Part shown: piece by piece, positions 1 through 64,000 of the stretch
How positions within the stretch are numbered: the stretch's first letter is position 1
Layout: each line of letters opens with the position of its first letter
Assembly: GCA_029821875.1 (NCBI GenBank)
Contig: JALGXW010000024.1
Span: 1-64,000, forward strand
Length of the DNA stretch: 64,000 bases
Direction: 5' to 3'
Source: Candidatus Hebobacterum abditum
GTDB lineage: Bacteria > Armatimonadota > Hebobacteria > Hebobacterales > Hebobacteraceae
Made by a program: the position numbers and the translations under genes
The notes under the pieces: model-generated
The model's database searches: none
What the model saw: only the letters and a program-made list of their open reading frames with translations
What the model was told of the DNA's origin: nothing

Positions 1-2
1 CC

Positions 3-857
3 GAAAGGATTCCGCTGACGCCGGGCCAGGAAGGCACGGACTTCGACCCGGCTCTGACGCGGTTCATCCAAGCACTGGAGCAGTTCGTGACTCGGGCGGA
101 CGTGGCCGAGTTCCTGGGGGACGACTTCGTTGGCGAAGCAGGCGAGGGGTTCACGGTCAGCGCGCAGGGAAAGGGTGTCGCGCTTTACTCTCCGTCGTTC
201 CTTTACGAAACGTGGAACGCAGACGATCCATTCTTCAACGAATTCCACGACCGAGTGCTCTCGAGCAACAGCGACCTCGAAGTCGTCGAACCCGGCGGGG
301 TCTGGCCGGGAGTCGCCGCCACGTTCTACGACGACTGGTCGGTTGGTGTGGCTTCTCCGGAGGGCGCGCCGACGTCGGTCGTGATCAGCGGCGGGGGCAA
401 CCAGGTCTACCTGATACCGGGGGGCGCCATGCGCGCGGGCACTCCGGCCGAGGGAGATCGCGTCGAGTTGCTGTTCCCGGGCGCGCCGGTGGCCCGAGCG
501 GTGCCGGTGCCAATTGTCATCTGGCCGTTGGAGGAGGGCGGAGTGGTCACCGTCTCGGTGGAGCAGTATGATCGCGACGGCATCGAGCTCCTCGTCTATG
601 GAACCGGCGCACAGCCACGGCTGCGGGGGGGCCGGGTCGACATGTTCGGCGGGCAGCAGACCCCAGTCGAGATCGAAGTGCGCGGCGGGCCGCGTCGGAT
701 GTCCGCGGACTCGGTGTATCGAGTGACGGTTCGGCAAGGCGCACGAGGACGGCTGGGCAAGGAGCTGGACATCATGCCGAACCCCGACACGGGGTCGCTG
801 CTGATACGAGAGACGATCCACGAGGCCAGGATCAGAATCGAACCCCTAGCTGAGTAG
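3..857 (+). CDS. Hypothetical protein, 5' truncated by the window edge
   Basis: The frame is open from the first bases with no stop upstream, so the N-terminus lies outside the window; about 284 residues are visible. A GTG at 87 could serve as an internal start, but it has no ribosome binding site and codons before it continue the same style, so I treat the gene as partial. I recognise no family. The C-terminal half alternates hydrophobic and polar residues with many Val, Gly and Arg, suggesting a beta-rich fold. gatC follows after 15 bp, so the two may be co-transcribed, but that gives no functional clue. Confidence 0.7.
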   Translation, partial: ERIPLTPGQEGTDFDPALTRFIQALEQFVTRADVAEFLGDDFVGEAGEGFTVSAQGKGVALYSPSFLYETWNADDPFFNEFHDRVLSSNSDLEVVEPGGVWPGVAATFYDDWSVGVASPEGAPTSVVISGGGNQVYLIPGGAMRAGTPAEGDRVELLFPGAPVARAVPVPIVIWPLEEGGVVTVSVEQYDRDGIELLVYGTGAQPRLRGGRVDMFGGQQTPVEIEVRGGPRRMSADSVYRVTVRQGARGRLGKELDIMPNPDTGSLLIRETIHEARIRIEPLAE

Positions 858-872
858 AGTGAGGATCTTGCG

Positions 873-1160
873 ATGCGTTTGACGCCCGAGGAGGTGGAGC
901 ACGTTGCGCTGCTCGCCCGGCTGCGGCTCACAGATGAAGAGCGGGAGCGCCTCACGACTCAGCTGAACTCGATCCTGGAGCACTTCGAGCAGCTCCAGCA
1001 GATCGACACCTCGGGCGTCCCCCCGATGTCGCATGCCGTCCCCATGTCGAACGTCCTCCGCGAGGATGAACCTGCACCTTCGTTGTCTCCCGAGGAGGCG
1101 CTGCGGAACGCTCCCGATGAGGCGCGGGACTGCTTCCGCGTTCCGAGGGTGATCGAATGA
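873..1160 (+). CDS. gatC: Asp/Glu-tRNA amidotransferase subunit C (GatC)
   Basis: GatC stabilises the GatA-GatB amidotransferase, which converts Glu-tRNA(Gln) and Asp-tRNA(Asn) to Gln-tRNA and Asn-tRNA in the cytoplasm. The 95-residue length is normal. The N-terminus ([20 protein letters not shown]) is the family's first helix, and the C-terminal half shows the usual [19 protein letters not shown] type segment that wraps GatA. A GAGG ribosome binding site precedes the ATG. Its stop overlaps the gatA start by ATGA, so the two are translationally coupled. gatB is not in the window. Confidence 0.95.
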
Positions 1161-2683
1161 GCGCCGATAGAGGGCTCAACGAGCTGACGGCACACGAGCT
1201 GTCGGAGTTGCTGGGGGCCCGTGAGGTCTCGGCGCAAGAGGTCCTGGCGGCGGTCTGCCAGCGCGTGGACGAAGTGGAGGACGAGATACATGCCTATGTG
1301 CTGCAGACCCGCGATGTCGCCGAAGCACAGGCGAAGGACATTGACGAGCGGCGGGCGCGGGGCGAGGACCTGCCGCCTCTGGCAGGGGTGCCGCTCGCAC
1401 TCAAAGACATCTACTGCACAAAGAGCATCGAGACGACGTGCTGCTCCAAGATCCTGAAGGGCTTCGTGCCGCCTTACGATGCCGATGTCATCGAACGCTG
1501 CCGCCGCAACGGCCTCGTCTTCGTCGGGAAGACCAACATGGACGAGTTCGCCATGGGATCGTCGACCGAGAACTCGGCCTTCGGGGTGACTCGGAATCCG
1601 TGGGACCTGGACCGAGTGCCGGGCGGCTCGAGCGGCGGCTCGGCCGCCTCGGTCGCGGGCTCTGAAGCAGTTGTGGGCATGGGCACCGATACTGGCGGCT
1701 CGATCCGTCAGCCGGCCAGCTTCTGCGGCGTCGTCGGCCTCAAGCCAACCTACGGGCGCGTTTCCCGCTACGGTGTGATCGCATTCGCCAGCTCGCTGGA
1801 TCAGGTCGGGCCGATCACGAAGGATGTTCGGGACTGCGCCCTCATGATGAACGTGCTCGCGGGACATGACCCGCGCGACTCGACCTCGATCGATGCGCCG
1901 AGACCCGACTACACGAAGGCGCTGGGCCTCGACCTGAAGGGACTTCGTATTGGCCTTGTCAAGGAGTTCATGGAGTACCAGGGGCGCGGCATAGATGCAG
2001 AGGTAGCGGCCGCGATTGGCGCTGCGCTCGAACGCTTCTGCGAGCTCGGAGCGGAATGTGACGAGGTGTCGCTCCCACACCTCGACTACTCGATCCCGGT
2101 CTACTACATCATCGCGCCCGCAGAGGCAAGCTCCAATCTGGCCCGGTACGACGGCGTGCAATACGGACACCGAACACCGGACGATGACGGCGATATCATC
2201 GAGATGTACAGCCGGACGCGAGATGAGGGATTCGGCGCGGAGGTGAAACGCCGCATTATGCTCGGAACCTACGCGCTGAGCGCGGGCTACTACGATGCCT
2301 ACTACCTGAAGGCCAGCCAAGTTCGAACCCTCATCCGGCAGGATTTCGACCGCGCCTTCGAGCGCTTCGACGTGCTTGTCGGCGCTACGAGCCCGACCGT
2401 CGCCTTCCGGCTCGGCGAGAAGACCGACGACCCCCTGGCGATGTACCTCTCCGATGTGTGCACCATCCCGGTGAACATGGGAGGTCTCCCGGGCATGTCG
2501 ATTCCCTGCGGCTTCTCCGCCGACGGACTGCCCATTGGTCTGCAGCTAGTGGGCAAGGCGCTTGGGGAGGAAACGCTTCTGCGGAGTGCGCACGCGTTCG
2601 AGCAGAGCACCGATTACCACCGCCGACAGGCGCGGCCGATCTCGGCCGGCGATGGGCGGCGGTCTGCTGTGGCGCGGGGCTAG
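1157..2683 (+). CDS. gatA: Asp/Glu-tRNA amidotransferase subunit A (GatA)
   Basis: GatA is the glutaminase subunit of the tRNA-dependent amidotransferase: it releases ammonia from glutamine for GatB. The 508 residues are close to family length. The amidase-signature triad is visible: Lys83 ([11 protein letters not shown]), Ser158 in GGSSGGS and nucleophile Ser182 in [11 protein letters not shown], spaced as in characterised GatA enzymes. The ATG overlaps the gatC stop by 4 bp. The last 20 residues are Arg-rich and look unconserved. The organism probably lacks GlnRS and/or AsnRS, which is inference from the presence of gatCA. Confidence 0.96.
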
Positions 2684-2719
2684 TCGGGAGACTCCTTCAC
2701 CGATGACGAAGGACGTGAC

Positions 2720-4024
2720 ATGAGCCAGAAAAGGGAATCGGCGCGGCTGCAGGTCGCGCTGGACTTCATCGAGCTGGATCGGGCGCTCAAGGTGGCCGAG
2801 GAGGCCGTGGCGGGCGGCGCCGACATCGTCGAGGCCGGCACGCCCCTCATCAAGAGCGTTGGCCTCGAGTCAGTGCGCCGGCTGCGGGCGATGTTCCCCC
2901 GCCTCCCCATCGCGGCGGACATGAAGGTGATGGACGCAGGCCGGATCGAAGTGGAGTCTGCGGCCAAGGCCGGGGCGAAGATCGTGCATGTGCTGGCGGC
3001 CGCGCCCGACGCGACCCTGGCCGAATGCGTGGCGGCGGGGCGCGACTACGGGGCCGAGATCGTGGCCGATCTCCTCGGCGCACAGGACCCCGTGGGCCGG
3101 GCGGGAGAGGTGGCGAAGCTCGGGGTGGACTACATCGGCGTGCATACGGCCATCGACGCGCAGATGCAGGCGGCCGATCCCTTCGAGCTCCTTCACCGCC
3201 TGGCCGAGGCGGTGGAAGTGCCGATCTGCGTGGCGGGCGGAATCCATTCCGAGAGCGCGGGGAAGGCGGTCGAAGCGGGCGCGTCGGTGGTGATCGTGGG
3301 GGGAGCCATCAGCAAGGCCGCCGATGCGCGCACGGCCACCGAGGATCTCAAGCGGGCCATCACGGAGAAGATAAGCATTCCGACGAAGCTGTACAAGCGG
3401 GGCACGGAGGAGAACATCCGAGAGATACTGCTGCAGATATCGGCGGCCAACCTCTCGGACGCGATGCACAGGCGCGGGGTGCTGCAAGGCATCCGTCCGG
3501 TCGCGCCGGGGCTGAAGGTCGTCGGGCGGGCGCTGACGGTGCGCTCGGCCCCGGGCGACTACGCCAAGCCCGTGGAGGCGATCGACCACGCGAAGCCGGG
3601 CGATGTCATCGTGGTCGCTGCCGGGGGAGTCGGCCCCGCCGTCTGGGGCGAGATGGCCAGCCGCAGCGCGATGAACCGCGAGGTGGCCGGGGTCGTGATA
3701 GACGGGGGGCTCCGCGATAGCGGCGACATTAGCGAGCTTAGGTTCCCGGCCTTCGCACGGGTCATCTGCCCGAACGCCGGCGAGCCGCGAGGGCTCGGTG
3801 AGATCGGTGTTTCCGTCACGATTGGCGGAGAGACTGTCGAGCCGGGCGACTGGATACTGGGCGACGACGATGGCGTCGTGCGCATCCCGAGAGACCAGGC
3901 CGCCGAGTGGGCCAACCGCGGCATGGAGTGGTACGAACGGGAGAACAGGATCCGGGAGGAGATCGTCCGCGGTGGCACCTACGGGGAGCTGGCCGAGCTG
4001 GAGAAGTGGGAGAAGCCGCGGTGA
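2720..4024 (+). CDS. Fused 3-hexulose-6-phosphate synthase / RraA-like protein
   Basis: Two domains in one 434-residue chain. Residues 8-215 form an orotidine-phosphate-decarboxylase-type barrel of the hexulose-6-phosphate synthase (HPS) family: QVALDFIELDRAL, then AADMKVMDAG with the D-x-K-x-x-D active-site pattern, and VAGGIHSES phosphate loop. HPS condenses ribulose 5-phosphate with formaldehyde. Residues 235-415 are RraA-like, with DAMHRRG near the start and the VIDGGLRD motif (Arg-Asp) shared with HMG/CHA-type aldolases. The same fusion is known from archaea and scattered bacteria. No stand-alone hexuloisomerase lies beside it, so assimilation and pentose synthesis are both possible. Substrate of the RraA part is unknown. 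Confidence 0.88.
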   Translation: MSQKRESARLQVALDFIELDRALKVAEEAVAGGADIVEAGTPLIKSVGLESVRRLRAMFPRLPIAADMKVMDAGRIEVESAAKAGAKIVHVLAAAPDATLAECVAAGRDYGAEIVADLLGAQDPVGRAGEVAKLGVDYIGVHTAIDAQMQAADPFELLHRLAEAVEVPICVAGGIHSESAGKAVEAGASVVIVGGAISKAADARTATEDLKRAITEKISIPTKLYKRGTEENIREILLQISAANLSDAMHRRGVLQGIRPVAPGLKVVGRALTVRSAPGDYAKPVEAIDHAKPGDVIVVAAGGVGPAVWGEMASRSAMNREVAGVVIDGGLRDSGDISELRFPAFARVICPNAGEPRGLGEIGVSVTIGGETVEPGDWILGDDDGVVRIPRDQAAEWANRGMEWYERENRIREEIVRGGTYGELAELEKWEKPR

Positions 4025-4074
4025 CCCGGCGGCTGTGGCGCCAGTGAGCCCGAGGTAGCGGAGGCCGCGCCGGT

Positions 4075-5007
4075 ATGAGGATTGCCATCGTCGGACCTGG
4101 GGCCATTGGGAGTCTCTTCGCCGGGATGCTCAGCCGGGGTGGGCACGATGTCTGGCTGATCGACAGGCGCTCCGAGCGGGCGCGGCTCCTGTCCAGGCGG
4201 GGAATCTGGGTGTCGGGCGTCAGCGGCGAGTTCAACGCCGGGGTTCGGACCAGCTGCATTCCCGAAGATGTGGGCCCGGTGCGCCTGGCCCTGGTTGCTG
4301 TGAAGTCCTACGACACGGAAGGGGCGGCCGAGACGGCGCGGCCGCTCGTCGGGCCGGATACGGCGGTCCTCACGCTGCAGAACGGGCTGGGCAACATCGA
4401 GGTGCTTGCACGTGTGCTGGGGGCGGAATGCGTTCTCGGCGGTGTCACGTCTCAGGGGGCGACCCTGATCGCTCCCGGTCAGGTGCGCCACGCCGGGCAG
4501 GGCGTCACCGTGATAGGCGAGCTGGACGGCGAGCTGACCCCTCGGCTTAGGGAGATCGCGGATGCCTTCTCGGACTGCGGCCTCCGCACAGAGCTGACGG
4601 CTGACCTGGACTCCATTCTCTGGGGCAAGCTCGCGGTCAACGCGGGTGTCAACGCGGTGGCGACGCTGGCACAAGTCCGCAACGGCGGCCTTCTGGAATC
4701 ACGCAGCCTCCGCCAGCTGATGCGCGGGGCAGTTGGCGAGGTCGTCCGGGTGGCCCAGCGGCTGGAGATCGAGCTGCCGGAGGAGGATATGGAGTCGTAT
4801 GCCGAGGGGATATGTCAGCGCACGGCCGATAATGTCAACTCGATGTTACAGGACGTGCACCGGCAGCGGCGCACTGAGGTGGACGCTATCAACGGAGCAG
4901 TGGTAAGAGAGGGCGAGCGCGTTGGCGTCGCCACCCCGATCAATGCCGTTCTCGCCGAGCTGATCCGGGGCGTCGAGCAGACGTACGCGGCACGGATTGC
5001 TCGCTGA
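4075..5007 (+). CDS. 2-dehydropantoate 2-reductase family protein (PanE-like)
   Basis: A 310-residue NADPH-dependent oxidoreductase of the ApbA/PanE family, which reduces ketopantoate to pantoate for CoA synthesis. The N-terminal Rossmann motif is IVGPGAIGSLFAGML (residues 4-18). VAVKSYDT follows at about 75 and LQNGLGNIEVL at about 105. The C-terminal domain carries LWGKLAVNAGVNAVATLA, containing the catalytic Lys and substrate-binding Asn positions, and ends with RRTEVDAINGAVVREGERVGV, typical of the family. panE paralogues often act on other 2-keto acids, so pantoate is likely but not certain. It lies between HPS-RraA and a methyltransferase in an apparent operon. Confidence 0.85.
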   Translation: MRIAIVGPGAIGSLFAGMLSRGGHDVWLIDRRSERARLLSRRGIWVSGVSGEFNAGVRTSCIPEDVGPVRLALVAVKSYDTEGAAETARPLVGPDTAVLTLQNGLGNIEVLARVLGAECVLGGVTSQGATLIAPGQVRHAGQGVTVIGELDGELTPRLREIADAFSDCGLRTELTADLDSILWGKLAVNAGVNAVATLAQVRNGGLLESRSLRQLMRGAVGEVVRVAQRLEIELPEEDMESYAEGICQRTADNVNSMLQDVHRQRRTEVDAINGAVVREGERVGVATPINAVLAELIRGVEQTYAARIAR

Positions 5008-5024
5008 GGCAGCGGGAGCAGAAC

Positions 5025-5828
5025 ATGATAATCGTCGGAGAGCGCATCAACGGTACCCGCAGTCGTGTGAGGGATGCCATCATGGCTCGCGATGCGGACT
5101 TCGTGGAGGAGGAGGCGCAGCAACAGGCCGAGGCGGGGGCCGACTACATCGACGTTAACGCTGGCACCGGCCCAGAGCGGGAGGCCGACGACCTGGCGTG
5201 GCTCGTCCAGACAGTGCAGGCCGCAGTCACACTGCCCGTGTGCATCGACTCGCCCAGCGTGGCAGCCCTTCGAGCCGGCCTGGAGGCGGCCGATGGCAAG
5301 GCCATGCTCAACTCGGCCAGCGCCGAGGAGGCTCGAATGAAGGCAGTCCTCGACCTTGCCGGCCTTCACGCCGCTCGCGTCATCGGTTTGACCATGGATG
5401 ACTCGGGCCTGCCGACGAGGGCTGAGCAGCGCGTCGCGATTGCCCAGAAGCTAGTGGCAAAGGCGGAGGAGATCGGCATCGACCGCGACGACATCTTCCT
5501 TGACCCGCTGGCCAGGGCGGTGGCGGTCGAGAACGAGCAGGGAGCCGCCTTCCTCGATGCGGTCGCCGGGATTCGCCAATCCCTGCCGGGCGTCCACGTG
5601 ATATGTGGATTGAGCAACATCTCCTTCCAGATGCCTGCTCGGCGCTTGCTCAACCGGATCTTCCTGGCGATGGCGATGGCGAGAGGCATGGACGCCGCCA
5701 TCGTCGACCCTCTGGATGGCGGCCTGATGGCCGCCGTGTGCGCGGGGAGGGCCCTGCTCGGCCAGGACGACATGTGCATGGGGTACATCGAGGCCCATAG
5801 GGGCGGACGGCTCGCCGAGTGGAGCTGA
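5025..5828 (+). CDS. Pterin-binding (methyltetrahydrofolate) methyltransferase
   Basis: A 267-residue TIM barrel of the dihydropteroate-synthase/MetH pterin-binding family, similar to AcsE, which passes the methyl group of methyl-tetrahydrofolate to a corrinoid protein. Landmarks: IIVGERINGTR at the N-terminus, ADYIDVNAGTG at about 40, LPVCIDSPS at about 75, MLNSASAE at about 95, DDIFLDPLA at about 155 and HVICGLSNISF at about 195, all standard pterin-pocket strands. No corrinoid protein, CO dehydrogenase or reductive activator is nearby, so the partner is unknown. Starting at ATG 5025 after a short gap, it appears co-transcribed with the gene at 4075 and the acetyl-CoA synthetase that follows. 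Confidence 0.88.
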   Translation: MIIVGERINGTRSRVRDAIMARDADFVEEEAQQQAEAGADYIDVNAGTGPEREADDLAWLVQTVQAAVTLPVCIDSPSVAALRAGLEAADGKAMLNSASAEEARMKAVLDLAGLHAARVIGLTMDDSGLPTRAEQRVAIAQKLVAKAEEIGIDRDDIFLDPLARAVAVENEQGAAFLDAVAGIRQSLPGVHVICGLSNISFQMPARRLLNRIFLAMAMARGMDAAIVDPLDGGLMAAVCAGRALLGQDDMCMGYIEAHRGGRLAEWS

Positions 5829-5846
5829 AGGTGCTGAGACCAAATC

Positions 5847-7961
5847 ATGCCTGAGACCGTCGGGCTGCAGCAGTTCTTCGAACCGAGGTCGGTCGCGGTT
5901 ATCGGGGCCTCGACGAAGCCGGGCAAAGTCGGGCACGCCATACTGCGCAACATGCTCACGGGCGGCTTCGAGGGCGAGGTCCACCCGATCAACCCCCACG
6001 CCGAGGAGATCCTCGGGAGGCCGTGCTACCCCCGCGTGACGGAGGTCGGGGGAGAGGTCGACCTCGCAGTGATCGTCGTCCCGGCGGCGGCCGTGCTGTC
6101 GGTGATGAGGGATTGCCGAGAGAAAGGCATCACGGCCGCAATCGTGATTTCGGCCGGCTTCAAGGAGGCCGGGGCCGAGGGCCTGGCGCGAGAGCGCCAG
6201 CTTGGGGGGCTTGCGCGGGAGCTCGGGATACGCGTGGTGGGGCCGAACTGCCTTGGCATCATGTCCACCAGCAACGGCCTCAACGCCACCTTTGCTGAGG
6301 GGATGCCGAAGCGGGGGAACGTGTCGATGATGTCGCAGTCCGGCGCGCTCGCCACCGCGATCATCGACTGGTCGATCCAGCAGGGAGTCGGCTACAGCAA
6401 GTTCGTGAGCTTCGGCAACGGGGTGGACGTCGGCGTCGTCGACCTGCTGCGCGCGTGGGAGGATGACGAAGAGACCAAGGTCATCGTCGCCTACATCGAG
6501 GGCCTGGCGAACGGCCCGGAGTTCATGGAGGTCGCGCGGCAGGTCTCCGCGAAGAAGCCGATCGTCGTGGTGAAGTCGGGAGGGACCCAGGCCGGCGCCA
6601 GAGCCGTGTCTTCGCACACTGGCAGTCTGGCCGGCTCGGAGCAGGCCTACAACGCAGCCTTCATGCAGTCGGGCGTAATCCGGGCCCAGTCCGTCGAAGA
6701 GCTCTTCGATCTTGCCGTCGCCTTCTCGTACCAGGGCCCACCGCGCGGCAGGTCGGTCGGAATCGTGACCAACGCGGGCGGCCCCGGCATCATGGCCACC
6801 GACGCCGTGGAGAGAGCCGGCCTACGCCTCGCGGGGCTGGAGCAGGAGACGATCCACGCGCTTCGCAAGGAATTGCCGGAGGCATCGAACTTCTACAATC
6901 CGATCGACGTGCTCGGCGATGCGGACGCCGAGCGGTACACCTATGCGGCCGAGCACCTGCTGAGAGACCGGAATGTCGATGGTGTGGTCGCCGTGGTGAC
7001 GCCGCAGGCGATGACGCGTCCGACGGAGACCGCCGAGAGGCTCGCGTTTGCGGTCGCGCAATCGAAGAAGCCGGTGCTCGCGTGCTTCATGGGCGGCAGC
7101 GCGATGGAGGAAGCGGTGGAGATGCTGAACGAGCGCCGCGTCCCCGTCTATCTCTATCCCGAGAGGGCCGTCGAGGCGCTGGCGAAGATGGCCGAATACC
7201 GGGAGTGGCTGGAGGAGCCGCCCGACGAGTACATCCGGGTCGTGCCTTACACCCAGGGCGTCGAGCGCGCCTTCGGGGCCGCCCGCGCAGAGGGCCGCGT
7301 CAATCTGGGAGAGGTCGAGGCCCGCGAGGTGCTGCAGGCCTACGGCCTGCGAGTCCCCGAGAGCCATGTCGCTCAAAGCGCCGACGAGGCGGCCGCGCAC
7401 GCGGAGAAGATCGGGTTTCCGGTGGTGATGAAGATCATCTCGCCCGACATCCTACACAAGTCCGACATCGGCGGCGTGCGCGTCGGCATCCGAGATCGGC
7501 AAGAGACGATGGATGCATACGATCTCATGATGCTGCGAGTGCACCGCTACGCGCCGGAGGCGGTCCTGCGCGGCGTCTTCGTACAGGAGTTCATCCAGGC
7601 CGGCCGGGAGGTCATAGTCGGCAGCACCCGAGACCCCCAGTTCGGCCCGCTGGTGATGTTCGGGCTCGGGGGCATCTACGTCGAGGTGCTCAGAGACGTG
7701 AGCTTCCGGGTGGCCCCGTTCGGCGCGCGGCATGCGCGGCGCATGATCGACGAGATCCGCTCGGCGCCGCTGCTCCGCGGCGCGCGGGGCGAGAAGCCAT
7801 CCGACATCGACGCCATCGTCAATACGCTGCTGGTCGTCTCTCAAATGGTCACCGACTTCCCGCAGATCGTGGAGATGGACATCAATCCACTGAAGGTGGG
7901 GGAGGCCGGCGAGGGGGCGGTGGCGGTCGACGCGCGGATCACGATCGCGGAAGAAGAGTAG
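5847..7961 (+). CDS. ADP-forming acetate-CoA ligase, fused alpha-beta subunits
   Basis: Makes ATP from acetyl-CoA (or another acyl-CoA), ADP and phosphate in the cytoplasm. The 704-residue chain has the fused order: CoA-binding domain at residues 1-130 (SVAVIGASTKPGKVGHAI), succinyl-CoA-ligase-like domain at about 145-300 with the phospho-histidine loop SSHTGSLAGSEQA, and a C-terminal ATP-grasp domain from about 480 (GFPVVMKIISPDILHKSDIGG). The fused form occurs in archaea and many anaerobic bacteria that excrete acetate. The next gene is a BioD-like/DRTGG protein of the kind often joined to phosphotransacetylase, supporting a role in acyl-CoA energy metabolism. The acyl group cannot be read from the sequence. 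Confidence 0.93.
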   Translation: MPETVGLQQFFEPRSVAVIGASTKPGKVGHAILRNMLTGGFEGEVHPINPHAEEILGRPCYPRVTEVGGEVDLAVIVVPAAAVLSVMRDCREKGITAAIVISAGFKEAGAEGLARERQLGGLARELGIRVVGPNCLGIMSTSNGLNATFAEGMPKRGNVSMMSQSGALATAIIDWSIQQGVGYSKFVSFGNGVDVGVVDLLRAWEDDEETKVIVAYIEGLANGPEFMEVARQVSAKKPIVVVKSGGTQAGARAVSSHTGSLAGSEQAYNAAFMQSGVIRAQSVEELFDLAVAFSYQGPPRGRSVGIVTNAGGPGIMATDAVERAGLRLAGLEQETIHALRKELPEASNFYNPIDVLGDADAERYTYAAEHLLRDRNVDGVVAVVTPQAMTRPTETAERLAFAVAQSKKPVLACFMGGSAMEEAVEMLNERRVPVYLYPERAVEALAKMAEYREWLEEPPDEYIRVVPYTQGVERAFGAARAEGRVNLGEVEAREVLQAYGLRVPESHVAQSADEAAAHAEKIGFPVVMKIISPDILHKSDIGGVRVGIRDRQETMDAYDLMMLRVHRYAPEAVLRGVFVQEFIQAGREVIVGSTRDPQFGPLVMFGLGGIYVEVLRDVSFRVAPFGARHARRMIDEIRSAPLLRGARGEKPSDIDAIVNTLLVVSQMVTDFPQIVEMDINPLKVGEAGEGAVAVDARITIAEEE

Positions 7962-7978
7962 ACCGCAGGAGGCTGGAG

Positions 7979-9034
7979 ATGGTCACGCTGTACATAGGCT
8001 CGAGCGATTCCTACGCGGGCAAGACGCTGACGAGCATCATCCTGGGCAAGCGGTGGCAGCGCCAGGGCCGCCGCGTCGGCTACATGAAGCCGCTCGGGTT
8101 GCTGCCCCTGACCGTGGGAGAAGAGGTGACGGATGAGGACGCTCAGTTCGTCGCCGAGCAGCTCGACGTGAGCGCGGCCCCCTCGAATCTCTGCCCTGTC
8201 CTCATGACGCCCGAGGCCTGCCGGATGGCCCCCGAAGAGGCCAGGCAGAAAGTGCAGCACGCCTTCGAGGCGAGCTCGGCGGAGGCCGACGTGATGCTCG
8301 TCTGCGGCACCGGCTCGGTCCTGACGAGGGGGAGCATGCTCGGGCTGAACGGCGTCAGCGTGGCCGAGCTTCTCGATGCGAAGGTCCTGCTCGTGGGGCG
8401 CTGTGAGTCGCTGCTTGATGCCGACAGCATCGTGGCCTCTCGGCGGGCCTTGGGCGATCGCGTGGTGGGAGCGATCGTCAACCTGGTGCCGCCGCGCCTG
8501 AAGGACCAGGTGTGGGACGAGATCGTGCCGTGCCTCGAGTCGCTGGGGTTGACCGTGTTCGGCCTCATGCCGAGAGACCCGATCTTGCAGTCCGTCAGCG
8601 TGAGAGAGCTGGCGGAGGCGACAGCGGGTGAGTTCCTCTGCTGCGACGAGGCGGCCGAGGAGCTGGTCGAGAATTTCGTCGTTGGGGCAATGGGCGTCGA
8701 GCGGGCTCTACGCTACTTCCGCCGCACACCGCGCAAGTGCGTCATCACAGGCGGCGACCGCGCCGACATTCAGCTCGCCGCGCTCGAAACCCCGACACGA
8801 TGCCTCATCCTCACCGGAGACCTCCAGCCGAGCCACACTGTGCTTGCGCGGGCCGAGGAGCTTGGCGTGCCCGTGCTGCTCGTACGCGGCGACACCCTCG
8901 GGACAGTGGCGACCATCGAGCAGATGCTTGGCAAGCTCCGCGTAAGGGAGCCGCGGAAGATCCAGCATGCGATCGAGCAGTTCGAGGCCCATCTCGAGCT
9001 CGCCAAGCTCGACGAGGCGTTGGGGCTGGGATGA
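7979..9034 (+). CDS. BioD-like N-terminal phosphotransacetylase-type protein with DRTGG domain
   Basis: 351 residues. The N-terminal half is a dethiobiotin-synthetase/cobyrinic-acid-synthase type P-loop domain (YIGSSDSYAGKTLTSIILG). The C-terminal half is a DRTGG domain beginning near VITGGDRADIQLAAL. This pair is the regulatory front part of some phosphotransacetylases, but the catalytic Pta domain is absent, so the protein stands alone. It sits 17 bp after the ADP-forming acetyl-CoA ligase, with a GGAGG ribosome binding site, and its stop overlaps rimO by ATGA. A nucleotide-dependent sensor or regulator of acyl-CoA metabolism is a guess. The ATG at 7979 was chosen because an upstream extension would run deep into the ligase gene. 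Confidence 0.82.
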   Translation: MVTLYIGSSDSYAGKTLTSIILGKRWQRQGRRVGYMKPLGLLPLTVGEEVTDEDAQFVAEQLDVSAAPSNLCPVLMTPEACRMAPEEARQKVQHAFEASSAEADVMLVCGTGSVLTRGSMLGLNGVSVAELLDAKVLLVGRCESLLDADSIVASRRALGDRVVGAIVNLVPPRLKDQVWDEIVPCLESLGLTVFGLMPRDPILQSVSVRELAEATAGEFLCCDEAAEELVENFVVGAMGVERALRYFRRTPRKCVITGGDRADIQLAALETPTRCLILTGDLQPSHTVLARAEELGVPVLLVRGDTLGTVATIEQMLGKLRVREPRKIQHAIEQFEAHLELAKLDEALGLG

Positions 9035-10437
9035 TGGGTCGTCCTGGCCGCCCGGGGGGCCGGGCGGTCGGCGTCATCTCGCTGGGCTGCCCGAAGAATC
9101 TCGTCGATACCGAGGTCATGCTTGGCCTCCTGGCGGGGGCGGGATTCCGCACGGTGTCGGATCCCGACCGGGCGGACGTGCTCCTCGTCAACACCTGCTG
9201 CTTCATCGAGGCGGCGCGCCAGGAAGCCACCGACGCGCTCGCGGAGGCGGCCCAGTGGCGCCGGAAGGGGGAGGGGAGGGCGCTTATCTGTGCAGGCTGC
9301 TGGCCGGAGATGGATGCTGCCGCCCTTCGCGAGCGATTCCCCGAGATCGATGCGTTCATGGGGCCCGGCGACGTCGCTGACGTGGTCTCAGTTGTCGAGG
9401 GTGCGCTCACAGGCAAGGGGACTCAGGAGCCACAGTCGCCACCCTCCGCATATCTCTTCGAGGAAGATGCTCCCCGGCTTCAGGCCACGCCGCCGTGGAC
9501 GGCCTACCTGAAGATCGCCGATGGATGCAGCCATCGCTGCCGCTTCTGCACGATCCCCCAAGCGCGGGGCCGGTATCGGAGTCGGACGCGGGAGGCGATT
9601 GTACGCGAGGCACGCGACATGTCTCAGCGGGGCGTGCGGGAGATCAACCTCGTCGCCCAGGACACGACGGCGTATGGCACTGACACGGGCGAGTGCGACC
9701 TCGGAGACCTCCTGTCCGCACTGGCGAGGGTCGAGCGCATCCGGTGGCTTCGGCTGCTCTACGGGCATCCCAGTGGCATCACGGAGAAGCTGATCGAAGC
9801 CATGGCAGCGCACACCTCGGTGTGCGACTACCTCGATGTGCCCTTCCAGCATGCGGACCGCGATGTGTTGCACAAGATGGGACGCCCCGGAGACGCGGAC
9901 ACCTATCTGAAACTCATCGAGCACCTCCGCGCCGCCATGCCCGACATCGCCATCCGGAGCACGTTCCTCGTCGGCTTCCCGGGAGAGGGCGAGGACGAGT
10001 TCCGGCGACTGCTCGACTTCGTCGAGGCGGCGCAGTTGGACCGCACCGGCGCCTTCTGCTACTCGCCGGAGCAGGGAACAGCCGCCGCGGAGATGGACGA
10101 CCAGGTCCCTTCGGGGATCGCCCAGGAACGGTATCACGAGTTGATGACGCTTCAGCAGAGGGTCTCGCTGTCGCGGAACGAGCGGTGGGTGGGGCGCGAA
10201 CTCGATGTGCTTATGGAGTCCCCGGGCGAGGGGGATGGCGAGTGGATCGGCCGCAGCTTCCGCGATGCCCCTGAGATCGATGGCACCGTGAAGCTCAGGA
10301 GGCGGCGGGCGCCTCGCCTGGGGGAGTTCGTTCGCGCTCGTGTGGTCGCGGCCGAGCCCTACGATCTGGTGGCCGAGACGGCCGGCCGGGCTAGCCGCCC
10401 TGCTCCTGGATCACGCGGTCGAGGTAGGCGACGGTGA
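9031..10437 (+). CDS. rimO: Ribosomal protein S12 methylthiotransferase RimO
   Basis: Radical-SAM methylthiotransferase that adds a methylthio group to the conserved Asp of ribosomal protein S12. About 468 residues: N-terminal UPF0004 domain (VGVISLGCPKNLVDTEVM, then NTCCFIEAARQEA with cluster cysteines), radical-SAM core with CSHRCRFC near residue 166 and the RimO-type YLDVPFQHADRDVLHKMGR, and a C-terminal TRAM domain ending around AAEPYDLVAE. The SLGCPKN start and DVPFQH string separate it from MiaB. The last ~18 residues are Arg/Gly/Pro-rich and overlap a convergent minus-strand gene by 47 bp, so this tail may not be functionally important. Confidence 0.95.
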   Translation: MMGRPGRPGGRAVGVISLGCPKNLVDTEVMLGLLAGAGFRTVSDPDRADVLLVNTCCFIEAARQEATDALAEAAQWRRKGEGRALICAGCWPEMDAAALRERFPEIDAFMGPGDVADVVSVVEGALTGKGTQEPQSPPSAYLFEEDAPRLQATPPWTAYLKIADGCSHRCRFCTIPQARGRYRSRTREAIVREARDMSQRGVREINLVAQDTTAYGTDTGECDLGDLLSALARVERIRWLRLLYGHPSGITEKLIEAMAAHTSVCDYLDVPFQHADRDVLHKMGRPGDADTYLKLIEHLRAAMPDIAIRSTFLVGFPGEGEDEFRRLLDFVEAAQLDRTGAFCYSPEQGTAAAEMDDQVPSGIAQERYHELMTLQQRVSLSRNERWVGRELDVLMESPGEGDGEWIGRSFRDAPEIDGTVKLRRRRAPRLGEFVRARVVAAEPYDLVAETAGRASRPAPGSRGRGRRR

Positions 10438-10612
10438 AGAGATGGCCCCCTCCGTGAGTCACGGCGTCGTCGGTCCGATGGACCTTACACCACAACACGT
10501 CGTTGGTGTCGTCGCGGCCGACCTCAATGGACGCCACTTCCAGCGCAGGCCACTTGTCTCTGATGAACGTCAACATGTGCACGGCGAAGGCTTCGGCTTG
10601 GTCGCGATCCAT
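10391..10612 (-). CDS. Small hypothetical protein (73 aa)
   Basis: Starts at ATG 10612 behind a GAGGAG ribosome binding site 8 nt upstream. The sequence begins MDRDQAEAFAVHMLTFIRDK and ends TVAYLDRVIQEQGG. It is acidic with two predicted amphipathic helices around a central beta-like part (VLWCKVHRTDD). No family is recognised. It lies 73 bp downstream of the ADP-ribosyltransferase-like gene on the same strand, so the two form a small transcription unit inserted between plus-strand housekeeping genes. Its 3' end overlaps the rimO tail. Confidence 0.6.
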   Translation of the reverse strand: MDRDQAEAFAVHMLTFIRDKWPALEVASIEVGRDDTNDVLWCKVHRTDDAVTHGGGHLFTVAYLDRVIQEQGG

Positions 10613-10685
10613 TGACAGACTCCTCGTGGTTGATCGGCACTGCCGCCCTTTCCGACTATTCGACCCAGCGCCTGTTGTGCCTGCG

Positions 10686-11096
10686 TCACGGCTTGGGTTG
10701 GCGCGGGCAGTCGGGCTGGCAGGGCGGGTCGGAGACGGGGATGTCGGCGATCTTGCACAGGCGGAGAGGACGATTCGTGAGCCACTCGAGGCCGCCCGCA
10801 CGATAAGCCGAGTTAGGATGATGCCGGATGTCCGGGTCGCCGATTCGCTCGTCGACGGCGTAGAGATACCCGTTGGCGGTGCCATTGTGGCAGACTCGAG
10901 CGAGCTGGCCGCCCTTCTCTTCCCAGCCGAGGCAGGTGGGTTTATGGGAGAAGGCCTCTGCCACCCGTCGCGAGCGGGTGATCGTGCTGCCTGCCGCGAG
11001 CGTGTCCAGCTTCCGCGGCGAGCCGTGGAACCAGGCGCCGTCGTCGAGGTCGGGCGGGATATCTGAGATGGTGAAGTCGCCCGGATCTTCGGTCAT
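10686..11096 (-). CDS. ADP-ribosyltransferase-like (Arr-type fold) hypothetical protein
   Basis: 136 residues from ATG 11096; a GTG one codon earlier is possible. Visible pattern: AWFHGSPRKLDTLAAGSTIT near the start, RRVAEAFSHKP, GYLYAVDE in the middle, then NSAYRAGGLEWLTNRPLRL. His-Gly near the N-terminus, an alternating strand ending in Tyr and Val, and a late PxxxYR...PLR block resemble the layout of rifampin ADP-ribosyltransferase (Arr) and related compact ART-fold toxins. That match is by eye only. It may act with the 73-aa protein encoded downstream. It could equally be an unrelated single-domain enzyme. Confidence 0.5.
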   Translation of the reverse strand: MTEDPGDFTISDIPPDLDDGAWFHGSPRKLDTLAAGSTITRSRRVAEAFSHKPTCLGWEEKGGQLARVCHNGTANGYLYAVDERIGDPDIRHHPNSAYRAGGLEWLTNRPLRLCKIADIPVSDPPCQPDCPRQPKP

Positions 11097-11182
11097 CACG
11101 CCGCTGTGCTTCGGCGATGCGCCGGGCGCTTCCTCTTATACTGCTTCTGGCTGACCTGTCAGTAAGCGCAGGGCGGGCGTTA

Positions 11183-11212
11183 TTGGTCGCCCTTGGGTGT
11201 ATGTGGTATAAT
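11183..11212 (+). promoter_or_regulatory. Sigma-70-like promoter for the yggS-sepF cluster
   Basis: A perfect TATAAT at 11207-11212 has TTGGTC at 11183-11188, spaced 18 bp. The yggS start codon lies 36 bp beyond the -10 element, with an AGGAGGT-type ribosome binding site in between. The -35 is weak (only TTG matches). Confidence 0.7.
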
Positions 11213-11248
11213 TGACCGCCGAGAGCGCTCTCAGGAGGTACTTCGGCG

Positions 11249-11953
11249 ATGTCGAAGGCAGCATCACACGTCGATATCGCCGAAAATGTGGCCCGGGTAC
11301 GGGAGCGCATCGCGAGGGCCGCCCAGCGATCCGGCCGATCGGCTTCCGACATCACGTTGGTGGCGGTGGCCAAGGTCGTCGACGCGGAGCGGGTGAGACG
11401 GGCCATCGCGGCCGGGGTGGCCGACATCGGTGAGAACTACGTGCAGGAGGCCGCCGCCAAGCGAGCGGAGGTCGAGGGCGACGCGCGATGGCACATGATA
11501 GGCCACCTCCAGCGGAACAAGGCCCGGCAGGCAGCACAGATCTTTGACATGATCCAAACAATAGACAGCCAGCGGCTCGCCGAGGCCGTAGCACAGCGGG
11601 CCGCGGCCGCCGGGCGCAGCATGCCCGTGCTGCTCCAGGTGAACACCTCCGGTGAGGAGAGCAAGTCCGGGGCGGCACCCGCAGATGTCGAGAGGCTGCT
11701 CGACCAGGCCGGGTCCTTGCCCGGATTGCGGGTGGAGGGGCTGATGACCATCGGCCGCTGGGATCCCGACCCGGAACGAGCGCGAGGCGAATTCAGACTG
11801 CTCGCGGAGCTCGCGAAGCAGCTCGAACAGCGCAGCGGCCTGGCGGTGAAGTGGCTGTCCATGGGCATGAGCCATGACTTCGAAGTGGCCATCGAGGAGG
11901 GTGCGAATCTGATCAGAGTCGGAACCGGGATCTTCGGGCCCCGCCCGAGATAG
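11249..11953 (+). CDS. YggS family PLP-homeostasis protein
   Basis: PROSC/YggS-type protein of 234 residues that binds pyridoxal phosphate and keeps free PLP and amino-acid metabolism in balance; no catalytic reaction is established for the family. It shows the fold-III alanine-racemase-like barrel: LVAVAKVVDAERV with the PLP-binding Lys in the AVAK string (residue ~46), IGENYVQEA, WHMIGHLQRNKAR, LLQVNTSGEESKSG and LSMGMSHDFEVAI, ending in GTGIFGPR. It heads the conserved yggS-sepF-proC-yggT order seen in Gram-positives, cyanobacteria and relatives. A strong TATAAT lies just upstream. Confidence 0.95.
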   Translation: MSKAASHVDIAENVARVRERIARAAQRSGRSASDITLVAVAKVVDAERVRRAIAAGVADIGENYVQEAAAKRAEVEGDARWHMIGHLQRNKARQAAQIFDMIQTIDSQRLAEAVAQRAAAAGRSMPVLLQVNTSGEESKSGAAPADVERLLDQAGSLPGLRVEGLMTIGRWDPDPERARGEFRLLAELAKQLEQRSGLAVKWLSMGMSHDFEVAIEEGANLIRVGTGIFGPRPR

Positions 11954-12031
11954 CGGCAACGCGGTGAGCAGTGACTTCAGCAGGGAAGCGGCAATCAGTT
12001 ACAGCAGCATTCATGGGAGGGCTACCGCAAC

Positions 12032-12454
12032 ATGTTTGGCATCGTAGACAGGATCAAGTCCATGTTGTTCGCGGAGGGGGAGTATGCTGTCGTGCCTGCG
12101 GGCGAAGAGTACGAGGACCAGGAGCCGGTGCCGCGGCGGCGGGAAAGGCTCATCAAGTTGAGCTCGCGAGCGGGCGAGATATTCATCCGACGGCCACGCA
12201 ATCAGGACGAAGCCAGAATCTGTGTGGAATGTCTGCGAAGCCGTAGAGCCGTTGTCGTCAATCTGAAGGACGTGCAGCCAGAGCATGCCCTTCGGGTCTT
12301 TGACTTTCTGGCCGGCGCGACCTATGCAGTGGGGGGACAACTGGAACAGGCGGGCGACGGGGTCTACCTGTTGACTCCTCAGAACATCGGTGTGATGGCG
12401 GAGGATGACGGGGCCCCGACGACGCCGAGCTCAGACGTCTGGCAGGAGATCTGA
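12032..12454 (+). CDS. sepF: Cell division protein SepF
   Basis: SepF binds FtsZ and anchors and aligns Z-ring filaments at the membrane. 140 residues: the N-terminal MFGIVDRIKSMLF segment is an amphipathic membrane-binding helix, followed by a charged linker, then the SepF domain from about 55 (GEIFIRRPRNQDEARICVE) with RRAVVVNLKDV and RVFDFLAGATYAVGGQL as core strands and helix, and NGVYLLTP-like DGVYLLTPQNI. A GGGAGGG ribosome binding site precedes the ATG by 9 nt. Its position between yggS and proC is the classical context. Confidence 0.95.
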   Translation: MFGIVDRIKSMLFAEGEYAVVPAGEEYEDQEPVPRRRERLIKLSSRAGEIFIRRPRNQDEARICVECLRSRRAVVVNLKDVQPEHALRVFDFLAGATYAVGGQLEQAGDGVYLLTPQNIGVMAEDDGAPTTPSSDVWQEI

Positions 12455-12528
12455 TCGGCCCGTCTGGCATCCGGGGCCGCATAGCATGGGGCTCCTGCCT
12501 CTGAGCAGGGGCCGAGCGAGTGTCAACG

Positions 12529-12547
12529 CCGGAGGGAGCCCCTCCGG
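12529..12547. terminator. Perfect hairpin after sepF
   Basis: An 8-bp perfect stem (CCGGAGGG / CCCTCCGG) with a 3-nt loop between sepF and proC. No clear U-tract follows, so it may be a pause, attenuation or processing site rather than a strong terminator. The proC ribosome binding site GGAGGG starts 14 nt later. Confidence 0.4.
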
Positions 12548-12571
12548 TCGTTGTCCTCTGGGAGGGCTGCA

Positions 12572-13390
12572 ATGGCAGGCAAGTACGCCCTGGGATTGAT
12601 CGGCGCAGGAAACATGGGAGCGGCCTTCGTGCGCCGCGTTGTCGGCGTGGGGGCGGTTGCGGCGCGGCAGGTCGTTGTCGCGGATGCTGACGCGACGCGG
12701 GCAAAGGCCCTGACGGACGAGGTGGGGGTCCGATTGGCGGAGGACAACACGGAGGTCGCCGCGGGCAGCGAGTACGTGGTGCTGGCGGTGAAGCCGGGGG
12801 TGGTGCCGGCAGTGCTGAAAGAGATTGCTCCGGTCCTGCGAGCCGAGCAGACCCTTGTATCGTTCGCCGCCGGGGTCGCACTGGGTAAGATAGCAGGCGT
12901 GCTCGGCGAGGCGAAGCCGGCGGTCGTGCGCGTGATGCCGAATACGCCGGCGCTTGTGGGGGAGGGGGTATTCGCGCTGGCGGCTCCGGGAGTCGCGCGG
13001 GAGCGTGTGACGAAGCTGGTGAAGGTGCTCGAGGCGGCGGGGCAAGTAGTGGAGGTGGAAGAGAAGCTCATGGACGCAGTTACCGGCCTGTCGGGAAGCG
13101 GCCCTGCCTTCGTCTTCGTGTTGATCGAGGCGTTGGCAGATGGGGGCGTTGCCGCAGGTCTGCCCAGGCCGGTCGCCCACCAGCTCGCCGTGCAGACGGT
13201 GGTGGGGGCCGCCAAGCTGGTTCAGGAGACCGGACAGCACCCAGGGGCGCTCAAGGATGCTGTCGCGTCGCCTGGGGGCACCACGATAGCAGGCCTGGCC
13301 GAGCTCGAACGCGGGGGATTCCGGGGCCTCGTCGCGTCCGCCGTTCGGGCGGCCGCGGCTCGATCCCGGGAGCTCTCGCAGAAAGGATAG
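12572..13390 (+). CDS. proC: Pyrroline-5-carboxylate reductase
   Basis: Reduces pyrroline-5-carboxylate to proline with NAD(P)H, the last step of proline synthesis. 272 residues from ATG 12572, chosen because GGAGGG lies 5 nt upstream; a start seven codons earlier has no such site. Motifs: GLIGAGNMGAAFVRR (Rossmann, residues 7-21), VRVMPNTPALVGEG near 128, TGLSGSGPAFVF near 170 and the signature PGGTTIAGLAELE near 235. It lies between sepF and yggT, 2 bp from the latter. Confidence 0.96.
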   Translation: MAGKYALGLIGAGNMGAAFVRRVVGVGAVAARQVVVADADATRAKALTDEVGVRLAEDNTEVAAGSEYVVLAVKPGVVPAVLKEIAPVLRAEQTLVSFAAGVALGKIAGVLGEAKPAVVRVMPNTPALVGEGVFALAAPGVARERVTKLVKVLEAAGQVVEVEEKLMDAVTGLSGSGPAFVFVLIEALADGGVAAGLPRPVAHQLAVQTVVGAAKLVQETGQHPGALKDAVASPGGTTIAGLAELERGGFRGLVASAVRAAAARSRELSQKG

Positions 13391-13392
13391 CC

Positions 13393-13665
13393 GTGGGCCT
13401 GCTGCGGAGCGTGCTTCTACTGGCTGTCGGGGTGATGATGGCGGCCATCGTCGGCAGTGTCATCATCTCCTGGCTGAGGATGTTCCGCGTCCGTGTCCCC
13501 TACGGGAATCCCCTCGTGCGGCTCATCGACGACACGGCGAATGTGATGCTGCGGCCGATCCGGAATGCAATCCCGGTCACCGGCGGCGGCCTGGATTTCA
13601 GCCCTCTCGTGGCCTTGATCATATTGTCAATCCTACGGGCCATCATCCTGGGGTTGCCCATCTAG
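13393..13665 (+). CDS. YggT family membrane protein
   Basis: A 90-residue inner-membrane protein with a GTG start 2 bp after proC. Two hydrophobic segments (residues ~4-28 and ~68-88) surround the conserved WLRMF..NPLVRLIDD..NVMLRPIRNAIP loop typical of YggT. The family is linked to division-plane or osmotic-stress functions by context, without a known biochemical role. Part of the yggS-sepF-proC-yggT series. Confidence 0.9.
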   Translation: MGLLRSVLLLAVGVMMAAIVGSVIISWLRMFRVRVPYGNPLVRLIDDTANVMLRPIRNAIPVTGGGLDFSPLVALIILSILRAIILGLPI

Positions 13666-13681
13666 AATCGAGGGTCTCACA

Positions 13682-15076
13682 TTGGAGAGCACTCCTCAAA
13701 CTGACTGGAAGTCGGGGCTGCGGACCGCCGCCTTCGCCGTGCTGGGGGCGGCCATTCTCGTCAGCATCGTTGTCGGGCCGGATGTCCCCTTCGCCGAGGA
13801 GAGGATTCCCGCCGAGACCTCACTTCTGATGCGCGGCGGCGACAACTTCATGGGCGCCTACTACATCGTGGTTGACGCCGGCCTGGGAGAAGATCGGGCC
13901 GAATCCCTCTTCCTGGAGCACGCACATAGGTTCTATCGCGCGGCGATGGACGCCGAACCCGACGACTTCCATGCTCGGCTGTCGACCATGTTCGTGCTGC
14001 GGGGACTGGGTATGAACAAGGAAGCCGCGGATCTTGTCACCCCCTGGAGGAGAGGCCAGTTCTCCGGAAGCGAGCGCAAGGCGCTCGGCGCCGCCTACGC
14101 GATGGTGGTATCCCAGCACCCCGCGCCGTCAGCCATGGAGACAGCCCACGACTACCTGTTCGAAATGGGGCCTGGTCCGCTGCTGATAGCCACCGCCTAT
14201 CGGGACATCGACGACGAAGCACGCGCGCAGGAGACGCTGGCAGAGGCGGCGGCGCGGTCCGAGCCCCTGCTGCGCAGACTGATTATCGCGACCGTTGTCA
14301 ACGCCCTCATCGTTCTCTCCGGTGTTGTCTGGGTGGTCTGGCGGGTGCTTCGGCGGAAGTCGCGTGCCAGGCCGGAGGGGGAAGCGGAAGCTCCTCTCAC
14401 TATGTCGCTGGGACCACGCGAAGCTGTGGAGGCGCTGATCCTGTGGGCGTTCTTCAGCACCGCGTTCGCACAGGTGGTGTCTGCCGTGTCCTGGGGCGAG
14501 GAGGGATTCGCGCTGGCGCTGTTGAGTCCATCCCTCCTGGCGGCGATAGTCGCCATCGGCTGGGTATGGCTCGTGACCCGCCCGGGCTCGGCTCTCGGGT
14601 GGCGCCTGTCATCTCTCGGCGGGAACGCAGTGCTCGGCGTGGTCGCCGCCGGTCTTTCCGTCATTCCGGTGCTGCTCCTCTACAGCTTCCTTCTGGAGCT
14701 GAGGGGCGGATCGCCGGCAGAGAATCCCTTAGTTCGGCTGCTGACAGTGCCAGACAGTCTGCTCGCCAGAGCCGGCATCGTGATCGGCGTGGGATTGGTC
14801 GGCCCGGCGGTGGAGGAGATGCTGTTCCGCGGGATAGTCTTTGCAGGTTTGCGGAGCCGCTGGTCATTCTGGGCGGCTGCGGGAGGCAGTGCTGCGCTCT
14901 TTGCTTTCGCCCATCTGAGCCTGGCGGGTTTCGCCTCCCTCTTCCTGCTCGGGTTGCTGTTCGCCTACCTGTTCGAGCGCAGCCGCTCCCTGGTAGCGCC
15001 CTGGGCGGCCCACGCGGCGTTCAACATCTTCAACCTGGCAATGCTGATGACGCTGTTCGGATCATTCGGATCATGA
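13682..15076 (+). CDS. CPBP family intramembrane glutamic endopeptidase
   Basis: 464 residues with a TTG start after a GAGGG ribosome binding site. The N-terminus has one membrane helix (~14-35) and a soluble helical part of about 150 residues that looks TPR-like, then several membrane helices. The C-terminal ~110 residues are a CPBP (Abi/Rce1) domain: VEEMLFRGIVFAGL (EExxxR), FAFAHLS (FxxxH) and PWAAHAAFNIFN (HxxxN), the three catalytic motifs. The family includes CAAX-type proteases and bacteriocin self-immunity proteins. The substrate is unknown, and the extra N-terminal domain is unusual compared with the short common forms. Confidence 0.88.
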   Translation: MESTPQTDWKSGLRTAAFAVLGAAILVSIVVGPDVPFAEERIPAETSLLMRGGDNFMGAYYIVVDAGLGEDRAESLFLEHAHRFYRAAMDAEPDDFHARLSTMFVLRGLGMNKEAADLVTPWRRGQFSGSERKALGAAYAMVVSQHPAPSAMETAHDYLFEMGPGPLLIATAYRDIDDEARAQETLAEAAARSEPLLRRLIIATVVNALIVLSGVVWVVWRVLRRKSRARPEGEAEAPLTMSLGPREAVEALILWAFFSTAFAQVVSAVSWGEEGFALALLSPSLLAAIVAIGWVWLVTRPGSALGWRLSSLGGNAVLGVVAAGLSVIPVLLLYSFLLELRGGSPAENPLVRLLTVPDSLLARAGIVIGVGLVGPAVEEMLFRGIVFAGLRSRWSFWAAAGGSAALFAFAHLSLAGFASLFLLGLLFAYLFERSRSLVAPWAAHAAFNIFNLAMLMTLFGSFGS

Positions 15077-15384
15077 GAAGGAAGGCTTCTGGGGCAGATC
15101 GGTTCATCAGCGTGCGCGTCCGGCCGCGGTCTACGCGGGCAGGGGTCGAGCGCGGGTCCGAGAGCGGAATCATCGTCCGCGTGCATGCGCCGCCGGCCGA
15201 GGGCGCAGCCAACCGGGAGTGCGAAGCGACCATCGCCAAGGCCCTGGACCTGCCACGGTCGGCCGTACGCGTGGTGCGCGGGCACAGGAGCACCTCCAAG
15301 CAGATCGCGGTGTCCGGCCTCTCGCCGGCCGAGGCGCGCGGTCGCCTCGAGGAGGCCGCCGGGGGCGGGCATCGTGAGCGATGA
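15073..15384 (+). CDS. DUF167 (YggU) family protein
   Basis: 103 residues, overlapping the CPBP gene by ATGA. The core ISVRVRPRSTRAG...VRVHAPPAEGAANRECEATIAKAL...VRVVRGHRSTSKQIAV is the DUF167/YggU pattern with its conserved AN and G-x-x-SRxK-like string. The function of the family is unknown. It usually lies near yggT and yggS, consistent with the cluster here. The C-terminus overlaps the GTG start of the next gene by 11 bp. Confidence 0.88.
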   Translation: MRRKASGADRFISVRVRPRSTRAGVERGSESGIIVRVHAPPAEGAANRECEATIAKALDLPRSAVRVVRGHRSTSKQIAVSGLSPAEARGRLEEAAGGGHRER

Positions 15385-16099
15385 GACCGCTGCTCCCTTT
15401 CTGTCGGTTGTGATCCCCGCCTACAATGAGGAGAGGCGGTTGACGCCGACGCTCGACCGGATCAAGGAATACCTCTCGGGCCAGCCATACGAATCGAGCA
15501 TACTGGTCGTGGACAATGCCAGCACTGATCGCACTACAGAGGTGGCGCGACAGGCGGGCGTCGAGGTGATGGGGGAGCCGCGGCGCGGCAAAGGTGCGGC
15601 TGTCAAGAAGGGGATGCTGGCAGCTCGGGGGGAGTACATCCTGTTCTCCGACGCGGACCTATCGACCCCGATCGAGGAGGTCGAGAAGCTGCTGAGGGAG
15701 TTGCGGGCGGGATCGGACGTGGCCATCGCCTCGCGGGGCCTGCCGGAGTCGAAGCTTGTAAAGCGGCAGCCGTGGTACCGGGAGTTGGTGGGGCGTGTGG
15801 GCAACCTCCTGGTGAGGGCCCTGGCGGTGCGTGGAATCGCGGATACTCAGTGCGGCTTCAAGCTGTTCCCGAGAGAGATCGCGCGCCGGGTCTTCCCGGC
15901 CCAGCGCCTGACGGGAGCCGCCTTCGACGTCGAGGTGCTCTTCATCGTGCGGCACGCCGGCTGGAAGATCGCGGAGGTACCGGTGACGTGGATCGATTCG
16001 CCGGAGACGCGGTTCAGTCGGGTGAGGGACTCGCTCGACGCGCTCAAGGATCTGTTCCGGATTCGCGCTAACTGGCTGCTCGGACGGTATCGCATCTGA
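15374..16099 (+). CDS. Family 2 glycosyltransferase (polyprenyl-phosphate glucosyltransferase-like)
   Basis: A 241-residue GT-A fold transferase from GTG 15374. SVVIPAYNEERRL at residue ~10, VVDNASTDRTTEVA at ~45, the metal-binding DADLSTPIEE at ~92, and CGFKLFPREIARRVF at ~157 match the dolichyl-phosphate beta-glucosyltransferase/mannosyltransferase branch. There is no C-terminal membrane domain. It probably moves a sugar from a nucleotide donor to a lipid carrier. The next gene is a small methyltransferase. Confidence 0.88.
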   Translation: MSDETAAPFLSVVIPAYNEERRLTPTLDRIKEYLSGQPYESSILVVDNASTDRTTEVARQAGVEVMGEPRRGKGAAVKKGMLAARGEYILFSDADLSTPIEEVEKLLRELRAGSDVAIASRGLPESKLVKRQPWYRELVGRVGNLLVRALAVRGIADTQCGFKLFPREIARRVFPAQRLTGAAFDVEVLFIVRHAGWKIAEVPVTWIDSPETRFSRVRDSLDALKDLFRIRANWLLGRYRI

Positions 16100-16122
16100 C
16101 TGCAGCGCGGGGGAGAGGGGAC

Positions 16123-16626
16123 ATGGCGAATGAGAGACAGTTCAAGCTGAAGACGAACTTCATCGCGACCCGCAACGTGAAGGAGTACCGGGCGACCATC
16201 CCGGCGTGGGTCACGAAGAGCGACGTGGTGCTGGAGATCGGCTGCGAATGGGGCACGACGACGGCACAGATCGCGCCCTTCTGCAAGGAAGTCATCGGGA
16301 CCGACATCAGCCTCGAGTGCATCGAGAGGGCCAGGGAAAGGCATCCAGGCATAGAGTTCGCGGTGTTGGACGCCTTCGACGTACGGGCCGCCCTGGATCT
16401 GGGCAGGGAGTTCACCAAGATCTACATCGACGTCTCGGGCCTATCTGGCTATCGCTCGCTGCTCGACGTGATCGCGCTCCTCACCAGCTATGCAACTGTG
16501 CTGCGGCCGGAGGCAATCATCGTGAAGAGCGGCGCCCTCAAGCAGTTCGCCTCCCAGTGCGTGGCCTGGCACGGGGAGCAGACGCGTGCCGCCGCCCGAA
16601 CGAAGGAGGCGGCGGATGGTGAGTGA
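16123..16626 (+). CDS. SAM-dependent class I methyltransferase
   Basis: 167 residues with motif I VLEIGCEWGTTTAQIA (residues ~36-51), an acidic second motif VIGTDISLECIERARER and a third at FAVLDAFDVRAAL. It is short, with no substrate-recognition domain, and no close family is recognised. It follows the glycosyltransferase by 23 bp behind a GGGGGAGAGG purine run, and probably belongs to the same transcript. Confidence 0.78.
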   Translation: MANERQFKLKTNFIATRNVKEYRATIPAWVTKSDVVLEIGCEWGTTTAQIAPFCKEVIGTDISLECIERARERHPGIEFAVLDAFDVRAALDLGREFTKIYIDVSGLSGYRSLLDVIALLTSYATVLRPEAIIVKSGALKQFASQCVAWHGEQTRAAARTKEAADGE

Positions 16627-16718
16627 CGCCCGAAGGGGCCGCCTTTCGCCGGGGACCTATCATCTGCTAGACTGAAGGACTGCTCCGCCTTGCACTCTCG
16701 GTGGCTGGGCTCCTGGAG

Positions 16719-16745
16719 CTCCCGCCGTTCCGTGACTGGCGGGAG
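16719..16745. promoter_or_regulatory. Perfect 8-bp hairpin in the ileS leader
   Basis: Arms CTCCCGCC (16719-16726) and GGCGGGAG (16738-16745) with an 11-nt loop, about 30 nt before the ileS start. No U-tract follows and the T-box signature of tRNA-sensing leaders is not seen. It could be an attenuator or a terminator of the upstream unit. Confidence 0.4.
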
Positions 16746-16777
16746 GCAGTGAGGAGCAATCTGAAGGAAGCTGTGTG

Positions 16778-19588
16778 ATGGCGAAGATGAGCGACTATCG
16801 GAAGACCCTGAACCTGCCCAAGACCGATTTCTCCATGCGGGCCAACCTCCCGGAGATGGAGACGCGCATTCAGCAGTTCTGGGAGGAGATCGCCCTATAC
16901 CGGGAGGTCCAGGCCCTGAGGAAGGGCGGCACTCAGTACATCCTTCACGACGGCCCTCCGTTCTCCAACGGCGACATCCACCTGGGCCAGGCCCTCAACA
17001 AAGTCCTGAAGGACGTGGTGGTCAAGTACAAGACCATGCGAGGATTCGACGCTCCCTTCGTGCCTGGATGGGACAACCACGGGTTGCCGACCGAGATGGC
17101 AGCCATTCGCACATTCGACATCGACCGCCATCGGATACACCCGACGGAGCTCCGCGAGCGATCGGCGGAGACGGCGCGCCACTACGTCGGGGTCCAGCGA
17201 GACCAGTTCCGGCGCCTCGGCGTGCGGGGCGACTGGGACAGTCCCTATCTTACAATGGACCCCGAGTATGAGGCCTCGGTCCTCGAGGTGTTCGAGAAGT
17301 TCGTGGAACACGGCTGTGTGTACCGGGGGCTGAAGCCGGTCCACTGGTGTCCCGAGTGCGAGACGGCCCTCGCCGACGCGGAGTTGGAGTACGGCGAGGC
17401 CGCCTCCCTCTCCGTGTATGTGAGATTCCCCGTTGTCACCGTCTCCGGGGACGCGTTCGGCACGCTGCCCGCCGTGGGGGCCGTCTCCTTCGCCGTCTGG
17501 ACGACGACACCATGGACGCTGCCCGCCGACGTGGCCGTCGCCGTCCATCCCGACCTGGAGTACGTGCTCGTCAAGACGCCCGAAGAGCACCTCATCATGG
17601 CTCGCGGGCTCCTGGGCGATACGATGTCGGCGATCGGCATCGGGCAATATGAGGTGGTGGCAGCGGCCGAGGGAGGCGGTCTCGAAGGGAGCAAGCTCCG
17701 ACACCCGTTCGCCGGTCGAGAAGTTCCCGTAGTTATTGCCGACTACGTGACGCTGGAGCAGGGGACCGGCTGTGTGCACACCGCGCCCGGGCACGGCCGG
17801 GAGGACTTCGAGACAGGCCAGAGATATGGGCTGCCGACCCTGCAGCCCCTGGACGGAAGAGGCGTCTTCACCGAGGAGGGCGGCAAGTTCGCCGGGCTCT
17901 CGCACACCGAGGCCGATCCGAAGATAGTGGACGAGATGGCGCAGCGCGGTACGCTGATGAAGTCCGAGGAATACAGGCACCAGTATCCTCACTGCTGGCG
18001 CTGCGATTCGCCGGTCATCTTCCGGGCCACCAAGCAGTGGTTCGTTGATCTCTCGAAGTTCACGGCCCGGGCCCTCGACGAGGTCGAGCAGGTCGAGTGG
18101 GTGCCGCCGTGGGGACGGCTTCGCATCCGAGGCATGGTGGAGGATCGCCCCGATTGGTGCATCTCCCGTCAGAGGGTCTGGGGGATACCGATACCGACCC
18201 TGTACTGCGAAGAGTGCGGACGCGAACTGCTCAGCTTGGACGTCATCGGGCGGGCCGTTGAGGCGGTGCGAAAGGGCGGCTCAGATGCCTGGCACAGCAC
18301 GCCTATCGAAGGGCTCGTTCCGTCCGGGACGTCATGTCAGCAGTGCGGGGGCAGCCGGTTCCGCCGGGAGCGGGACATCTTCGACGTCTGGTTCGAGTCC
18401 GGGTCGAGCCACGCGGCTGTCCTCAAGACGCGCCCCGACCTGCGGTGGCCTGCCGATCTGTACCTGGAGGGGCACGACCAGTACCGGGGCTGGTTCCAGC
18501 TTTCCCTCTGGAACGCCCTCATCGGCCAGGGCGGCAGGCCCTACGATACCGTCCTGACGACTGGGTTTGTCCTCGATGCCGAGGGACGGAAGATGTCGAA
18601 GCGCCTCGGCAACGCCATCGACCCGCAGGACGTGGTCCGCGATCTCGGGGCCGAGATCCTGCGGCTCTGGGTCTCCTACATCGACTTCAAGGAAGACATC
18701 CCCACAGGGCACGATATCTTCGACCAGGTGGTCGATGGATACCGCCGGCTGCGCAATACGATGCGCTTCATGCTCTCCAACCTTTTCGACTTCGACCCCG
18801 ATCGGGAGGCGGTGCCCAGGACACAGATGAGAGAGGTGGATCGCTGGGCCCTGGACCGGATAGCGAGGCTCCTAGAGCGTCTGACGGGCGCCTACGAGCA
18901 ATTCGAGTTCCACCAGGTGTACCATCGGGTACACGAATTCTGTGCTGTCGACCTCAGCCAAATCTATCTTGACTTGCTCAAGGACAGGCTCTATACTTAC
19001 CCGCCAAAAAGTCCGGACCGGCGTTCCGCGCAGACCGCCCTCTGGGTGATGGCGACGAGCCTGGCGAAGGTCCTGACGCCCATCCTGAGCCACACCTGTG
19101 AGGAGATCTGGCAGCACCTCCCTGGCTGGGAGGGACAGGAGAGGAGCGTCCAGCTGGCCGATTGGCCGGATCTGTCGGAGTGGCGCGACGAGGAGTTGGG
19201 GGAGCGGTGGCGGCAAGGGGTGGTTCCCTACTTCGAACAGGCCGACCGCGCGGTCGAGCAGCTTCGCCAGCGGAAGGTGGCCAGGCAGCCGATGGAGGCC
19301 GAGCTGGCCCTCTATTGCAGCGAAGAGATGTGGCAGACCTTGGTAGAGGCGCTCGGACTGGACGAGCTGGCGGCCGCAAGCGGTGTTTCGCAGGTGAGGC
19401 ACGGCGGGCCCGTCGAGGCCGCGCCGGAAGACGCCTATCAGGCGGAGGGGAATGAGCCGATGCGTATCGCGGGGCGCCGCCTCGAGGACGACAAGTGTGA
19501 CAGATGCTGGCGCCGACAGCCTTCGGTTGGCACGGATTCACGCCATCCTGGGCTTTGCGCCCGTTGTGTGGAATATGTGACTGCATAA
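16778..19588 (+). CDS. ileS: Isoleucyl-tRNA synthetase
   Basis: Class I aminoacyl-tRNA synthetase charging tRNA(Ile), 936 residues, family length. HIGH-type motif GDIHLGQAL near residue 67, editing (CP1) domain with TTTPWTLPADVAVAV and GTGCVHTAPGHG, KMSKR motif RKMSKRLGN near 605, and a C-terminal zinc knuckle CDRCWRR...CARC. This is the bacterial type with the C-terminal zinc site. ATG 16778 has a GAAGGAAG ribosome binding site; a GTG one codon earlier is an alternative. Confidence 0.97.
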   Translation: MAKMSDYRKTLNLPKTDFSMRANLPEMETRIQQFWEEIALYREVQALRKGGTQYILHDGPPFSNGDIHLGQALNKVLKDVVVKYKTMRGFDAPFVPGWDNHGLPTEMAAIRTFDIDRHRIHPTELRERSAETARHYVGVQRDQFRRLGVRGDWDSPYLTMDPEYEASVLEVFEKFVEHGCVYRGLKPVHWCPECETALADAELEYGEAASLSVYVRFPVVTVSGDAFGTLPAVGAVSFAVWTTTPWTLPADVAVAVHPDLEYVLVKTPEEHLIMARGLLGDTMSAIGIGQYEVVAAAEGGGLEGSKLRHPFAGREVPVVIADYVTLEQGTGCVHTAPGHGREDFETGQRYGLPTLQPLDGRGVFTEEGGKFAGLSHTEADPKIVDEMAQRGTLMKSEEYRHQYPHCWRCDSPVIFRATKQWFVDLSKFTARALDEVEQVEWVPPWGRLRIRGMVEDRPDWCISRQRVWGIPIPTLYCEECGRELLSLDVIGRAVEAVRKGGSDAWHSTPIEGLVPSGTSCQQCGGSRFRRERDIFDVWFESGSSHAAVLKTRPDLRWPADLYLEGHDQYRGWFQLSLWNALIGQGGRPYDTVLTTGFVLDAEGRKMSKRLGNAIDPQDVVRDLGAEILRLWVSYIDFKEDIPTGHDIFDQVVDGYRRLRNTMRFMLSNLFDFDPDREAVPRTQMREVDRWALDRIARLLERLTGAYEQFEFHQVYHRVHEFCAVDLSQIYLDLLKDRLYTYPPKSPDRRSAQTALWVMATSLAKVLTPILSHTCEEIWQHLPGWEGQERSVQLADWPDLSEWRDEELGERWRQGVVPYFEQADRAVEQLRQRKVARQPMEAELALYCSEEMWQTLVEALGLDELAAASGVSQVRHGGPVEAAPEDAYQAEGNEPMRIAGRRLEDDKCDRCWRRQPSVGTDSRHPGLCARCVEYVTA

Positions 19589-19685
19589 TGCGGCCCGGGG
19601 TTTCGCAGGACGTGGCTGGGGCAATACTAGTAAGCGTCCGTTATCCGGGCAGAGAGCTCAAGTTGAGGGAAGGACGCCAGAAACG

Positions 19686-20162
19686 ATGGCCGTGAGAGCA
19701 GCGGTCAAGACCAAGAGTAGGAAGAAGCCGAAGGCAAAGGCGAAGGTCAAGGCGGCCCGCAAGGGCGCCGCACGGACCCGCGCCAAGGCGAGGCCGCGCA
19801 GCAGCGAAATGGAGAGCTTCCGTGAACAGCTGCTGGCGGAGCAGGCGCGGCTGGAGGAGGAGCTCCGCGAGATCGAGCGCCGGGCGGCTCGCGCGGACGA
19901 GTCCGACCGCGCCACCGAGCTCTCGGCCTACGAGGACCATCCCGCCGACCTCGCCTCCGAGACTTTCGAGCGCGAGAAGGACCTGGCAATAGGCGAGAGT
20001 GTGGAGCACATGCTCCACAAGGTGATCAACGCTCTGGAGAAGATCGACCGCGGGACCTACGGGCGCTGCGACGCCTGCGGCAAACCTATCAAGAAGGCCC
20101 GCCTCAAGGCACTGCCGTTCGCAACGCTCTGCCTAGACTGTCAGGACAGACTGGAGAGCTAG
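19686..20162 (+). CDS. TraR/DksA family zinc-finger protein
   Basis: 158 residues. The first ~38 are Lys/Ala/Arg-rich and disordered, resembling a histone-like tail. A coiled coil follows ([20 protein letters not shown]), then the zinc finger CDACGKPI...CLDCQDRL (CxxC-x17-CxxC) at the C-terminus, as in DksA/TraR and the YteA group. The family modulates RNA polymerase through the secondary channel, sometimes with ppGpp; the basic tail is unlike E. coli DksA. It precedes lspA by 2 bp, a context common outside Proteobacteria. Confidence 0.85.
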
Positions 20163-20164
20163 GG

Positions 20165-20641
20165 GTGAGGGCGTCCGCCGCAAGGGGACGCCCTCTTCTT
20201 CTTTTCGCCGCCGCTTCCGCCGCCGTATTCGCTCTCGATCAGGCCACCAAGGCTGTCGCCGCGCGACACCTCCAGTTCTACGTATCAGTCCCGGACGAGG
20301 GACTGCTCCAGCTCACCCTTACACACAACGCCGGCTCTGCGTTTTCCCTCATCGGCCAGAATTGGATTCTCATTGCTGTAACGACCGCCGTGTGTGTGGT
20401 AGTATTGGCGTACGCTCTTGCCGGTGAACTGGCACGGGCCCCGGGACGCGGTGTCGCTCTGGGCTTGATGCTCGGCGGGGCCCTTGGGAACCTCTGTGAC
20501 CGGCTGCGTACCGGAGGGGTCATTGACTTCATCGATGTCGATATCTGGGAGTGGCCCGTCTTCAACGTCGCAGATATCGCTATCACCGTCGGTGTTGGGC
20601 TGTTGGCCTTCCAGCTCCTACGCGGCCGCGCACACACTTAG
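20165..20641 (+). CDS. lspA: Signal peptidase II
   Basis: Membrane aspartyl protease that cleaves prolipoprotein signal peptides. 158 residues, GTG start 2 bp after the DksA-like gene. Four hydrophobic segments; signatures [36 protein letters not shown] (first catalytic Asp) and FNVADIAI (second catalytic Asp). lgt follows 9 bp later, so lipoprotein processing enzymes are co-transcribed. Confidence 0.96.
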
Positions 20642-20650
20642 GGTGTAGTC

Positions 20651-21457
20651 ATGTACCCCACGCTTTTCGAGATCGGGCCGGTCCCGATCCGCAGCTACGG
20701 TACGCTGCTCATGGTCGGCTTTGTGGCCGCCATCCTCTTGTCGCGCCGCCAGGCGCGGCGGCTGGGGTTGTCCTCCGAGCTGCCGCTCGATCTGGGCCTG
20801 TGGGTGCTGGTTCTGGGGCTCATCTTCGCACGCGGGGTCTACGTGGCCCTGAACTGGACGGACTTCGCGAGACAGCCGGTAAACATCCTGTGCGTGTGGC
20901 GGGAGGGAGGCCTCTCGTTCCACGGCGGGCTGCTCGGGGGACTGCTCGCGGGAGTGCTCTTCTCGTGGCGACAGAAGGTATCGTTCTGGCTGTTGGCCGA
21001 CATGGTCGCGCCCGGGCTGGCCCTCGGCTATGCCATCGCGCGGCTCGGATGTCTGCTGAACGGCTGCTGCTACGGCCTTCCGACTGAGGGCAAAGTCACA
21101 TGGGGCATGCGATTCCTCATGTGGCCGGATTCGCAGCTCACCACGCAGCCGAGCCACCCGACCCAGATCTACGCCTCTCTGGGCAGCCTGGTGATCCTGG
21201 CCGTGCTGCTCGCGGTCCACAGCCGCCTGAAGGGGCGGGGACAGCTCTTCCTTCTCTATCTCATGCTATATGCAGTGATGCGGGCCGCTGTCGAAATCCT
21301 GAGGAAGGGCGTCACGGCGCGGGTGCTCTTCGACGGGATCACGGAGGCCCAGCTTGCCAGCGCCGTGATATTCGCACTCGCCCTGGTAGGGTTCATCATC
21401 CGCGGTCGCCAGGCTTCAGGAGAATCCGCGGCTGACGGAGGCGAGCCTCCTCAATGA
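20651..21457 (+). CDS. lgt: Prolipoprotein diacylglyceryl transferase
   Basis: Transfers diacylglycerol from phosphatidylglycerol to the lipobox cysteine. 268 residues, about seven membrane segments. HGGLLGGLLAG (catalytic-region His-Gly), YAIARLGCLLNGCCYGLPT (family signature with Arg) and SHPTQIYASLG are all present. Its last codons overlap rluD by 4 bp. With lspA it supplies lipoprotein maturation, used for example by the cyclophilin lipoprotein at 42557. Confidence 0.95.
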   Translation: MYPTLFEIGPVPIRSYGTLLMVGFVAAILLSRRQARRLGLSSELPLDLGLWVLVLGLIFARGVYVALNWTDFARQPVNILCVWREGGLSFHGGLLGGLLAGVLFSWRQKVSFWLLADMVAPGLALGYAIARLGCLLNGCCYGLPTEGKVTWGMRFLMWPDSQLTTQPSHPTQIYASLGSLVILAVLLAVHSRLKGRGQLFLLYLMLYAVMRAAVEILRKGVTARVLFDGITEAQLASAVIFALALVGFIIRGRQASGESAADGGEPPQ

Positions 21458-22467
21458 CGGAGGAGACCGAGTCCCTCGAGGTCGGCCCCAACGATGCCGG
21501 GCAGCGGCTCGACGTCTTCCTGGCGCAGCGGATTGAACCCTTGACGAGGTCCCAGGCGGAGCGACTCGCCAAGTCGGGTCGGGTCCGGGTCAACGGCCGC
21601 CCCGCTGCGGCCGGGCACCGCGTGGTTGCGGGGGAGCACGTCGATGTGTCGCTGCCGTCGGCTCCGCCGGAACGGCCCCAAGCCGAAGAGATACCTCTGG
21701 CGATCCTCTTTGAAGATGAACACATCATCGTCGTAAACAAGCCCCGCGGCATGGTCGTCCACCCGGCCGGCGGCCGCCATTCGGGTACCCTCGTGAACGC
21801 ACTGCTGTCGCATGCACGCACCCTCGCCTCAGGGGCCGGCCCACATCGCCCCGGCATTGTCCATCGACTCGACCGCGACACCTCCGGCCTGCTCGTGGTC
21901 GCGAAGACAGACGAAGCCTACACGCATCTCTCGGGACAGGTTCGCCGCAGGGAGTTGGAGCGACATTACCTGGCTCTCGTCTGGGGGAGGATCCGTGAGG
22001 ACCGCCTGCTCATCGACGTCCCCATAGGACGGCACCCGCGCGACGGCACGAGGATGGCCGCCGTGCCCCGGCCCAGCGATGGACGCAAGGTGCGCTCGGC
22101 GCGGACCGACGTGATCGTTCTGGACCGATTGGGGCCGGTGACGCTTGTGGAGGCCAGGCTTGGCACGGGCAGAACGCATCAGATACGCGTCCACCTGGCC
22201 CACCAGGGCCACCCCGTCGTGGGCGACCCTGCCTACGGTCTGCGGAGGTCCCGGAGAGAGAGGGTCGCTCTGGACTCGGCGGCGCGAGAGCTCCTGCGCG
22301 GTCTGCGCGGCCAGGCGCTCCATGCCCATTTGCTTAGGCTGCGTCATCCCGTCGGCGGCCAAGAACTGACGTTCACGGCTCCGCTGCCCGCCGAGATGGC
22401 GGCACTCGTCTCTCACTTGTCGGCGACGGGCAGGCGAGCCGAACTGCGCCAGGGAGGTCAGAAGTAG
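21454..22467 (+). CDS. RluA family 23S rRNA pseudouridine synthase (RluD-like)
   Basis: 337 residues: an S4 RNA-binding domain at ~15-75 (RLDVFLAQRIEPLTRSQAERL), then the RluA catalytic domain with HRLDRDTSGLLVVAKT at ~141, whose Asp attacks the uracil, and RTGRTHQIRVHL-like GTGRTHQIRVHLA at ~238. Position after lspA-lgt and the S4 domain fit RluD, which modifies helix 69 of 23S rRNA; other RluA subgroups cannot be excluded. Confidence 0.92.
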   Translation: MTEETESLEVGPNDAGQRLDVFLAQRIEPLTRSQAERLAKSGRVRVNGRPAAAGHRVVAGEHVDVSLPSAPPERPQAEEIPLAILFEDEHIIVVNKPRGMVVHPAGGRHSGTLVNALLSHARTLASGAGPHRPGIVHRLDRDTSGLLVVAKTDEAYTHLSGQVRRRELERHYLALVWGRIREDRLLIDVPIGRHPRDGTRMAAVPRPSDGRKVRSARTDVIVLDRLGPVTLVEARLGTGRTHQIRVHLAHQGHPVVGDPAYGLRRSRRERVALDSAARELLRGLRGQALHAHLLRLRHPVGGQELTFTAPLPAEMAALVSHLSATGRRAELRQGGQK

Positions 22468-22542
22468 GAGAAGGTAGGGGCAGAGACGTGCCGTAAGAAC
22501 GGTAGAACGCCCGGCAGGCCCGGGCGGGGAACGTTGGCGATA

Positions 22543-22565
22543 GCAGGCCGGCGTCGTCGGCCTGC
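22543..22565. promoter_or_regulatory. Perfect hairpin in the gcvH leader
   Basis: GCAGGCCG (22543-22550) pairs with CGGCCTGC (22558-22565) around a 7-nt loop, 35 nt before the gcvH start. The 133-bp leader does not show the glycine-riboswitch core. It may end the lspA-lgt-rluD transcript. Confidence 0.4.
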
Positions 22566-22600
22566 GTCGCGACCTTCGCAACATACGTAGGAGGATTGCC

Positions 22601-22999
22601 GTGTACCCTGGGGATCTCTACTACAGCGAGACCCATCAGTGGGCGCGAGTCGAAGAGGGCGTGGCCACCGTGGGAATCACGAACTACGCGCAGGAACAGC
22701 TTGGCGACGTGGTCTATGTCGAGCTGCCCCAGCCCGACGAAGATGTCACGCGGGGAGAGCCGCTCGGCAGTGTCGAGTCCGTGAAGGCAGTCGCCGACGT
22801 CAACTCCCCGGTCAGTGGCCGCGTCGCAGAAGCGAACACGGCCTTGGACGATGCCCCTGAGAAGATCAACCAGTCGCCCTATGACGATGGCTGGCTGGCC
22901 AAGATAGAGCTCTCCGATCCGGCCGAGATCCGGTCGCTCATGAGCGCGCAGGAATACGTCCAGTTACTCCAGCAGTTGGGCGAGGAGAAGACCGGCTAA
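22601..22999 (+). CDS. gcvH: Glycine cleavage system H protein
   Basis: Lipoyl carrier of the glycine cleavage system, 132 residues. GTG start after AGGAGG. Signature ETHQWARVEEGVATVGITNYAQEQLGD at the N-terminus, lipoylated Lys in GSVESVKAVADVNSPVSG (about residue 65), then NQSPYDDGWLAKIEL. No gcvT or gcvP lies nearby, so it is either part of a dispersed system or a lipoyl carrier for another route. Confidence 0.95.
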   Translation: MYPGDLYYSETHQWARVEEGVATVGITNYAQEQLGDVVYVELPQPDEDVTRGEPLGSVESVKAVADVNSPVSGRVAEANTALDDAPEKINQSPYDDGWLAKIELSDPAEIRSLMSAQEYVQLLQQLGEEKTG

Positions 23000-23021
23000 C
23001 AGCGCCCGCCTGCAAAGGCCG

Positions 23022-23047
23022 GCGGGCAAGGCACACGCCTTGCCCGC
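23022..23047. terminator. Bidirectional terminator between gcvH and hsp20
   Basis: An 11-bp perfect stem (GCGGGCAAGGC / GCCTTGCCCGC) with loop ACAC, placed between two convergent genes. No U-tract on either side. Its strength and position make it the likely shared terminator. Confidence 0.7.
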
Positions 23048-23068
23048 CCAGATGATCCGGCCCGCCTC

Positions 23069-23512
23069 CTAACCGACACTCACTTTCCTGGGTGTGGCCG
23101 ACTTGCTTCGTTCAGTCTTCGGCATGTCCACCTCGAGGATCCCGTCCTTCATGGTCGCCTTTGCCTCGTCTGTGACGACTTCCGCCGGCAGAGGGAGCAC
23201 CCTCTCGTAACGCCGCCACACTCGCTCCCGGCGGTGATAGGTCTGCTTCTTCTCCTCCTTCTCGTGCGACATCTCAGCGCTTATCGATAGGGACTCGGGC
23301 AGCACCTCCACCTCGAGGTCGTCCTTGCCAATCCCTGGCAGCTCTGCCTTCACCAGCACCTCGTCTGCGGTCTCGGACACGTCGAGGGTGGGCGCTCCCA
23401 CCCCCTCCCGGCGCGCAAGCGGACGGCCGAAGAACTCGTCGAAGACGCGGTCCAGGTCGGTCTGCACGTTCATCAGGCTGCGAAACGGGTCCCATCTCCT
23501 CAGAGATGACAT
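23069..23512 (-). CDS. Hsp20 family small heat-shock protein
   Basis: ATP-independent chaperone of 147 residues. Begins MSSLRRWDPFRSLMNVQ, typical of bacterial HspA-type proteins; the alpha-crystallin domain runs from ~43 (PTLDVSETADEVLVKAELPG) through the conserved VLPLPAEV and a DGILEVDMPK strand to the end. ATG 23512 has a GAGGAGGT ribosome binding site; an earlier in-frame ATG 15 codons upstream lacks one. A TTGACA promoter lies 75 bp upstream; no CIRCE-type inverted repeat is seen. Confidence 0.95.
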   Translation of the reverse strand: MSSLRRWDPFRSLMNVQTDLDRVFDEFFGRPLARREGVGAPTLDVSETADEVLVKAELPGIGKDDLEVEVLPESLSISAEMSHEKEEKKQTYHRRERVWRRYERVLPLPAEVVTDEAKATMKDGILEVDMPKTERSKSATPRKVSVG

Positions 23513-23562
23513 CTCACGCACCTCCTCACGAGTTTCCTGAGAACGCCCTGTTCTCACTGGTC

Positions 23563-23592
23563 ATTGTCTCGATATGAGTTCATTACTGTCAA
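23563..23592 (-). promoter_or_regulatory. Promoter of hsp20
   Basis: On the minus strand, a perfect TTGACA (23592-23587) is followed after 18 bp by GACAAT (23568-23563). The leader to the hsp20 ATG would be about 45 nt. Confidence 0.6.
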
Positions 23593-23720
23593 GTAACCTT
23601 AGCGTATCCTTGTGCATCTCGGCCCACAAAGCGGTCACACCAGCACATGCCGCAGGAGCACAGGAATCCACGGGAGACAGGCGGAATCTCAGCCAGAACG
23701 ACGCCGGCGGGAGTCGTACC

Positions 23721-24539
23721 ATGGCGAGACAGGCTGCCGCGCCACTCATCACCCTCCTGAGCGACCTCGGAACCGAGGACACGTACGTGGGAGTGATGAA
23801 GGCGGTCATCCTCGGCATATGTCCGGGCGCTCGGATCGTCGACCTCTGTCACGACATCGCTCCCCAGGATCTCCAGCAGGCCGCCTTCCTGCTCGACACT
23901 GCTTGGGGGTACTGCCCGGAGCGCACAGTGCACGTCGTCGTCGTCGATCCGGGCGTGGGGAGTGAGCGCCGGTTGGTGGCCGCCGAAGCGCGAGGGCATT
24001 ACTTCGTCGCGCCAGACAACGGAGTCTTGACCTACGTCCTAGCCGGCGCCCGCGAACACGCCGCCTTCTGTCTGGAGCGCACAGACCTCTTCCTCCCGGA
24101 TGTCAGCCAGACTTTCCACGGTCGGGACATCCTGGCCCCGGTGGCGGCTCACGTGGCGCTTGGGATGCCGCTGGACGAACTCGGGTCGGAGGTCACGGGT
24201 TCTCTTGAGCGATTCCCCATCTCTCGCCCCGTCTTCGACGAGAGCGGCCTGGTGGCCCATGTAGTGCATGTCGACCGGTTTGGAAACCTCGTGACCGATC
24301 TCACCGAAGCGGACTTGGCCACCTGGCAGCGGGAGGTGGGCGCAGATCAGTTCGTGATAAAGGTGGGCGACAGCGTGATCGAGGAGGTCCGAGTAGCCTA
24401 TGCCGGCGCCAGCCCGGGGGAGCTGCTTGCCTTGATTGGGAGCAGCGGCCGGCTGGAAATCGCGCTGAACCTCGGCAGTGCCGCGACCTGCCTCGGCGTG
24501 GGCGCGGGAGCAGTCGTGATGGTCGAGAGCCGAGCGTGA
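23721..24539 (+). CDS. S-adenosyl-L-methionine hydroxide adenosyltransferase
   Basis: DUF62-family enzyme that hydrolyses SAM to adenosine and methionine; related to fluorinase and chlorinase. 272 residues from ATG 23721, preceded by GGCGGGAG. Motifs: ITLLSDLGTEDTYVGVMKA at the start, DPGVGSERR (Asp and Arg of the catalytic triad), APDNGVLT, QTFHGRDILAP (triad His) and HVDRFGNLVTDL. The halogenase-specific substitutions are not evident, so hydroxide is the likely nucleophile. It overlaps a methyltransferase gene by GTGA. Confidence 0.92.
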   Translation: MARQAAAPLITLLSDLGTEDTYVGVMKAVILGICPGARIVDLCHDIAPQDLQQAAFLLDTAWGYCPERTVHVVVVDPGVGSERRLVAAEARGHYFVAPDNGVLTYVLAGAREHAAFCLERTDLFLPDVSQTFHGRDILAPVAAHVALGMPLDELGSEVTGSLERFPISRPVFDESGLVAHVVHVDRFGNLVTDLTEADLATWQREVGADQFVIKVGDSVIEEVRVAYAGASPGELLALIGSSGRLEIALNLGSAATCLGVGAGAVVMVESRA

Positions 24540-25618
24540 CAGATCCCCTCGACCTCGGGTCCCGGATGGGCGCGGCCTTCGTGGTGACGACACCCGCAGG
24601 GCTGGAGTCCGAGGCGCGGCGGGAACTGCGCGGACTTCTGTCCGGCTCCGAGGCGCGCTCACTGCCGCTGAAGGGCAACATCCTCCTGCTGACCGACAGA
24701 GACGAGTCCGACGCGGTGGCGCTCCTCGCCGGAGCCGACACGAGCTGTGTGTCCCGCGTCGTGCCGGTGCAGCGGCGCGTGCGCGTCTCGGGCGATGTCG
24801 GCTGCTTCCCAGAGATCGCGGAGGCGGCCGCCGACATCGGCCGGGTCGCGGCTGGACAGACATTCCTGTTGCGCTGCAACCGGCGAGGGCAGCACGCCTG
24901 GCAGAGCCGTGAGTTGGAGCGTGCGGTGGCGCGGGAGGTCGAGCGGCTCACTGGCGGCGTCGGGGAGTATGAGTCTGAGACAGACTGGGTGGTTCGCGTT
25001 GAGGTCTACCAGGACATCGCCTTCGTTGGCGTCAATCGGCCAGGCGACATGCTCCACAAGCCTCTGCGCCGCCAGCGGAAGTACGCCCCCGGGCAGCGGC
25101 CGCTCAACCGCGCCCAGTGGAAGATACGGGAGGCCCTCGGCGCCTTCGGCATCGAGATCGGGACCGAAGCGCGAGTGCTGGACCTCGGATCGGCGCCGGG
25201 CGGCTGGGCGGCCGTGCTTGCGGAAGCGGCGGCAGAGGTGGTGGCTGTCGACCCAGCCGACCTGGACGCCCAGGTCGCTGCGTTGCCCAACGTACGTCAT
25301 GTGCGGTGCAGGGCCGAAGAGCTGGCCTTCCGAGATGATATGGTGGGCCGCTTCGATCTGATGACATGTGACATGAACGTCGATCCCCGAGAGGCCGCGG
25401 ATGCGGTATGCGCCCTCGTCTCCTTACTGAAGCCCGGCGCGCCAGCCCTCATGACCGTCAAGTACGTCACTCGGCAGCGGAGGCGGCACGAGCGAGAGGC
25501 GCGCGAGAGGCTGGCCGAGCAGTTCGAGGAGATCCGGTTCAGACGACTTCCCCATAACCGCTTCGAGACCACGGCGGGGATGGTGAAGAGGAGAACGGTG
25601 GCGGGCGCGACGAACTAG
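24536..25618 (+). CDS. THUMP-FtsJ RNA 2'-O-methyltransferase (RlmM-like)
   Basis: 360 residues. N-terminal THUMP-like RNA-binding region (residues ~10-175, starting AAFVVTTPAGLESEARREL), then an RrmJ/FtsJ methyltransferase fold with LDLGSAPGGWAAVL. The K-D-K-E tetrad of ribose 2'-O-methyltransferases is traceable: Lys in QWKIREAL, Asp in TCDMNVDP, Lys in TVKYV, Glu in RFETT. The layout matches RlmM (23S rRNA C2498), although THUMP-FtsJ proteins outside Proteobacteria may have other targets. GTG start overlapping the SAM hydrolase gene. Confidence 0.82.
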   Translation: MTDPLDLGSRMGAAFVVTTPAGLESEARRELRGLLSGSEARSLPLKGNILLLTDRDESDAVALLAGADTSCVSRVVPVQRRVRVSGDVGCFPEIAEAAADIGRVAAGQTFLLRCNRRGQHAWQSRELERAVAREVERLTGGVGEYESETDWVVRVEVYQDIAFVGVNRPGDMLHKPLRRQRKYAPGQRPLNRAQWKIREALGAFGIEIGTEARVLDLGSAPGGWAAVLAEAAAEVVAVDPADLDAQVAALPNVRHVRCRAEELAFRDDMVGRFDLMTCDMNVDPREAADAVCALVSLLKPGAPALMTVKYVTRQRRRHEREARERLAEQFEEIRFRRLPHNRFETTAGMVKRRTVAGATN

Positions 25619-25679
25619 TGAGACTGTTGTGTCGGCGCGACGCGAGCTGCACGCCAAGCAAGCACGGAGGGAGCATCGG

Positions 25680-26723
25680 ATGAGCAAGAAGGTTCGTCTC
25701 GGGATGATCGGCGCGGGGAACATCGGGCGCGCGCACGCGGAAGCGTGCCAGGAATGCACCGGCCTCCAGGTGACGGCCGTCTGCGATGTGGACGCGCAGC
25801 GCGCCAAGGCCCTCGCGAGAGAGTACGACATCCCCCACGTCTTCACTGGCTACAAGGACTTGCTGGCGGCGGATGTCGTTGACGCGGTATCGGTGTGCAC
25901 TCCCAACAACACGCACATGCCGATCACGCTGGCGGCCATCGCGTCCGACAAGGATGTGCTGTGCGAGAAGCCGATCGCGATGAACGCGCAGCAGGCCAGG
26001 CGCATGGTGGCGGCGGCTGAGAAGGCCGGCAGGATCCTGATGACGGCGCAGTCGGCCCGCTACACGCCGGCGGCGCGTTTCATAAAGAAGCTTGCCGATC
26101 GGGGGAAGTTCGGCGATATCTACTACGGAAAGGCGCTGTGGCTGCGTCGGGCCGGAATCCCAAAGGGGTGGTTCCAGGACGCGAAGCAATCGGCGGGCGG
26201 GCCGCTGATCGACCTCGGGGTCCACGCGGTGGACCTCATGTGGTGGCTGATGGGGCGTCCCAAGCCGGTCGCCGCCTTTGGCGTCACCTTCGACCACCTC
26301 GGGCGTAGCGGCCAGGGGATGGGGGACTGGGGCGTGGGCTGGAACCCCGGCAAGTTCACGGTGGAAGATATGGTGGGGGCTCTGATCCGCTTTGAGGACG
26401 GGCGCGCTCTCAGCCTCGACATCTCATGGGCGGCCCACACGGCCGATGTGTACTGGATGAGGATCTTCGGCACCAAGGGCGGCGCGCAGTTCATGCCTGA
26501 CACCACGGTCTACCATACAGACGGCAAGACGAAGCTCGACGTGGTCCCTCAGCTGGAGCGGTGGAACCAGTACGCGGCCGAGAACCAGCACTTCGTGGAC
26601 TGTGTTCGGCGCCGCGAGGAGCCGGCGTCTCCGGGGTCTCAGTCAGTGACTGTCATGGAGATGCTCGACGCGGTGGCGAAGGCGGCGCGCACCGGCAGGA
26701 TGGCGTTGATTCGAACGGGATAG
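25680..26723 (+). CDS. Gfo/Idh/MocA family oxidoreductase
   Basis: NAD(P)-dependent sugar or polyol dehydrogenase, 347 residues from ATG 25680 behind GGAGGG. Rossmann motif MIGAGNIGRAHAEAC at residue ~8, VCTPNNTHMPI, the family Lys motif CEKPIAMNAQQA at ~97, and SAGGPLIDLGVHAVDLMWWLMG at ~178. The C-terminal Gfo/Idh domain is complete. The substrate is not deducible; an iol-type set at 56-62 kb suggests cyclitols as one option. Confidence 0.9.
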   Translation: MSKKVRLGMIGAGNIGRAHAEACQECTGLQVTAVCDVDAQRAKALAREYDIPHVFTGYKDLLAADVVDAVSVCTPNNTHMPITLAAIASDKDVLCEKPIAMNAQQARRMVAAAEKAGRILMTAQSARYTPAARFIKKLADRGKFGDIYYGKALWLRRAGIPKGWFQDAKQSAGGPLIDLGVHAVDLMWWLMGRPKPVAAFGVTFDHLGRSGQGMGDWGVGWNPGKFTVEDMVGALIRFEDGRALSLDISWAAHTADVYWMRIFGTKGGAQFMPDTTVYHTDGKTKLDVVPQLERWNQYAAENQHFVDCVRRREEPASPGSQSVTVMEMLDAVAKAARTGRMALIRTG

Positions 26724-26736
26724 CTGGCGGAGGGAT

Positions 26737-26766
26737 TTGACGCCGGTTTGCTCCTTCAGGTATCAT
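26737..26766 (+). promoter_or_regulatory. Promoter for the HIT protein-cdaA-cdaR unit
   Basis: TTGACG (26737-26742) and TATCAT (26761-26766) with an 18-bp spacer. The start codon of the HIT gene lies 36 bp after the -10, with GGGGAGG as ribosome binding site. Confidence 0.7.
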
Positions 26767-26801
26767 GGCGGGGTGGGGGCTGGCCGCAGGGGAGGAACGC
26801 T

Positions 26802-27305
26802 GTGGAGCATCTGTGGGCGCCGTGGCGCATCCGCTATGTGAGCGCAGAGCAGCCAGAGGGTTGCATATTCTGCACCAAGCCCGCGGCCGGTGACGACGAA
26901 GCCAACCAGATCCTCCATCGCGGCGACTTCGTCTGCATCATGCTCAACGCCTACCCCTACAACACGGGGCACCTGATGATCGCCCCGTATCGTCACGTGG
27001 GGGAGCCGCTGGATCTAACGCCGCAGGAATCAAGCGAGCTCATGTACTGCGTCCGGATTGCGATGGAGATACTTCGTGCGAGTTTCGCGCCGGAGGGCTT
27101 CAACATCGGTATGAACGTGGGACAGGTCGCCGGCGCGGGCTATGCTGACCACCTACACGTGCATGTCGTCCCGCGGTGGACCGGCGACACCAATTTCATG
27201 GCCGTGGTTGCGGACACGCGTGTGGTACCGGAGGCGCTGGCTGACAGCTATGGGAAGCTGAAGGACGCTCTTGCCAAACGAGCCGAAGAAGAAAGTGAAC
27301 GATAG
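26802..27305 (+). CDS. HIT family nucleotide hydrolase/phosphorylase
   Basis: 167 residues from GTG 26802. Begins EHLWAPWRIRYVS, as in bacterial Ap4A-phosphorylase-like HIT proteins, with a zinc-ribbon-like CIFC near residue 24, NAYPYNTGHLMIAPYRH, and the catalytic histidine triad in DHLHVHVVPRW. Likely acts on dinucleoside polyphosphates or AMP-X compounds. Transcribed just ahead of the c-di-AMP genes, an interesting nucleotide-signalling neighbourhood though no functional link is proven. Confidence 0.9.
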   Translation: MEHLWAPWRIRYVSAEQPEGCIFCTKPAAGDDEANQILHRGDFVCIMLNAYPYNTGHLMIAPYRHVGEPLDLTPQESSELMYCVRIAMEILRASFAPEGFNIGMNVGQVAGAGYADHLHVHVVPRWTGDTNFMAVVADTRVVPEALADSYGKLKDALAKRAEEESER

Positions 27306-27332
27306 ACCCTCTTCCGCAGTCAGGAGCCGCAG

Positions 27333-28169
27333 ATGATGACCTGGCTCAAGACAGGCTGGCAGGTCGTCCAGGAGCACTTCGGCTTCGGCGCCATCTTCGA
27401 TATCGCGCTCGTCGCCATCAGTGTCTACTTCGTGCTCCGGCTGCTCCGCGGAACTCGGGCCGTCCAACTGCTGAAAGGCCTGGTCACCCTGGGCGCCCTG
27501 ATAGTCCTCACCCAGAGCCTGGGGCTCTTCACCCTGCACTGGATCTTGAAGCAAGCGCTCCTTCCAGGGGTCATCGCCCTCATCATACTGTTCCAGCCCG
27601 AACTGCGGCTGGCGCTGGAGCAAATCGGGCGGGGGCACATCTTCGGCGCGGGGCTGACCTCGATGCGTCAGGAGCAGATCACGCGGCTGGTCGACGAACT
27701 CGTGCTGAGCGCGCGGCAACTGTCGCGGGAGCGGATCGGCGCTCTCCTCGTAATCGAGCGGGAAGTCGGGCTGAACGATGTCATCCAGACGGGCCGGCGC
27801 CTCGACGCCGTGGCCTCGGCCGATCTGCTGCGGACCATCTTCTATCCCGGCACACCTCTTCACGACCTCGCTGCTGTGATCAGAGGGGACCGGCTGGTCG
27901 CTGCGGGCTGCTTGCTGCCGTTGACCGAGCGGCGGGATGTCCGCGGCCTGCTGGGCACTCGCCATCGAGCCGCTCTCGGCCTCGGCGAGACCACCGATGC
28001 CGCCATCGTGGTCGTCTCGGAAGAGACAGGGGCGATCTCGCTAGCCGTCGAGGGGCGGCTCTACAGCAACCTGACGGCCGACGTGCTCAAGCAGCGACTT
28101 CTCGGTATTCTGACGCCAGCGCCGCGTGCGCCGCGCATCAGGCTGCGGAGGCGGAAGGATGCTGCATAG
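27333..28169 (+). CDS. cdaA: Diadenylate cyclase CdaA with variant active-site motif
   Basis: Membrane-bound DAC-domain enzyme making cyclic di-AMP from ATP. 278 residues: three N-terminal membrane helices (~18-38, 42-60, 64-85), a QPELRLALEQIGRG linker and the DAC domain from ~105. RHR is intact (LGTRHRAALG) and the ending VVVSEETGAISLA is standard. The metal/3'-OH motif normally reading DGA is DLA here (TPLHDLAAVIRG): the Asp is kept but Gly is replaced by Leu. cdaR overlaps its 3' end by 11 bp, the usual arrangement; glmM is not adjacent. Confidence 0.92.
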   Translation: MMTWLKTGWQVVQEHFGFGAIFDIALVAISVYFVLRLLRGTRAVQLLKGLVTLGALIVLTQSLGLFTLHWILKQALLPGVIALIILFQPELRLALEQIGRGHIFGAGLTSMRQEQITRLVDELVLSARQLSRERIGALLVIEREVGLNDVIQTGRRLDAVASADLLRTIFYPGTPLHDLAAVIRGDRLVAAGCLLPLTERRDVRGLLGTRHRAALGLGETTDAAIVVVSEETGAISLAVEGRLYSNLTADVLKQRLLGILTPAPRAPRIRLRRRKDAA

Positions 28170-29145
28170 AAACCTTCCACTTAAGGCGGGCTCCGTCTTG
28201 CTCGCCATATTCCTTTGGTTCTGGGTGATCGTCAACGAGCGAAACCCCATCCAGGCGAGGCCCGTGAAGACACGCATCCTGGCCACGGAGATCGAGCCTG
28301 GTCTGGCCCTGCAACAGGATCTCCCGCAGGCGGAGCTACAGCTCAGGGGCATGAGGCGTGACATGGCGGACGTGGCAGACGCCGTCGAGGCCACTGTCGT
28401 CTGCCGTGGGCTGGGGGAGGGAAGCCATCATCTGCCCGTGGCGGTGCGAGCGCCCGCGAATGTGACTGTAGTCAGCGTCGACCCGGATCGCGTCTCCGTC
28501 GTGCTCGAGGGAATCATCTCGGGCAGCCGGCCGGTCGAGCTGCGAAGAACCGGCGATCCGCCGGACGGCTATAAGCTTGTGGACGTGACGTACGAGCCCA
28601 CAACCGTTCAGGTATCCGGCTCCCGGAGCCGTGTCGACCGCGTGTCTCGGGTCCTGGCCACGCTTGACTTGGCGCGCGTCGTGCCGGGGGTCCCCCTCTC
28701 TCTGTCGGCGCAGCCGGTAGACAGCGCGGGGGCCGTCGTCGATGGGGTCACGGTTTCGCCGAGCAGCACCACTGTGACGGCCGACATGCTGCCGGTAGTC
28801 GTCTCTCAGACGCTGCCCGTGGTGGTCCGGACCGAGGGGACGCTCCCGGCCGACCTGGAGTTGGTTTCGGTACGGGTCGAGCCTCCGATGGTGACGGTGC
28901 TGCTGCCCGCGAGCCGCGTGGGCGAGGTGACTCACATCAACACCGAGAGACTCCCTCTCGGCGCCGTCCGCGCAACCTTCACACGGAACTTGAGGCTGGC
29001 TCTCCCCGAGGGCGTGAACCTGATAAGCGATCCCGAGGTAAGGGTCTCCGTGGAAGTTGTCGCCGCACCGACACGCGCCGGCGAGGCCGAGGGGGAGGAA
29101 GGCGCTCCGGCCGAGGAGCCGGGCCCCGGGCTAGCTGACGACTGA
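28159..29145 (+). CDS. cdaR: YbbR-domain protein CdaR, regulator of CdaA
   Basis: 328 residues from ATG 28159, the start being overlapped by cdaA. One N-terminal membrane anchor (LKAGSVLLAIFLWFWVIVNE) followed by repeated YbbR beta domains; the VELRRTGDPPDGYKLVDVTYEPTTVQVSGS segment is the clearest. CdaR controls diadenylate cyclase from the outer face of the membrane. The tail is acidic (EAEGEEGAPAEEPG). It runs convergently into metG with a 15-bp overlap of the stop regions. Confidence 0.92.
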   Translation: MLHRNLPLKAGSVLLAIFLWFWVIVNERNPIQARPVKTRILATEIEPGLALQQDLPQAELQLRGMRRDMADVADAVEATVVCRGLGEGSHHLPVAVRAPANVTVVSVDPDRVSVVLEGIISGSRPVELRRTGDPPDGYKLVDVTYEPTTVQVSGSRSRVDRVSRVLATLDLARVVPGVPLSLSAQPVDSAGAVVDGVTVSPSSTTVTADMLPVVVSQTLPVVVRTEGTLPADLELVSVRVEPPMVTVLLPASRVGEVTHINTERLPLGAVRATFTRNLRLALPEGVNLISDPEVRVSVEVVAAPTRAGEAEGEEGAPAEEPGPGLADD

Positions 29146-31086
29146 GCCCTTTGGGACCGGTCGGTCGGGCGCCACGATGGAAATGCTCTCATCGTCGCCT
29201 TCGACCCAGCCAGCGAGTATCATCCCCTCAGATCGGACGCCGCGAATCGTGGCCGGCTCCAGGTTGGCAACGACGACCACGCTCCTGCCCACGAGCTCCT
29301 CCGGCTTATAGGAAAGTGCGATGCCGGCCACCATCGTGCGCGTCTCATCGCCCACATCCACGCTGAGCTTCAGCAGCTTGTCCGCATTCGGCACTCGCTC
29401 CGCGCTGACGATCTCGCCTACGCGAAGATCGAGCTTCTGGAACTCCTTGAAGGAAATCATCACCTGCTCCTCTGTGGACCCCCGGCCTTTCGGAGCCGCC
29501 TGCTCGCCGGCCGAGACCGCCGGCTTCGCCGCCTCCAGCTGTGGGAACAGTGGCTTGGGCTGACCGGCCTCCGAGCCCCCGGGGAGCAAACCCCATTCGG
29601 ATGCCTGCTGCCAGCTGCGCTCCCACGCGCCCAGGCCGAGCTGGCGTTCTATCTCCGCCGCTGCATCCGGCATCACGGGCGCCACGAGGCAGGCGGCCAC
29701 GCGAATCGCCTCCGCTGCCGAGTAGAGCACTCGATCCAGAGCCTTCTCGTCGTCCGACTTCGCCAACGACCACGGCGCCTTCTGGTCGACATACCTGTTT
29801 GCGGCCCGGAGGAACTCCCAGGTCGCTTCCAGTCCTCCCCGGAAGTCGAGCGTGCTGACGGCTTTCTCCCAGCCACGGACTGCGGTCTTCGCCGCCTCGT
29901 GCAGTTCGGGCTCGGCCTCACTCGTCGCGGGAATGCGGCCCTGCCGGTATCGGTGGACCATGGGCAGCACGCGATGCAGGAGGTTCCCGAGATCGTTGGC
30001 CAGGTCGTCAGCATAGCGAACCAGCAGGGCCTCGCCCGTAAACTCGCCGTCCTGTCCGAAGGGCACCTGCCGGAGCATGTAGTAGCGGAGCGCGTCCACG
30101 GCTCTCGGACGCGAGCACCCCGTCTCTTCCATCAGCATGTCGAGCACCGGGCCGGGTCGCGGGACGGTCCCTCCCCGAGACTTGGAGATCTTCTCGCCTC
30201 CCTGGGTCCACCATCCGTGCGCGACTATCCGCGTCGGCAGCGACAGCCCTGCCGACATCAGCATGGCAGGCCAGAGGGTGGCATGGAAGCGCACGAAGAT
30301 GTCTTTGGCCATGACGTGCACGTCGGCGGGCCAGTAGCGCTCGAAGCGCTCGGCATCGGCCGGGTAGCCGGCACAGGTCAGGTAGTTGACGAGAGCGTCG
30401 GCCCAGACGTAGATGACGTGACCTTCGGAGTCGGGAATGCTGGCGGGCAGTGGTATCCCCCAGTCCGACTGGCGACTGATGCAGACGTCCCTCAGGCCGC
30501 CTCGGATGAAGTTGACCACCTCGTTCTTGCGAAACTCAGGGAGTAGCCAGCCGGGGTCCTTCTCTATCTGGTCGAGCAGGGCCCCCTCGTACTTGGACAA
30601 CCGAAAGAAGTGGGCCGGCTCGCTCATCCATTCGACCTTCTTGCCGCACTCTGGATTCGGACAGCGCCCCTCGATCAGCTCCTCTTCGCGGAAGTAGGTC
30701 TCATCAGAGACGCAGTACCATCCTTCATACTCGTCGAGGTACAGGTCGCCGCTTTCGTAGATGGTGTCAAAGAAAGCCTGCACGGCCTCTTGCTGACGGG
30801 GCTCGGTCGTGCGAATGAAGTCGTCGTAGCTGATGCCAAGCCCGCGCCATTCCTGGCGGAAGCGGTCGGCCATCTTATCGACGAAGCGCTTGGAATCGAT
30901 CCCCTGCGCCTCGGCCGCTCGGACGTTCTTCTCGGCGTTCTCGTCGGTGCCAGTCGTGAACAGGACATCGTCGCCGCGGAGCCGGTGGTAGCGGGCGAGC
31001 ACATCACAGGCGACGGTCGTGTAGGCATGGCCCACGGTCGGGATATCGTTGACGTAGTAGATCGGCGTGGTGACGTAGAACTTCAC
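29131..31086 (-). CDS. metG: Methionyl-tRNA synthetase
   Basis: Charges tRNA(Met), about 651 residues. VTTPIYYVNDIPTVGHAYT (HIGH-type) at the N-terminus, zinc-binding CPNPECGKK, GEKISKSRG (KMSKS-type), and a C-terminal EMAP/Trbp111-type tRNA-binding domain from ~545 (LDLRVGEIVSAERVPNADKLL). I chose GTG 31086 (VKFYVTTPIYY) because GGAG lies 9 nt before it; a GTG at 31113 gives nine extra residues with a poorer site. Convergent with cdaR. Confidence 0.95.
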   Translation of the reverse strand: MKFYVTTPIYYVNDIPTVGHAYTTVACDVLARYHRLRGDDVLFTTGTDENAEKNVRAAEAQGIDSKRFVDKMADRFRQEWRGLGISYDDFIRTTEPRQQEAVQAFFDTIYESGDLYLDEYEGWYCVSDETYFREEELIEGRCPNPECGKKVEWMSEPAHFFRLSKYEGALLDQIEKDPGWLLPEFRKNEVVNFIRGGLRDVCISRQSDWGIPLPASIPDSEGHVIYVWADALVNYLTCAGYPADAERFERYWPADVHVMAKDIFVRFHATLWPAMLMSAGLSLPTRIVAHGWWTQGGEKISKSRGGTVPRPGPVLDMLMEETGCSRPRAVDALRYYMLRQVPFGQDGEFTGEALLVRYADDLANDLGNLLHRVLPMVHRYRQGRIPATSEAEPELHEAAKTAVRGWEKAVSTLDFRGGLEATWEFLRAANRYVDQKAPWSLAKSDDEKALDRVLYSAAEAIRVAACLVAPVMPDAAAEIERQLGLGAWERSWQQASEWGLLPGGSEAGQPKPLFPQLEAAKPAVSAGEQAAPKGRGSTEEQVMISFKEFQKLDLRVGEIVSAERVPNADKLLKLSVDVGDETRTMVAGIALSYKPEELVGRSVVVVANLEPATIRGVRSEGMILAGWVEGDDESISIVAPDRPVPKGSVVS

Positions 31087-31191
31087 GCGCTTACGCTCCA
31101 AGCTGGAATGCACGCCATCGCCCCGCCGCAGCGCCGGGCGGGGCGGGCAATCGCCTTCTCGTTCAACGATCAGCGAGGCCGGAGTCCTGCG

Positions 31192-31419
31192 CTAGTGACA
31201 GGTGGCACAGTTGCCGGAGGTGCAGCTGCTGCAGCTCGAGCCGACGGCTGTCGCGCTCCCGCTCTCGGACTTGCTCCTAGCGCTGAAGATCGACATCAGC
31301 CGCCGCAGCTTGCCGCCGCCACACTCCGGGCATTTCAAGCCTCTGCCGTTGCTGCCTACACGGCAAAGGCGCTCGATCACGTTGTCGCAGTCGTTGCAGC
31401 GGAACTCGTAAAGGGGCAC
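31192..31419 (-). CDS. FmdB-type zinc ribbon protein
   Basis: 75 residues, GTG start with GGAGG 8 nt upstream. MPLYEFRCNDCDNVIERL...LKCPECGGGKLRRLMS is the FmdB/CxxC_CxxC_SSSS pattern with two Cys pairs. The C-terminus is Ser/Gly/Cys-rich (SSCSSCTSGNCATCH). Suggested roles in transcription or metal handling are unproven. It lies upstream of metG on the same strand. Confidence 0.85.
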   Translation of the reverse strand: MPLYEFRCNDCDNVIERLCRVGSNGRGLKCPECGGGKLRRLMSIFSARSKSESGSATAVGSSCSSCTSGNCATCH

Positions 31420-31524
31420 CGTGCGCGCCCTCCTGCTTGCACCATACCCACGGCCGACAAGTCACTATATCACCGCCTCGCCGCCGGTGTCAACGTGAGG
31501 GCCCCAGGAGCAAGTGCGGAGGGG

Positions 31525-31553
31525 TTGCGTGCGGGGACACGGGGGTGTATAAT
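31525..31553 (+). promoter_or_regulatory. Promoter of the rpsF-ssb-rpsR operon
   Basis: Consensus TATAAT at 31548-31553 with TTGCGT at 31525-31530, spacer 17 bp. This predicts a leader of roughly 100 nt before rpsF, long enough for structured control elements. Confidence 0.75.
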
Positions 31554-31571
31554 GCGGCTGGCTGTAGTGAA

Positions 31572-31657
31572 GGCGGCGGCCTCCTCGGGCCGCCTCTCTC
31601 TGGCCTTCCTGCTCCCAAGGGGAGCCGCACAAGACCATAGGAAGGAGGACCCCTCCT
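31572..31657 (+). promoter_or_regulatory. Structured rpsF leader with SD-sequestering hairpin
   Basis: Two hairpins: GGCGGC (31572-31577) pairing with GCCGCC (31589-31594), and AGGAGG (31643-31648) facing CCTCCT (31652-31657) over a 3-nt loop. The second buries the ribosome binding site directly before the proposed start. This fits translational feedback of the kind S6:S18 exerts on rpsF leaders in other bacteria, though the published S6:S18-binding motif was not identified here. Confidence 0.5.
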
Positions 31658-31948
31658 ATTCGCGACTACGAGATCATGTTCATCGTCGAGCCCACGCTCT
31701 CCGACGCGGACGTCGAGAACATCCAAGAGCGTCTCCGGGAGCTTGCCGTCGGCCGGGGCGCGGAGGTCAAGAAGATCGCTGTCTGGGAGCGAAGACGACT
31801 CGCCTATCCCATCAACGGCAGACGTGACGGCATCTACATGCTCGCGGATCTGCGGGCCGATCCCTCGACCGTGAAGGAGCTCGCGCAGCAGCTCTCCGTG
31901 GCGGAGAACGTGCTTCGGCATATGGTGATCCGGCTGGACGAGGATTAG
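31658..31948 (+). CDS. rpsF: 30S ribosomal protein S6 with probable ATT start codon
   Basis: S6 of the small ribosomal subunit. From ATT 31658 the protein has 96 residues beginning with the canonical RDYEIMFIVEPTL. GGAGG (31644-31648) sits 9 nt before ATT. The first in-frame ATG, at 31676, is 27 nt from that site and would remove the conserved DYEI strand. No ATG, GTG or TTG occurs in frame between the ribosome binding site and 31676. Remaining motifs (AVWERRRLAYPINGRRDGIYML, VLRHMVIR) are standard. First gene of rpsF-ssb-rpsR. Confidence 0.9.
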   Translation: MRDYEIMFIVEPTLSDADVENIQERLRELAVGRGAEVKKIAVWERRRLAYPINGRRDGIYMLADLRADPSTVKELAQQLSVAENVLRHMVIRLDED

Positions 31949-32036
31949 CGCCGCGGTCAAGCCGCTGACGGCGCCTATCCACAACGTGACGCCCGGGGGG
32001 CCGAGCTTCCCCGGGACACACTGAAAGGACAGCGTG

Positions 32037-32450
32037 ATGCTTAACCGAGTGGTCTTGATCGGCCGCCTGGTAGCAGACCCGGAGCTGCGCTATACCCCGA
32101 GCGGCGTTCCTGTGGCGAACTTCCGCATCGCCGTCGACCGGCGATTCACCAATGCAGCAGGGGAGAGAGAGACGGACTTCATCAACATCGTCGCGTGGCG
32201 CCAGAGCGCGGAGTTCGCCGCAAACTACCTCGGCAAGGGGCGCCTCGTGGCAGTCGACGGACGACTGCAGATTCGTCAGTGGACAACTCAGGACGGGCAG
32301 CGACGCCAGACGGCGGAGGTCGTGGCGGACTCGATACAGGGACTGGACCGGCCGCGGGAGGGCGGAGCTGCCGTCCCCGAGCAGGAGCGCGAGGCGCCCG
32401 CTGAAAGCGGCGGCGAGGAAGGTACTCCGGGCCCTTGGGAGGATGAGTGA
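32037..32450 (+). CDS. ssb: Single-stranded DNA-binding protein
   Basis: OB-fold SSB, 137 residues: LNRVVLIGRLVADPELRYTPSG, NFRIAVDRRF, ETDFINIVAWRQSAEFAANYL, RLVAVDGRLQIRQW and AEVVADSIQGL cover the DNA-binding domain (1-105). The tail is acidic but ends in GPWEDE, lacking the terminal DxPF-type tip that recruits partners in most bacterial SSBs. ATG 32037 is 7 nt after AAAGGA; a GTG one codon earlier is possible. Between rpsF and rpsR as usual. Confidence 0.94.
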   Translation: MLNRVVLIGRLVADPELRYTPSGVPVANFRIAVDRRFTNAAGERETDFINIVAWRQSAEFAANYLGKGRLVAVDGRLQIRQWTTQDGQRRQTAEVVADSIQGLDRPREGGAAVPEQEREAPAESGGEEGTPGPWEDE

Positions 32451-32501
32451 CGTCCCAGTGGCCGGGCCGAGTATCATGAATCTGAGAGGTGGATGACAGT
32501 T

Positions 32502-32906
32502 ATGTCTGAGATCGGCAACAGTGGTGGGGCTGTGGGCGATAGTGGCCCGAGAAGACAAGAGGGTGCACCAGTCGCCGGAGAAGGTGGACGAGAGCGGCCG
32601 CGCGACGGCGGCCAATACGGCGGAAGGCCAAGCAACCGAGGCAGAGACCGCGGCGATAGGGACTCGGGCGGTCGGCGCGGAGGAGGCCGGTTTCGCCGTC
32701 CGCGGCGCAAGGTTTGTGCCTTCTGCGTGGACAAGGTGACTCATATCGACTACAAGGACCACCAGCGACTGCGGGACTTCGTCTCAGACCGCGGCAAGAT
32801 CCTGAAGAGCAGGATGACGGGGACCTGTATGCGGCATCAGCGCAAGCTCGCGCTAGCCATCAAGAGGGCCAGACACGTGGCGCTGCTCCCGTTCGTGGCC
32901 GAGTAG
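32502..32906 (+). CDS. rpsR: 30S ribosomal protein S18 with RG-rich N-terminal extension
   Basis: 134 residues from ATG 32502, chosen because AGAGGTGG lies 9 nt upstream; ATG 32493 overlaps that site. The S18 core is the last ~70 residues: [54 protein letters not shown]. Cys-x2-Cys and Cys-x2-His suggest the zinc-ribbon-like form. The first ~64 residues are an Arg/Gly/Asp-rich low-complexity tail, much longer than usual. rplI, normally next, is missing. Confidence 0.93.
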
Positions 32907-32945
32907 TCCATATCCCATATCCAGGAAGAGGGAGGGAGCCGCGGG

Positions 32946-34076
32946 ATGTTCAGTGAGGCCAACCCCGGCGCGAGTCGCCGGGTCGATCTGGACGTGCCTG
33001 GCTCTTACGAGGGGTGGGACCCAAAGGGGATGCTCGGCTTCGCACGCGACTTCCCCGAGCAGGTCAAGGAGGCGGCGCAGATTGGGCGCGAGTTCGCGCC
33101 GCCCAAGGCTTTCCAGGGTGCAAGGAACGCCATCCTGTCCGGGATGGGCGGGTCGGCGGTGGCGGGGGACTTCCTGGCGCGGCTGTGCGAGCACCGGCTG
33201 GCGATGCCCTTCTTTGTCAACAGGAGCTACCACGTCCCGGCCTTCGTCGGCCGGGACACGCTCTTCGTTGCCTCGAGTCATTCCGGCGACACCGAGGAGA
33301 CCTTGGCGGCAGCCAGCACCGCTCTCCGCAGGGGCGCTCGAATCCTCTGCATAGCAACAGGTGGAAAGCTCCAGGAGTTCGCGGGGAGGCACCGTCGGCG
33401 CAACGTCGCCTTCCTGCAGATACCGCGGCATGACCCGGATATGCCGCCGCGTGCGGCGCTGGGCTATTCCCTGATCCCGCTCGTGCGCGTGTTCGAGGTC
33501 CTGGGCTTGTGCCACGGCGCCGGCCGACAAATCGGGGAGGCGATCTCTCTGTTAGAGCACCTGCGGGACCGCGTCCACGAAGGGGTGCCCTCCGACCACA
33601 ACAGGGCGAAGCAGTTGGCGAGCGCTCTCCTTGGGCGCATCCCATGGGTCCAGGGCACGGTCGGGATCATGGGCGCGGCCGCCTACAGATGGCGTACTCA
33701 GTTCAACGAGAACAGCAAGATGCTGGCCTACTCGAGCGAGTACCCGGAGCTCAACCATAATGAGGTCATCGGCTGGGAGAAGGCAGAGCAGTACCGAGAC
33801 GTCATAGAGGTGGTGATGCTCCGCAGCCCGAGCGACTACTGGAAGGTCCGCGCTCGAGTCGACATAACGAAGAGGAAGCTGATTTCCCCCAAAACGCGAG
33901 TGCATCTCGTCGAGGCCGAGGGAGGGTCGCCGCTGGCCCAGTTGCTGTGGACAGTCTACCTCGGCGACTGGGTGAGCCTCTACCTGGCCCTCCTCAATGG
34001 GGTCGACCCCGCCTCGATCGACTCCATCAATATCCTCAAGGCAGATCTCGCGACCATCCAGCGGCCCCGCCAATAG
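32946..34076 (+). CDS. Bifunctional phosphoglucose/phosphomannose isomerase
   Basis: Interconverts fructose 6-phosphate with glucose 6-phosphate and mannose 6-phosphate. 376 residues of the archaeal/actinobacterial PGI/PMI family: SIS-domain GMGGSAVAGDFLARL at ~60, SSHSGDTEET at ~110, QFNENSKMLAYSSEYPELNHNEVIGW at ~258 (Glu and His catalytic area) and a C-terminal LGDWVSLYLALLNGVDP. GGAGGGAG ribosome binding site. Follows rpsR by 39 bp. Confidence 0.9.
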   Translation: MFSEANPGASRRVDLDVPGSYEGWDPKGMLGFARDFPEQVKEAAQIGREFAPPKAFQGARNAILSGMGGSAVAGDFLARLCEHRLAMPFFVNRSYHVPAFVGRDTLFVASSHSGDTEETLAAASTALRRGARILCIATGGKLQEFAGRHRRRNVAFLQIPRHDPDMPPRAALGYSLIPLVRVFEVLGLCHGAGRQIGEAISLLEHLRDRVHEGVPSDHNRAKQLASALLGRIPWVQGTVGIMGAAAYRWRTQFNENSKMLAYSSEYPELNHNEVIGWEKAEQYRDVIEVVMLRSPSDYWKVRARVDITKRKLISPKTRVHLVEAEGGSPLAQLLWTVYLGDWVSLYLALLNGVDPASIDSINILKADLATIQRPRQ

Positions 34077-34159
34077 CGTCCGCGGCGAAATGTGGTATTG
34101 TGACACTGGCCGCGGGCCGGATCTCACGCGGAAACCTGGCCGGTCGTGGAGGGAAGCTC

Positions 34160-34471
34160 ATGGCTCGGAGGCGAGCATCGCGAAGGCAATCGCGGGACCG
34201 AGGCCGAGACTACTACGAGGGCCTGCCGAGCGACACCGACTACAAGAGGATCGCCCATCAGCGGGCAAGGCACAGGAACACCAGGGGCTGGATACTCCGT
34301 ATCGGGCTGCTGGCCGTGCTCGGCCTCCTGATATGGCTCTTCAACGATGACGTGGCCAGATACATCAGGGTGCACCTGTACCAGACCAAGGAAGGGCACC
34401 GCGAGGGGGCGGATCATATACGCGCGGGCCGCGACCGCCGAGCAGGCGTTGACTGGGTAGAGGGCGAGTAG
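34160..34471 (+). CDS. Small single-pass membrane protein, unknown
   Basis: 103 residues from ATG 34160 with GGAGGGA 6 nt upstream. Strongly basic N-terminus (ARRRASRRQSRDRGRDYY), one membrane segment at ~44-60 (ILRIGLLAVLGLLIWLF) and a charged soluble tail. No family recognised; the Arg-rich front suggests the N-terminus is cytoplasmic. Confidence 0.65.
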   Translation: MARRRASRRQSRDRGRDYYEGLPSDTDYKRIAHQRARHRNTRGWILRIGLLAVLGLLIWLFNDDVARYIRVHLYQTKEGHREGADHIRAGRDRRAGVDWVEGE

Positions 34472-34599
34472 CGTCCGCCACCTCCGTTGCCGTGCCGATC
34501 CAGCACCTTCCCGCCATCGGCTGACAGCGGCTCGGCGGCCGACGAGGGGCCGCGCGCCGCCGCAGCGAATCCCTCTAGGGACTCCTCGGGAGGACTCCC

Positions 34600-35130
34600 A
34601 TGGCCAAGACAGAGGTCGGGCCGGCGGACAACGTTCCGGAGACGCTGCGCGCGCTCGCCCATCCCGGACTGCTGCTGGTCTCCCTCGACCGCCGAGGGCG
34701 GCCAAACGTCATGACAATCGGCTGGGGCTCAGTGGGCATCTACTGGGGGCAGCCCATGTTCATGGTACCGGTGCGGCAGTCGCGGTACACGTATCGCTGC
34801 ATCGAGACGACGCGTGACTTCACGGTCAACGCGCTGCCCCGGAAGCTGGCCGACCTCGCGACCTTCTGCGGCACGGTGTCAGGCCGCGATCACGACAAGT
34901 TCGCAGAGGCGAAGCTGACTCCGCATCCAAGTCTTCGGGTGAAGTCACCGATCATCGGGGAATGCGTGCTCCACTACGAGTGCAAGGTGGTGCATGTCAA
35001 CGACCTCGTGCCGAAGGCGCTGGCCGCAGACTTTCTGGGGTCTGCCTATCCCCGGGGCGACTATCACAGGTTCTACTTCGGGCAGATTCTGGCGGTGAGA
35101 GCGGAGGAGAATCTTCGCCGGCGGCTATGA
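34600..35130 (+). CDS. Flavin reductase-like FMN-binding split-barrel protein
   Basis: 176 residues: HPGLLLVSLDRRGRPNVMTIGWGSV opening, MFMVPVRQSRYTYRCIE, FTVNALP, DKFAEAKLTP and GECVLHYECKV match the flavin-reductase/FMN split-barrel family. Such proteins bind FMN and act as reductases or flavin carriers. The stop overlaps the acylphosphatase ATG, and another FMN protein lies at 35478. Confidence 0.87.
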   Translation: MAKTEVGPADNVPETLRALAHPGLLLVSLDRRGRPNVMTIGWGSVGIYWGQPMFMVPVRQSRYTYRCIETTRDFTVNALPRKLADLATFCGTVSGRDHDKFAEAKLTPHPSLRVKSPIIGECVLHYECKVVHVNDLVPKALAADFLGSAYPRGDYHRFYFGQILAVRAEENLRRRL

Positions 35131-35438
35131 GGCAGATGTGCGAGCAGGTCTCCGGACCGGCACGGTTTCGTGCCCTCATCTCCGGTCGCGTCCAAATGGT
35201 TGGCTTTCGGGCCTTCGCTGAAATGCGTGCAGCAGTTCATGGCGCAACGGGGTATGTGCGGAACCTGGCCGGCGGCGAAGTGGAGGTCGTGGCGGAGGGA
35301 GACCGAGAGCTTCTCGAGGCGCTCGTCGCCGATCTGCGCCGCGGCCCGAGCGGCGCACTCGTGCGCAACGTGACCGTCGCCTGGGAGACGCCCAGGGGGG
35401 AGTTCGAGGATTTCTCAGTGCGGCACGACAGGTGGTGA
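35127..35438 (+). CDS. Acylphosphatase
   Basis: 103 residues, overlapping the preceding gene by ATGA. ARFRALISGRVQMVGFRAFAEM holds the phosphate loop and catalytic Arg of acylphosphatases, and GYVRNLAGGEVEVVAEGDR provides the conserved Asn. Hydrolyses acyl phosphates. Position behind a flavin protein suggests no specific pathway. Confidence 0.92.
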   Translation: MRQMCEQVSGPARFRALISGRVQMVGFRAFAEMRAAVHGATGYVRNLAGGEVEVVAEGDRELLEALVADLRRGPSGALVRNVTVAWETPRGEFEDFSVRHDRW

Positions 35439-35477
35439 ACGCCGGGAGGCAGCTCCGCCGAGAGGAGGGAGGAGTCG

Positions 35478-36065
35478 ATGGAAGTGGTTGCGATCAGCGG
35501 AAGCCCAAGGCCCAAGGGAAACACGGCCACCCTTATCGAGGCGCTGTTAGAAGGAGCGCGCGAGGGAGGGGCAAAGACGACGCGCTTCGACCCCGCCCAG
35601 ATGCGGATCGAGGATTGCACCGCGGGCGACGAGTGCCTCGTCAGCCCGGAGGCGGGCTGCCGGATAGCCGATGATATGCAGCAGATCTACGACGGTCTGA
35701 GGCGAGCCCAGGCATGGGTATTCGGTTCCCCGGTCTACCATGCTCACGTCACCGGCACCCTCAAGCGCGTCATCGACCGGACGTACGCCTTCTACACTAC
35801 AGAAGGTGGCGAGTGGCGCCTGGGACTGGAGGGACGGCGGTGCGGGGCCGTGATCGTTGTCCAAGCGGACTCCGAAGAGGAGACGCCGCGACGTGTCGCC
35901 GAGTACCTGGAGCAGATCCTGCGCGCCTACAACGTCGACCCGTTGGGGTGTGTGGCAGCGTCGAATCTGGCAGAGCCAGGAGACGCGGCCGCCCGGCCAG
36001 ATTTGCTGGACCGCGCGAGGGAACTCGGGCGTGAGCTCGCAGGCGAAGCGGCAGCGCTCCGATGA
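35478..36065 (+). CDS. Flavodoxin-fold NAD(P)H-dependent FMN reductase-like protein
   Basis: 195 residues. ISGSPRPKGNTATLIEALLEGA is the FMN phosphate loop of iron-sulfur-flavoprotein/WrbA-like proteins; WVFGSPVYHAHVTGTLKRVIDR is the second flavin loop. Only two early cysteines are seen (DCTAGDEC), so the full iron-sulfur motif of archaeal Isf is not complete. Overlaps the GH94-like gene by ATGA. Confidence 0.87.
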   Translation: MEVVAISGSPRPKGNTATLIEALLEGAREGGAKTTRFDPAQMRIEDCTAGDECLVSPEAGCRIADDMQQIYDGLRRAQAWVFGSPVYHAHVTGTLKRVIDRTYAFYTTEGGEWRLGLEGRRCGAVIVVQADSEEETPRRVAEYLEQILRAYNVDPLGCVAASNLAEPGDAAARPDLLDRARELGRELAGEAAALR

Positions 36066-38647
36066 GGCGGGGGAGGAAAAGCGTCACGGGACCTGCGGAC
36101 GCTGAGACGAGGCTCGACCGGCTGACGGCAAAGGCGCGGCGCAACCTGGCCGCGGGCAGATCGCCTCGAGCGGGATTCTCGTCGGCGCACGTGGCTGCGC
36201 TCGAAGAACACTACTCCACGTTCGAGGAATCGCGGGACAGCGAAGGCTTCCTGACCGGTTCGTGCCTCACCATCCATCGCCCCGACACGCCGCGTCCCTG
36301 GCTTCACCTGTTGTGCAGCCCTCACGATCGGGCCTATGGAGTGATGGGATCGTTCTGGGACCAGACCGGCCTGGGGTTCCTCTGTTACGAGAGCGTGCTG
36401 GCAGGGCCGGTCACATCGCACAAAGACGCAAGCTACGTGCCCACCGCCCCACGCAGCACGGACGTACGTGAGTTCCACCTGCGGGAGGACGGCCGCGGTG
36501 GCGCGACCATCTGGCACATGCTGCCTCAGGTGGGGCGGGAGGCCGAGGCGTACGAGGGCCACCGCTGCCGTCAGCACCCGGGCTGGATCGAGGTCGAAAG
36601 CTCACGGAACAGGATCAGATCGCACCTTCGCGTCTTCATTCCCACAGACGACACGTGCGAGGTGTGGACGATCACGCTCAAGAACGAGAGCACTCGGCAG
36701 AGGAAGCTGAAGCTATTCGCCCGGGTCAACTGGGGTCTGGGGAGCCACCCCTCCTACTACTTCGATCCGCGAGTCACCTCGCAGGGCGACTACCTCAGAG
36801 ACCTGCGGGCCATCGTCGCTCTCAACCACCACAAGGCGAATGCGCTTCCCCGCACCGGCTTCATGATGTCCAGCGTGGCCTTCGCCACCTTCGATCTGAG
36901 TGGCGAGGAGTTCAGCGGCGGCGGGCACTTCCGCCCATTCCCGCGGGCCGTGCAGGAGGGATCCTGCCGCAACTCCGTGGGACTGCAGCCCTACCTGGGG
37001 CTTGTGGGGGCGCTTCAGTTCAACGTGAGCCTGGCTCCCAGGGCATCGCGGACGGTGCACGTGCTCGTCGGCCGCACGGAGATGGGAGAGGCCGATTGCC
37101 GGCGCCATCTCTCGCGTCTGCGCGAGAAGTTCTTCTCCGACCGCGGCGTAGAGCGGGAGTTCCGACGAATGCAGGACGCCTGGCGCCAGAAGCTGAGCCG
37201 CGTTCAGCTCCGCACGCCGGATGAGGAGGTAGACCGCACCTACAATGTCTGGCTGAAGTACCAGCAGCACAACACTGCTCGGTTCACCCGGGCGCTGGAT
37301 CAGGTGGGCTATCGCGATGTCCTGCAGGACATGCTCGGGCTCTGCAACTTCAACCCGGAGTATGTGCGAAGCTTCCTTCCGATCGCGCTCAACCACCAGC
37401 TTCGCGACGGCCGCGCGATCCGGCAGTTCTTCAAGTATCCCGGTACCAACGCCTCGAACGACGAGCGAATGTACGGTGACAGCCCCGTGTGGATTGCAGA
37501 CACCTTGGTGACCTACCTCGAGGAGACCGGCGACTTCGGCCTGCTGGATGAGCAGGTCGGCTTCTATGATCTCGAAACACATCGGCAGGACAATCGCGCG
37601 AAGAAGCCGGTCTACCAGCACGCCATCATGGCGCTGGAGGGGCTCTTCGAGAACCGCGGGCAGAAGGGGCTCTGCCGGATCGGCTACGGTGACTGGAATG
37701 ACGCGATGGACGGCCTCTCCAAGCGCGGGGAGGGCGTGAGCACGTGGCTGTCGGCGGCCCTGATCTTCGGCGCTCAGCGAATGCTTTCCCTGGCGCGGCA
37801 CCTCGATGGCACGCGCCTCGCGGACTCAATGGAGCGGATCATCGCGACCCTGACGAAGGCGATCAACGACAACGCCTGGGATGGAGATCACTACGTCTTC
37901 GGCTTCAACGACGATGGCATCGCGATTGGCTCCCAGAGCAGCGAAGAGGGGCGCATCCATGCAACCGTGAACGCTTGGATGCTGTTCACCGGCGTGGCCG
38001 CCGCCGCCGGCCGAGAGGAGAAGGTGTTGACGGCCCTGAAACGCCTGTGGACCCCGATCGGCACCGCCTCCCTGGACATTCCCTACGCCTCTCAGAGTCG
38101 GGATGTGGCCGGCCGCATCGCGGACATCACCGGCGGGCAGTTCGAGAACGGCGCCGTATACACGCACGGCCATTCGTTCTTGCTATACGGCCTGGCCGTC
38201 ACGGGCCGCGCCGAGCAGGCGTACGACGAGTTGAAGCTTTGTCTGCCGGGGAACACCTTCCCGGACATCGCCACCGGCCCGCCGCACCAGCAGTCGAACT
38301 TCGCCGTCGGTCCGACGCACCCCAACTTCGGCATGAATCTCTACAGCAACTTCACCGGTTCGACGGCCTGGTATCTCAAGACGATAGACCAGATGATCGG
38401 CGTGTTGGCGGACTTCGATGGCCTGCGGATCGCGCCCGTGGCGCCCTCCGCTTGGCGGGAGTACGAGCTACGGAAGCGGTTCCGGGGCACGGACTATCGC
38501 TTCCGCTTCCAGCACGAGAGCGGGAAGAGCGAAGTGCGCTCCGTCACCGTCGATGGGAAACCATTGGCGCCAGTAGGAGGGGAGTTCAAGATCCCGCTGC
38601 CGAAGCGCAGGCCAAAGCACATCGTTGAGGTCGAGGTGGTCATGTGA
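36062..38647 (+). CDS. Glycoside hydrolase family 94-like disaccharide phosphorylase
   Basis: 861 residues. N-terminal beta-sandwich (GSFWDQTGLGFLCYES, DREFHL-like EFHLREDGRGGATIW), a helical linker, then an (alpha/alpha)6 barrel with YGDWNDAMDGLSKRGEGVSTW at ~545, where Asp is the general acid of GH94. C-terminal GRIADITGGQFENGAVYTHGHSFLLYGL forms the phosphate-side loop. GH94 enzymes split beta-glucosides such as cellobiose or chitobiose with phosphate. The motif resembles the phosphorylase part of cyclic-beta-glucan synthase, so the substrate is open. It starts a tightly packed sugar-phosphate operon. Confidence 0.88.
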   Translation: MRRGRKSVTGPADAETRLDRLTAKARRNLAAGRSPRAGFSSAHVAALEEHYSTFEESRDSEGFLTGSCLTIHRPDTPRPWLHLLCSPHDRAYGVMGSFWDQTGLGFLCYESVLAGPVTSHKDASYVPTAPRSTDVREFHLREDGRGGATIWHMLPQVGREAEAYEGHRCRQHPGWIEVESSRNRIRSHLRVFIPTDDTCEVWTITLKNESTRQRKLKLFARVNWGLGSHPSYYFDPRVTSQGDYLRDLRAIVALNHHKANALPRTGFMMSSVAFATFDLSGEEFSGGGHFRPFPRAVQEGSCRNSVGLQPYLGLVGALQFNVSLAPRASRTVHVLVGRTEMGEADCRRHLSRLREKFFSDRGVEREFRRMQDAWRQKLSRVQLRTPDEEVDRTYNVWLKYQQHNTARFTRALDQVGYRDVLQDMLGLCNFNPEYVRSFLPIALNHQLRDGRAIRQFFKYPGTNASNDERMYGDSPVWIADTLVTYLEETGDFGLLDEQVGFYDLETHRQDNRAKKPVYQHAIMALEGLFENRGQKGLCRIGYGDWNDAMDGLSKRGEGVSTWLSAALIFGAQRMLSLARHLDGTRLADSMERIIATLTKAINDNAWDGDHYVFGFNDDGIAIGSQSSEEGRIHATVNAWMLFTGVAAAAGREEKVLTALKRLWTPIGTASLDIPYASQSRDVAGRIADITGGQFENGAVYTHGHSFLLYGLAVTGRAEQAYDELKLCLPGNTFPDIATGPPHQQSNFAVGPTHPNFGMNLYSNFTGSTAWYLKTIDQMIGVLADFDGLRIAPVAPSAWREYELRKRFRGTDYRFRFQHESGKSEVRSVTVDGKPLAPVGGEFKIPLPKRRPKHIVEVEVVM

Positions 38648-39288
38648 GCCAGCCCGGATGTGAAGCGCTGGATGCTCTCGTTCACGAGTACCCGTCGCTG
38701 GGGCAATGCGCGGCGGAGATCGGGGCAGCCCGGGACGCCTTGATAGCCGCCTACGAAGACGGCTGCAAGCTCCTACTCTGCGGCAACGGCGGCAGCGCGG
38801 CCGACTGCGAGCACATCGCCGGCGAGTTGCTCAAGGGCTTCGAGCGATCTCGCCCGCTGCGGGCCGAGCTTCGCTCTGCCCTCGCGGCGCAGGGGCCGGA
38901 GGGCGAAGCACTGGCGAGACGCCTCCAGCAGGCGCTGCCAGCGATCTCGCTCACGGGACATCCCAGCTTCACCTCGGCCTGGGCGAATGACGTGGACCCG
39001 AACCTGGGCTTCGCGCAGCTCGTCGTCGCGCTCGGCAACGCTGGCGATGTCCTCCTGGCGATCAGCACCTCGGGCGAGGCGCGCAACGTCACCCTGGCCG
39101 CTTGTGCGGCTCGGGCGCTTGGCATGACTGTCATCGGTCTCTCAGGTGGAGACGGGGGCGCGCTCGCGCCGCTGTGCGACGTCTGCGTCACGCTTCCCGG
39201 AGGGAGTGTTGCCGAGATACAGGAACTCCACCGGCCCGCCTACCACTACCTGTGCCGCGCCGTCGAGGCGCACTTCTTCGGTGAGTAG
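38644..39288 (+). CDS. SIS-domain isomerase, GmhA-like
   Basis: 214 residues, GTG start overlapping the GH94-like gene. LLLCGNGGSAADCEHIAGELLKGFE is the sedoheptulose-7-phosphate isomerase (GmhA) signature with conserved Glu, followed by WANDVDPNLGFAQLV, LLAISTSGEARNV (phosphate binding) and VAEIQELHRPAYHYLC (His). GmhA makes D-glycero-D-manno-heptose 7-phosphate for LPS; a heptosyltransferase-like gene is at 61.9 kb. The adjacent HAD phosphatase could be its partner. Confidence 0.88.
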   Translation: MSQPGCEALDALVHEYPSLGQCAAEIGAARDALIAAYEDGCKLLLCGNGGSAADCEHIAGELLKGFERSRPLRAELRSALAAQGPEGEALARRLQQALPAISLTGHPSFTSAWANDVDPNLGFAQLVVALGNAGDVLLAISTSGEARNVTLAACAARALGMTVIGLSGGDGGALAPLCDVCVTLPGGSVAEIQELHRPAYHYLCRAVEAHFFGE

Positions 39289-39308
39289 CCGCCGCCAGTG
39301 ACACCGCG

Positions 39309-40316
39309 ATGGTAATCCTCGACGACTCCAACCTGTCGGAGTCCGCGGCTGGCCTTGAGATCGTGCGGCGCGTCGTAAGATGCGAGATCACGCACGTGAT
39401 CCATGACGTGGATGGTACTCACAGTCTCATCCGCGGCTGGGAGCCGGTCATGAGCCTGAGCCTGCACTACGCCATGACCTCCGGACTGCCGGATGATTTC
39501 GACAGCGAAGACAATCTGCAACAACTCGTAGCCCGAGTCGGGGCCAAAGCGCTGCCTGAGACCGATCGGTTCTGTGTGGAATCGGCCGGCATGTCTGCCA
39601 TCACGCAGATGGAGTGGGCCATCCGCAGGGGTGTCGAGGAAGAGACTATCGAGCTCCCGGGCGGGCCGCTGCTGGCAGGGGAAAGCGCGATCAACTCTGA
39701 GATCGTGCGCCGAATGTGGGAGGGTCACGAGCGGTTCCCGGACCTGGAAGAATCCGACCGGACCGTAGACTACATCGCGGACCGTGCGCCCAGGCTCTTC
39801 CGTCTCTACGAGGCGATGTTGAACAGAGCTTCGCGTGACAGGAACCTGGCTCGCGCCCGAGAGGATCCAGAGGCCTGGCGTGTTCCGGGGTCACTCGAAT
39901 TCCTGCAGCGCCTCCGTGCGGGGGGCGCCACGAACTACTTCGTCACCGGCACGGTGATCTCGACCGACGACCCGCTGACCGGGATGATGGAGGAGATGCT
40001 GGCCATCGGCCTGGAGGTTGGGCCCGGCCGACTCGTCGAAGCCGTACACGGCTCGAGCTGGGACAGGAAGATGCCAAAGGATGAGGTGATGCGGGGGCTG
40101 CTGACAGAGCTGGGAGTCGTTGCGAGCGATGTGCTTGTGGTGGGGGATGGGCGGAGCGAGGTGGCGGCCGGCGCAGAGATGGGCGCGGCAGTGATGAGCC
40201 GACTGGCGCTCGAGGCGACTCGGCAGCGCGAGCTGCACCGCCAGCTGGGCACCAACTACATCGTCGCAGACTACACGTCTCCGGCTCTGCACCAACTGCT
40301 GCGCGTGCAGGAGTAG
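39309..40316 (+). CDS. HAD superfamily phosphatase-like protein
   Basis: 335 residues. ITHVIHDVDGTHSLIRGW gives the DxDGT nucleophile motif near residue 36, YFVTGTVIST the second (Thr) motif, and VLVVGDGRSEVAAGAEMGA the third (GDGxxE). A large helical cap of about 140 residues lies between. The substrate is unknown; the place between two sugar-phosphate isomerase genes implies a sugar phosphate. The gene ends 4 bp before the next. Confidence 0.8.
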   Translation: MVILDDSNLSESAAGLEIVRRVVRCEITHVIHDVDGTHSLIRGWEPVMSLSLHYAMTSGLPDDFDSEDNLQQLVARVGAKALPETDRFCVESAGMSAITQMEWAIRRGVEEETIELPGGPLLAGESAINSEIVRRMWEGHERFPDLEESDRTVDYIADRAPRLFRLYEAMLNRASRDRNLARAREDPEAWRVPGSLEFLQRLRAGGATNYFVTGTVISTDDPLTGMMEEMLAIGLEVGPGRLVEAVHGSSWDRKMPKDEVMRGLLTELGVVASDVLVVGDGRSEVAAGAEMGAAVMSRLALEATRQRELHRQLGTNYIVADYTSPALHQLLRVQE

Positions 40317-40320
40317 GATC

Positions 40321-41403
40321 ATGGAGTATCGCGGTTCATTCGCTCTGTTCGACACGTCGGGCATCAAGACGTATCCGCTGCGGGAGCGCAGCAGCAAGGC
40401 GGACGTAGAGGCGTTCGTTGATTGCACAAAGCTCCGCAGTGCAGAGATCGCCCTAGAGGACCCGACACGCTCGGGGCTGCGCGACAAGCTTGAGGCGCTC
40501 GCCGACGCGGTGGCCGAGGCGCACGGCAACGGGAGGCCCGTGATCCTACAGACCGGTGCGCATTCCATCAAGAACGGCCTCTCTCCGATCTGGATAGACC
40601 TCATTGAGCGCGGCATCGTGACCCTCCTCGCCACAAATGTCGCGGCCGTCATTCACTCGTTCGAGTTCACGCTGACCGGGGCCTCATCCGAATCGGTGGA
40701 CAAGGTGCTCCCGAGGGGCGAATTCGGCATGGCCTTCGAGACGGGGGTGTACCTGAACCAGGTCATGATCGAAGGGCACCGTCGGGCCTGGGGTCTGGGT
40801 GAGTCTGTCGGCCGATTCTTCGTGGAGGCCGAGTTCCGGCGCTGTGTGCTCGACGCTGCCCTCGCAGGCGTCGCCGATCCGAGCCCATACTACGCGCCCT
40901 ACGACGGCTTCCCTTACATCGAAAGCTGCATGTACGCGCGGGCGCAGGAGCTGGGCGTCCCCGTAACCGTCCATGCGATGATCGGCACCGACATTACCGA
41001 CCAGCACGTCAACTTCGACGGAGAGGCGAAGGGCGAAACCAGTGCCCGTGACTTCCTCATCTACACAGAGCATCTCAGGCGATTCTCTGCCGGCGGTGTG
41101 CTCCTGAACGTGGGTACGGCCGTCATGGGCCCCGAGGTGCTGCTGAAGGCCGTCTCGATGGTCGCCAACCAGGGACACCCGCCAAAGGGCATCGTCACTG
41201 GCGACTTCGACATACGGCCCTTTGCCTTCCAGGACGATGTGCGAGATGAAGGGCAGTACTACTACTACCTGCGCGATCAGAAGACGATCGCCACCCGGCT
41301 CCCTCGCGTCTTCGGAGGCGCTGGCTACTACATCGAGGGTGACCAGGTCACAACGGTTCCAGCCTTCTACCAGTTGCTAATGCGGAAGCTGGACGTGGTG
41401 TGA
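40321..41403 (+). CDS. Deoxyhypusine-synthase-like protein of unknown function
   Basis: 360 residues. TGAHSIKNGLSPIWIDLIERG, TNVAAVIHSFEFTLTG, FGMAFETGVYLNQ, VTVHAMIGTDITDQH and LLNVGTAVMGPEVLLKAVSM define a bacterial family related to deoxyhypusine synthase that binds an NAD-like dinucleotide. The catalytic-Lys block of true deoxyhypusine synthase is not visible, and bacteria lack eIF5A, so the reaction must differ. Homologues I recall are annotated as hypothetical or deoxyhypusine synthase-like. Embedded between HAD and SIS genes, so a sugar-phosphate or cyclitol substrate is a reasonable guess. Confidence 0.75.
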   Translation: MEYRGSFALFDTSGIKTYPLRERSSKADVEAFVDCTKLRSAEIALEDPTRSGLRDKLEALADAVAEAHGNGRPVILQTGAHSIKNGLSPIWIDLIERGIVTLLATNVAAVIHSFEFTLTGASSESVDKVLPRGEFGMAFETGVYLNQVMIEGHRRAWGLGESVGRFFVEAEFRRCVLDAALAGVADPSPYYAPYDGFPYIESCMYARAQELGVPVTVHAMIGTDITDQHVNFDGEAKGETSARDFLIYTEHLRRFSAGGVLLNVGTAVMGPEVLLKAVSMVANQGHPPKGIVTGDFDIRPFAFQDDVRDEGQYYYYLRDQKTIATRLPRVFGGAGYYIEGDQVTTVPAFYQLLMRKLDVV

Positions 41404-41428
41404 GCCATCATCATGGGAGGACAGCGGT

Positions 41429-42508
41429 ATGAGTAACGCGCCCGAGGCACGGGCAAGACGGCCGTCAGGAAGGCGGCCCATCATGCTGCGGGAGATCCGC
41501 GAAGAGCCCGAGCGCGTTGCCACTCTCATCGACAGGGAGTCGGCCGGGCTGCAGAAAGCCCTGCAGAGGCTCAGGGAGAGTCCACCACCACTGATTCTCG
41601 CCGCCGGCCGCGGAACTTCCGACAACGCTGCCACCTACGGGCGCTACCTGTTCGAGCACTTCGCGGGGATCCCGGTCTCGGGCGCGGCACTCTCGCTGTT
41701 CACGCTCTATCCGGCTCCCATGCACCTGAAGGGCGCGCTGGCCATCGGCCTTTCACAGTCGGGCGAAAGCCCCGATGTAGCCAGTGCATTGCAGGCCGCT
41801 CGCCGCGCAGGCGCGTTCACTCTGGCGGTGACCAACAGCGCCGGCTCATCTCTAGCGAAGGTCGCCGAGCACACGGTCCTCCTCCATGCTCGTAAGGAAC
41901 GCTCTGTGGCGGCCACGAAGACCTACGTCGCGGAGCTCGTCGCGATGGCCATGGTCTCCCGCGCCCTGGCCGGCGAGCCACGCCAACGCGAGATCGAGCG
42001 ATTGCCGGAGTTCGTCCGCTCGGCCATCGAGTGCGAGGCCGAGATCGAGCGACTCGCCGCCTACTACAGATACGCGCCGCGCTGTCTCTGCCTGGCGCGC
42101 GGCTTCAACTACGCGACGGTCAGGGAGACGGCGCTCAAGCTGATGGAGACCTGCTACATCGGATCGACGGGCATGTCGGCTGCGGATTTCCTGCACGGCC
42201 CCATCGCCTTCGTCGAGGAGGACACGCCGGTGCTGACCTTTGCCGCCAAGGGGCCGACCTACCCGTTCATGCTCGACCTGGCCAAGCGGCTGGAGCAGCA
42301 GGGCGTGGACGTTCTCACCTTCACAAACCACAGGGAGATACTGGCGCATTCGGCCCTGGGCGTTCACTGCCCCGTCAGGGCACAGGAGGCCCTGACTCCC
42401 GTTCCGTTCGCTACCTTGGGACAGCTCTTCGCCTGTCATCTAGCCCTGATACGAGGGTTGGACCCTGATGCCCCAAGGCGGCTCAAGAAGGTGACCCGGA
42501 CGCTCTGA
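41429..42508 (+). CDS. SIS-domain sugar-phosphate isomerase/deaminase (NagB-II or AgaS-like)
   Basis: 359 residues, GGAGGACAG before the ATG. Two SIS domains as in the C-terminal half of GlmS, without the glutaminase: LAAGRGTSDNAATYGRYLFEHF, GLSQSGESPDVASALQAARR, AVAATKTYVAEL-like SVAATKTYVAEL and ETALKLMETCYIGSTGMSAADFLHGPIAF. Such stand-alone proteins include glucosamine-6-phosphate deaminase II and fructosamine-6-phosphate deglycases. A role in amino-sugar phosphate turnover downstream of the GH94-like enzyme is plausible. Confidence 0.87.
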   Translation: MSNAPEARARRPSGRRPIMLREIREEPERVATLIDRESAGLQKALQRLRESPPPLILAAGRGTSDNAATYGRYLFEHFAGIPVSGAALSLFTLYPAPMHLKGALAIGLSQSGESPDVASALQAARRAGAFTLAVTNSAGSSLAKVAEHTVLLHARKERSVAATKTYVAELVAMAMVSRALAGEPRQREIERLPEFVRSAIECEAEIERLAAYYRYAPRCLCLARGFNYATVRETALKLMETCYIGSTGMSAADFLHGPIAFVEEDTPVLTFAAKGPTYPFMLDLAKRLEQQGVDVLTFTNHREILAHSALGVHCPVRAQEALTPVPFATLGQLFACHLALIRGLDPDAPRRLKKVTRTL

Positions 42509-42556
42509 GCGAGGCCCGGCGAGCCCCATACACTACTTCGACGGAAAGGAGTTCGT

Positions 42557-43177
42557 ATGCGAGTTGTGTTCCTATCGATGTTGCTGATCGGTGTGTCTAC
42601 CGCAAGTATCGGATGTGGAGCGACGATGGCAGACAATACGAGCAGCAAAGAAGAGACGTCTCCTACGGAGCAGCCGGAGCTTCGGGCTCCGACCGCCGAA
42701 GAGGTCGAGGCCGCGAAGAAGGCCGGCAAGGTGCAGGTTCTTCTCGACACGGCGAAAGGACAGATCACGCTGGCGCTGGACGGGGCAGCGGCGCCCATCG
42801 CGGTCGCCAACTTCCTGAACCTCGTGCGGACCGGGTTCTACAACGAGATGCCCTTCCACCGCGTCGAGCCCGGCTTCGTGATACAGGCCGGCGACCCGCT
42901 GCTTGTGGAGAGATCGCCCGTGGGCTACACGATCGAGGACGAGAAGTCTCCCATCAAGCACCTTCGCGGAACGATAGCAATGGCGCGGGTCTACCGCGCC
43001 GGACAGATGGTGCCCAACTCGGGCAGCACGCAGTTCTACATCTGCCTGGGCGATGCGCCTCACCTCGACCGGATGGGCTTCACGGCCTTTGGGAAGATCA
43101 CCGAAGGGATGAAGGTCATCGACCAGATTCGGGTCGGCGACAAGATCGTGGCCGCGAAGGTCGTCGAGGACAGCTAG
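42557..43177 (+). CDS. Cyclophilin-type peptidyl-prolyl isomerase, likely lipoprotein
   Basis: 206 residues. Signal peptide of ~18 residues ending ASIGC, a lipobox-like site whose -3 position is Ser, then an acidic linker and a cyclophilin domain from ~57: VLLDTAKGQITLALDG, NFLNLVRTGFYNEMPFHRVEPGFVIQAGDP (catalytic Arg), NSGSTQFYICLGDAPHLD and FTAFGKITEGMKVIDQI. Probably folds exported proteins at the membrane; Lgt and LspA are encoded at 20 kb. Last plus-strand gene before convergent M24. Confidence 0.9.
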   Translation: MRVVFLSMLLIGVSTASIGCGATMADNTSSKEETSPTEQPELRAPTAEEVEAAKKAGKVQVLLDTAKGQITLALDGAAAPIAVANFLNLVRTGFYNEMPFHRVEPGFVIQAGDPLLVERSPVGYTIEDEKSPIKHLRGTIAMARVYRAGQMVPNSGSTQFYICLGDAPHLDRMGFTAFGKITEGMKVIDQIRVGDKIVAAKVVEDS

Positions 43178-43232
43178 CGCGTCGGCGCGCTCGACAGTGT
43201 CCCTGACGTAGTCTCTGACTTCGACAGGGCAA

Positions 43233-43257
43233 GGGCAGGCGCGACATAGCGCTGCCC
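43233..43257. terminator. Hairpin between convergent cyclophilin and M24-like genes
   Basis: GGGCAG-G-CGC pairs with GCGCTGCCC (one bulged G) around loop GACATA. Located in a 100-bp convergent gap, so a bidirectional terminator is likely; no U-tract. Confidence 0.45.
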
Positions 43258-43277
43258 AACTTGGCCCGCCAGGCGCG

Positions 43278-44378
43278 CTACCGAACGAGGATGTCAGCGC
43301 GCTGGAAGCTCTGATCGCCGCCGGCCGCCTCGATGGTCGGGAAGTCCGGTGAAGCGGAAATCACCTCCGGCCCGTCGGGCGTGGCGATGATCGTGTCTTC
43401 CGACTTCGTGCCGGTGATCGAGGGATTCCAGGCGAAGGCCTGGTTCGGCTCAACTACGTCGTCGATGTCAGCCGTGGCGCGATAATCCCGCGCCGCGTAG
43501 CCGCATGGGCCGCCCTGGTGGTGAAGCTGCCACTCGTCCGGGTAGCCCTCGGCCGCGTAGGCGTCGAGCCCGGCCCTGAAGACGTCGCCGATTCGTGCCC
43601 CGATCCGCGTGGCGGCGATGAAGGCCGCATCCACGCGTGCCACGGCGTCGTGCCTCTTCCGGAGTTCGTCGGTGAGAGGGCCGAAGCTCACGAGTCTCGT
43701 CGCTGAACAGATGAGCCCGTGTCGCCGGCCGCAGACCACCAGCATGACGGTCCGCTCGATCTCGTTGTCGGTCGGGATCGGATGGCGATACTTGAGGATG
43801 CGTTCGTCGGCGGCCACGAGCACGACGATCGGGGCGACGCCGCGCCGCATATGGTGGGCCGCCACCTCGGCGGCCGCCTCGTGCTCGCTCATCCCGGGCC
43901 TGACTTGCAGGCACGCTTCGCCGAGCGACTTCCCGACGTTGGCGCCCAGGGCGCGGTAGCGCTCTACCTCCTCGGGAGTGAGAGACCAACGCAGTCGCGC
44001 AATGTCCTCGGGACAGGCCGTGGCCCCCGGGAGCACCACGTCCGAGACGATCTTCTCGCCAGGCGCGATCCGGGCCACGGCAGGAGCGAGGGCATCTTCG
44101 ACCCACAGGCTTATCTCTTCCTCGAAGCCCTGGTCGGCCAACTCCTCCTCCAGGAGACGCGCCCGCTCCACGTTGTTCGTGATGAGCGTCTTGTGGTTCC
44201 GCCGAACCAGCAGCGTGCCGACCCCGGTCTCCTCCGCAGTGTTCACGTGAGCATCCCCGCCGCACGTGAACCAGGCGAAGTTGGCGAGCGTGGCGATCAG
44301 CATGGCGTCATAGCCGCCTCGCTCGAGGAGGTCGTTCACTCGCCCCTGCTTCTCCGCCATTTCCTCCTTGGCTGACAT
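43278..44378 (-). CDS. M24 (creatinase/aminopeptidase P) family protein lacking metal ligands
   Basis: 366 residues with creatinase-type N-domain (DAMLIATLANFAWFTCGGDAHV) and pita-bread C-domain. Of the five M24 metal ligands only two are obvious, the His in LHHQGGPCGY and the Glu in KSEDTIIAT. Positions of the two Asp read VVCGRR and CSATRL, and the first Glu region reads WNPS. Either a non-metal enzyme or a binding protein. Last gene of the apgM-tilS operon. Confidence 0.8.
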   Translation of the reverse strand: MSAKEEMAEKQGRVNDLLERGGYDAMLIATLANFAWFTCGGDAHVNTAEETGVGTLLVRRNHKTLITNNVERARLLEEELADQGFEEEISLWVEDALAPAVARIAPGEKIVSDVVLPGATACPEDIARLRWSLTPEEVERYRALGANVGKSLGEACLQVRPGMSEHEAAAEVAAHHMRRGVAPIVVLVAADERILKYRHPIPTDNEIERTVMLVVCGRRHGLICSATRLVSFGPLTDELRKRHDAVARVDAAFIAATRIGARIGDVFRAGLDAYAAEGYPDEWQLHHQGGPCGYAARDYRATADIDDVVEPNQAFAWNPSITGTKSEDTIIATPDGPEVISASPDFPTIEAAGGDQSFQRADILVR

Positions 44379-44399
44379 AGCTGGCCTCCAGACCTGAAT

Positions 44400-45812
44400 C
44401 TACAAGCGGGTGGCTTCGAGCCGGATGCTTCGACGTGTCTTCTCGGTGACCCTGAAGTCTCCGCTGATGCGATGCCCGACGACCCAGACGATTCCGTCCC
44501 CCGACAGCACGAGCGGGATGCGATCCCGCTCGGCCCGCGGGACCTTGGCGTTGACGAAGAAGTCCTGCAGCTTGACACTGCCCCTCATGCCGACGGGGCG
44601 GAAGCGGTCGCCCCTGCGCCGACTGCGAACCGTGAGCGGCCCCGGGATCTTCGCGGCGTTGACGAGGGCCGCCATCGGATTCGGCGGGGGCCGCTTCGCC
44701 CGTGATCGCTTGGCAGCGATCCGAAATCCGAGCTCGGCAATGGAGACTTCGCCCGGCACCGGCAGCAGCCATTCTTCGTCGGTCAGAGCCTTCTCGGCCG
44801 GCGCAGGAGCGATGACGAGTTCTCCGTACGTGCGCTCGGCCCGCAGGCCCCCCGGAAGCTCGATCACGGCGCCGGTTCTGCCGACCAGCGCCAGCTGAAC
44901 GAGGGCCTCCACCCGCTCGAGCTCGATATCGAGCTCGTCCCCCTTGACCCTGGCGATGGCGGCCCTGAGCACGCGGCGCTGCAGGGCCGGTGGGAGCGCG
45001 CCGAAGAGGCTGAGGAGCACGCCCACCTCTCCCGGCCGCTGGGAGGCGGCGCCGCGCAGGGCGTTCTCGGCCTGCTCCGACATGAAGTCGTCCTCCCCGC
45101 GCATGATCTCAGCCAGGCGGCAGAGGTTGCCGACGAGCCCTGGCTGCAGTCGCTGGAGCGACGGCAGGATCTCGTGGCGTATGCGGTTACGAGCGAAGGA
45201 CAGATCCTGGTTCGACTCGTCGGTCTGGTATGTGAGTTGGTGCTTCTCGCAGTAGCGTCTGACGTCGCCCCTGGTGATCCCGATCAGAGGACGAATGATC
45301 CTGCCCCGGACCGGCGGCACGCCGGCCAGACCGCGAGGCCCGGTGCCCCGCAGCAGGTTGAGCAGAACGGTCTCAGCCTGGTCGTCGGCCGTGTGGCCGG
45401 TGGCAATGCGGCGTGCCCGGAAGCGACTGGCGACGGATTCCAGCCACTGATACCGGACCTCTCGTGCGGCCGCCTCCAGAGATAGGCCTCGGGTCTCGGC
45501 GTAGCCGGGGACGTCGGCGCGATGCTGATGGAAAGGAACGTTGAGCTTGCGCGCAAACGCTGCCGCGGCCTTGGCGTCCGCCTCGGCGTCTGCGCCGCGG
45601 ATGCCGTGGTTGACGTGCGCCGCCCGCAGGCGGAAGCGCAGCTTGGACCTCAGTTGCACCAGGGCATGCAGGAGAGCCGTGGAGTCGGGCCCTCCGGAGA
45701 TGGCCACAATCAGGAGGTCGCCTGCCGCAATCATGCGGTGGGCGTCGACCGCCTCCTGCACCTGCTCCAGGAACCCGGCGTCTTTATCCTTCGAAGAGGA
45801 AGTCGATGACAT
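44400..45812 (-). CDS. tilS: tRNA(Ile)-lysidine synthetase
   Basis: Converts C34 of the CAU-anticodon tRNA(Ile) to lysidine. 470 residues: PP-loop LLIVAISGGPDSTALLHAL near 38, HVNHGIRGADAEADA, ATGHTADDQAETVLLNLLRGTG, GIRPL-like RIIRPLIGITRGDV and ESNQDLSFARNRIRHEILP. The C-terminal TilS domain (VRSRRRGDRFRPVGMRGSVKLQDFF) is complete. Starts inside the end of apgM (29-bp overlap), so translation is coupled. Confidence 0.95.
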   Translation of the reverse strand: MSSTSSSKDKDAGFLEQVQEAVDAHRMIAAGDLLIVAISGGPDSTALLHALVQLRSKLRFRLRAAHVNHGIRGADAEADAKAAAAFARKLNVPFHQHRADVPGYAETRGLSLEAAAREVRYQWLESVASRFRARRIATGHTADDQAETVLLNLLRGTGPRGLAGVPPVRGRIIRPLIGITRGDVRRYCEKHQLTYQTDESNQDLSFARNRIRHEILPSLQRLQPGLVGNLCRLAEIMRGEDDFMSEQAENALRGAASQRPGEVGVLLSLFGALPPALQRRVLRAAIARVKGDELDIELERVEALVQLALVGRTGAVIELPGGLRAERTYGELVIAPAPAEKALTDEEWLLPVPGEVSIAELGFRIAAKRSRAKRPPPNPMAALVNAAKIPGPLTVRSRRRGDRFRPVGMRGSVKLQDFFVNAKVPRAERDRIPLVLSGDGIVWVVGHRISGDFRVTEKTRRSIRLEATRL

Positions 45813-46989
45813 GCCATCCTTCCTCGATCACGCGCCCGGTGCTCGCGGCGTTCTGCTCATCGAATGCCTCGGCCGCGTCGGGCGGCAAGCCTGACACCGC
45901 AAAGGGAACCGGCTCCGGCGCATGCGTCTTGGTCGAGATCTTCGTGTAGTGGTCAGAGATTATCATTATCCGGCCGCCAGGAAGTGCCTGCAAGCGATTC
46001 AAAAGCGGCCCTACGACCTCTCTGTCGATCTGCTCCAGGGCCCACACCTTACGCTCCGGACTCGCCTGGTGGCTTGCCTCGTCGGGGGCCTCAACGTGGA
46101 CTACGACGAAGTCGGTCCCGCTCAGGGCGTCCAGAGCGGCCTCTGCCTTCGCGCCGAAGTCCGTCTCGAGGTCGCCGGTGGCGCCCGGCACGGTAGGCGC
46201 GGCCAGCCCGGCGCACTTCGCGACCCCCCGCACGAGGTCCACCGCAGCAATGACGACGCCCGGCGTCCCGCGGGCAAGAGGAAAGGAAGGCAGTTCGCAC
46301 CTCCGCCCTTGCCCCCACAGCCAGATCATGTTGGCCGGCTGTTTCCCCTCGTCTCGGCGGCGCTTGTTGATGTCATGCGCGTCTAGCAGTTCGAGGGAGT
46401 CGAACATCAGCCGACGGAGCATGTCGTCGCCGTCGCCCTCAGGCAGGTGGGGCTCGATCGGCTGCCCGATGATATCGTGGGGTGGCGTCGTCTTCACCTC
46501 GGGCGAGCCCTCTCGCCAGACCATGACGTGCCGATAGCTCACTCCCGGATAGAACCGAAGGCGCTGGCTGGCGAGCTTCTCATTGATCACGTCGATCAGG
46601 GCACGGGCATCCGCGGTGGGGATCTCGCCGGCCGAGTAGTCGATCAGGGTCGCTCCGTCGGATGTAACCAGATTGCACCGGAAGGCAACATCTTCTGAGT
46701 CGAGGGGCACATCGAGACTGGCCGCCTCCAAGGGAGCGCGCCCCGTATGGTACCGCGCGGGCTCGTAGCCGAGAATCGACAGAGTGGCGATATCGCTGCC
46801 GGGGCCCATCTCATGGGGGATGGTCCGCGCAAGGCCACAGATGCCCTCCCGCGCAATGGTGTCGCAGTGAGGGATCCGGGCGGCTTCCAGCGGCGTGCGG
46901 CCGCCGAGATCGGGCTGGGGCTCATCCGCGGCCCCGTCCATGATAATGATCACGCGCTTGCGCCCAGAGGGCGCTGAGGGGCTGTGCAT
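45784..46989 (-). CDS. apgM: Cofactor-independent phosphoglycerate mutase, ApgM type
   Basis: Archaeal-type 2,3-bisphosphoglycerate-independent mutase, 401 residues. VIIIMDGAADEPQPDLGGRTPLEAA (metal site), MGPGSDIATLSILGYEP (catalytic Ser), RCNLVT, VHVEAPDEASHQASPERKVWALEQID and IMIISDHYTKISTKTHAPEPVPF are family signatures. The family is used for glycolysis in archaea and scattered bacteria. The promoter -10 lies only 10 bp from the ATG, so the message is probably leaderless. Confidence 0.93.
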   Translation of the reverse strand: MHSPSAPSGRKRVIIIMDGAADEPQPDLGGRTPLEAARIPHCDTIAREGICGLARTIPHEMGPGSDIATLSILGYEPARYHTGRAPLEAASLDVPLDSEDVAFRCNLVTSDGATLIDYSAGEIPTADARALIDVINEKLASQRLRFYPGVSYRHVMVWREGSPEVKTTPPHDIIGQPIEPHLPEGDGDDMLRRLMFDSLELLDAHDINKRRRDEGKQPANMIWLWGQGRRCELPSFPLARGTPGVVIAAVDLVRGVAKCAGLAAPTVPGATGDLETDFGAKAEAALDALSGTDFVVVHVEAPDEASHQASPERKVWALEQIDREVVGPLLNRLQALPGGRIMIISDHYTKISTKTHAPEPVPFAVSGLPPDAAEAFDEQNAASTGRVIEEGWHVIDFLFEG

Positions 46990-46998
46990 CGCCCCAGC

Positions 46999-47028
46999 AG
47001 TATATCAGGGCCGGTGTCGCGGGGTCAA
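46999..47028 (-). promoter_or_regulatory. Promoter of the apgM-tilS-M24 operon
   Basis: On the minus strand TTGACC (47028-47023) and TATACT (47004-46999) with an 18-bp spacer. Transcription would begin about 3 nt before the apgM ATG. Confidence 0.75.
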
Positions 47029-47192
47029 ATCCGCGCGGCCGAGCCGCCCCGACATGGAGTGTGGAGTTGCGTGTCAGGTAAGGAATAAGCACTGTGGCGG
47101 GCGGCGCTAGCCTCGCGCTTGCCTGCCTCGACTTCCACATCGGAAGCATCCAAAAGGAATGCGGTATCGTTTGGCGAGGATAGGGAAGCGGC

Positions 47193-47636
47193 ATGGGACA
47201 GACAGTGCTGGTGGTAGACGACCATTCGCCCACTGTTGAGCTTCTAAGAGACGCCCTCACCCCCCAGGGCTTCGACGTCATTGCTGCTCACAACGGCGCA
47301 GAGTGCCTGGCTGCTATAGAGGAGCAGCAGCCAGACCTCGTGATACTCGACGTCTACATGCCCGTACTGAACGGGCTGGACACCCTACGCCTGCTGCGCC
47401 AGAGACTTGACGAGCAGCACCTGCCTGTCATCGTCCTGAGCGGGCGAGGCGGCTTCGCGGACGTCAGAAGCGCGTGGAAGCGCGGCGCCGACATCTACCT
47501 GACCAAACCGATCAGGGTGGGCGCGGTGGTCGCCGCGGTGAAGTGGTTGCTAGGAGAGTGTGGCCAGATCGGCGAGGCGTCTGAGCAGACCGGGGCGAGC
47601 GCCGCCATGAGCGGCGTCGTTGCAAGCGACCTCTGA
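47193..47636 (+). CDS. Receiver-only response regulator 1
   Basis: 147 residues: acidic pocket LVVDDHSPT, phospho-acceptor Asp in DLVILDVYMPVLNG, Ser in place of the usual Thr in VIVLSGRGG, and Lys in IYLTKPI. There is no output domain, only a ~25-residue Ala/Gly-rich tail. No kinase gene adjoins. First of three similar tandem receivers. Confidence 0.9.
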   Translation: MGQTVLVVDDHSPTVELLRDALTPQGFDVIAAHNGAECLAAIEEQQPDLVILDVYMPVLNGLDTLRLLRQRLDEQHLPVIVLSGRGGFADVRSAWKRGADIYLTKPIRVGAVVAAVKWLLGECGQIGEASEQTGASAAMSGVVASDL

Positions 47637-47884
47637 ACTGGTTTGCCTACAGCGTCCTGTGGGCATCCGCAGGGGCCTTCCTCGCGATCTGATCGCCGCC
47701 TTCAGGTGATAGAATGCGCGTCAACGGGGAGTGGCTGGCTTGGAAGTTTGGGAAGTCGAGCCGCTGCCTGATTCCGTTGCCGACGGCATCGCCGGGGTGC
47801 AGCGAGGGGATCGCTGCTCGGGATCGCGTTGCGCCTCTGCCGCATGTGGCAGCAGCGGGCAGGCCCGTTGACGGAGGCTGATGC

Positions 47885-48265
47885 ATGGGCAAGAAGGTGC
47901 TTGTCGTAGATGACCATCCGGCGATGATTGCGCTCATCTCGGAGGCCTTGATGGCAGCGGGGTTCAGTGTGCTGTCGGCCGAGAACGGGAGAGATGGGCT
48001 GGCCGTCATTGAGGACGAGCGGCCCGACCTGGTGATCCTGGACATTATGATGCCCGTCATGAGCGGACTTCAGGTGCTGAGGACCCTGCGGAGCAAGCCG
48101 GAGACGCTCTACCTCCCCGTCGTCCTTCTCACCGGTCGCGACGGCCATGCTGACATGCTCGACGGCTGGATGGGTGGCGCCGACAGGTATCTGACCAAGC
48201 CCTGCAGCATGGAGGAGCTGCTGGCCGTCGTCAAGGAGATGCTCGCGGCTCCCGCGAAGCACTGA
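47885..48265 (+). CDS. Receiver-only response regulator 2
   Basis: 126 residues. VLVVDDHPAMIALISEAL, phospho-Asp in DLVILDIMMPVMSG, Thr in VVLLTGRDGH and Lys in RYLTKPCS are all canonical. Ends directly after the receiver. About 250 bp from regulator 1 and preceded by GGAGG, so probably expressed on its own. Confidence 0.92.
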   Translation: MGKKVLVVDDHPAMIALISEALMAAGFSVLSAENGRDGLAVIEDERPDLVILDIMMPVMSGLQVLRTLRSKPETLYLPVVLLTGRDGHADMLDGWMGGADRYLTKPCSMEELLAVVKEMLAAPAKH

Positions 48266-48984
48266 CAGTCCAGCGACCCCCGGGATCGCCGGTCCGCATG
48301 CCGACTACAGGCGCGTGCCGCGCCTCCCGGTCCGATGGCTCTGCGCCGAGGCCGTCCCCAACTCCATCGCCCCCAGACCCTGGCTTGAGAGAACGATACG
48401 CCGGCCAGAGGGCCACGTGACTGCTTCAGGCCAATGGACGAGTCTGGGTCTTCACTGCGCAGGGAGGGGGCCGGAAGCAGGCCCGGCCCCAGTGCTCAAC
48501 TCACCGCGTTAGCGCCCACTCAGCGCGATTCCCGGGGCCGGACCTCAGTACCATAGCACACGCTTCAGATTCCTGCAACTTAGTTTCACTATGCGCAACG
48601 ACGCGGCGTCCCCCGGCCACGCGATCGGTTGGGCGGCCGTGCTCTCTACCCCTCAAGTCATGCCGGAGGAGATCTCCCACGACTGCCTCGAGGCGGTGGC
48701 CGACCTGGTACCCGAGCGGCGGCTGGCGCTCGACTCCCGGCCGAGCATGACCTGCGATGGCGACGGGCCGCTCCTGCCCAGAGACGCATGCAGGCCGCCG
48801 CGGGGCGCGAGGCACCACATTGGCTCCTGCCACAGGCCCGAGACTCCGCTCCGCCGGTGGCAGCCGGACATCGATCTCGGTAATATGGAATAGCTTACTC
48901 GGGGTCCTCTGCTCTGTCCTCTGTTGGCGCTCCCCAGGCGGCGCTGTGACGCTGCCGGCTGGTTGGTGTAGTGAGGGGCTAGCA
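48266..48984. other. 719-bp gap between receivers 2 and 3
   Basis: No convincing gene. A 100-codon plus-strand frame at 48591-48893 has gene-like third-position GC but no ribosome binding site and no recognisable sequence; it could be a gene remnant. No repeats, RNA or strong promoter were identified, apart from AT-richer patches near 48570 and 48880. Confidence 0.4.
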
Positions 48985-49365
48985 ATGGGAACGCGAGTTC
49001 TCGTGGTAGACGACCATGTAGAGACGGTGAGAGTGATCTCGGACGTGCTCACCCGAGAAGGGTTCTCAGTTGTGTCGGCGAGGAACGGCGAGGAGTGCCT
49101 ACGCCAGGTGGAGGCCGAGCGCCCGGATCTCATCATCCTCGATGTCATGATGCCGGTCATGGATGGGCTCAGGGCACTGCGAGCGCTCCGTGAGAATCCC
49201 GAGACACGGACTCTGCCGGTCATTGTATTGACTGTGCGCGACCAGCAGGGAGACGTGCTCGCCGGCTGGATGGCGGGCGCCGATCTCTACATCAACAAGC
49301 CGTGTAGGATCGACGAACTCGTCGCCGCTGTCAGACGGATGACGCTGGCAGGCGCCCACGCCTGA
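48985..49365 (+). CDS. Receiver-only response regulator 3
   Basis: 126 residues from ATG 48985 with GAGGGG upstream. VLVVDDHVETVRVIS, DLIILDVMMPVMDG, VIVLTVRDQQ and LYINKPCR give the full receiver site. The GWMAGAD-x-Y-x-x-KPC string is nearly shared with regulator 2, so the pair is closely related. No kinase or output domain nearby. Confidence 0.92.
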   Translation: MGTRVLVVDDHVETVRVISDVLTREGFSVVSARNGEECLRQVEAERPDLIILDVMMPVMDGLRALRALRENPETRTLPVIVLTVRDQQGDVLAGWMAGADLYINKPCRIDELVAAVRRMTLAGAHA

Positions 49366-49529
49366 CTGCGAGTCTGCCTCTGGCACGGGGTGCCTCGCGG
49401 GCCTGCGCCTGCGCGGTCTGCCGCGCGCTTCAGGCCACTGCCACCCGCTCCCCGATCATGCATCCGCGTACGGCCGTGCCTTTTCCGTCATCTGACCAGA
49501 GGTCTGAAACCTTCGCTCCCTCCTCTGCG

Positions 49530-49535
49530 TATACT
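49530..49535 (+). promoter_or_regulatory. -10 element upstream of the small gene at 49565
   Basis: TATACT 30 bp before the start codon; no good -35 at the usual distance. Confidence 0.4.
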
Positions 49536-49564
49536 AGGTTGGAGATCAGCAAGGAGGGTATGGG

Positions 49565-49780
49565 ATGTCGGCGGCAAGCGTTGTAGAGAGAGAAGGTGTG
49601 GCACGGGCCGCCGAGCTCATGGCAGAGACTGCCTCGGCCATGGACACCGAGGCTCGGCGGTATGCAGAGCTAGCCACGGACGTGCGGCAGGCGCTGCGAC
49701 GCGGACGAGTGCAGCGACAGGCAGCATGGGGACGCGCTGCCGAACTCGAAGGGCGAGAACTTGCCTTCGTGAGGTCATAG
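49565..49780 (+). CDS. Small helical hypothetical protein (71 aa)
   Basis: Starts at ATG 49565, 6 nt after AAGGAGGG, one of the best ribosome binding sites in the window. Nearly all Ala/Glu/Arg (AARAAELMAETASAMDTEAR-like), predicted as one long amphipathic helix or coiled coil. A strong hairpin follows 28 bp later. No family recognised; possible adaptor or nucleoid-type small protein. Confidence 0.65.
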   Translation: MSAASVVEREGVARAAELMAETASAMDTEARRYAELATDVRQALRRGRVQRQAAWGRAAELEGRELAFVRS

Positions 49781-49808
49781 CCCAGGCTCGAGCAGGGCGC
49801 CAATAGTC

Positions 49809-49845
49809 AGGGCGAGGCAGGAGATGGTACTATCTGCCTCGCCCT
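49809..49845 (+). terminator. Strong terminator-like hairpin
   Basis: 12-bp perfect stem AGGGCGAGGCAG / CTGCCTCGCCCT with a 13-nt loop, downstream of the 71-aa gene. Short T-containing tail only. Confidence 0.65.
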
Positions 49846-49909
49846 TGCCTTGGCCGGACAGCCGTTGTTGTAGGGCGGGCACACCGCTGGCGACTACGTC
49901 ACACTTCGT

Positions 49910-49934
49910 TCACACCCGTATGGTACAGGTGTGA
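49910..49934. promoter_or_regulatory. Inverted repeat (operator-like) before the PDZ gene
   Basis: TCACACC (49910-49916) and GGTGTGA (49928-49934) separated by 11 bp, about 70 bp before the PDZ-protein start. Arm spacing near two helical turns is typical for a dimeric repressor. Confidence 0.4.
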
Positions 49935-50002
49935 CAGGTGGACGCGGCAGGGCCCGGCGTCTGGCGCGCCGCGCGATGTGCGGTCTGGACAGGAGGGTGT
50001 AC

Positions 50003-50551
50003 ATGAGCCGAGGAGTATGGACCCTGGTCGGTGTGCTGGGAGTGGTGGCTGTCGCGTGCTTCGGTGTCATGCGCCTGCTTGGGCCGTCGTCGCAGGCTGA
50101 CGAAGGGCCAAGGCCAATGGCAGTCGCCCCACGCGAGAATCTGCCAGAAGAGGCGGCCGAGCCAGACAACGCCGACTACATAGAGGTCACCGTGGAGCTG
50201 CCGGCGCGAGGCGAGCCGCTGGCCTGGTCTGGTAGAGGACACGGCCCCGGCTGCCCCCAGACTCAGGTGTCGGCGGTGCTCGGCATTGCCATCGGCGATC
50301 CCCATGGGGTGGTGGTTTCCAGGGTCATCCCGGATGGCCCCGCGGCAGACGCGGGCATTCTGCCGGGAGATGGAATCGTGAAGTCCGGCGGCGTGGAGGT
50401 CACGTGTCCGTCAAAGCTGCTGCCCCACCTCGGGCGTGAGGAAGAGCGGAGGTCGGTCGAGCTCACCGTTCGGCGGCCGGTTGAGACGGGCGAAGCGGCC
50501 GAGCCGGCCGAGTCGGCCGAGGCCGCTGACACCGAATCGCCTCCGGAATAG
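50003..50551 (+). CDS. Membrane-anchored PDZ-domain protein
   Basis: 182 residues from ATG 50003 with AGGAGGG 5 nt upstream. One N-terminal membrane helix (VWTLVGVLGVVAVACFGVM), a linker, then a PDZ domain (residues ~92-155: LGIAIGDPHGVVVSRVIPDGPAADAGILPGDGI). No protease domain is attached. The C-terminus is an Ala/Glu repeat (EAAEPAESAEAAD). Function unknown; PDZ domains bind protein C-termini. Confidence 0.8.
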   Translation: MSRGVWTLVGVLGVVAVACFGVMRLLGPSSQADEGPRPMAVAPRENLPEEAAEPDNADYIEVTVELPARGEPLAWSGRGHGPGCPQTQVSAVLGIAIGDPHGVVVSRVIPDGPAADAGILPGDGIVKSGGVEVTCPSKLLPHLGREEERRSVELTVRRPVETGEAAEPAESAEAADTESPPE

Positions 50552-50655
50552 GGCTCTCTGCACGCTCCCCTCGCACGCACGGCCCGAGGACAAGGGAGCC
50601 TGGCGGCCTCCTCGTGACTCTGTGCCGGCGACTACCTGCGAGAGTTGTTGGTGAA

Positions 50656-50946
50656 TCAGTCGGCCCGCTCAATGCGGAAGACAGCGGTCCCGCCGCCAGT
50701 GTGACGCATCGGGTCGAGGCACTGCACACACGCCTTCCCCTCGGCGTCGGCCAGGCCGAGCAGTGCTGGCTCCACGCCGTGCCCGAGGGCGTTGTAGTAA
50801 GGCATGACTGAGGCGAGGGAGTGCATGCAGACGGAATTGGTCTCATCCATGTTCAGCCGATAGCCCTCGTCAAGCACGATTCTGTCCCCTCGCCGGTAGA
50901 CGGGACACGTCCCCGAGACTTCTTTCACCGTTATCACGAGCCTCAT
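50656..50946 (-). CDS. TIGR04076 family protein
   Basis: 96 residues from ATG 50946 with GGAGG upstream. LVITVKEVSGTCPVYRRGDRIVL, SVCMHSLASVMPYYNAL and CVQCLDPMRHTGGGTAVFRI are the family pattern with three conserved Cys positions. The function is not known; conserved cysteines hint at metal or redox binding. Lies alone on the minus strand. Confidence 0.85.
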   Translation of the reverse strand: MRLVITVKEVSGTCPVYRRGDRIVLDEGYRLNMDETNSVCMHSLASVMPYYNALGHGVEPALLGLADAEGKACVQCLDPMRHTGGGTAVFRIERAD

Positions 50947-51368
50947 GGCAGGCGCCTCCACTCTCTGCTGTATCGCCGGCGATATCGCTTCTGCGCGACA
51001 CTCCGGAAGTCCGCTACGCCTCAAAGCCCATCGGCGGCATGGAGCCAGGTGTCCGCGAAGGCGCGCGCACGGCAGGCGGCGGGAGAGTTGGGGAGAAGAC
51101 GTGGCCGAGGGGTCCTCCGCTGCCTGGTGATGGGAAACTGCTCTGCACGGTGCTGAGGCTTCACACTGGTTGAGCCGCCCAAGTCTGCCACAGCAACGCC
51201 GGTCAGTGACCTTCGCTGCACGCACAAATGTCAGCAACTGCAGACAAACTCTGCCCGAAGTAGCAGGGCTGGCGAGGGCTGGGACGAACTGGTCGGCGAG
51301 GGGTCCTGAGCTACCGAGCCGGCAGTCCCCCACTCTGACGCGCCCCGGCGAGGGCGAGGAGGGGGCAG
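50947..51368. other. 422-bp gap without recognisable genes
   Basis: An open frame on the minus strand continues through most of this gap but has unnatural composition and no conserved motif. Nothing else seen beyond the GGAGGGGG ribosome binding site of the next gene at its end. Confidence 0.5.
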
Positions 51369-52097
51369 ATGCGACGCAGAGTGGCGATTGGGCTTGTGGC
51401 GGTGTGCTTGGCGGGACTCTGTCTCATCACAGCGTCAAGGTTCCTCCTGCCGGTGGGGGCCGTGGCGCCCAACACTGCGGGAGCCGGTGCTGCACCCCTT
51501 GAGCCTCCCGAGGCCCCGCCGGCCCACTACGCCTCGCCGGGCACCCCGGCGGCATCTCGGCCCGCCGGCCTGGGCGAGAGCCAAGGGATGGCCGAAGCAG
51601 CCCCATCCTCTCGCGAGACGACCGAACCTGCAGACCAGAGCGGGTCACTCGCTGCAGCCCAGGAAGCAGTGGCGGCCTCGCGGCGCGAAGCCGACGCGTT
51701 TCCCGCCTCGGAGATGGGGACCGACTCCATGCTAGCCATGAGCCTGCCGTCGAGCGAGGCCCACGCGGAGATAGCGCTGGACGCCAAGCGGGCGGAGCTG
51801 GAGGCCCAGAAGGCCTTCTACGCCTGGTCACGCTGGTTCAACTGGTGGCAGTTGGCCGGAGCGGTGCTCATCGTACTCTTCGCGCTGGGCATAGCTGCGA
51901 CAGGCGCGTACTTCTCCTATGTACAGCTTAGACGAGGGCCGGAATCCACCACAGAGCTGCGAATCGGCTCTGCCGGGGTCGAAGTATCGACGAAAGTGAT
52001 AGGCATCGTCGTGCTCATCCTGGCCTACCTGTTCTTCCAGATCGCCGCAAAGCATGCGTTCACCGTCGAAGTGGTGACGCAGCCACTCACGCGGTGA
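51369..52097 (+). CDS. Membrane protein of unknown function, three predicted helices
   Basis: 242 residues behind GAGGAGGGGG. Helix 1 at ~5-28, then a ~110-residue Pro/Ala/Ser/Glu-rich linker that is probably disordered and exposed, helix 2 (WWQLAGAVLIVLFALGIAATGAYF) and helix 3 (VIGIVVLILAYLFFQIAA). No family recognised. It lies ahead of the beta-repeat gene at 52204. Confidence 0.7.
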   Translation: MRRRVAIGLVAVCLAGLCLITASRFLLPVGAVAPNTAGAGAAPLEPPEAPPAHYASPGTPAASRPAGLGESQGMAEAAPSSRETTEPADQSGSLAAAQEAVAASRREADAFPASEMGTDSMLAMSLPSSEAHAEIALDAKRAELEAQKAFYAWSRWFNWWQLAGAVLIVLFALGIAATGAYFSYVQLRRGPESTTELRIGSAGVEVSTKVIGIVVLILAYLFFQIAAKHAFTVEVVTQPLTR

Positions 52098-52203
52098 GGA
52101 AGGCAAGCGAGTCGCGTGGGAAGATGGCGGGCGAGCGTTCTGTCGCGTGCGCTGCTCCGCCCCTGCATCTGTACCGAGGGCAACCTGAAAGGAGACGAAA
52201 GGA

Positions 52204-52728
52204 ATGGAGCGCAAGTGGATCATTGGAATTGTGGTTGCATTAGCAGTGATGGTGTCTGTCTTGTGCTGGGTGGTGAGACCCGAGCATGCCTATGGCACGA
52301 CAGTTGGGAAGACGACGGGCGGGCTGACCGTGATTCCGCCCCTCCTCAAGGGCACGCTTCAGCCCACAAGCAAGAAGGAGGTGGTGAGGGCCCGCAGGTT
52401 CGAGTTGGTGGATTCGAATGGAGGCCTCCACGCGGTGCTCACGCTCTCACAGTACAGCACTCCGGAACTCAGAATGGCGGACAGGGACGGCCGGGTGCGG
52501 GCGACGCTCAGGGTCCGTGGGGACAACGTTCCGGTGCTCGCCATGGCAGACGAGGCCGGCCAGGAGCGGGCCTTGCTGTTTCTGCATGGGAACGGCAGCC
52601 CGGAGCTGTGTCTGCGCGACCAGAAGGAAACACCGCGAATCATCGCCGTTGTCGAGCCAAATGGGGTCGCGCGTCTTCTCCTAACTGACGCAGACTTCAC
52701 CGCAAAGTGGCAACAGACCGCGCCGTGA
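52204..52728 (+). CDS. Anchored beta-repeat protein, unknown
   Basis: 174 residues. Signal anchor at ~5-24, then from ~63 about four units of a strand-turn pattern: hydrophobic strand, Asp-x-x-Gly turn, Arg-Ala-x-Leu strand (FELVDSNGGLHAVLTL; LRMADRDGRVRATLRV; LAMADEAGQERALLFL; LCLRDQKETPRIIAVV). This looks like a small beta-solenoid or sheet array on the outer face of the membrane. AAAGGAG ribosome binding site. Confidence 0.7.
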   Translation: MERKWIIGIVVALAVMVSVLCWVVRPEHAYGTTVGKTTGGLTVIPPLLKGTLQPTSKKEVVRARRFELVDSNGGLHAVLTLSQYSTPELRMADRDGRVRATLRVRGDNVPVLAMADEAGQERALLFLHGNGSPELCLRDQKETPRIIAVVEPNGVARLLLTDADFTAKWQQTAP

Positions 52729-52927
52729 GCTTCTGGCAGTCAGGACGGGGCAAGGAGACCGAGGAGAGAGTAGCCCTATCTGCATTGTGGCCAGGAGGTT
52801 GTAGGTTCGCGATCGGCTGTCTCAGCAATCGGACGAGAAAGCGACGCGCCGCGTGCGGCGGGCGGCCGCCTAGGGGTGTGAGAGAGAAGTCGACCTCGGA
52901 GAGTCGCTGCTGAGGTTCGTGTCCCGC

Positions 52928-53005
52928 TGGTCGGGGCGGCCGGATTCGAACCGGCGACCTCCTGCGCCCAAGGCAGGCGCGCTGACCAAGCTGCGCTACG
53001 CCCCG
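52928..53005 (-). tRNA. tRNA-Pro (UGG)
   Basis: Complete cloverleaf on the minus strand: acceptor CGGGGCG / CGCCCCG, anticodon loop CTTGGGC giving UGG, T-arm GCCGGTTCGAATCCGGC and an encoded CCA end (52928-52930). Its first 43 nt plus 3 nt upstream recur exactly at 54056-54101. No clear promoter is visible just upstream of this copy. Confidence 0.95.
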
Positions 53006-53008
53006 ACC
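52963..53008. repeat. 46-bp direct repeat, left copy (inside tRNA-Pro)
   Basis: Identical to 54056-54101 over all 46 bp. Covers the tRNA 5' half through the anticodon stem-loop. Confidence 0.97.
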
Positions 53009-53108
53009 TGCTGTGGAGCGCGCCTGTAGGCCTGTCGCTGTCTGAGGCATCATCGGTGCGTCCCGTCGCCTTCACCGCGCGCCTCGCGGCACGTCGCGGT
53101 GCCCGTCG

Positions 53109-53765
53109 CTAGTTCATCGCTGGGCGACCGTCAGGACCCACGATCATGTGCTGAACCCTCGCTCCTGTGGCGAGGAACGGCCACGTGGAGCGCCGGACGG
53201 CTGCCGTCTCCCGCAGGCGCCACCGCCCGGCCCGCAGTCCCTTGACATCTTCGAGGTCTACCAGGAGCATTCCGAACTGGATGCTTGGCCCGGGGGACGC
53301 TACCTCGATGAGCTCGCCAGTCAGTATCTCCATCCCCGGACTCAGGAACACCTGACTCGAGTCAGGCCGCTCCTCCGAGGCCGCTGGTCGCCAGCATGAG
53401 CCGGGACAGAGCAGCTCCCTCTCCCAGCAACGCTCGCTGGTGGGCGTGAGACTGAGGAATGGATCGCTAAGGTCAGGAACCCAACTTGCGAATGTTAGCC
53501 TCACTTGGACGAGGTGGCCGTGTACGGCGACGTCCCGGCGTCGGAACTCCTTTCCCACCTGCACATGCTGGCCGCGTCGGTGTATGACGATTGCCACAGT
53601 GGGGACAGATGGCGTGAGCAGACACAGCATGCGGTACTCGATGCAGTCCTGGAGGGGCGAGCCCCTGCGCTGGAGCCGAGTCTGCCAAATGCAGTCCGAT
53701 ACGGCAACAGGCTGATTGCTCATGGTGTGCGGTGGCAGGTCAGACACGAATCCGAGGAAGATCAT
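53109..53765 (-). CDS. Hypothetical protein inside the tRNA-Pro insertion
   Basis: 218 codons, ATG 53765 with GAGGGG 10 nt upstream. Codon third positions are GC-biased more than in the overlapping plus-strand frame, supporting this strand. Sequence includes VQVRLTFASWVPDLSDPFLSL and MEILTGELIEVASPG. No family recognised, no membrane segment. If genuine it is the only substantial cargo of the insertion. Confidence 0.45.
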   Translation of the reverse strand: MIFLGFVSDLPPHTMSNQPVAVSDCIWQTRLQRRGSPLQDCIEYRMLCLLTPSVPTVAIVIHRRGQHVQVGKEFRRRDVAVHGHLVQVRLTFASWVPDLSDPFLSLTPTSERCWERELLCPGSCWRPAASEERPDSSQVFLSPGMEILTGELIEVASPGPSIQFGMLLVDLEDVKGLRAGRWRLRETAAVRRSTWPFLATGARVQHMIVGPDGRPAMN

Positions 53766-54055
53766 GGCTCTGGCGCCCCTCTATCGCTGGCCACCCCATC
53801 CTACCCAGATCACCCGAGCGGGGCAAGGGACGGCGAGCCGCATCCCTGCCGCGCGCAGCCGCTGTGAGACGATGAATTCAGCGTCGGCATTCATCCCAGC
53901 CGAGGCAGGCAGCAATTCCGCGCTTAGCATGGGAAGTGGGGACAGCTCAAGTGGCCCAGCTGCCTCTCCCCTGCGGGGGACCTGCTCGCCCTCTCGCGAC
54001 ATCAGTTGCGGGAGTGATCTTGCCTCGCTCGGAGGCTGTGCACTATGGGCCCGAG

Positions 54056-54101
54056 TGCGCCCAAGGCAGGCGCGCTGACCAAGCTGCGCTACGCCCCGAC
54101 C
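54056..54101. repeat. 46-bp direct repeat, right copy (truncated tRNA-Pro)
   Basis: 5' half of tRNA-Pro only; the tRNA sequence stops in the anticodon stem. Contains the stop codon of the annotated rdgB frame. Confidence 0.97.
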
Positions 54102-54754
54102 ATCGCGAGTATAGCCCGGGCCCTCAGAGGCGTCAACCGTTCTCCTTCGCCAGCCGCTCCCGAAGCAGCGGCCAGCTCGCGGAAGGCGCGGCCGCGGTGG
54201 CTGATGGCGTGCTTCTCGCTCGGCGTGAGCTGCGCCATGGTCCGCGTCTCGCCCTCGGGCAGGAAGATCGGGTCATAGCCGAAGCCGCTGGTGCCCCGCG
54301 GCTCGCGGGCGGTGTGCCCTTCACAGGTCCCCTCTGCCAGCAGGGCTGTGCCGTCGGGGTCCGCGTAGGCGGCGGCGCAGCGAAAGCGGGCGGCCCGCTC
54401 GTGGCCCGGGACATCTCGCAGGAGCTTCAGCACCTTCTGGTAGCGATCCTGATCGCTCGCACCCTCTCCCGCGTAGCGAGCCGACAGGATGCCCGGCTCC
54501 CCATCGAGAGCATCGACCTCGAGGCCGGAGTCGTCGGCGACGGCTGGCAGGCCGGTTGCGGCGGCCGCGCCCTCGGCCTTCAGCATCGCGTTCTCGGCGA
54601 ATGTCTGGCCGATTTCCGGAGGGGGCGCCACGTCGGGGAAGTCGGCCAAGCTGACGGCGTCGAGCTCCAACCCTTCGTCGCGGAGGATGCGCTCGATCTC
54701 GGCGGCCTTGGCCCTGTTGTGGCTGGCGACGACGAGGCGGATGCGCTGCCTCAC
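54089..54754 (-). CDS. rdgB: XTP/dITP pyrophosphatase RdgB with probable 3' frameshift
   Basis: Removes dITP/XTP from the nucleotide pool. 221 residues, GTG start overlapping rph. [56 protein letters not shown] and [16 protein letters not shown] are intact. After AFREL the frame reads an unusual tail into the truncated tRNA. A one-base shift near 54169 gives [11 protein letters not shown] and stop at 54133, like a normal RdgB end. So either a late frameshift mutation or a sequence error. Confidence 0.93.
54108..54136 (-). promoter_or_regulatory. Consensus promoter left beside the truncated tRNA-Pro
   Basis: Minus strand TTGACG (54136-54131), 17-bp spacer, TATACT (54113-54108). Expected start is about 3 nt before the tRNA 5' end. 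It lies within the 3' end of rdgB. Confidence 0.8.
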
Positions 54755-55473
54755 AGGCCGGCCTCTTCGAACGCGCGCTGTTGGGCTGCGGAAAGTTGCT
54801 TGAGTCCCTGACCTGCCACATCCAGCATCTCGTTGAGGCGGTTCCGGTCGAACGGCAGGCCTTCCGCGGTGCCCTGCACCTCCACGAACTTGCCGCCCCC
54901 GGTCATGACGACGTTCATGTCCACCGCCGCCATGCTGTCCTCGGCGTAGTTCAGATCGAGCACGACCTCGCCGGAGACAACTCCGACGCTGACGGCCGCT
55001 ACTGAATCGAAGGTCGGGATCTTGGCGAAGACCCCCTGCCCCCTCAGCTTGTGCAGCGCCTCGACCAGGGCGACGTAAGCGCCCGTCACAGAGGCCGTTC
55101 GCGTTCCGCCGTCAGCCTGGATCACATCGCAGTCCAGCGTTACGGCGCGTTCGCCCAGAGCGTCGAGGTCCACCACAGCGCGCAGCGAGCGGCCGATGAG
55201 GCGCTGGATCTCGGCCGTCCTCCCGCTTGTCTGGGTGCGGCCGCGGGGGGTCCGTTCGGCCCCGGCGCGAGGGAGCATACTGTACTCCGCCGTCACCCAT
55301 CCCCGCTGGGAGCCGGCGAGGAACCGCGGGACATCGCCGAGCACCGAGGCCGTGCAGATGACGACCGTGTCGCCAATCTCGACGAGGCATGAGCCCTCGG
55401 CGTACTTGCTGTAGCCTGTGCTCATGGAGACCGGGCGGAGCTCGTCGTTCGCGCGACCGTCTGCCCTAGGCAT
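54751..55473 (-). CDS. rph: Ribonuclease PH
   Basis: Phosphorolytic 3'-end trimming of tRNA precursors, 240 residues. [87 protein letters not shown] and [19 protein letters not shown] cover the fold and active site. AAAGGAG before ATG 55473. Overlaps rdgB (GTGA), a common pair. Confidence 0.97.
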
Positions 55474-55507
55474 TGCTCTCCTTTCGAGACGAGAGAATCC
55501 AGAAGCG

Positions 55508-56719
55508 CTACGTCGTCTTCGCAGCCGGGCTCAGCCTCAGCCGCGCGTACGGGGGAAGGGGGCCGCCTATGAGTGGGCGGGCATAGTCGATGAAGGCCGA
55601 AGTGACGTCGTTGCCCTCGGCGGTGATGAACTCGTCGGGCACGGGCCGCTCGGCGTTGGCCACCGCGTCCAGAGACGCGAGCCCGGTGTCGCAGCGGTAG
55701 GGATCTTGGCTCACGCGCTCCAGCGTGATCATCTTGTCGGTGACGCCCTCGCATGCGCGCCGGACGGCGGCCTTGCCGACCATCTTCGCCTCCGCCACAT
55801 CCACCTCCGACTGCGCGAGCCCGAAGCTCCTCTGGATCGTGCCAGCCTTGTCGAAGCGCGCCTTGATGCCCAGCTCCTCGGCGATCAGATTCACGAGGTA
55901 GTCGCCGACGCCGCCGAGCTGCTTGTGGCCGAAGGCGTCCGTGCCAATGGCGTGTTTGAACGAGACGAGCGGCTCGCCGCTCTCGTCCCGCAGGCCCTCG
56001 CAGACGGCGAGCACGCATCCGTGGCCCTTCGCCACCTCGCGCTTCGCGTCGGCGAGGAAGCGCTCCGCGTCGAACGCGCGCTCGGGTAGGCAGATGAGGT
56101 GCGGCGGATCGCCCGCCTGATCGCGCGCCAAGGCAGTGGCGGCGGTGATCCAGCCCGCGTTGCGCCCCATCGTCTCGACGATCTTGACCGTGTCGACTGT
56201 GTGCATCGCTGCCGTGTCCCTGCCGGCGTCCCGCGTGGCGAGCGCGTTGAAGCGAGCCACGCTCCCGTATCCCGGGCAGTGGTCGGTGTAGGCGAGGTCG
56301 TTGTCGACGGTCTTGGGGATGCCGATCACCCGCATCTCCCAGCCGGCTTCCTCCGCGAGGCGGCCGACCTGATGGCTGGTGTCGGCCGAGTCGTTGCCGC
56401 CTATGTAGAACCAGTAGCGGATGTTGTGGGCCTTGAATATCTCGAGGAGCCGTGCGAAATCCTCACTCGCGAGCTTCTTCCGACATGAGCCAAGGGCGGC
56501 GGACGGCGTAGTCGGCAGGAGCCGGATCATGTCGTCGCTCTCCGCGCGCAGATCGGCGATGTTCTCTTCCAGGATACCTTCGACGCCGTTGATGGCGCCG
56601 TATATCTCCTTGATCTCCGAGTGCCGCTTGGCCTCTTCGATGACGCCGGCCAAGCTTGCATTGATCACGGCGGTGGGTCCGCCCGACTGACCTACGATTG
56701 CGTTGCCGTCAAGCGCCAT
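55508..56719 (-). CDS. 6-phosphofructokinase, pyrophosphate-dependent type
   Basis: Phosphorylates fructose 6-phosphate, 403 residues. ATG 56719 is set by GGAGG 9 nt upstream. [17 protein letters not shown] at the N-terminus, [14 protein letters not shown] (Asp-rich substrate loop; the ATP enzymes read GGDGS), [25 protein letters not shown] and [13 protein letters not shown] resemble PPi-PFK. PPi use is inferred from these motifs. Neighbours the Cgl0158-type aldolase. Confidence 0.88.
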
Positions 56720-56745
56720 GGCGGCCATCCTCCAGGGCAGAACGC

Positions 56746-57792
56746 TTACCGGGTCAGCCACCTCGTCAGAGCATCGAAGCTCTGATTGCGGCTCGCCATC
56801 AGTCTGTCGAGGGCACCATCCGGCTCCCTGCCCTCGCGCACGACCGCATTGACGGCCAGGGCGAAGGAGAGTGGGTCGTCGTCTCCCGGGAAAAGCACAC
56901 TGCGGCCGATCAGGCCCCCCCGCACATTCGTGCGCGCCCGAACGGCGTCTGAGAACTGGTTGAGCATCGGCGTGGGATCTTCGCCCGCCCCGCCAGCAAC
57001 CACGAGGAGCGGCAGGCTGGTGCTTCGGGCGACTCGCTCGAAGCCGTCAATGTAGGGCACTTCGAGCCAGAGGCCGCGAGATGAATCTCCCAGCGCCGAG
57101 GCCACACCGATCACCTTGACGATGTCCTGGACGGTTCGGCGCAGACGCAGGCGACCCTCGACCTTGGTCACAGGCACCGGCTCGACAAAGATCGGCAGCC
57201 CACGCTCGTTGCATCCTCGGATGGCCCGCGCGCAGTACTCGAGAGTGCGATTCGTGAGTTCTGGCTCTTCCGGACAGATCCGGACGACGACCTTGCCGCC
57301 GTCGAGGCCCAGATCGTCCAGCGACTCCGCCGTGAAGCAAGTGAGCCTGTCGTCTGTCTCCCAGGCCGAGCCCGCAAGGCCGGACCGGTTCATCGAGCCG
57401 AGGAGAACGCGCTGATCGAGGAAGCTCGGGCCCCCGGCCTCTCTGACGAGGGCGTTGATGATGAGCAGATCCTCGATGATGTCTGTTGTGGCGATGACGC
57501 CGTCGATGCCCGGGGTAGAGATGATCCGCAGCACGCGGCCAAGGTACTGGTGCCGGTCGCCCATGGCGATCGGGTTCTCGCCGACCGCGGTCAGCATGCG
57601 GGCGGGGTGGTCGGCGGCGAGCATGACGAGCCGTCCCTGCGGGGCGAGATCGGGCCGCCGCTGCCTGCGGGCGGCCTCCTGGAGGATGAGCTGGGGCCGG
57701 CGAACGCGCACCTCGGTGACGCGGTCGAAGATCGCCATGGGCAGGAACGCGGAGAGATCGAAGACATAGTCCTCCAGCGTGTACGAGATCAT
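56746..57792 (-). CDS. Cgl0158-type (beta/alpha)8-barrel aldolase-like protein
   Basis: 348 residues, GGAGGTG 8 nt before ATG 57792. LVMLAADHPARMLTAVGENPIAM, GIDGVIATTDIIEDLLIINAL, LLGSMNRSGLAG, LGLDGGKVVVRI and LIGRSVLFPGDDD recall the actinobacterial Cgl0158 family often found with inositol-catabolism genes and related to class I aldolases. Catalytic Lys not assigned. Located 26 bp before PPi-PFK, so a split of a hexose or cyclitol phosphate fits. Confidence 0.78.
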   Translation of the reverse strand: MISYTLEDYVFDLSAFLPMAIFDRVTEVRVRRPQLILQEAARRQRRPDLAPQGRLVMLAADHPARMLTAVGENPIAMGDRHQYLGRVLRIISTPGIDGVIATTDIIEDLLIINALVREAGGPSFLDQRVLLGSMNRSGLAGSAWETDDRLTCFTAESLDDLGLDGGKVVVRICPEEPELTNRTLEYCARAIRGCNERGLPIFVEPVPVTKVEGRLRLRRTVQDIVKVIGVASALGDSSRGLWLEVPYIDGFERVARSTSLPLLVVAGGAGEDPTPMLNQFSDAVRARTNVRGGLIGRSVLFPGDDDPLSFALAVNAVVREGREPDGALDRLMASRNQSFDALTRWLTR

Positions 57793-58076
57793 TGCGAAGA
57801 CACCTCCGGATTCACGAGATGTGAGGGCGCTCCCCTGTGAGACCGGCGGAGAGGGCCCTGCCCCCGTCCAGGAGCGCCGCCAGCGCCTTTCCTTACTATT
57901 GAACTTGCAGCACAGACTCCGGCCATCGCGGCCCTACCTCACGTCAGCGACATGCGGACTCCACCGACAAGGGAACGCCAAGAAGACGAAATGCTCCACC
58001 CACCCTTCGCCCAGCAGAATGCTCTTCGGCGTCCGGGGGCTGAACCCCTGTTCGCGCCGGAGACATGGTAGAACGG

Positions 58077-59873
58077 CTAGTCGGCCAAGATCAGCTCTGC
58101 CAGGCGGCGCCTGGCTTGCTCATAGACCGCATTCCGGTTGGGCCAGGAGGGGGAGTCCCCCGCCTCCCACATGGTGGCTGGAAGCAGGCCCTTCACCAAG
58201 GAGCGCACCTCGTCGCTTCGACCGGCCGCCTCGGCCAGGGCTATGTACTCCCGGTCCTGCACGCCGCGGCGGTACATTTTCATGCGAATGCTGCTCATAG
58301 GGCCGGGGTAGCCTCGATCCTGCTCGGGGAAGACCTTATCCTCGCCCGGATAGAAGAGGGTGCCGTCGCCGTTGCCGGTGGTGAACGGAGTGCCGCTGGT
58401 GAAGATGACCGGGTTCATGAAGATGTTCTTCGGGCGGTCGTTGGGCTTCTCATTGGAGTTGGGGTACCAGTGGGTGCTCTCCCAGGTGAACCATCGCGGG
58501 ATGTCGTGCTGGTAGGCAATCCACGGCTTGAGACGGAACGCGATTCCATATTCGTCGAGGACATCTGCTGCTGTGCGGGGCCGGTAGGCGGCATAGATCC
58601 ACACGCGCTCGCCACGATCGAGCGCGGCCTGCCGCGGCCCCTGCTTCAGGTAGGCGGTGGGCGAGCACCAGATGTCCACTGCGCCGACGAGTTCGTCCAT
58701 TGGCCACTTGGACAGGAAGACCGGAAGCCGGCCGCCCGGCCCCGGGTTGTCGTGGATCCACCGGGCGCGCTCGACGACCCAGCCGAATCGATCTTTCCCC
58801 GGCTCGTCGGTCAGGTAGAGGAAGTACTCCACATCGGGCGCGTTGTCCTCAAACCAGGTCACCCAACGGTCTGACTCCCTGCGATAGCCCTCTTCACTGT
58901 CGGGAAAACGAACGCCGTAGGTGTTCACGGAGTACAGTGTATTGCCGACGCCTTCGCCTGGGCCTTCGTACCCCACGGCTGGCGAGAATGCGTCGCCAGT
59001 CAGTGTGCCTTCGAGGGCCTCGAGTTCCCGCCACGTCCCAGCCCCAATCAGCTCGATCCGGTGGCGATGGGCCATCCGATGGTAATGCCGGATCATCTCC
59101 CAGAGTTCGGGCCCCCGCCCAAGTCCGTGCCGGGCAGCGATGTTCTCTCCACTGTAGAAGACCATGGAGTGGTAGTGGTTGCTATCGGGCAGCGCGAAGT
59201 CGAGCACCTCGAGCTCAAGGAGAAGCTCACCAGCGGTCTCATCGCCTACGGTGACGGTCGCAGTGGCGGTGTAGGTGCCCGGGGGTGCGCCTTCTCGAGG
59301 GACGTAGACATCGCCCCAGACCCCCTGGTTGCTGTTGGCGGCGATGTCCAGCGGCGCTCCGCCGAGGCCGGGCTTGGCGGAGAAGGGAATGAGGGCATCG
59401 GGAATCCACCCGGTGAGCTTGGGGTTTGCGGCCGCGCTCCAGTTGAACCCGCCGCCTCGGGGATCGTTGTAAGAGGGCGTCTCGACGTGGAGGTAATGCT
59501 CCGTGAACAACTCCACGCCCAGGCCGCGGTAGTCGTTTGGAGGGGGCAGCGGATGGCTGCCGCGGATCCGAGCGTCGCCGCTGACGAAGTCGGAGATGCC
59601 AACGTTGACCTCCTCGGCGCCGCCTGCCCCGCCCTCGAGGATGATCTGGAAAGCGACAATCTCATTGCGGGCGGCGAAGAGCGTGATCTTCTCGCCGTCC
59701 CAAACGGAGTTGTTCTCGCCGGATTTCAGCGGGTTGTCCAGGTCTTCGCGGAAGACCTTCTCCCCATCGTCGACAGCCCAGATGTGCCGCAGTCCAGAAC
59801 CGGCGGCCGCTTGCACGGCGAAGACGAGACTGAAGGCCAGAGCTGCAAACGACATCAACCGCACAGATTCCAT
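58077..59873 (-). CDS. Exported DUF4091-type glycoside-hydrolase-like protein
   Basis: 598 residues from ATG 59873 with AAGGGGGA upstream. Signal peptide MESVRLMSFAALAFSLVFA, beta-sandwich domains, then a TIM-barrel-like part (DVEYFLYLTDEPGKDRFGWV with an acidic DEP pair, VDIWCSPTAYL) and a C-terminal RRGVQDREYIALAE, the DUF4091 signature. Likely acts on a polysaccharide outside the cytoplasm; the substrate is unknown. Confidence 0.82.
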   Translation of the reverse strand: MESVRLMSFAALAFSLVFAVQAAAGSGLRHIWAVDDGEKVFREDLDNPLKSGENNSVWDGEKITLFAARNEIVAFQIILEGGAGGAEEVNVGISDFVSGDARIRGSHPLPPPNDYRGLGVELFTEHYLHVETPSYNDPRGGGFNWSAAANPKLTGWIPDALIPFSAKPGLGGAPLDIAANSNQGVWGDVYVPREGAPPGTYTATATVTVGDETAGELLLELEVLDFALPDSNHYHSMVFYSGENIAARHGLGRGPELWEMIRHYHRMAHRHRIELIGAGTWRELEALEGTLTGDAFSPAVGYEGPGEGVGNTLYSVNTYGVRFPDSEEGYRRESDRWVTWFEDNAPDVEYFLYLTDEPGKDRFGWVVERARWIHDNPGPGGRLPVFLSKWPMDELVGAVDIWCSPTAYLKQGPRQAALDRGERVWIYAAYRPRTAADVLDEYGIAFRLKPWIAYQHDIPRWFTWESTHWYPNSNEKPNDRPKNIFMNPVIFTSGTPFTTGNGDGTLFYPGEDKVFPEQDRGYPGPMSSIRMKMYRRGVQDREYIALAEAAGRSDEVRSLVKGLLPATMWEAGDSPSWPNRNAVYEQARRRLAELILAD

Positions 59874-59997
59874 CGGACACATTCCCCCTTGATCTCCCAA
59901 AGTCAGGGGATCGCCCGCCCCGGATCTGGGACGGACGATAGAGCGGTTTCCAGTGGCAGGCGGCAGTTCCCCTGCCGCGCTTGGCTACCGCGTCGCC

Positions 59998-60930
59998 TCA
60001 GAGCCGCGCCCAAGCATGCGCGAGCGTTCGTTTGGCGTTGGCTATGACCAGCTCTGGCGGCTCTCCCTCGGCGGGCCTGACCTCGAAGCTCACCACTGGC
60101 ATAGTGGTCGGGGTGTTGCGCTTGAAGTAACCGGCGTAGACGAGGGCTTCGAGGAAGCGCCTCACTTCCTCTGTCCCCACCGCGCCGCCGGGCACGCCGA
60201 ATCGGGGGTGCCTGTCCCCGTAGGCCGCGTGGGCCGTGTCGGCGATAACGCAGTTCCCGATATGGACGTGTATCAGGTGATCGACTGCGGCCAGGGCGGT
60301 CTCGTCGATGCGTTCGTTGAGCTGCGGCAAGTGGCTCAGGTCGATGGTGAGCCCGAAGTTGCTGCACTCCCCCCACACCTTCTCGGCGATCTCGGCCGCC
60401 TCTCTGGTGGGGCCGACGAGCTGGCGCTTGTCGATATCCTGGTCGAAGTTCTCCAATGAGATCGAGAGCATGCGCTCCTGGGCCTGCTCCTGCGCGTAGC
60501 CGCACAGCTCCTTAAGGGATTCCACCAGGATGTCAGTGGCCTTCGGCCGATCCGCCTCGCCGGGATCGGCCCCGCTCGGCACGGCCATCAGCGCGGCGCC
60601 GAGTTCGTAAGCTTGGTCTATCAGCTGCTTGCCCTCGGCAACTGCCGCCTTACGCTTGTCGGCGTCCAGGTCGCACAGGTTCAGGTTCTGCTGCAAGAAG
60701 GCCGGCTGGGCGGCGAAGATCACCTCCAGACCGGACGTCGCCAGCAAATCGGCGGCCTGGGAGCGCACCTTCGGGTCCTTGATCCAGCCCACCTCGACCG
60801 CGGAGAAGAAGGTGTCGGTCGCGATCTGCGAGAGCGTCTCCAGTATGGGGCCCTCTCCTCCGAGGCAGTCAGGGAAAGCCATCGCGTGGACTATTCCGAC
60901 GTGGCAATACGCTTCCAGTGGCTCCTGCAT
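59998..60930 (-). CDS. Sugar phosphate isomerase/epimerase-type TIM barrel
   Basis: 310 residues of the xylose-isomerase-like barrel family (IolE/IolH/IolI relatives). FFSAVEVGWIKD, ISLENFDQ (metal Glu), FGLTIDLSHLPQ (Asp, His), HVHIGNCV (His) and VVSFEVRPAEG (Glu) outline the metal site. Starts 12 bp after iolB on the same strand, so inositol or related cyclitol/keto-sugar isomerisation is likely. Confidence 0.87.
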   Translation of the reverse strand: MQEPLEAYCHVGIVHAMAFPDCLGGEGPILETLSQIATDTFFSAVEVGWIKDPKVRSQAADLLATSGLEVIFAAQPAFLQQNLNLCDLDADKRKAAVAEGKQLIDQAYELGAALMAVPSGADPGEADRPKATDILVESLKELCGYAQEQAQERMLSISLENFDQDIDKRQLVGPTREAAEIAEKVWGECSNFGLTIDLSHLPQLNERIDETALAAVDHLIHVHIGNCVIADTAHAAYGDRHPRFGVPGGAVGTEEVRRFLEALVYAGYFKRNTPTTMPVVSFEVRPAEGEPPELVIANAKRTLAHAWARL

Positions 60931-60942
60931 CTCTTCCTCACT

Positions 60943-61734
60943 TCATCTCTGGGCCAGAACCCAGGAGTGCTGTGGATCATCGCAGGGGTGCATGATCCGA
61001 TGCTCCCCGGCGAGAATCCAGAGGTAGTACAGCTCGTAGCCAGGCGCGGCGCCCACGGGATGATAGCCCTCGGCGATGGTGACCACATCGCCGTCGCAGA
61101 CCGCGTACGTGTCGTCCGATCCGTCGCCATACACCCTCTGAACTCCGAATCCCTGAGCGGGGCTGACGCGGAAGTAATACACCTCCTCCAACTCAGACTC
61201 CTCGGGGGGATTGTGAATGTCGTGCTTATGCGGGGGATAGCTCGACCAGCGACCTGGGCGGTTATAGGTCTCGCCGACGATCAAGCGCTGTGCTTCCACG
61301 GTACACGGCGCCGCAATATCGTGCACGCTTCGCTGAAAGGTGTCTTGCCCCACCTCGCGCACACGGACACTGTCCGGCGAGATCAGAATCGGCTCGCGCT
61401 CTCCATCTGCCTGGGCGCAGCAAACGGCAACCGTTACCTGTCCGCGGCCGACCACACGGCAGGTGGCGCTGGGCGGACAATAGGCCGCCGTCGCCTTCCC
61501 GCCAAACACGTCATCGCGGTCGCCAACGTTGGCCCACCCCCGGCCGTTCGCCTCGATGTCACACCGTCCGCCCAGGATCACGAGGACCGATTCGACTCCT
61601 TCGAAGGTGTGCTCCCAGCGCTGGCCATCCCCAAGCGCGAGCAGCCCGAACTCGATGTAGTTCAGGTCTGGCTGCTCGGGTCCGACGATGCGAGTATAGC
61701 CGCTCTGTACAGACTTGCCCCGGATCAGGCCCAT
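60943..61734 (-). CDS. iolB: 5-deoxy-glucuronate isomerase (IolB)
   Basis: Inositol-catabolism isomerase, 263 residues, two cupin domains: NYIEFGLLALGDGQRWEHTFEG, VFGGKATAAYCPPSAT, GRWSSYPPHKHDIHNPPEESELEEVYYFRV (metal His/Glu) and GYHPVGAAPGYELYYLWIL are characteristic. ATG 61734 has only a weak ribosome binding site. No other canonical iol gene is next to it besides the TIM barrel. TTGACA promoter just upstream. Confidence 0.92.
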   Translation of the reverse strand: MGLIRGKSVQSGYTRIVGPEQPDLNYIEFGLLALGDGQRWEHTFEGVESVLVILGGRCDIEANGRGWANVGDRDDVFGGKATAAYCPPSATCRVVGRGQVTVAVCCAQADGEREPILISPDSVRVREVGQDTFQRSVHDIAAPCTVEAQRLIVGETYNRPGRWSSYPPHKHDIHNPPEESELEEVYYFRVSPAQGFGVQRVYGDGSDDTYAVCDGDVVTIAEGYHPVGAAPGYELYYLWILAGEHRIMHPCDDPQHSWVLAQR

Positions 61735-61762
61735 GGCCGCCTTATCTGTGGAAGACTCGAGT

Positions 61763-61791
61763 ATCTTACAGGTGGCAGAAGGGGGTGTCAA
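61763..61791 (-). promoter_or_regulatory. Promoter of the iolB operon
   Basis: Minus strand: perfect TTGACA (61791-61786), 17-bp spacer, TAAGAT (61768-61763). Leader about 22 nt. Confidence 0.75.
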
Positions 61792-61869
61792 CGGAAGGCC
61801 GCTGGACCCGCGCGCAGGGCGGCGCGCCCAGCGTGGCAGCCGAACCCTGCATCGAAAGCGCGCGGCTGC

Positions 61870-61875
61870 TATAAT
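61870..61875 (+). promoter_or_regulatory. TATAAT of the GT9 gene, near the start codon
   Basis: Perfect TATAAT ending 9 bp before ATG 61885; -35 weak. A leaderless or 3-nt-leader transcript is predicted. Divergent from the iolB promoter. Confidence 0.6.
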
Positions 61876-61884
61876 CGGCGGAGT

Positions 61885-62997
61885 ATGACCGAGTCGCACG
61901 AACCGATCAAGGCCGCTCGCGGCGAGCAGCGGTCGGGTGCTAGGGCCACACTTCCGGACATCCGGCGCATCCTCGTGTTCGCCTGCAATCTGCTGGGCGA
62001 CAGCATCTGTCGGCTTCCGGCCATCGAGGCGGCGAAGAATACGTACCGCGGCAGTCATCTTACCGCAGTTGCCGATCCGGTATACCGCGAGGTTTTCGAA
62101 GGACAGCCCTTCATAGATGAGGTGTGGCCCTTGAGCCGCCGCGGGAGCCGCCTGCGCCAGGCGCGGGAGTGGCTGAGTCTGATGCGGCGAGCGCGGCGGG
62201 CACGGCCGGACCTCGTGCTGGACCTCTACGGCAGCAAGCGCACGGCCTTCGCGTCGCGAGTGAGCGGAGCGCGGTATCGAACTGGGCTCCAGCGCGATGG
62301 ACTCTCTGGCTGGTACAACCTGGCCGATCGTGTCCACGCCGACGCCCGCCACCGCGGGCACATCATCGAGAGGATCAACGCGGCTGTGGCGCCGGCCGGC
62401 ATCGCGGCGCCGTTCGCCTACCGTCGCCTTTCCATCTGCGACGATGAGCAAGCCGCAGCACGTGACCTCTTGCAGGCCCACGGGGCCGGCAGCAGAGCAC
62501 CGACCGTGCTGCTCAACCCATCAGCCCGTGTGCCCGCGAAGCGATGGCCCGCCGAGCAGTTTGCGCGCCTCGCGGAGACCCTGAGTGGGCACCATGGTGC
62601 CCACTGCCATGTCATCACGGCGCCGGGCGCGCAGGTGTTGGGGGAGCGCGTCGCGTCGGACTCGCACGGCGCCGCCACAGCGTTGCCCGAGATGAGCATA
62701 AAGGAACTTGCCGCGGTGATGGAGCGCGCCGACGTGCTCGTCACCGGCGACACCGGTGTTCTCCATGTGGGCTCAGCAATGGGAACCCCCTCCGTCGTCC
62801 TGGCGGGGCCGACCGATCCCCGCCTGTTCGCGCATCCGAATTGCCGTCAGGTCGTCCTGTTCCATCGCGAGGCCTGTGAGCGCTGGGATAGAGGCGAGCA
62901 GTGCAGTGCGTATAACACGTGCCCAGACCGGCGATGCATCGAGGCCATCTCAGTCGACGAAGCGGCTGCTGCCGTGCAGAGGGTGCTGCGCGAATAG
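61885..62997 (+). CDS. Family 9 glycosyltransferase (heptosyltransferase-like)
   Basis: 370 residues from ATG 61885. RRILVFACNLLGDSICRLPAIEAAK at ~28, DEVWPLSRR, DLVLDLYGSKRTAF, VLLNPSARVPAKRWPAEQFARLA and LVTGDTGVLHVGSAMGTPSVVLAGPTDP (nucleotide-heptose binding) are GT9 marks. Adds heptose or a related sugar to the lipopolysaccharide core. A C-terminal CSAYNTCPDRRC cluster is typical. GmhA-like gene at 38.6 kb could feed it. Confidence 0.92.
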   Translation: MTESHEPIKAARGEQRSGARATLPDIRRILVFACNLLGDSICRLPAIEAAKNTYRGSHLTAVADPVYREVFEGQPFIDEVWPLSRRGSRLRQAREWLSLMRRARRARPDLVLDLYGSKRTAFASRVSGARYRTGLQRDGLSGWYNLADRVHADARHRGHIIERINAAVAPAGIAAPFAYRRLSICDDEQAAARDLLQAHGAGSRAPTVLLNPSARVPAKRWPAEQFARLAETLSGHHGAHCHVITAPGAQVLGERVASDSHGAATALPEMSIKELAAVMERADVLVTGDTGVLHVGSAMGTPSVVLAGPTDPRLFAHPNCRQVVLFHREACERWDRGEQCSAYNTCPDRRCIEAISVDEAAAAVQRVLRE

Positions 62998-63001
62998 CGA
63001 C

Positions 63002-63862
63002 TCAGGCTTCGTCGGCCGGCGGAGTTCCGAGCAGATCATCCTCGATGGCTCGCGCCAGGGCCCCAGTTCTTCTCCCAAGATAGGCCTCGATGATCGCCGC
63101 GGCTTCGTTCCGGCTGAGCGGCCCCGACCACCGGGCGAGTTGGCGCATCTGATGGCGCAGCCGCTTTCGGGTCACCCGTTTGATGGGATGGATCTGGTCG
63201 AGATCGGTCAGCCAATACTCCAGCCCGGCCGGCGAACTCCTCGTGACGATATTCGTGACCAGATCTCTCATGTAGATACCGCAGTCGTGCCAGTACCGGA
63301 GGTGGCGGGCGAACTCGCACAGCATCTCCCGGCGCTCTGCCTCGCCCGCTACATGGCGCAGCCGCATGTGGTACGGCACGGCCTCGGGCAGCCACTCTGT
63401 TGCGAGATACTCGGTCGCTCCAGCTTCGCCGACGGCGATGGCGGTGCCCACTGGTGCGGGCGTCAGTGTTCCCATCGGAGGGAGAACGTGTGCCGCCCGC
63501 CAGGCGCGATCGACGCGAGAGCAGCGCAGCACGCGCTCGAGGTCGTGCAGGGCGTGTTGTCTGGGGAAGTCCTTGAAGAAGAACCGCTGTTCCTCATCCG
63601 CCGGCCGTATCACCGTGCATCGGAAGTTGACCTCCTCTATCTCACCATCGGCGGCCTCGCCCAATCGAAGGGCGAGGAGTCGGCGCACCAGCTCCGGCCG
63701 GTAACCGGCCGCGGCCCTCACACTGCACCCGGGATACACGGCGCGCAAGGCGGGCGCGCCCAGACCGAGATAGAACCTGATACTCAGGCGCACGTGGGCA
63801 CGAAGCCGATGAAGCGTTGACGGCGGGCCCGGAGTGCTCCGCATTGAGGATTCGCTCTTCAT
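63002..63862 (-). CDS. Lipopolysaccharide kinase (Kdo/WaaP) family protein
   Basis: 286 residues with a kinase-like fold: FFKDFPR (Lys), WLPEAVPYHMRLRH hinge area, YWHDCGIYMRDLVTNIVTR (catalytic loop, Asp-x-x-x-x-Asn) and YWLTDLDQIH (metal Asp). Phosphorylates a lipopolysaccharide sugar. Start ATG 63862 overlaps the upstream gene stop (ATGA). Ends 4 bp from the GT9 gene end, convergent. Confidence 0.85.
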   Translation of the reverse strand: MKSESSMRSTPGPPSTLHRLRAHVRLSIRFYLGLGAPALRAVYPGCSVRAAAGYRPELVRRLLALRLGEAADGEIEEVNFRCTVIRPADEEQRFFFKDFPRQHALHDLERVLRCSRVDRAWRAAHVLPPMGTLTPAPVGTAIAVGEAGATEYLATEWLPEAVPYHMRLRHVAGEAERREMLCEFARHLRYWHDCGIYMRDLVTNIVTRSSPAGLEYWLTDLDQIHPIKRVTRKRLRHQMRQLARWSGPLSRNEAAAIIEAYLGRRTGALARAIEDDLLGTPPADEA

Positions 63863-64000
63863 CGCCCGCGAACTGCCCTGCTGCCGTGTCCCGGCCAGGG
63901 CTTGAGGATGAGGACTTCGGCGTCGACCTCAGGGACGAAGGCCGGCTGTGCCCGGCCTTCGTCAAGGAGACGCCGCACGACCGGCTCGACTTCGGTCTTG
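63859..64000 (-). CDS. Truncated gene at the right window edge
   Basis: C-terminal 46 residues only (ending VRGR), open to the window edge. Contains PAFVPEVDAEVLILKPWPGHG. Its stop overlaps the kinase ATG, so they share an operon. No identification possible. Confidence 0.7.
   Translation of the reverse strand, partial: KTEVEPVVRRLLDEGRAQPAFVPEVDAEVLILKPWPGHGSRAVRGR

Follow-up and report, generated by a model that had tools for sequence, protein, structure and literature searches.

A GSU2086-family protein with a deoxyhypusine-synthase-type NAD fold in a five-gene sugar operon of Candidatus Hebobacterum abditum, and its possible link to ADP-heptose synthesis

HldD is treated as the standard ADP-L-glycero-D-manno-heptose epimerase. 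It has the SDR fold and is NADP-dependent, and many genomes that hold other heptose genes lack it. Another NAD fold is that of deoxyhypusine synthase (DHS), for which, to our knowledge, no eIF5A partner is to be expected in bacteria. ArgZ/AgrE (ornithine cyclodeaminase) and the archaeal LOR/SDH protein share this fold and have amino acids as substrates. In Geobacter, Tn-seq gave the same defect for GSU2085 (hldE), GSU2086 and GSU2087 (gmhA), with values of -3.1, -3.2 and -3.7, respectively (PMC5585712). Our literature search for DHS in connection with heptose yielded nothing relevant. Here, we analysed a window, that is, the whole stretch of 64,000 nucleotides of contig JALGXW010000024.1 from Candidatus Hebobacterum abditum, in which a member of the GSU2086 family is the fourth of five closely packed genes.

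The operon and its sugar enzymes

All five ORFs were found on the + strand where the initial annotation had placed them. They encode a GH94-family glycoside phosphorylase-like protein (36062-38647, 861 aa; PF17167 198 bits, PF06165 92 bits), a GmhA-like sugar-phosphate isomerase (38644-39288, 214 aa; SIS_2/GmhA profile), a phosphatase/phosphomutase-like HAD of the capped type (39309-40316, 335 aa; motifs and structure model), a GSU2086-family DHS-like NAD-fold protein (40321-41403, 360 aa; NF052581 302 bits), and a two-domain SIS protein of the NagB-II/GlmS-isomerase type (41429-42508, 359 aa; NF046059 225 bits). The first two genes overlap by 4 bp, and gaps of 20, 4, and 25 bp separate the following ones, so that the described packing, with overlaps or gaps of 4-25 bp, was verified in both coordinates and spacings. 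An FMN-reductase-like gene (35478-36065, +) overlaps the GH94 gene by 4 bp; the transcription unit therefore probably starts upstream of GH94 and is likely to include this reductase gene. The synteny of these two genes is retained at three related loci (L243, L244, and L002), and L243 also keeps that of a gene further upstream for a bifunctional phosphoglucose/phosphomannose isomerase (32946-34076, +; NF006426 344 bits). Downstream, after a 48-bp gap, a cyclophilin-type peptidyl-prolyl isomerase gene (42557-43177, +) marks the flank of the locus.

The complete five-gene order was found in a second genome of the same genus (L002/L048), at 83-92% identity, and in another genus (L042) the order GH94-GmhA-HAD-DHS is kept as far as the contig end. 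Because the order recurs in this way, the arrangement is not a chance one. The nearest named genome, Candidatus Hebobacteria (Armatimonadota), has the entire operon. Two features around the operon were noticed in passing. The flavin-reductase and FMN-reductase genes at 34600-36065 keep their order in relatives even without the HAD and DHS-like genes, and three small response-regulator-like genes, apparently tandem paralogues, follow one another at 47193-49365 (47193-47636, 47885-48265, and 48757-49365).

The GH94 protein matches cellobiose phosphorylase in the PDB (1e-61) and shows what is expected of a phosphorylase, namely both the catalytic and the supersandwich domain and the general-acid Asp. 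Its motifs are intact, with the general-acid DWND at residue 544 (37691-37702), the H of ENGAVYTHGH at residue 695, and the TGS of FTGSTAW at residue 764. The SIS protein matches NagB-II in the PDB (3e-48), and its scores of 202-210 bits with GlmS profiles are of the same order as that with NF046059. The latter lies under the equivalog cut-off for NagB-II glucosamine-6-P deaminase (430 bits); nonetheless, the catalytic residues are conserved, that is, the GlmS-like K and E (LKLMET, 42134-42151), HGP, and the C-terminal K. As for the HAD, the profile search assigned it to no Pfam family, and it is only weakly recognised as a HAD by sequence. All four motifs were found, however: DVDGT at 39405-39419, VTGT as motif II, K as motif III, and GDGRSE as motif IV. 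Its model (pLDDT 91.7) has a large helical cap, and Foldseek led to beta-phosphoglucomutase/phosphatase structures. GmhB is an uncapped HAD. By family, the window protein was rejected as a GmhB, being 335 aa long, capped and beta-PGM-like, and not of the uncapped HisB type.

The window GmhA-like protein retains GNGGS, GEL(E), STSG, and QE-H...H (39217-39246) as in GmhA, and alignment columns placed the catalytic E, Q, and H as well as the STSG phosphate loop; the roles of these residues are presumably those of E. coli GmhA. It differs from GmhA by an altered loop at NDVDPNLGF and by an insertion of about 25 residues, which splits the TIGR00441 match and leaves it at 123 bits, below the equivalog cut-off of 209. 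The GmhA models also picked up another SIS subfamily, in which D replaces the glutamate of GmhA, SGSG replaces STSG, and ED replaces QE. It occurs near clade B members of the GSU2086 family (see below) or elsewhere: at L083 (7752-8312), L094 (9040-9600), and L139, and as TIGR00441 matches in four genomes (G195, G199, G200, and G241). These four were ruled out as true GmhA by their differing catalytic columns, and for that reason they do not contradict the window gene being a heptose isomerase.

The GSU2086 family: fold, neighbours, and HldD

The fourth protein matched the NF052581 'GSU2086 family' model with 302.3 bits over residues 10-351, the curated cut-off being 250; like the HAD, it was assigned to no Pfam family. 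In a 128-member alignment, five residues are invariant, H112, E124, D244, K276, and R318, and the window protein has them all; H81, D224, and H229 are nearly invariant in the family. An AF2 model built from the alignment of 128 relatives reached a pLDDT of 95.7 and a pTM of 0.93. Foldseek ranked deoxyhypusine synthases first for this model (probability 1.00, TM about 0.5, 12-14% identity), followed by ArgZ/AgrE and a LOR/SDH protein. Among solved structures, the best profile matches were likewise to ArgZ/AgrE and LOR/SDH (6juy, 6lrf-h, 3c2q), with E about 1e-6 for the C-terminal NAD domain of ArgZ/AgrE. Among the 128 family members, 102 match PF21570 and 42 match Pfam DS. Profile-profile comparison to bacterial DHS homologues gave 97%, a value that rests on L252 and L255, the third template row (L251) being out of frame. 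PF01916 was absent from the window protein at E<=10 and throughout the host genome. The protein thus has the NAD fold of DHS, AgrE, and LOR/SDH yet is not a DHS, which bore out what the initial annotation had said of it. From its modelled fold, the family is predicted to bind NAD.

The initial annotation had also tied this DHS-like family to SIS and HAD sugar-phosphate genes and proposed a survey of its neighbourhoods. We ran this survey on ~140 loci; above the cut-off, the family is carried by 118 of 291 genomes in Armatimonadota and by 37 of 106 outside this phylum. The genes do co-occur, and the lack of co-occurrence that the initial annotation had named as refuting its proposal was not observed. 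Within 2.5 kb (640 kb in total), we counted 67 PfkB/HldE, 31 HAD, 17 GmhA, 16 HldC, and 11 KdsB genes. The corresponding numbers in the 3.5-6 kb control (531 kb) were 2, 1, 0, 0, and 1. About 40% of the surveyed loci had no such partner inside 3 kb. The HAD and DHS-like genes are adjacent in ~30 loci besides the operon, so this pair is probably functional together. Related orders were seen on plasmids, HAD-DHS-kinase-SIS in a Chloroflexota (L094) and HldE-like-DHS-SIS in a Solidesulfovibrio. Moreover, the family is fused to an HldC-type heptose-1-P adenylyltransferase in at least three genomes. Two fusions are clear (L150 and L166; TIGR02199 206 and 186 bits), a weaker one comes from another phylum (L125, 100 bits), and in G210 the GSU2086 and HldC domains lie in a single open frame. 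Scanning of 56 immediate neighbours also turned up five DUF3108 proteins, at loci of other phyla lacking heptose partners (L098-L131).

The family tree showed four clades: A, with heptose genes and in many phyla; B, with the HAD-DHS-kinase order; C, which contains the window member (with L054-L059); and D, a long clade in which several members adjoin GH38 glycosidase genes. Clade C is a unit with a support of 100, and its junction with clade A is moderately supported (90 SH-aLRT). In clade A, and in some of clade B, the gene adjoins heptose genes or is fused to one. The window member adjoins a GmhA-type gene only, and its nearest relatives outside the taxonomic family adjoin GH38, GH15, and other genes, not heptose genes. 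Genes resembling GH38 alpha-mannosidases stand directly before or near clade C or D members at six loci (L041, L046, L051, L054, L057, and L059).

HldD and the family were mutually exclusive almost throughout. In Armatimonadota, 118 genomes had GSU2086 only, 24 had HldD (above the cut-off) only, and none had both (Fisher p=3e-6, a value confounded by phylogeny). The 106 genomes from outside Armatimonadota each bear a different family label; among them, HldD occurred in 2 of 37 carriers versus 28 of 69 non-carriers (p=8e-5), and in 0 of 33 clade-A carriers (p=1.4e-6); G312 and G369 are the two that hold both. The separation also held inside single families, with 2 carriers and 8 HldD genomes in f9 (p=0.09) and 12 carriers and 2 HldD genomes in f35 (p=0.03). 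A swap was seen in genus g132 of f35. Three of its genomes (G241, G243, and G244) have the DHS-like gene before HldA in an LPS-core cluster; in G242, precisely this gene is missing from the same cluster, and HldD is encoded elsewhere in the genome. G240 has HldD, and all its GSU2086 matches are sub-cut-off. In several HldD genomes, HldD adjoins GmhA, HldE, or HldC. One such locus, in G026 (L195, 7887-9821), has a 644-aa ORF matching both PfkB/HldA and HAD profiles, next to GmhA, HldD, and HldC. Absence of HldD could instead mean an LPS with D,D-heptose rather than a replacement of the enzyme.

The host genome encodes HldA (270 bits) and HldC (175 bits) on contigs other than that of the window, HldC in an LPS locus alongside GT9 heptosyltransferases and a lipid A acyltransferase. 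Profile search found no HldD in this genome. Since the only TIGR00441 match and the single GSU2086 member of this genome both sit in the operon, the operon could supply steps that the host heptose pathway otherwise lacks.

Operon breakup in relatives and alternative readings

The initial annotation had taken the five genes for one new sugar-phosphate pathway. Our analysis did not support this. The cassette is broken up in relatives: G194 has GH94-GmhA-SIS without HAD and DHS, G199 has GH94-GmhA-HAD without DHS and SIS, and in G195, GH94 is the sole survivor. The five genes are therefore not an obligate set; the MAGs compared are incomplete. These three genomes have instead a clade-B member adjoining a PfkB kinase, and each of the six related genomes has one kind of GSU2086 member only, either that of the clade C operon or the PfkB-adjacent clade B one. 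The GH94 orthologues of family f1 genomes are 73-87% identical. That of G195 lies in two far-apart pieces (L244 and L245) of a single-contig MAG, through rearrangement or assembly error. Furthermore, the partners of the family elsewhere are largely the known HldA/HldE, HldC, and GmhA, and as these are ADP-heptose enzymes, replacement of a known step, that of HldD or a neighbour, is favoured over a new route.

A single catabolic route, in which GH94 would release a sugar 1-phosphate for the HAD, the two SIS proteins, and the DHS-like protein as a dehydrogenase, would account for the tight packing in the two genomes G000 and G196 and for the intact catalytic motifs of the GH94, GmhA-like, HAD, and SIS proteins. 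It also agrees with the occurrence of clade B in uptake-type loci, such as L094 with its sugar ABC transporter and Gfo/Idh/MocA gene, and with the GH38 or GH15 glycosidases next to several clade C and D relatives. We nevertheless consider it unlikely, given the piecemeal losses in sister genera described above, and because GH94 was found coupled to the GSU2086 family nowhere but in G200 and the genus of the window.

Another possibility was that separately acquired sugar enzymes merely share one transcript and form no single pathway. The presence and absence patterns across the six genomes, with one kind of GSU2086 member in each, are what such a loose assembly would produce. However, the arrangement does not vary among three genomes that represent two genera, and the pairing of the HAD with the DHS-like gene extends to about 30 other loci. 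This reading too seems to us improbable, if to no greater degree than the catabolic route.

Less credible still is action on an amino sugar via an imine, in which the DHS-like protein would use K321 (41281-41283) and the NagB-II-like SIS would release or add ammonia. The characterised relatives of the fold work on amines, the SIS keeps the GlmS/NagB-II catalytic residues, and K321 is present in the window protein and in 35 of 35 HAD-kinase (clade B) members, with a W beside it in many members, which recalls the W-G-K of DHS. Yet at the residue level the alignment is too distant to locate the DHS catalytic lysine and so does not establish K321 as its equivalent. Most members of clade A, the heptose clade, lack K321 and mainly have Q or T there. 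Besides, the partners of the family elsewhere handle neutral sugars, and among the surveyed loci, those of the window genus are the only ones where a NagB-II-like SIS adjoins the family. Finally, despite the remote homology to DHS, an activity as deoxyhypusine or homospermidine synthase with no relation to sugars is scarcely believable, with no Pfam DS match in protein or genome, a candidate catalytic lysine that is not conserved family-wide, and a neighbourhood of sugar genes and HldC fusions.

A proposed heptose role, and comparison with known systems

It is very probable that the GSU2086 family has some sugar phosphate or nucleotide sugar as its substrate. More specifically, we give a rough probability of 40% to its being an NAD-dependent stand-in for HldD or for a neighbouring heptose step, that is, a convergent DHS-fold heptose epimerase or another obligatory ADP-heptose enzyme in many phyla, with the window operon as a lineage-specific relocation. 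The protein would apply its DHS/AgrE-type NAD fold to an intermediate of the heptose pathway, either a sugar phosphate or a nucleotide sugar. We regard a redox-neutral mechanism as the likeliest, with bound NAD+ briefly oxidising a hydroxyl and then returning the hydride. If the action is HldD-like, it is C6 of the heptose that would be oxidised, the substrate being ADP-heptose or an earlier heptose phosphate.

Applied to the window, the GmhA-type isomerase would convert sedoheptulose 7-phosphate to heptose 7-phosphate, the HAD might stand in for GmhB at the phosphatase step, and the DHS-like protein would take the HldD-replacing step, HldA and HldC being encoded elsewhere in the genome. Whether the clade C member shares the function of clade A is more doubtful, and we rate its HldD-replacing role as rather unlikely. 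GH94 and the NagB-II-like SIS would be sugar enzymes on the same transcript, to which the proposal assigns no heptose step. Should the heptose reading be true, genomes missing HldD would be explained by a DHS-fold family in the same slot, fused to HldC and with a phenotype like that of hldE and gmhA. A widespread unnamed family would then gain a function, and the fold of a polyamine enzyme would prove to have been recruited to LPS sugars.

Compared with described systems, the window protein has in common with DHS the NAD fold and a remote profile similarity. It differs in having no significant sequence match to DHS, and the lysine that may correspond to the catalytic one of DHS is not conserved across the GSU2086 family. 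ArgZ/AgrE and archaeal LOR/SDH give the best structural-profile match, but only ~65 residues are alike by sequence. A close counterpart is GSU2086 of Geobacter sulfurreducens, which shows the same association with sugar-phosphate genes as the family of the window protein, whereas the window member belongs to a side clade with inserts and has no HldE/HldA or HldC adjoining. As for HldD (TIGR02197, ADP-L-glycero-D-manno-heptose 6-epimerase), it has no homology to the GSU2086 family and occupies the same gene slot.
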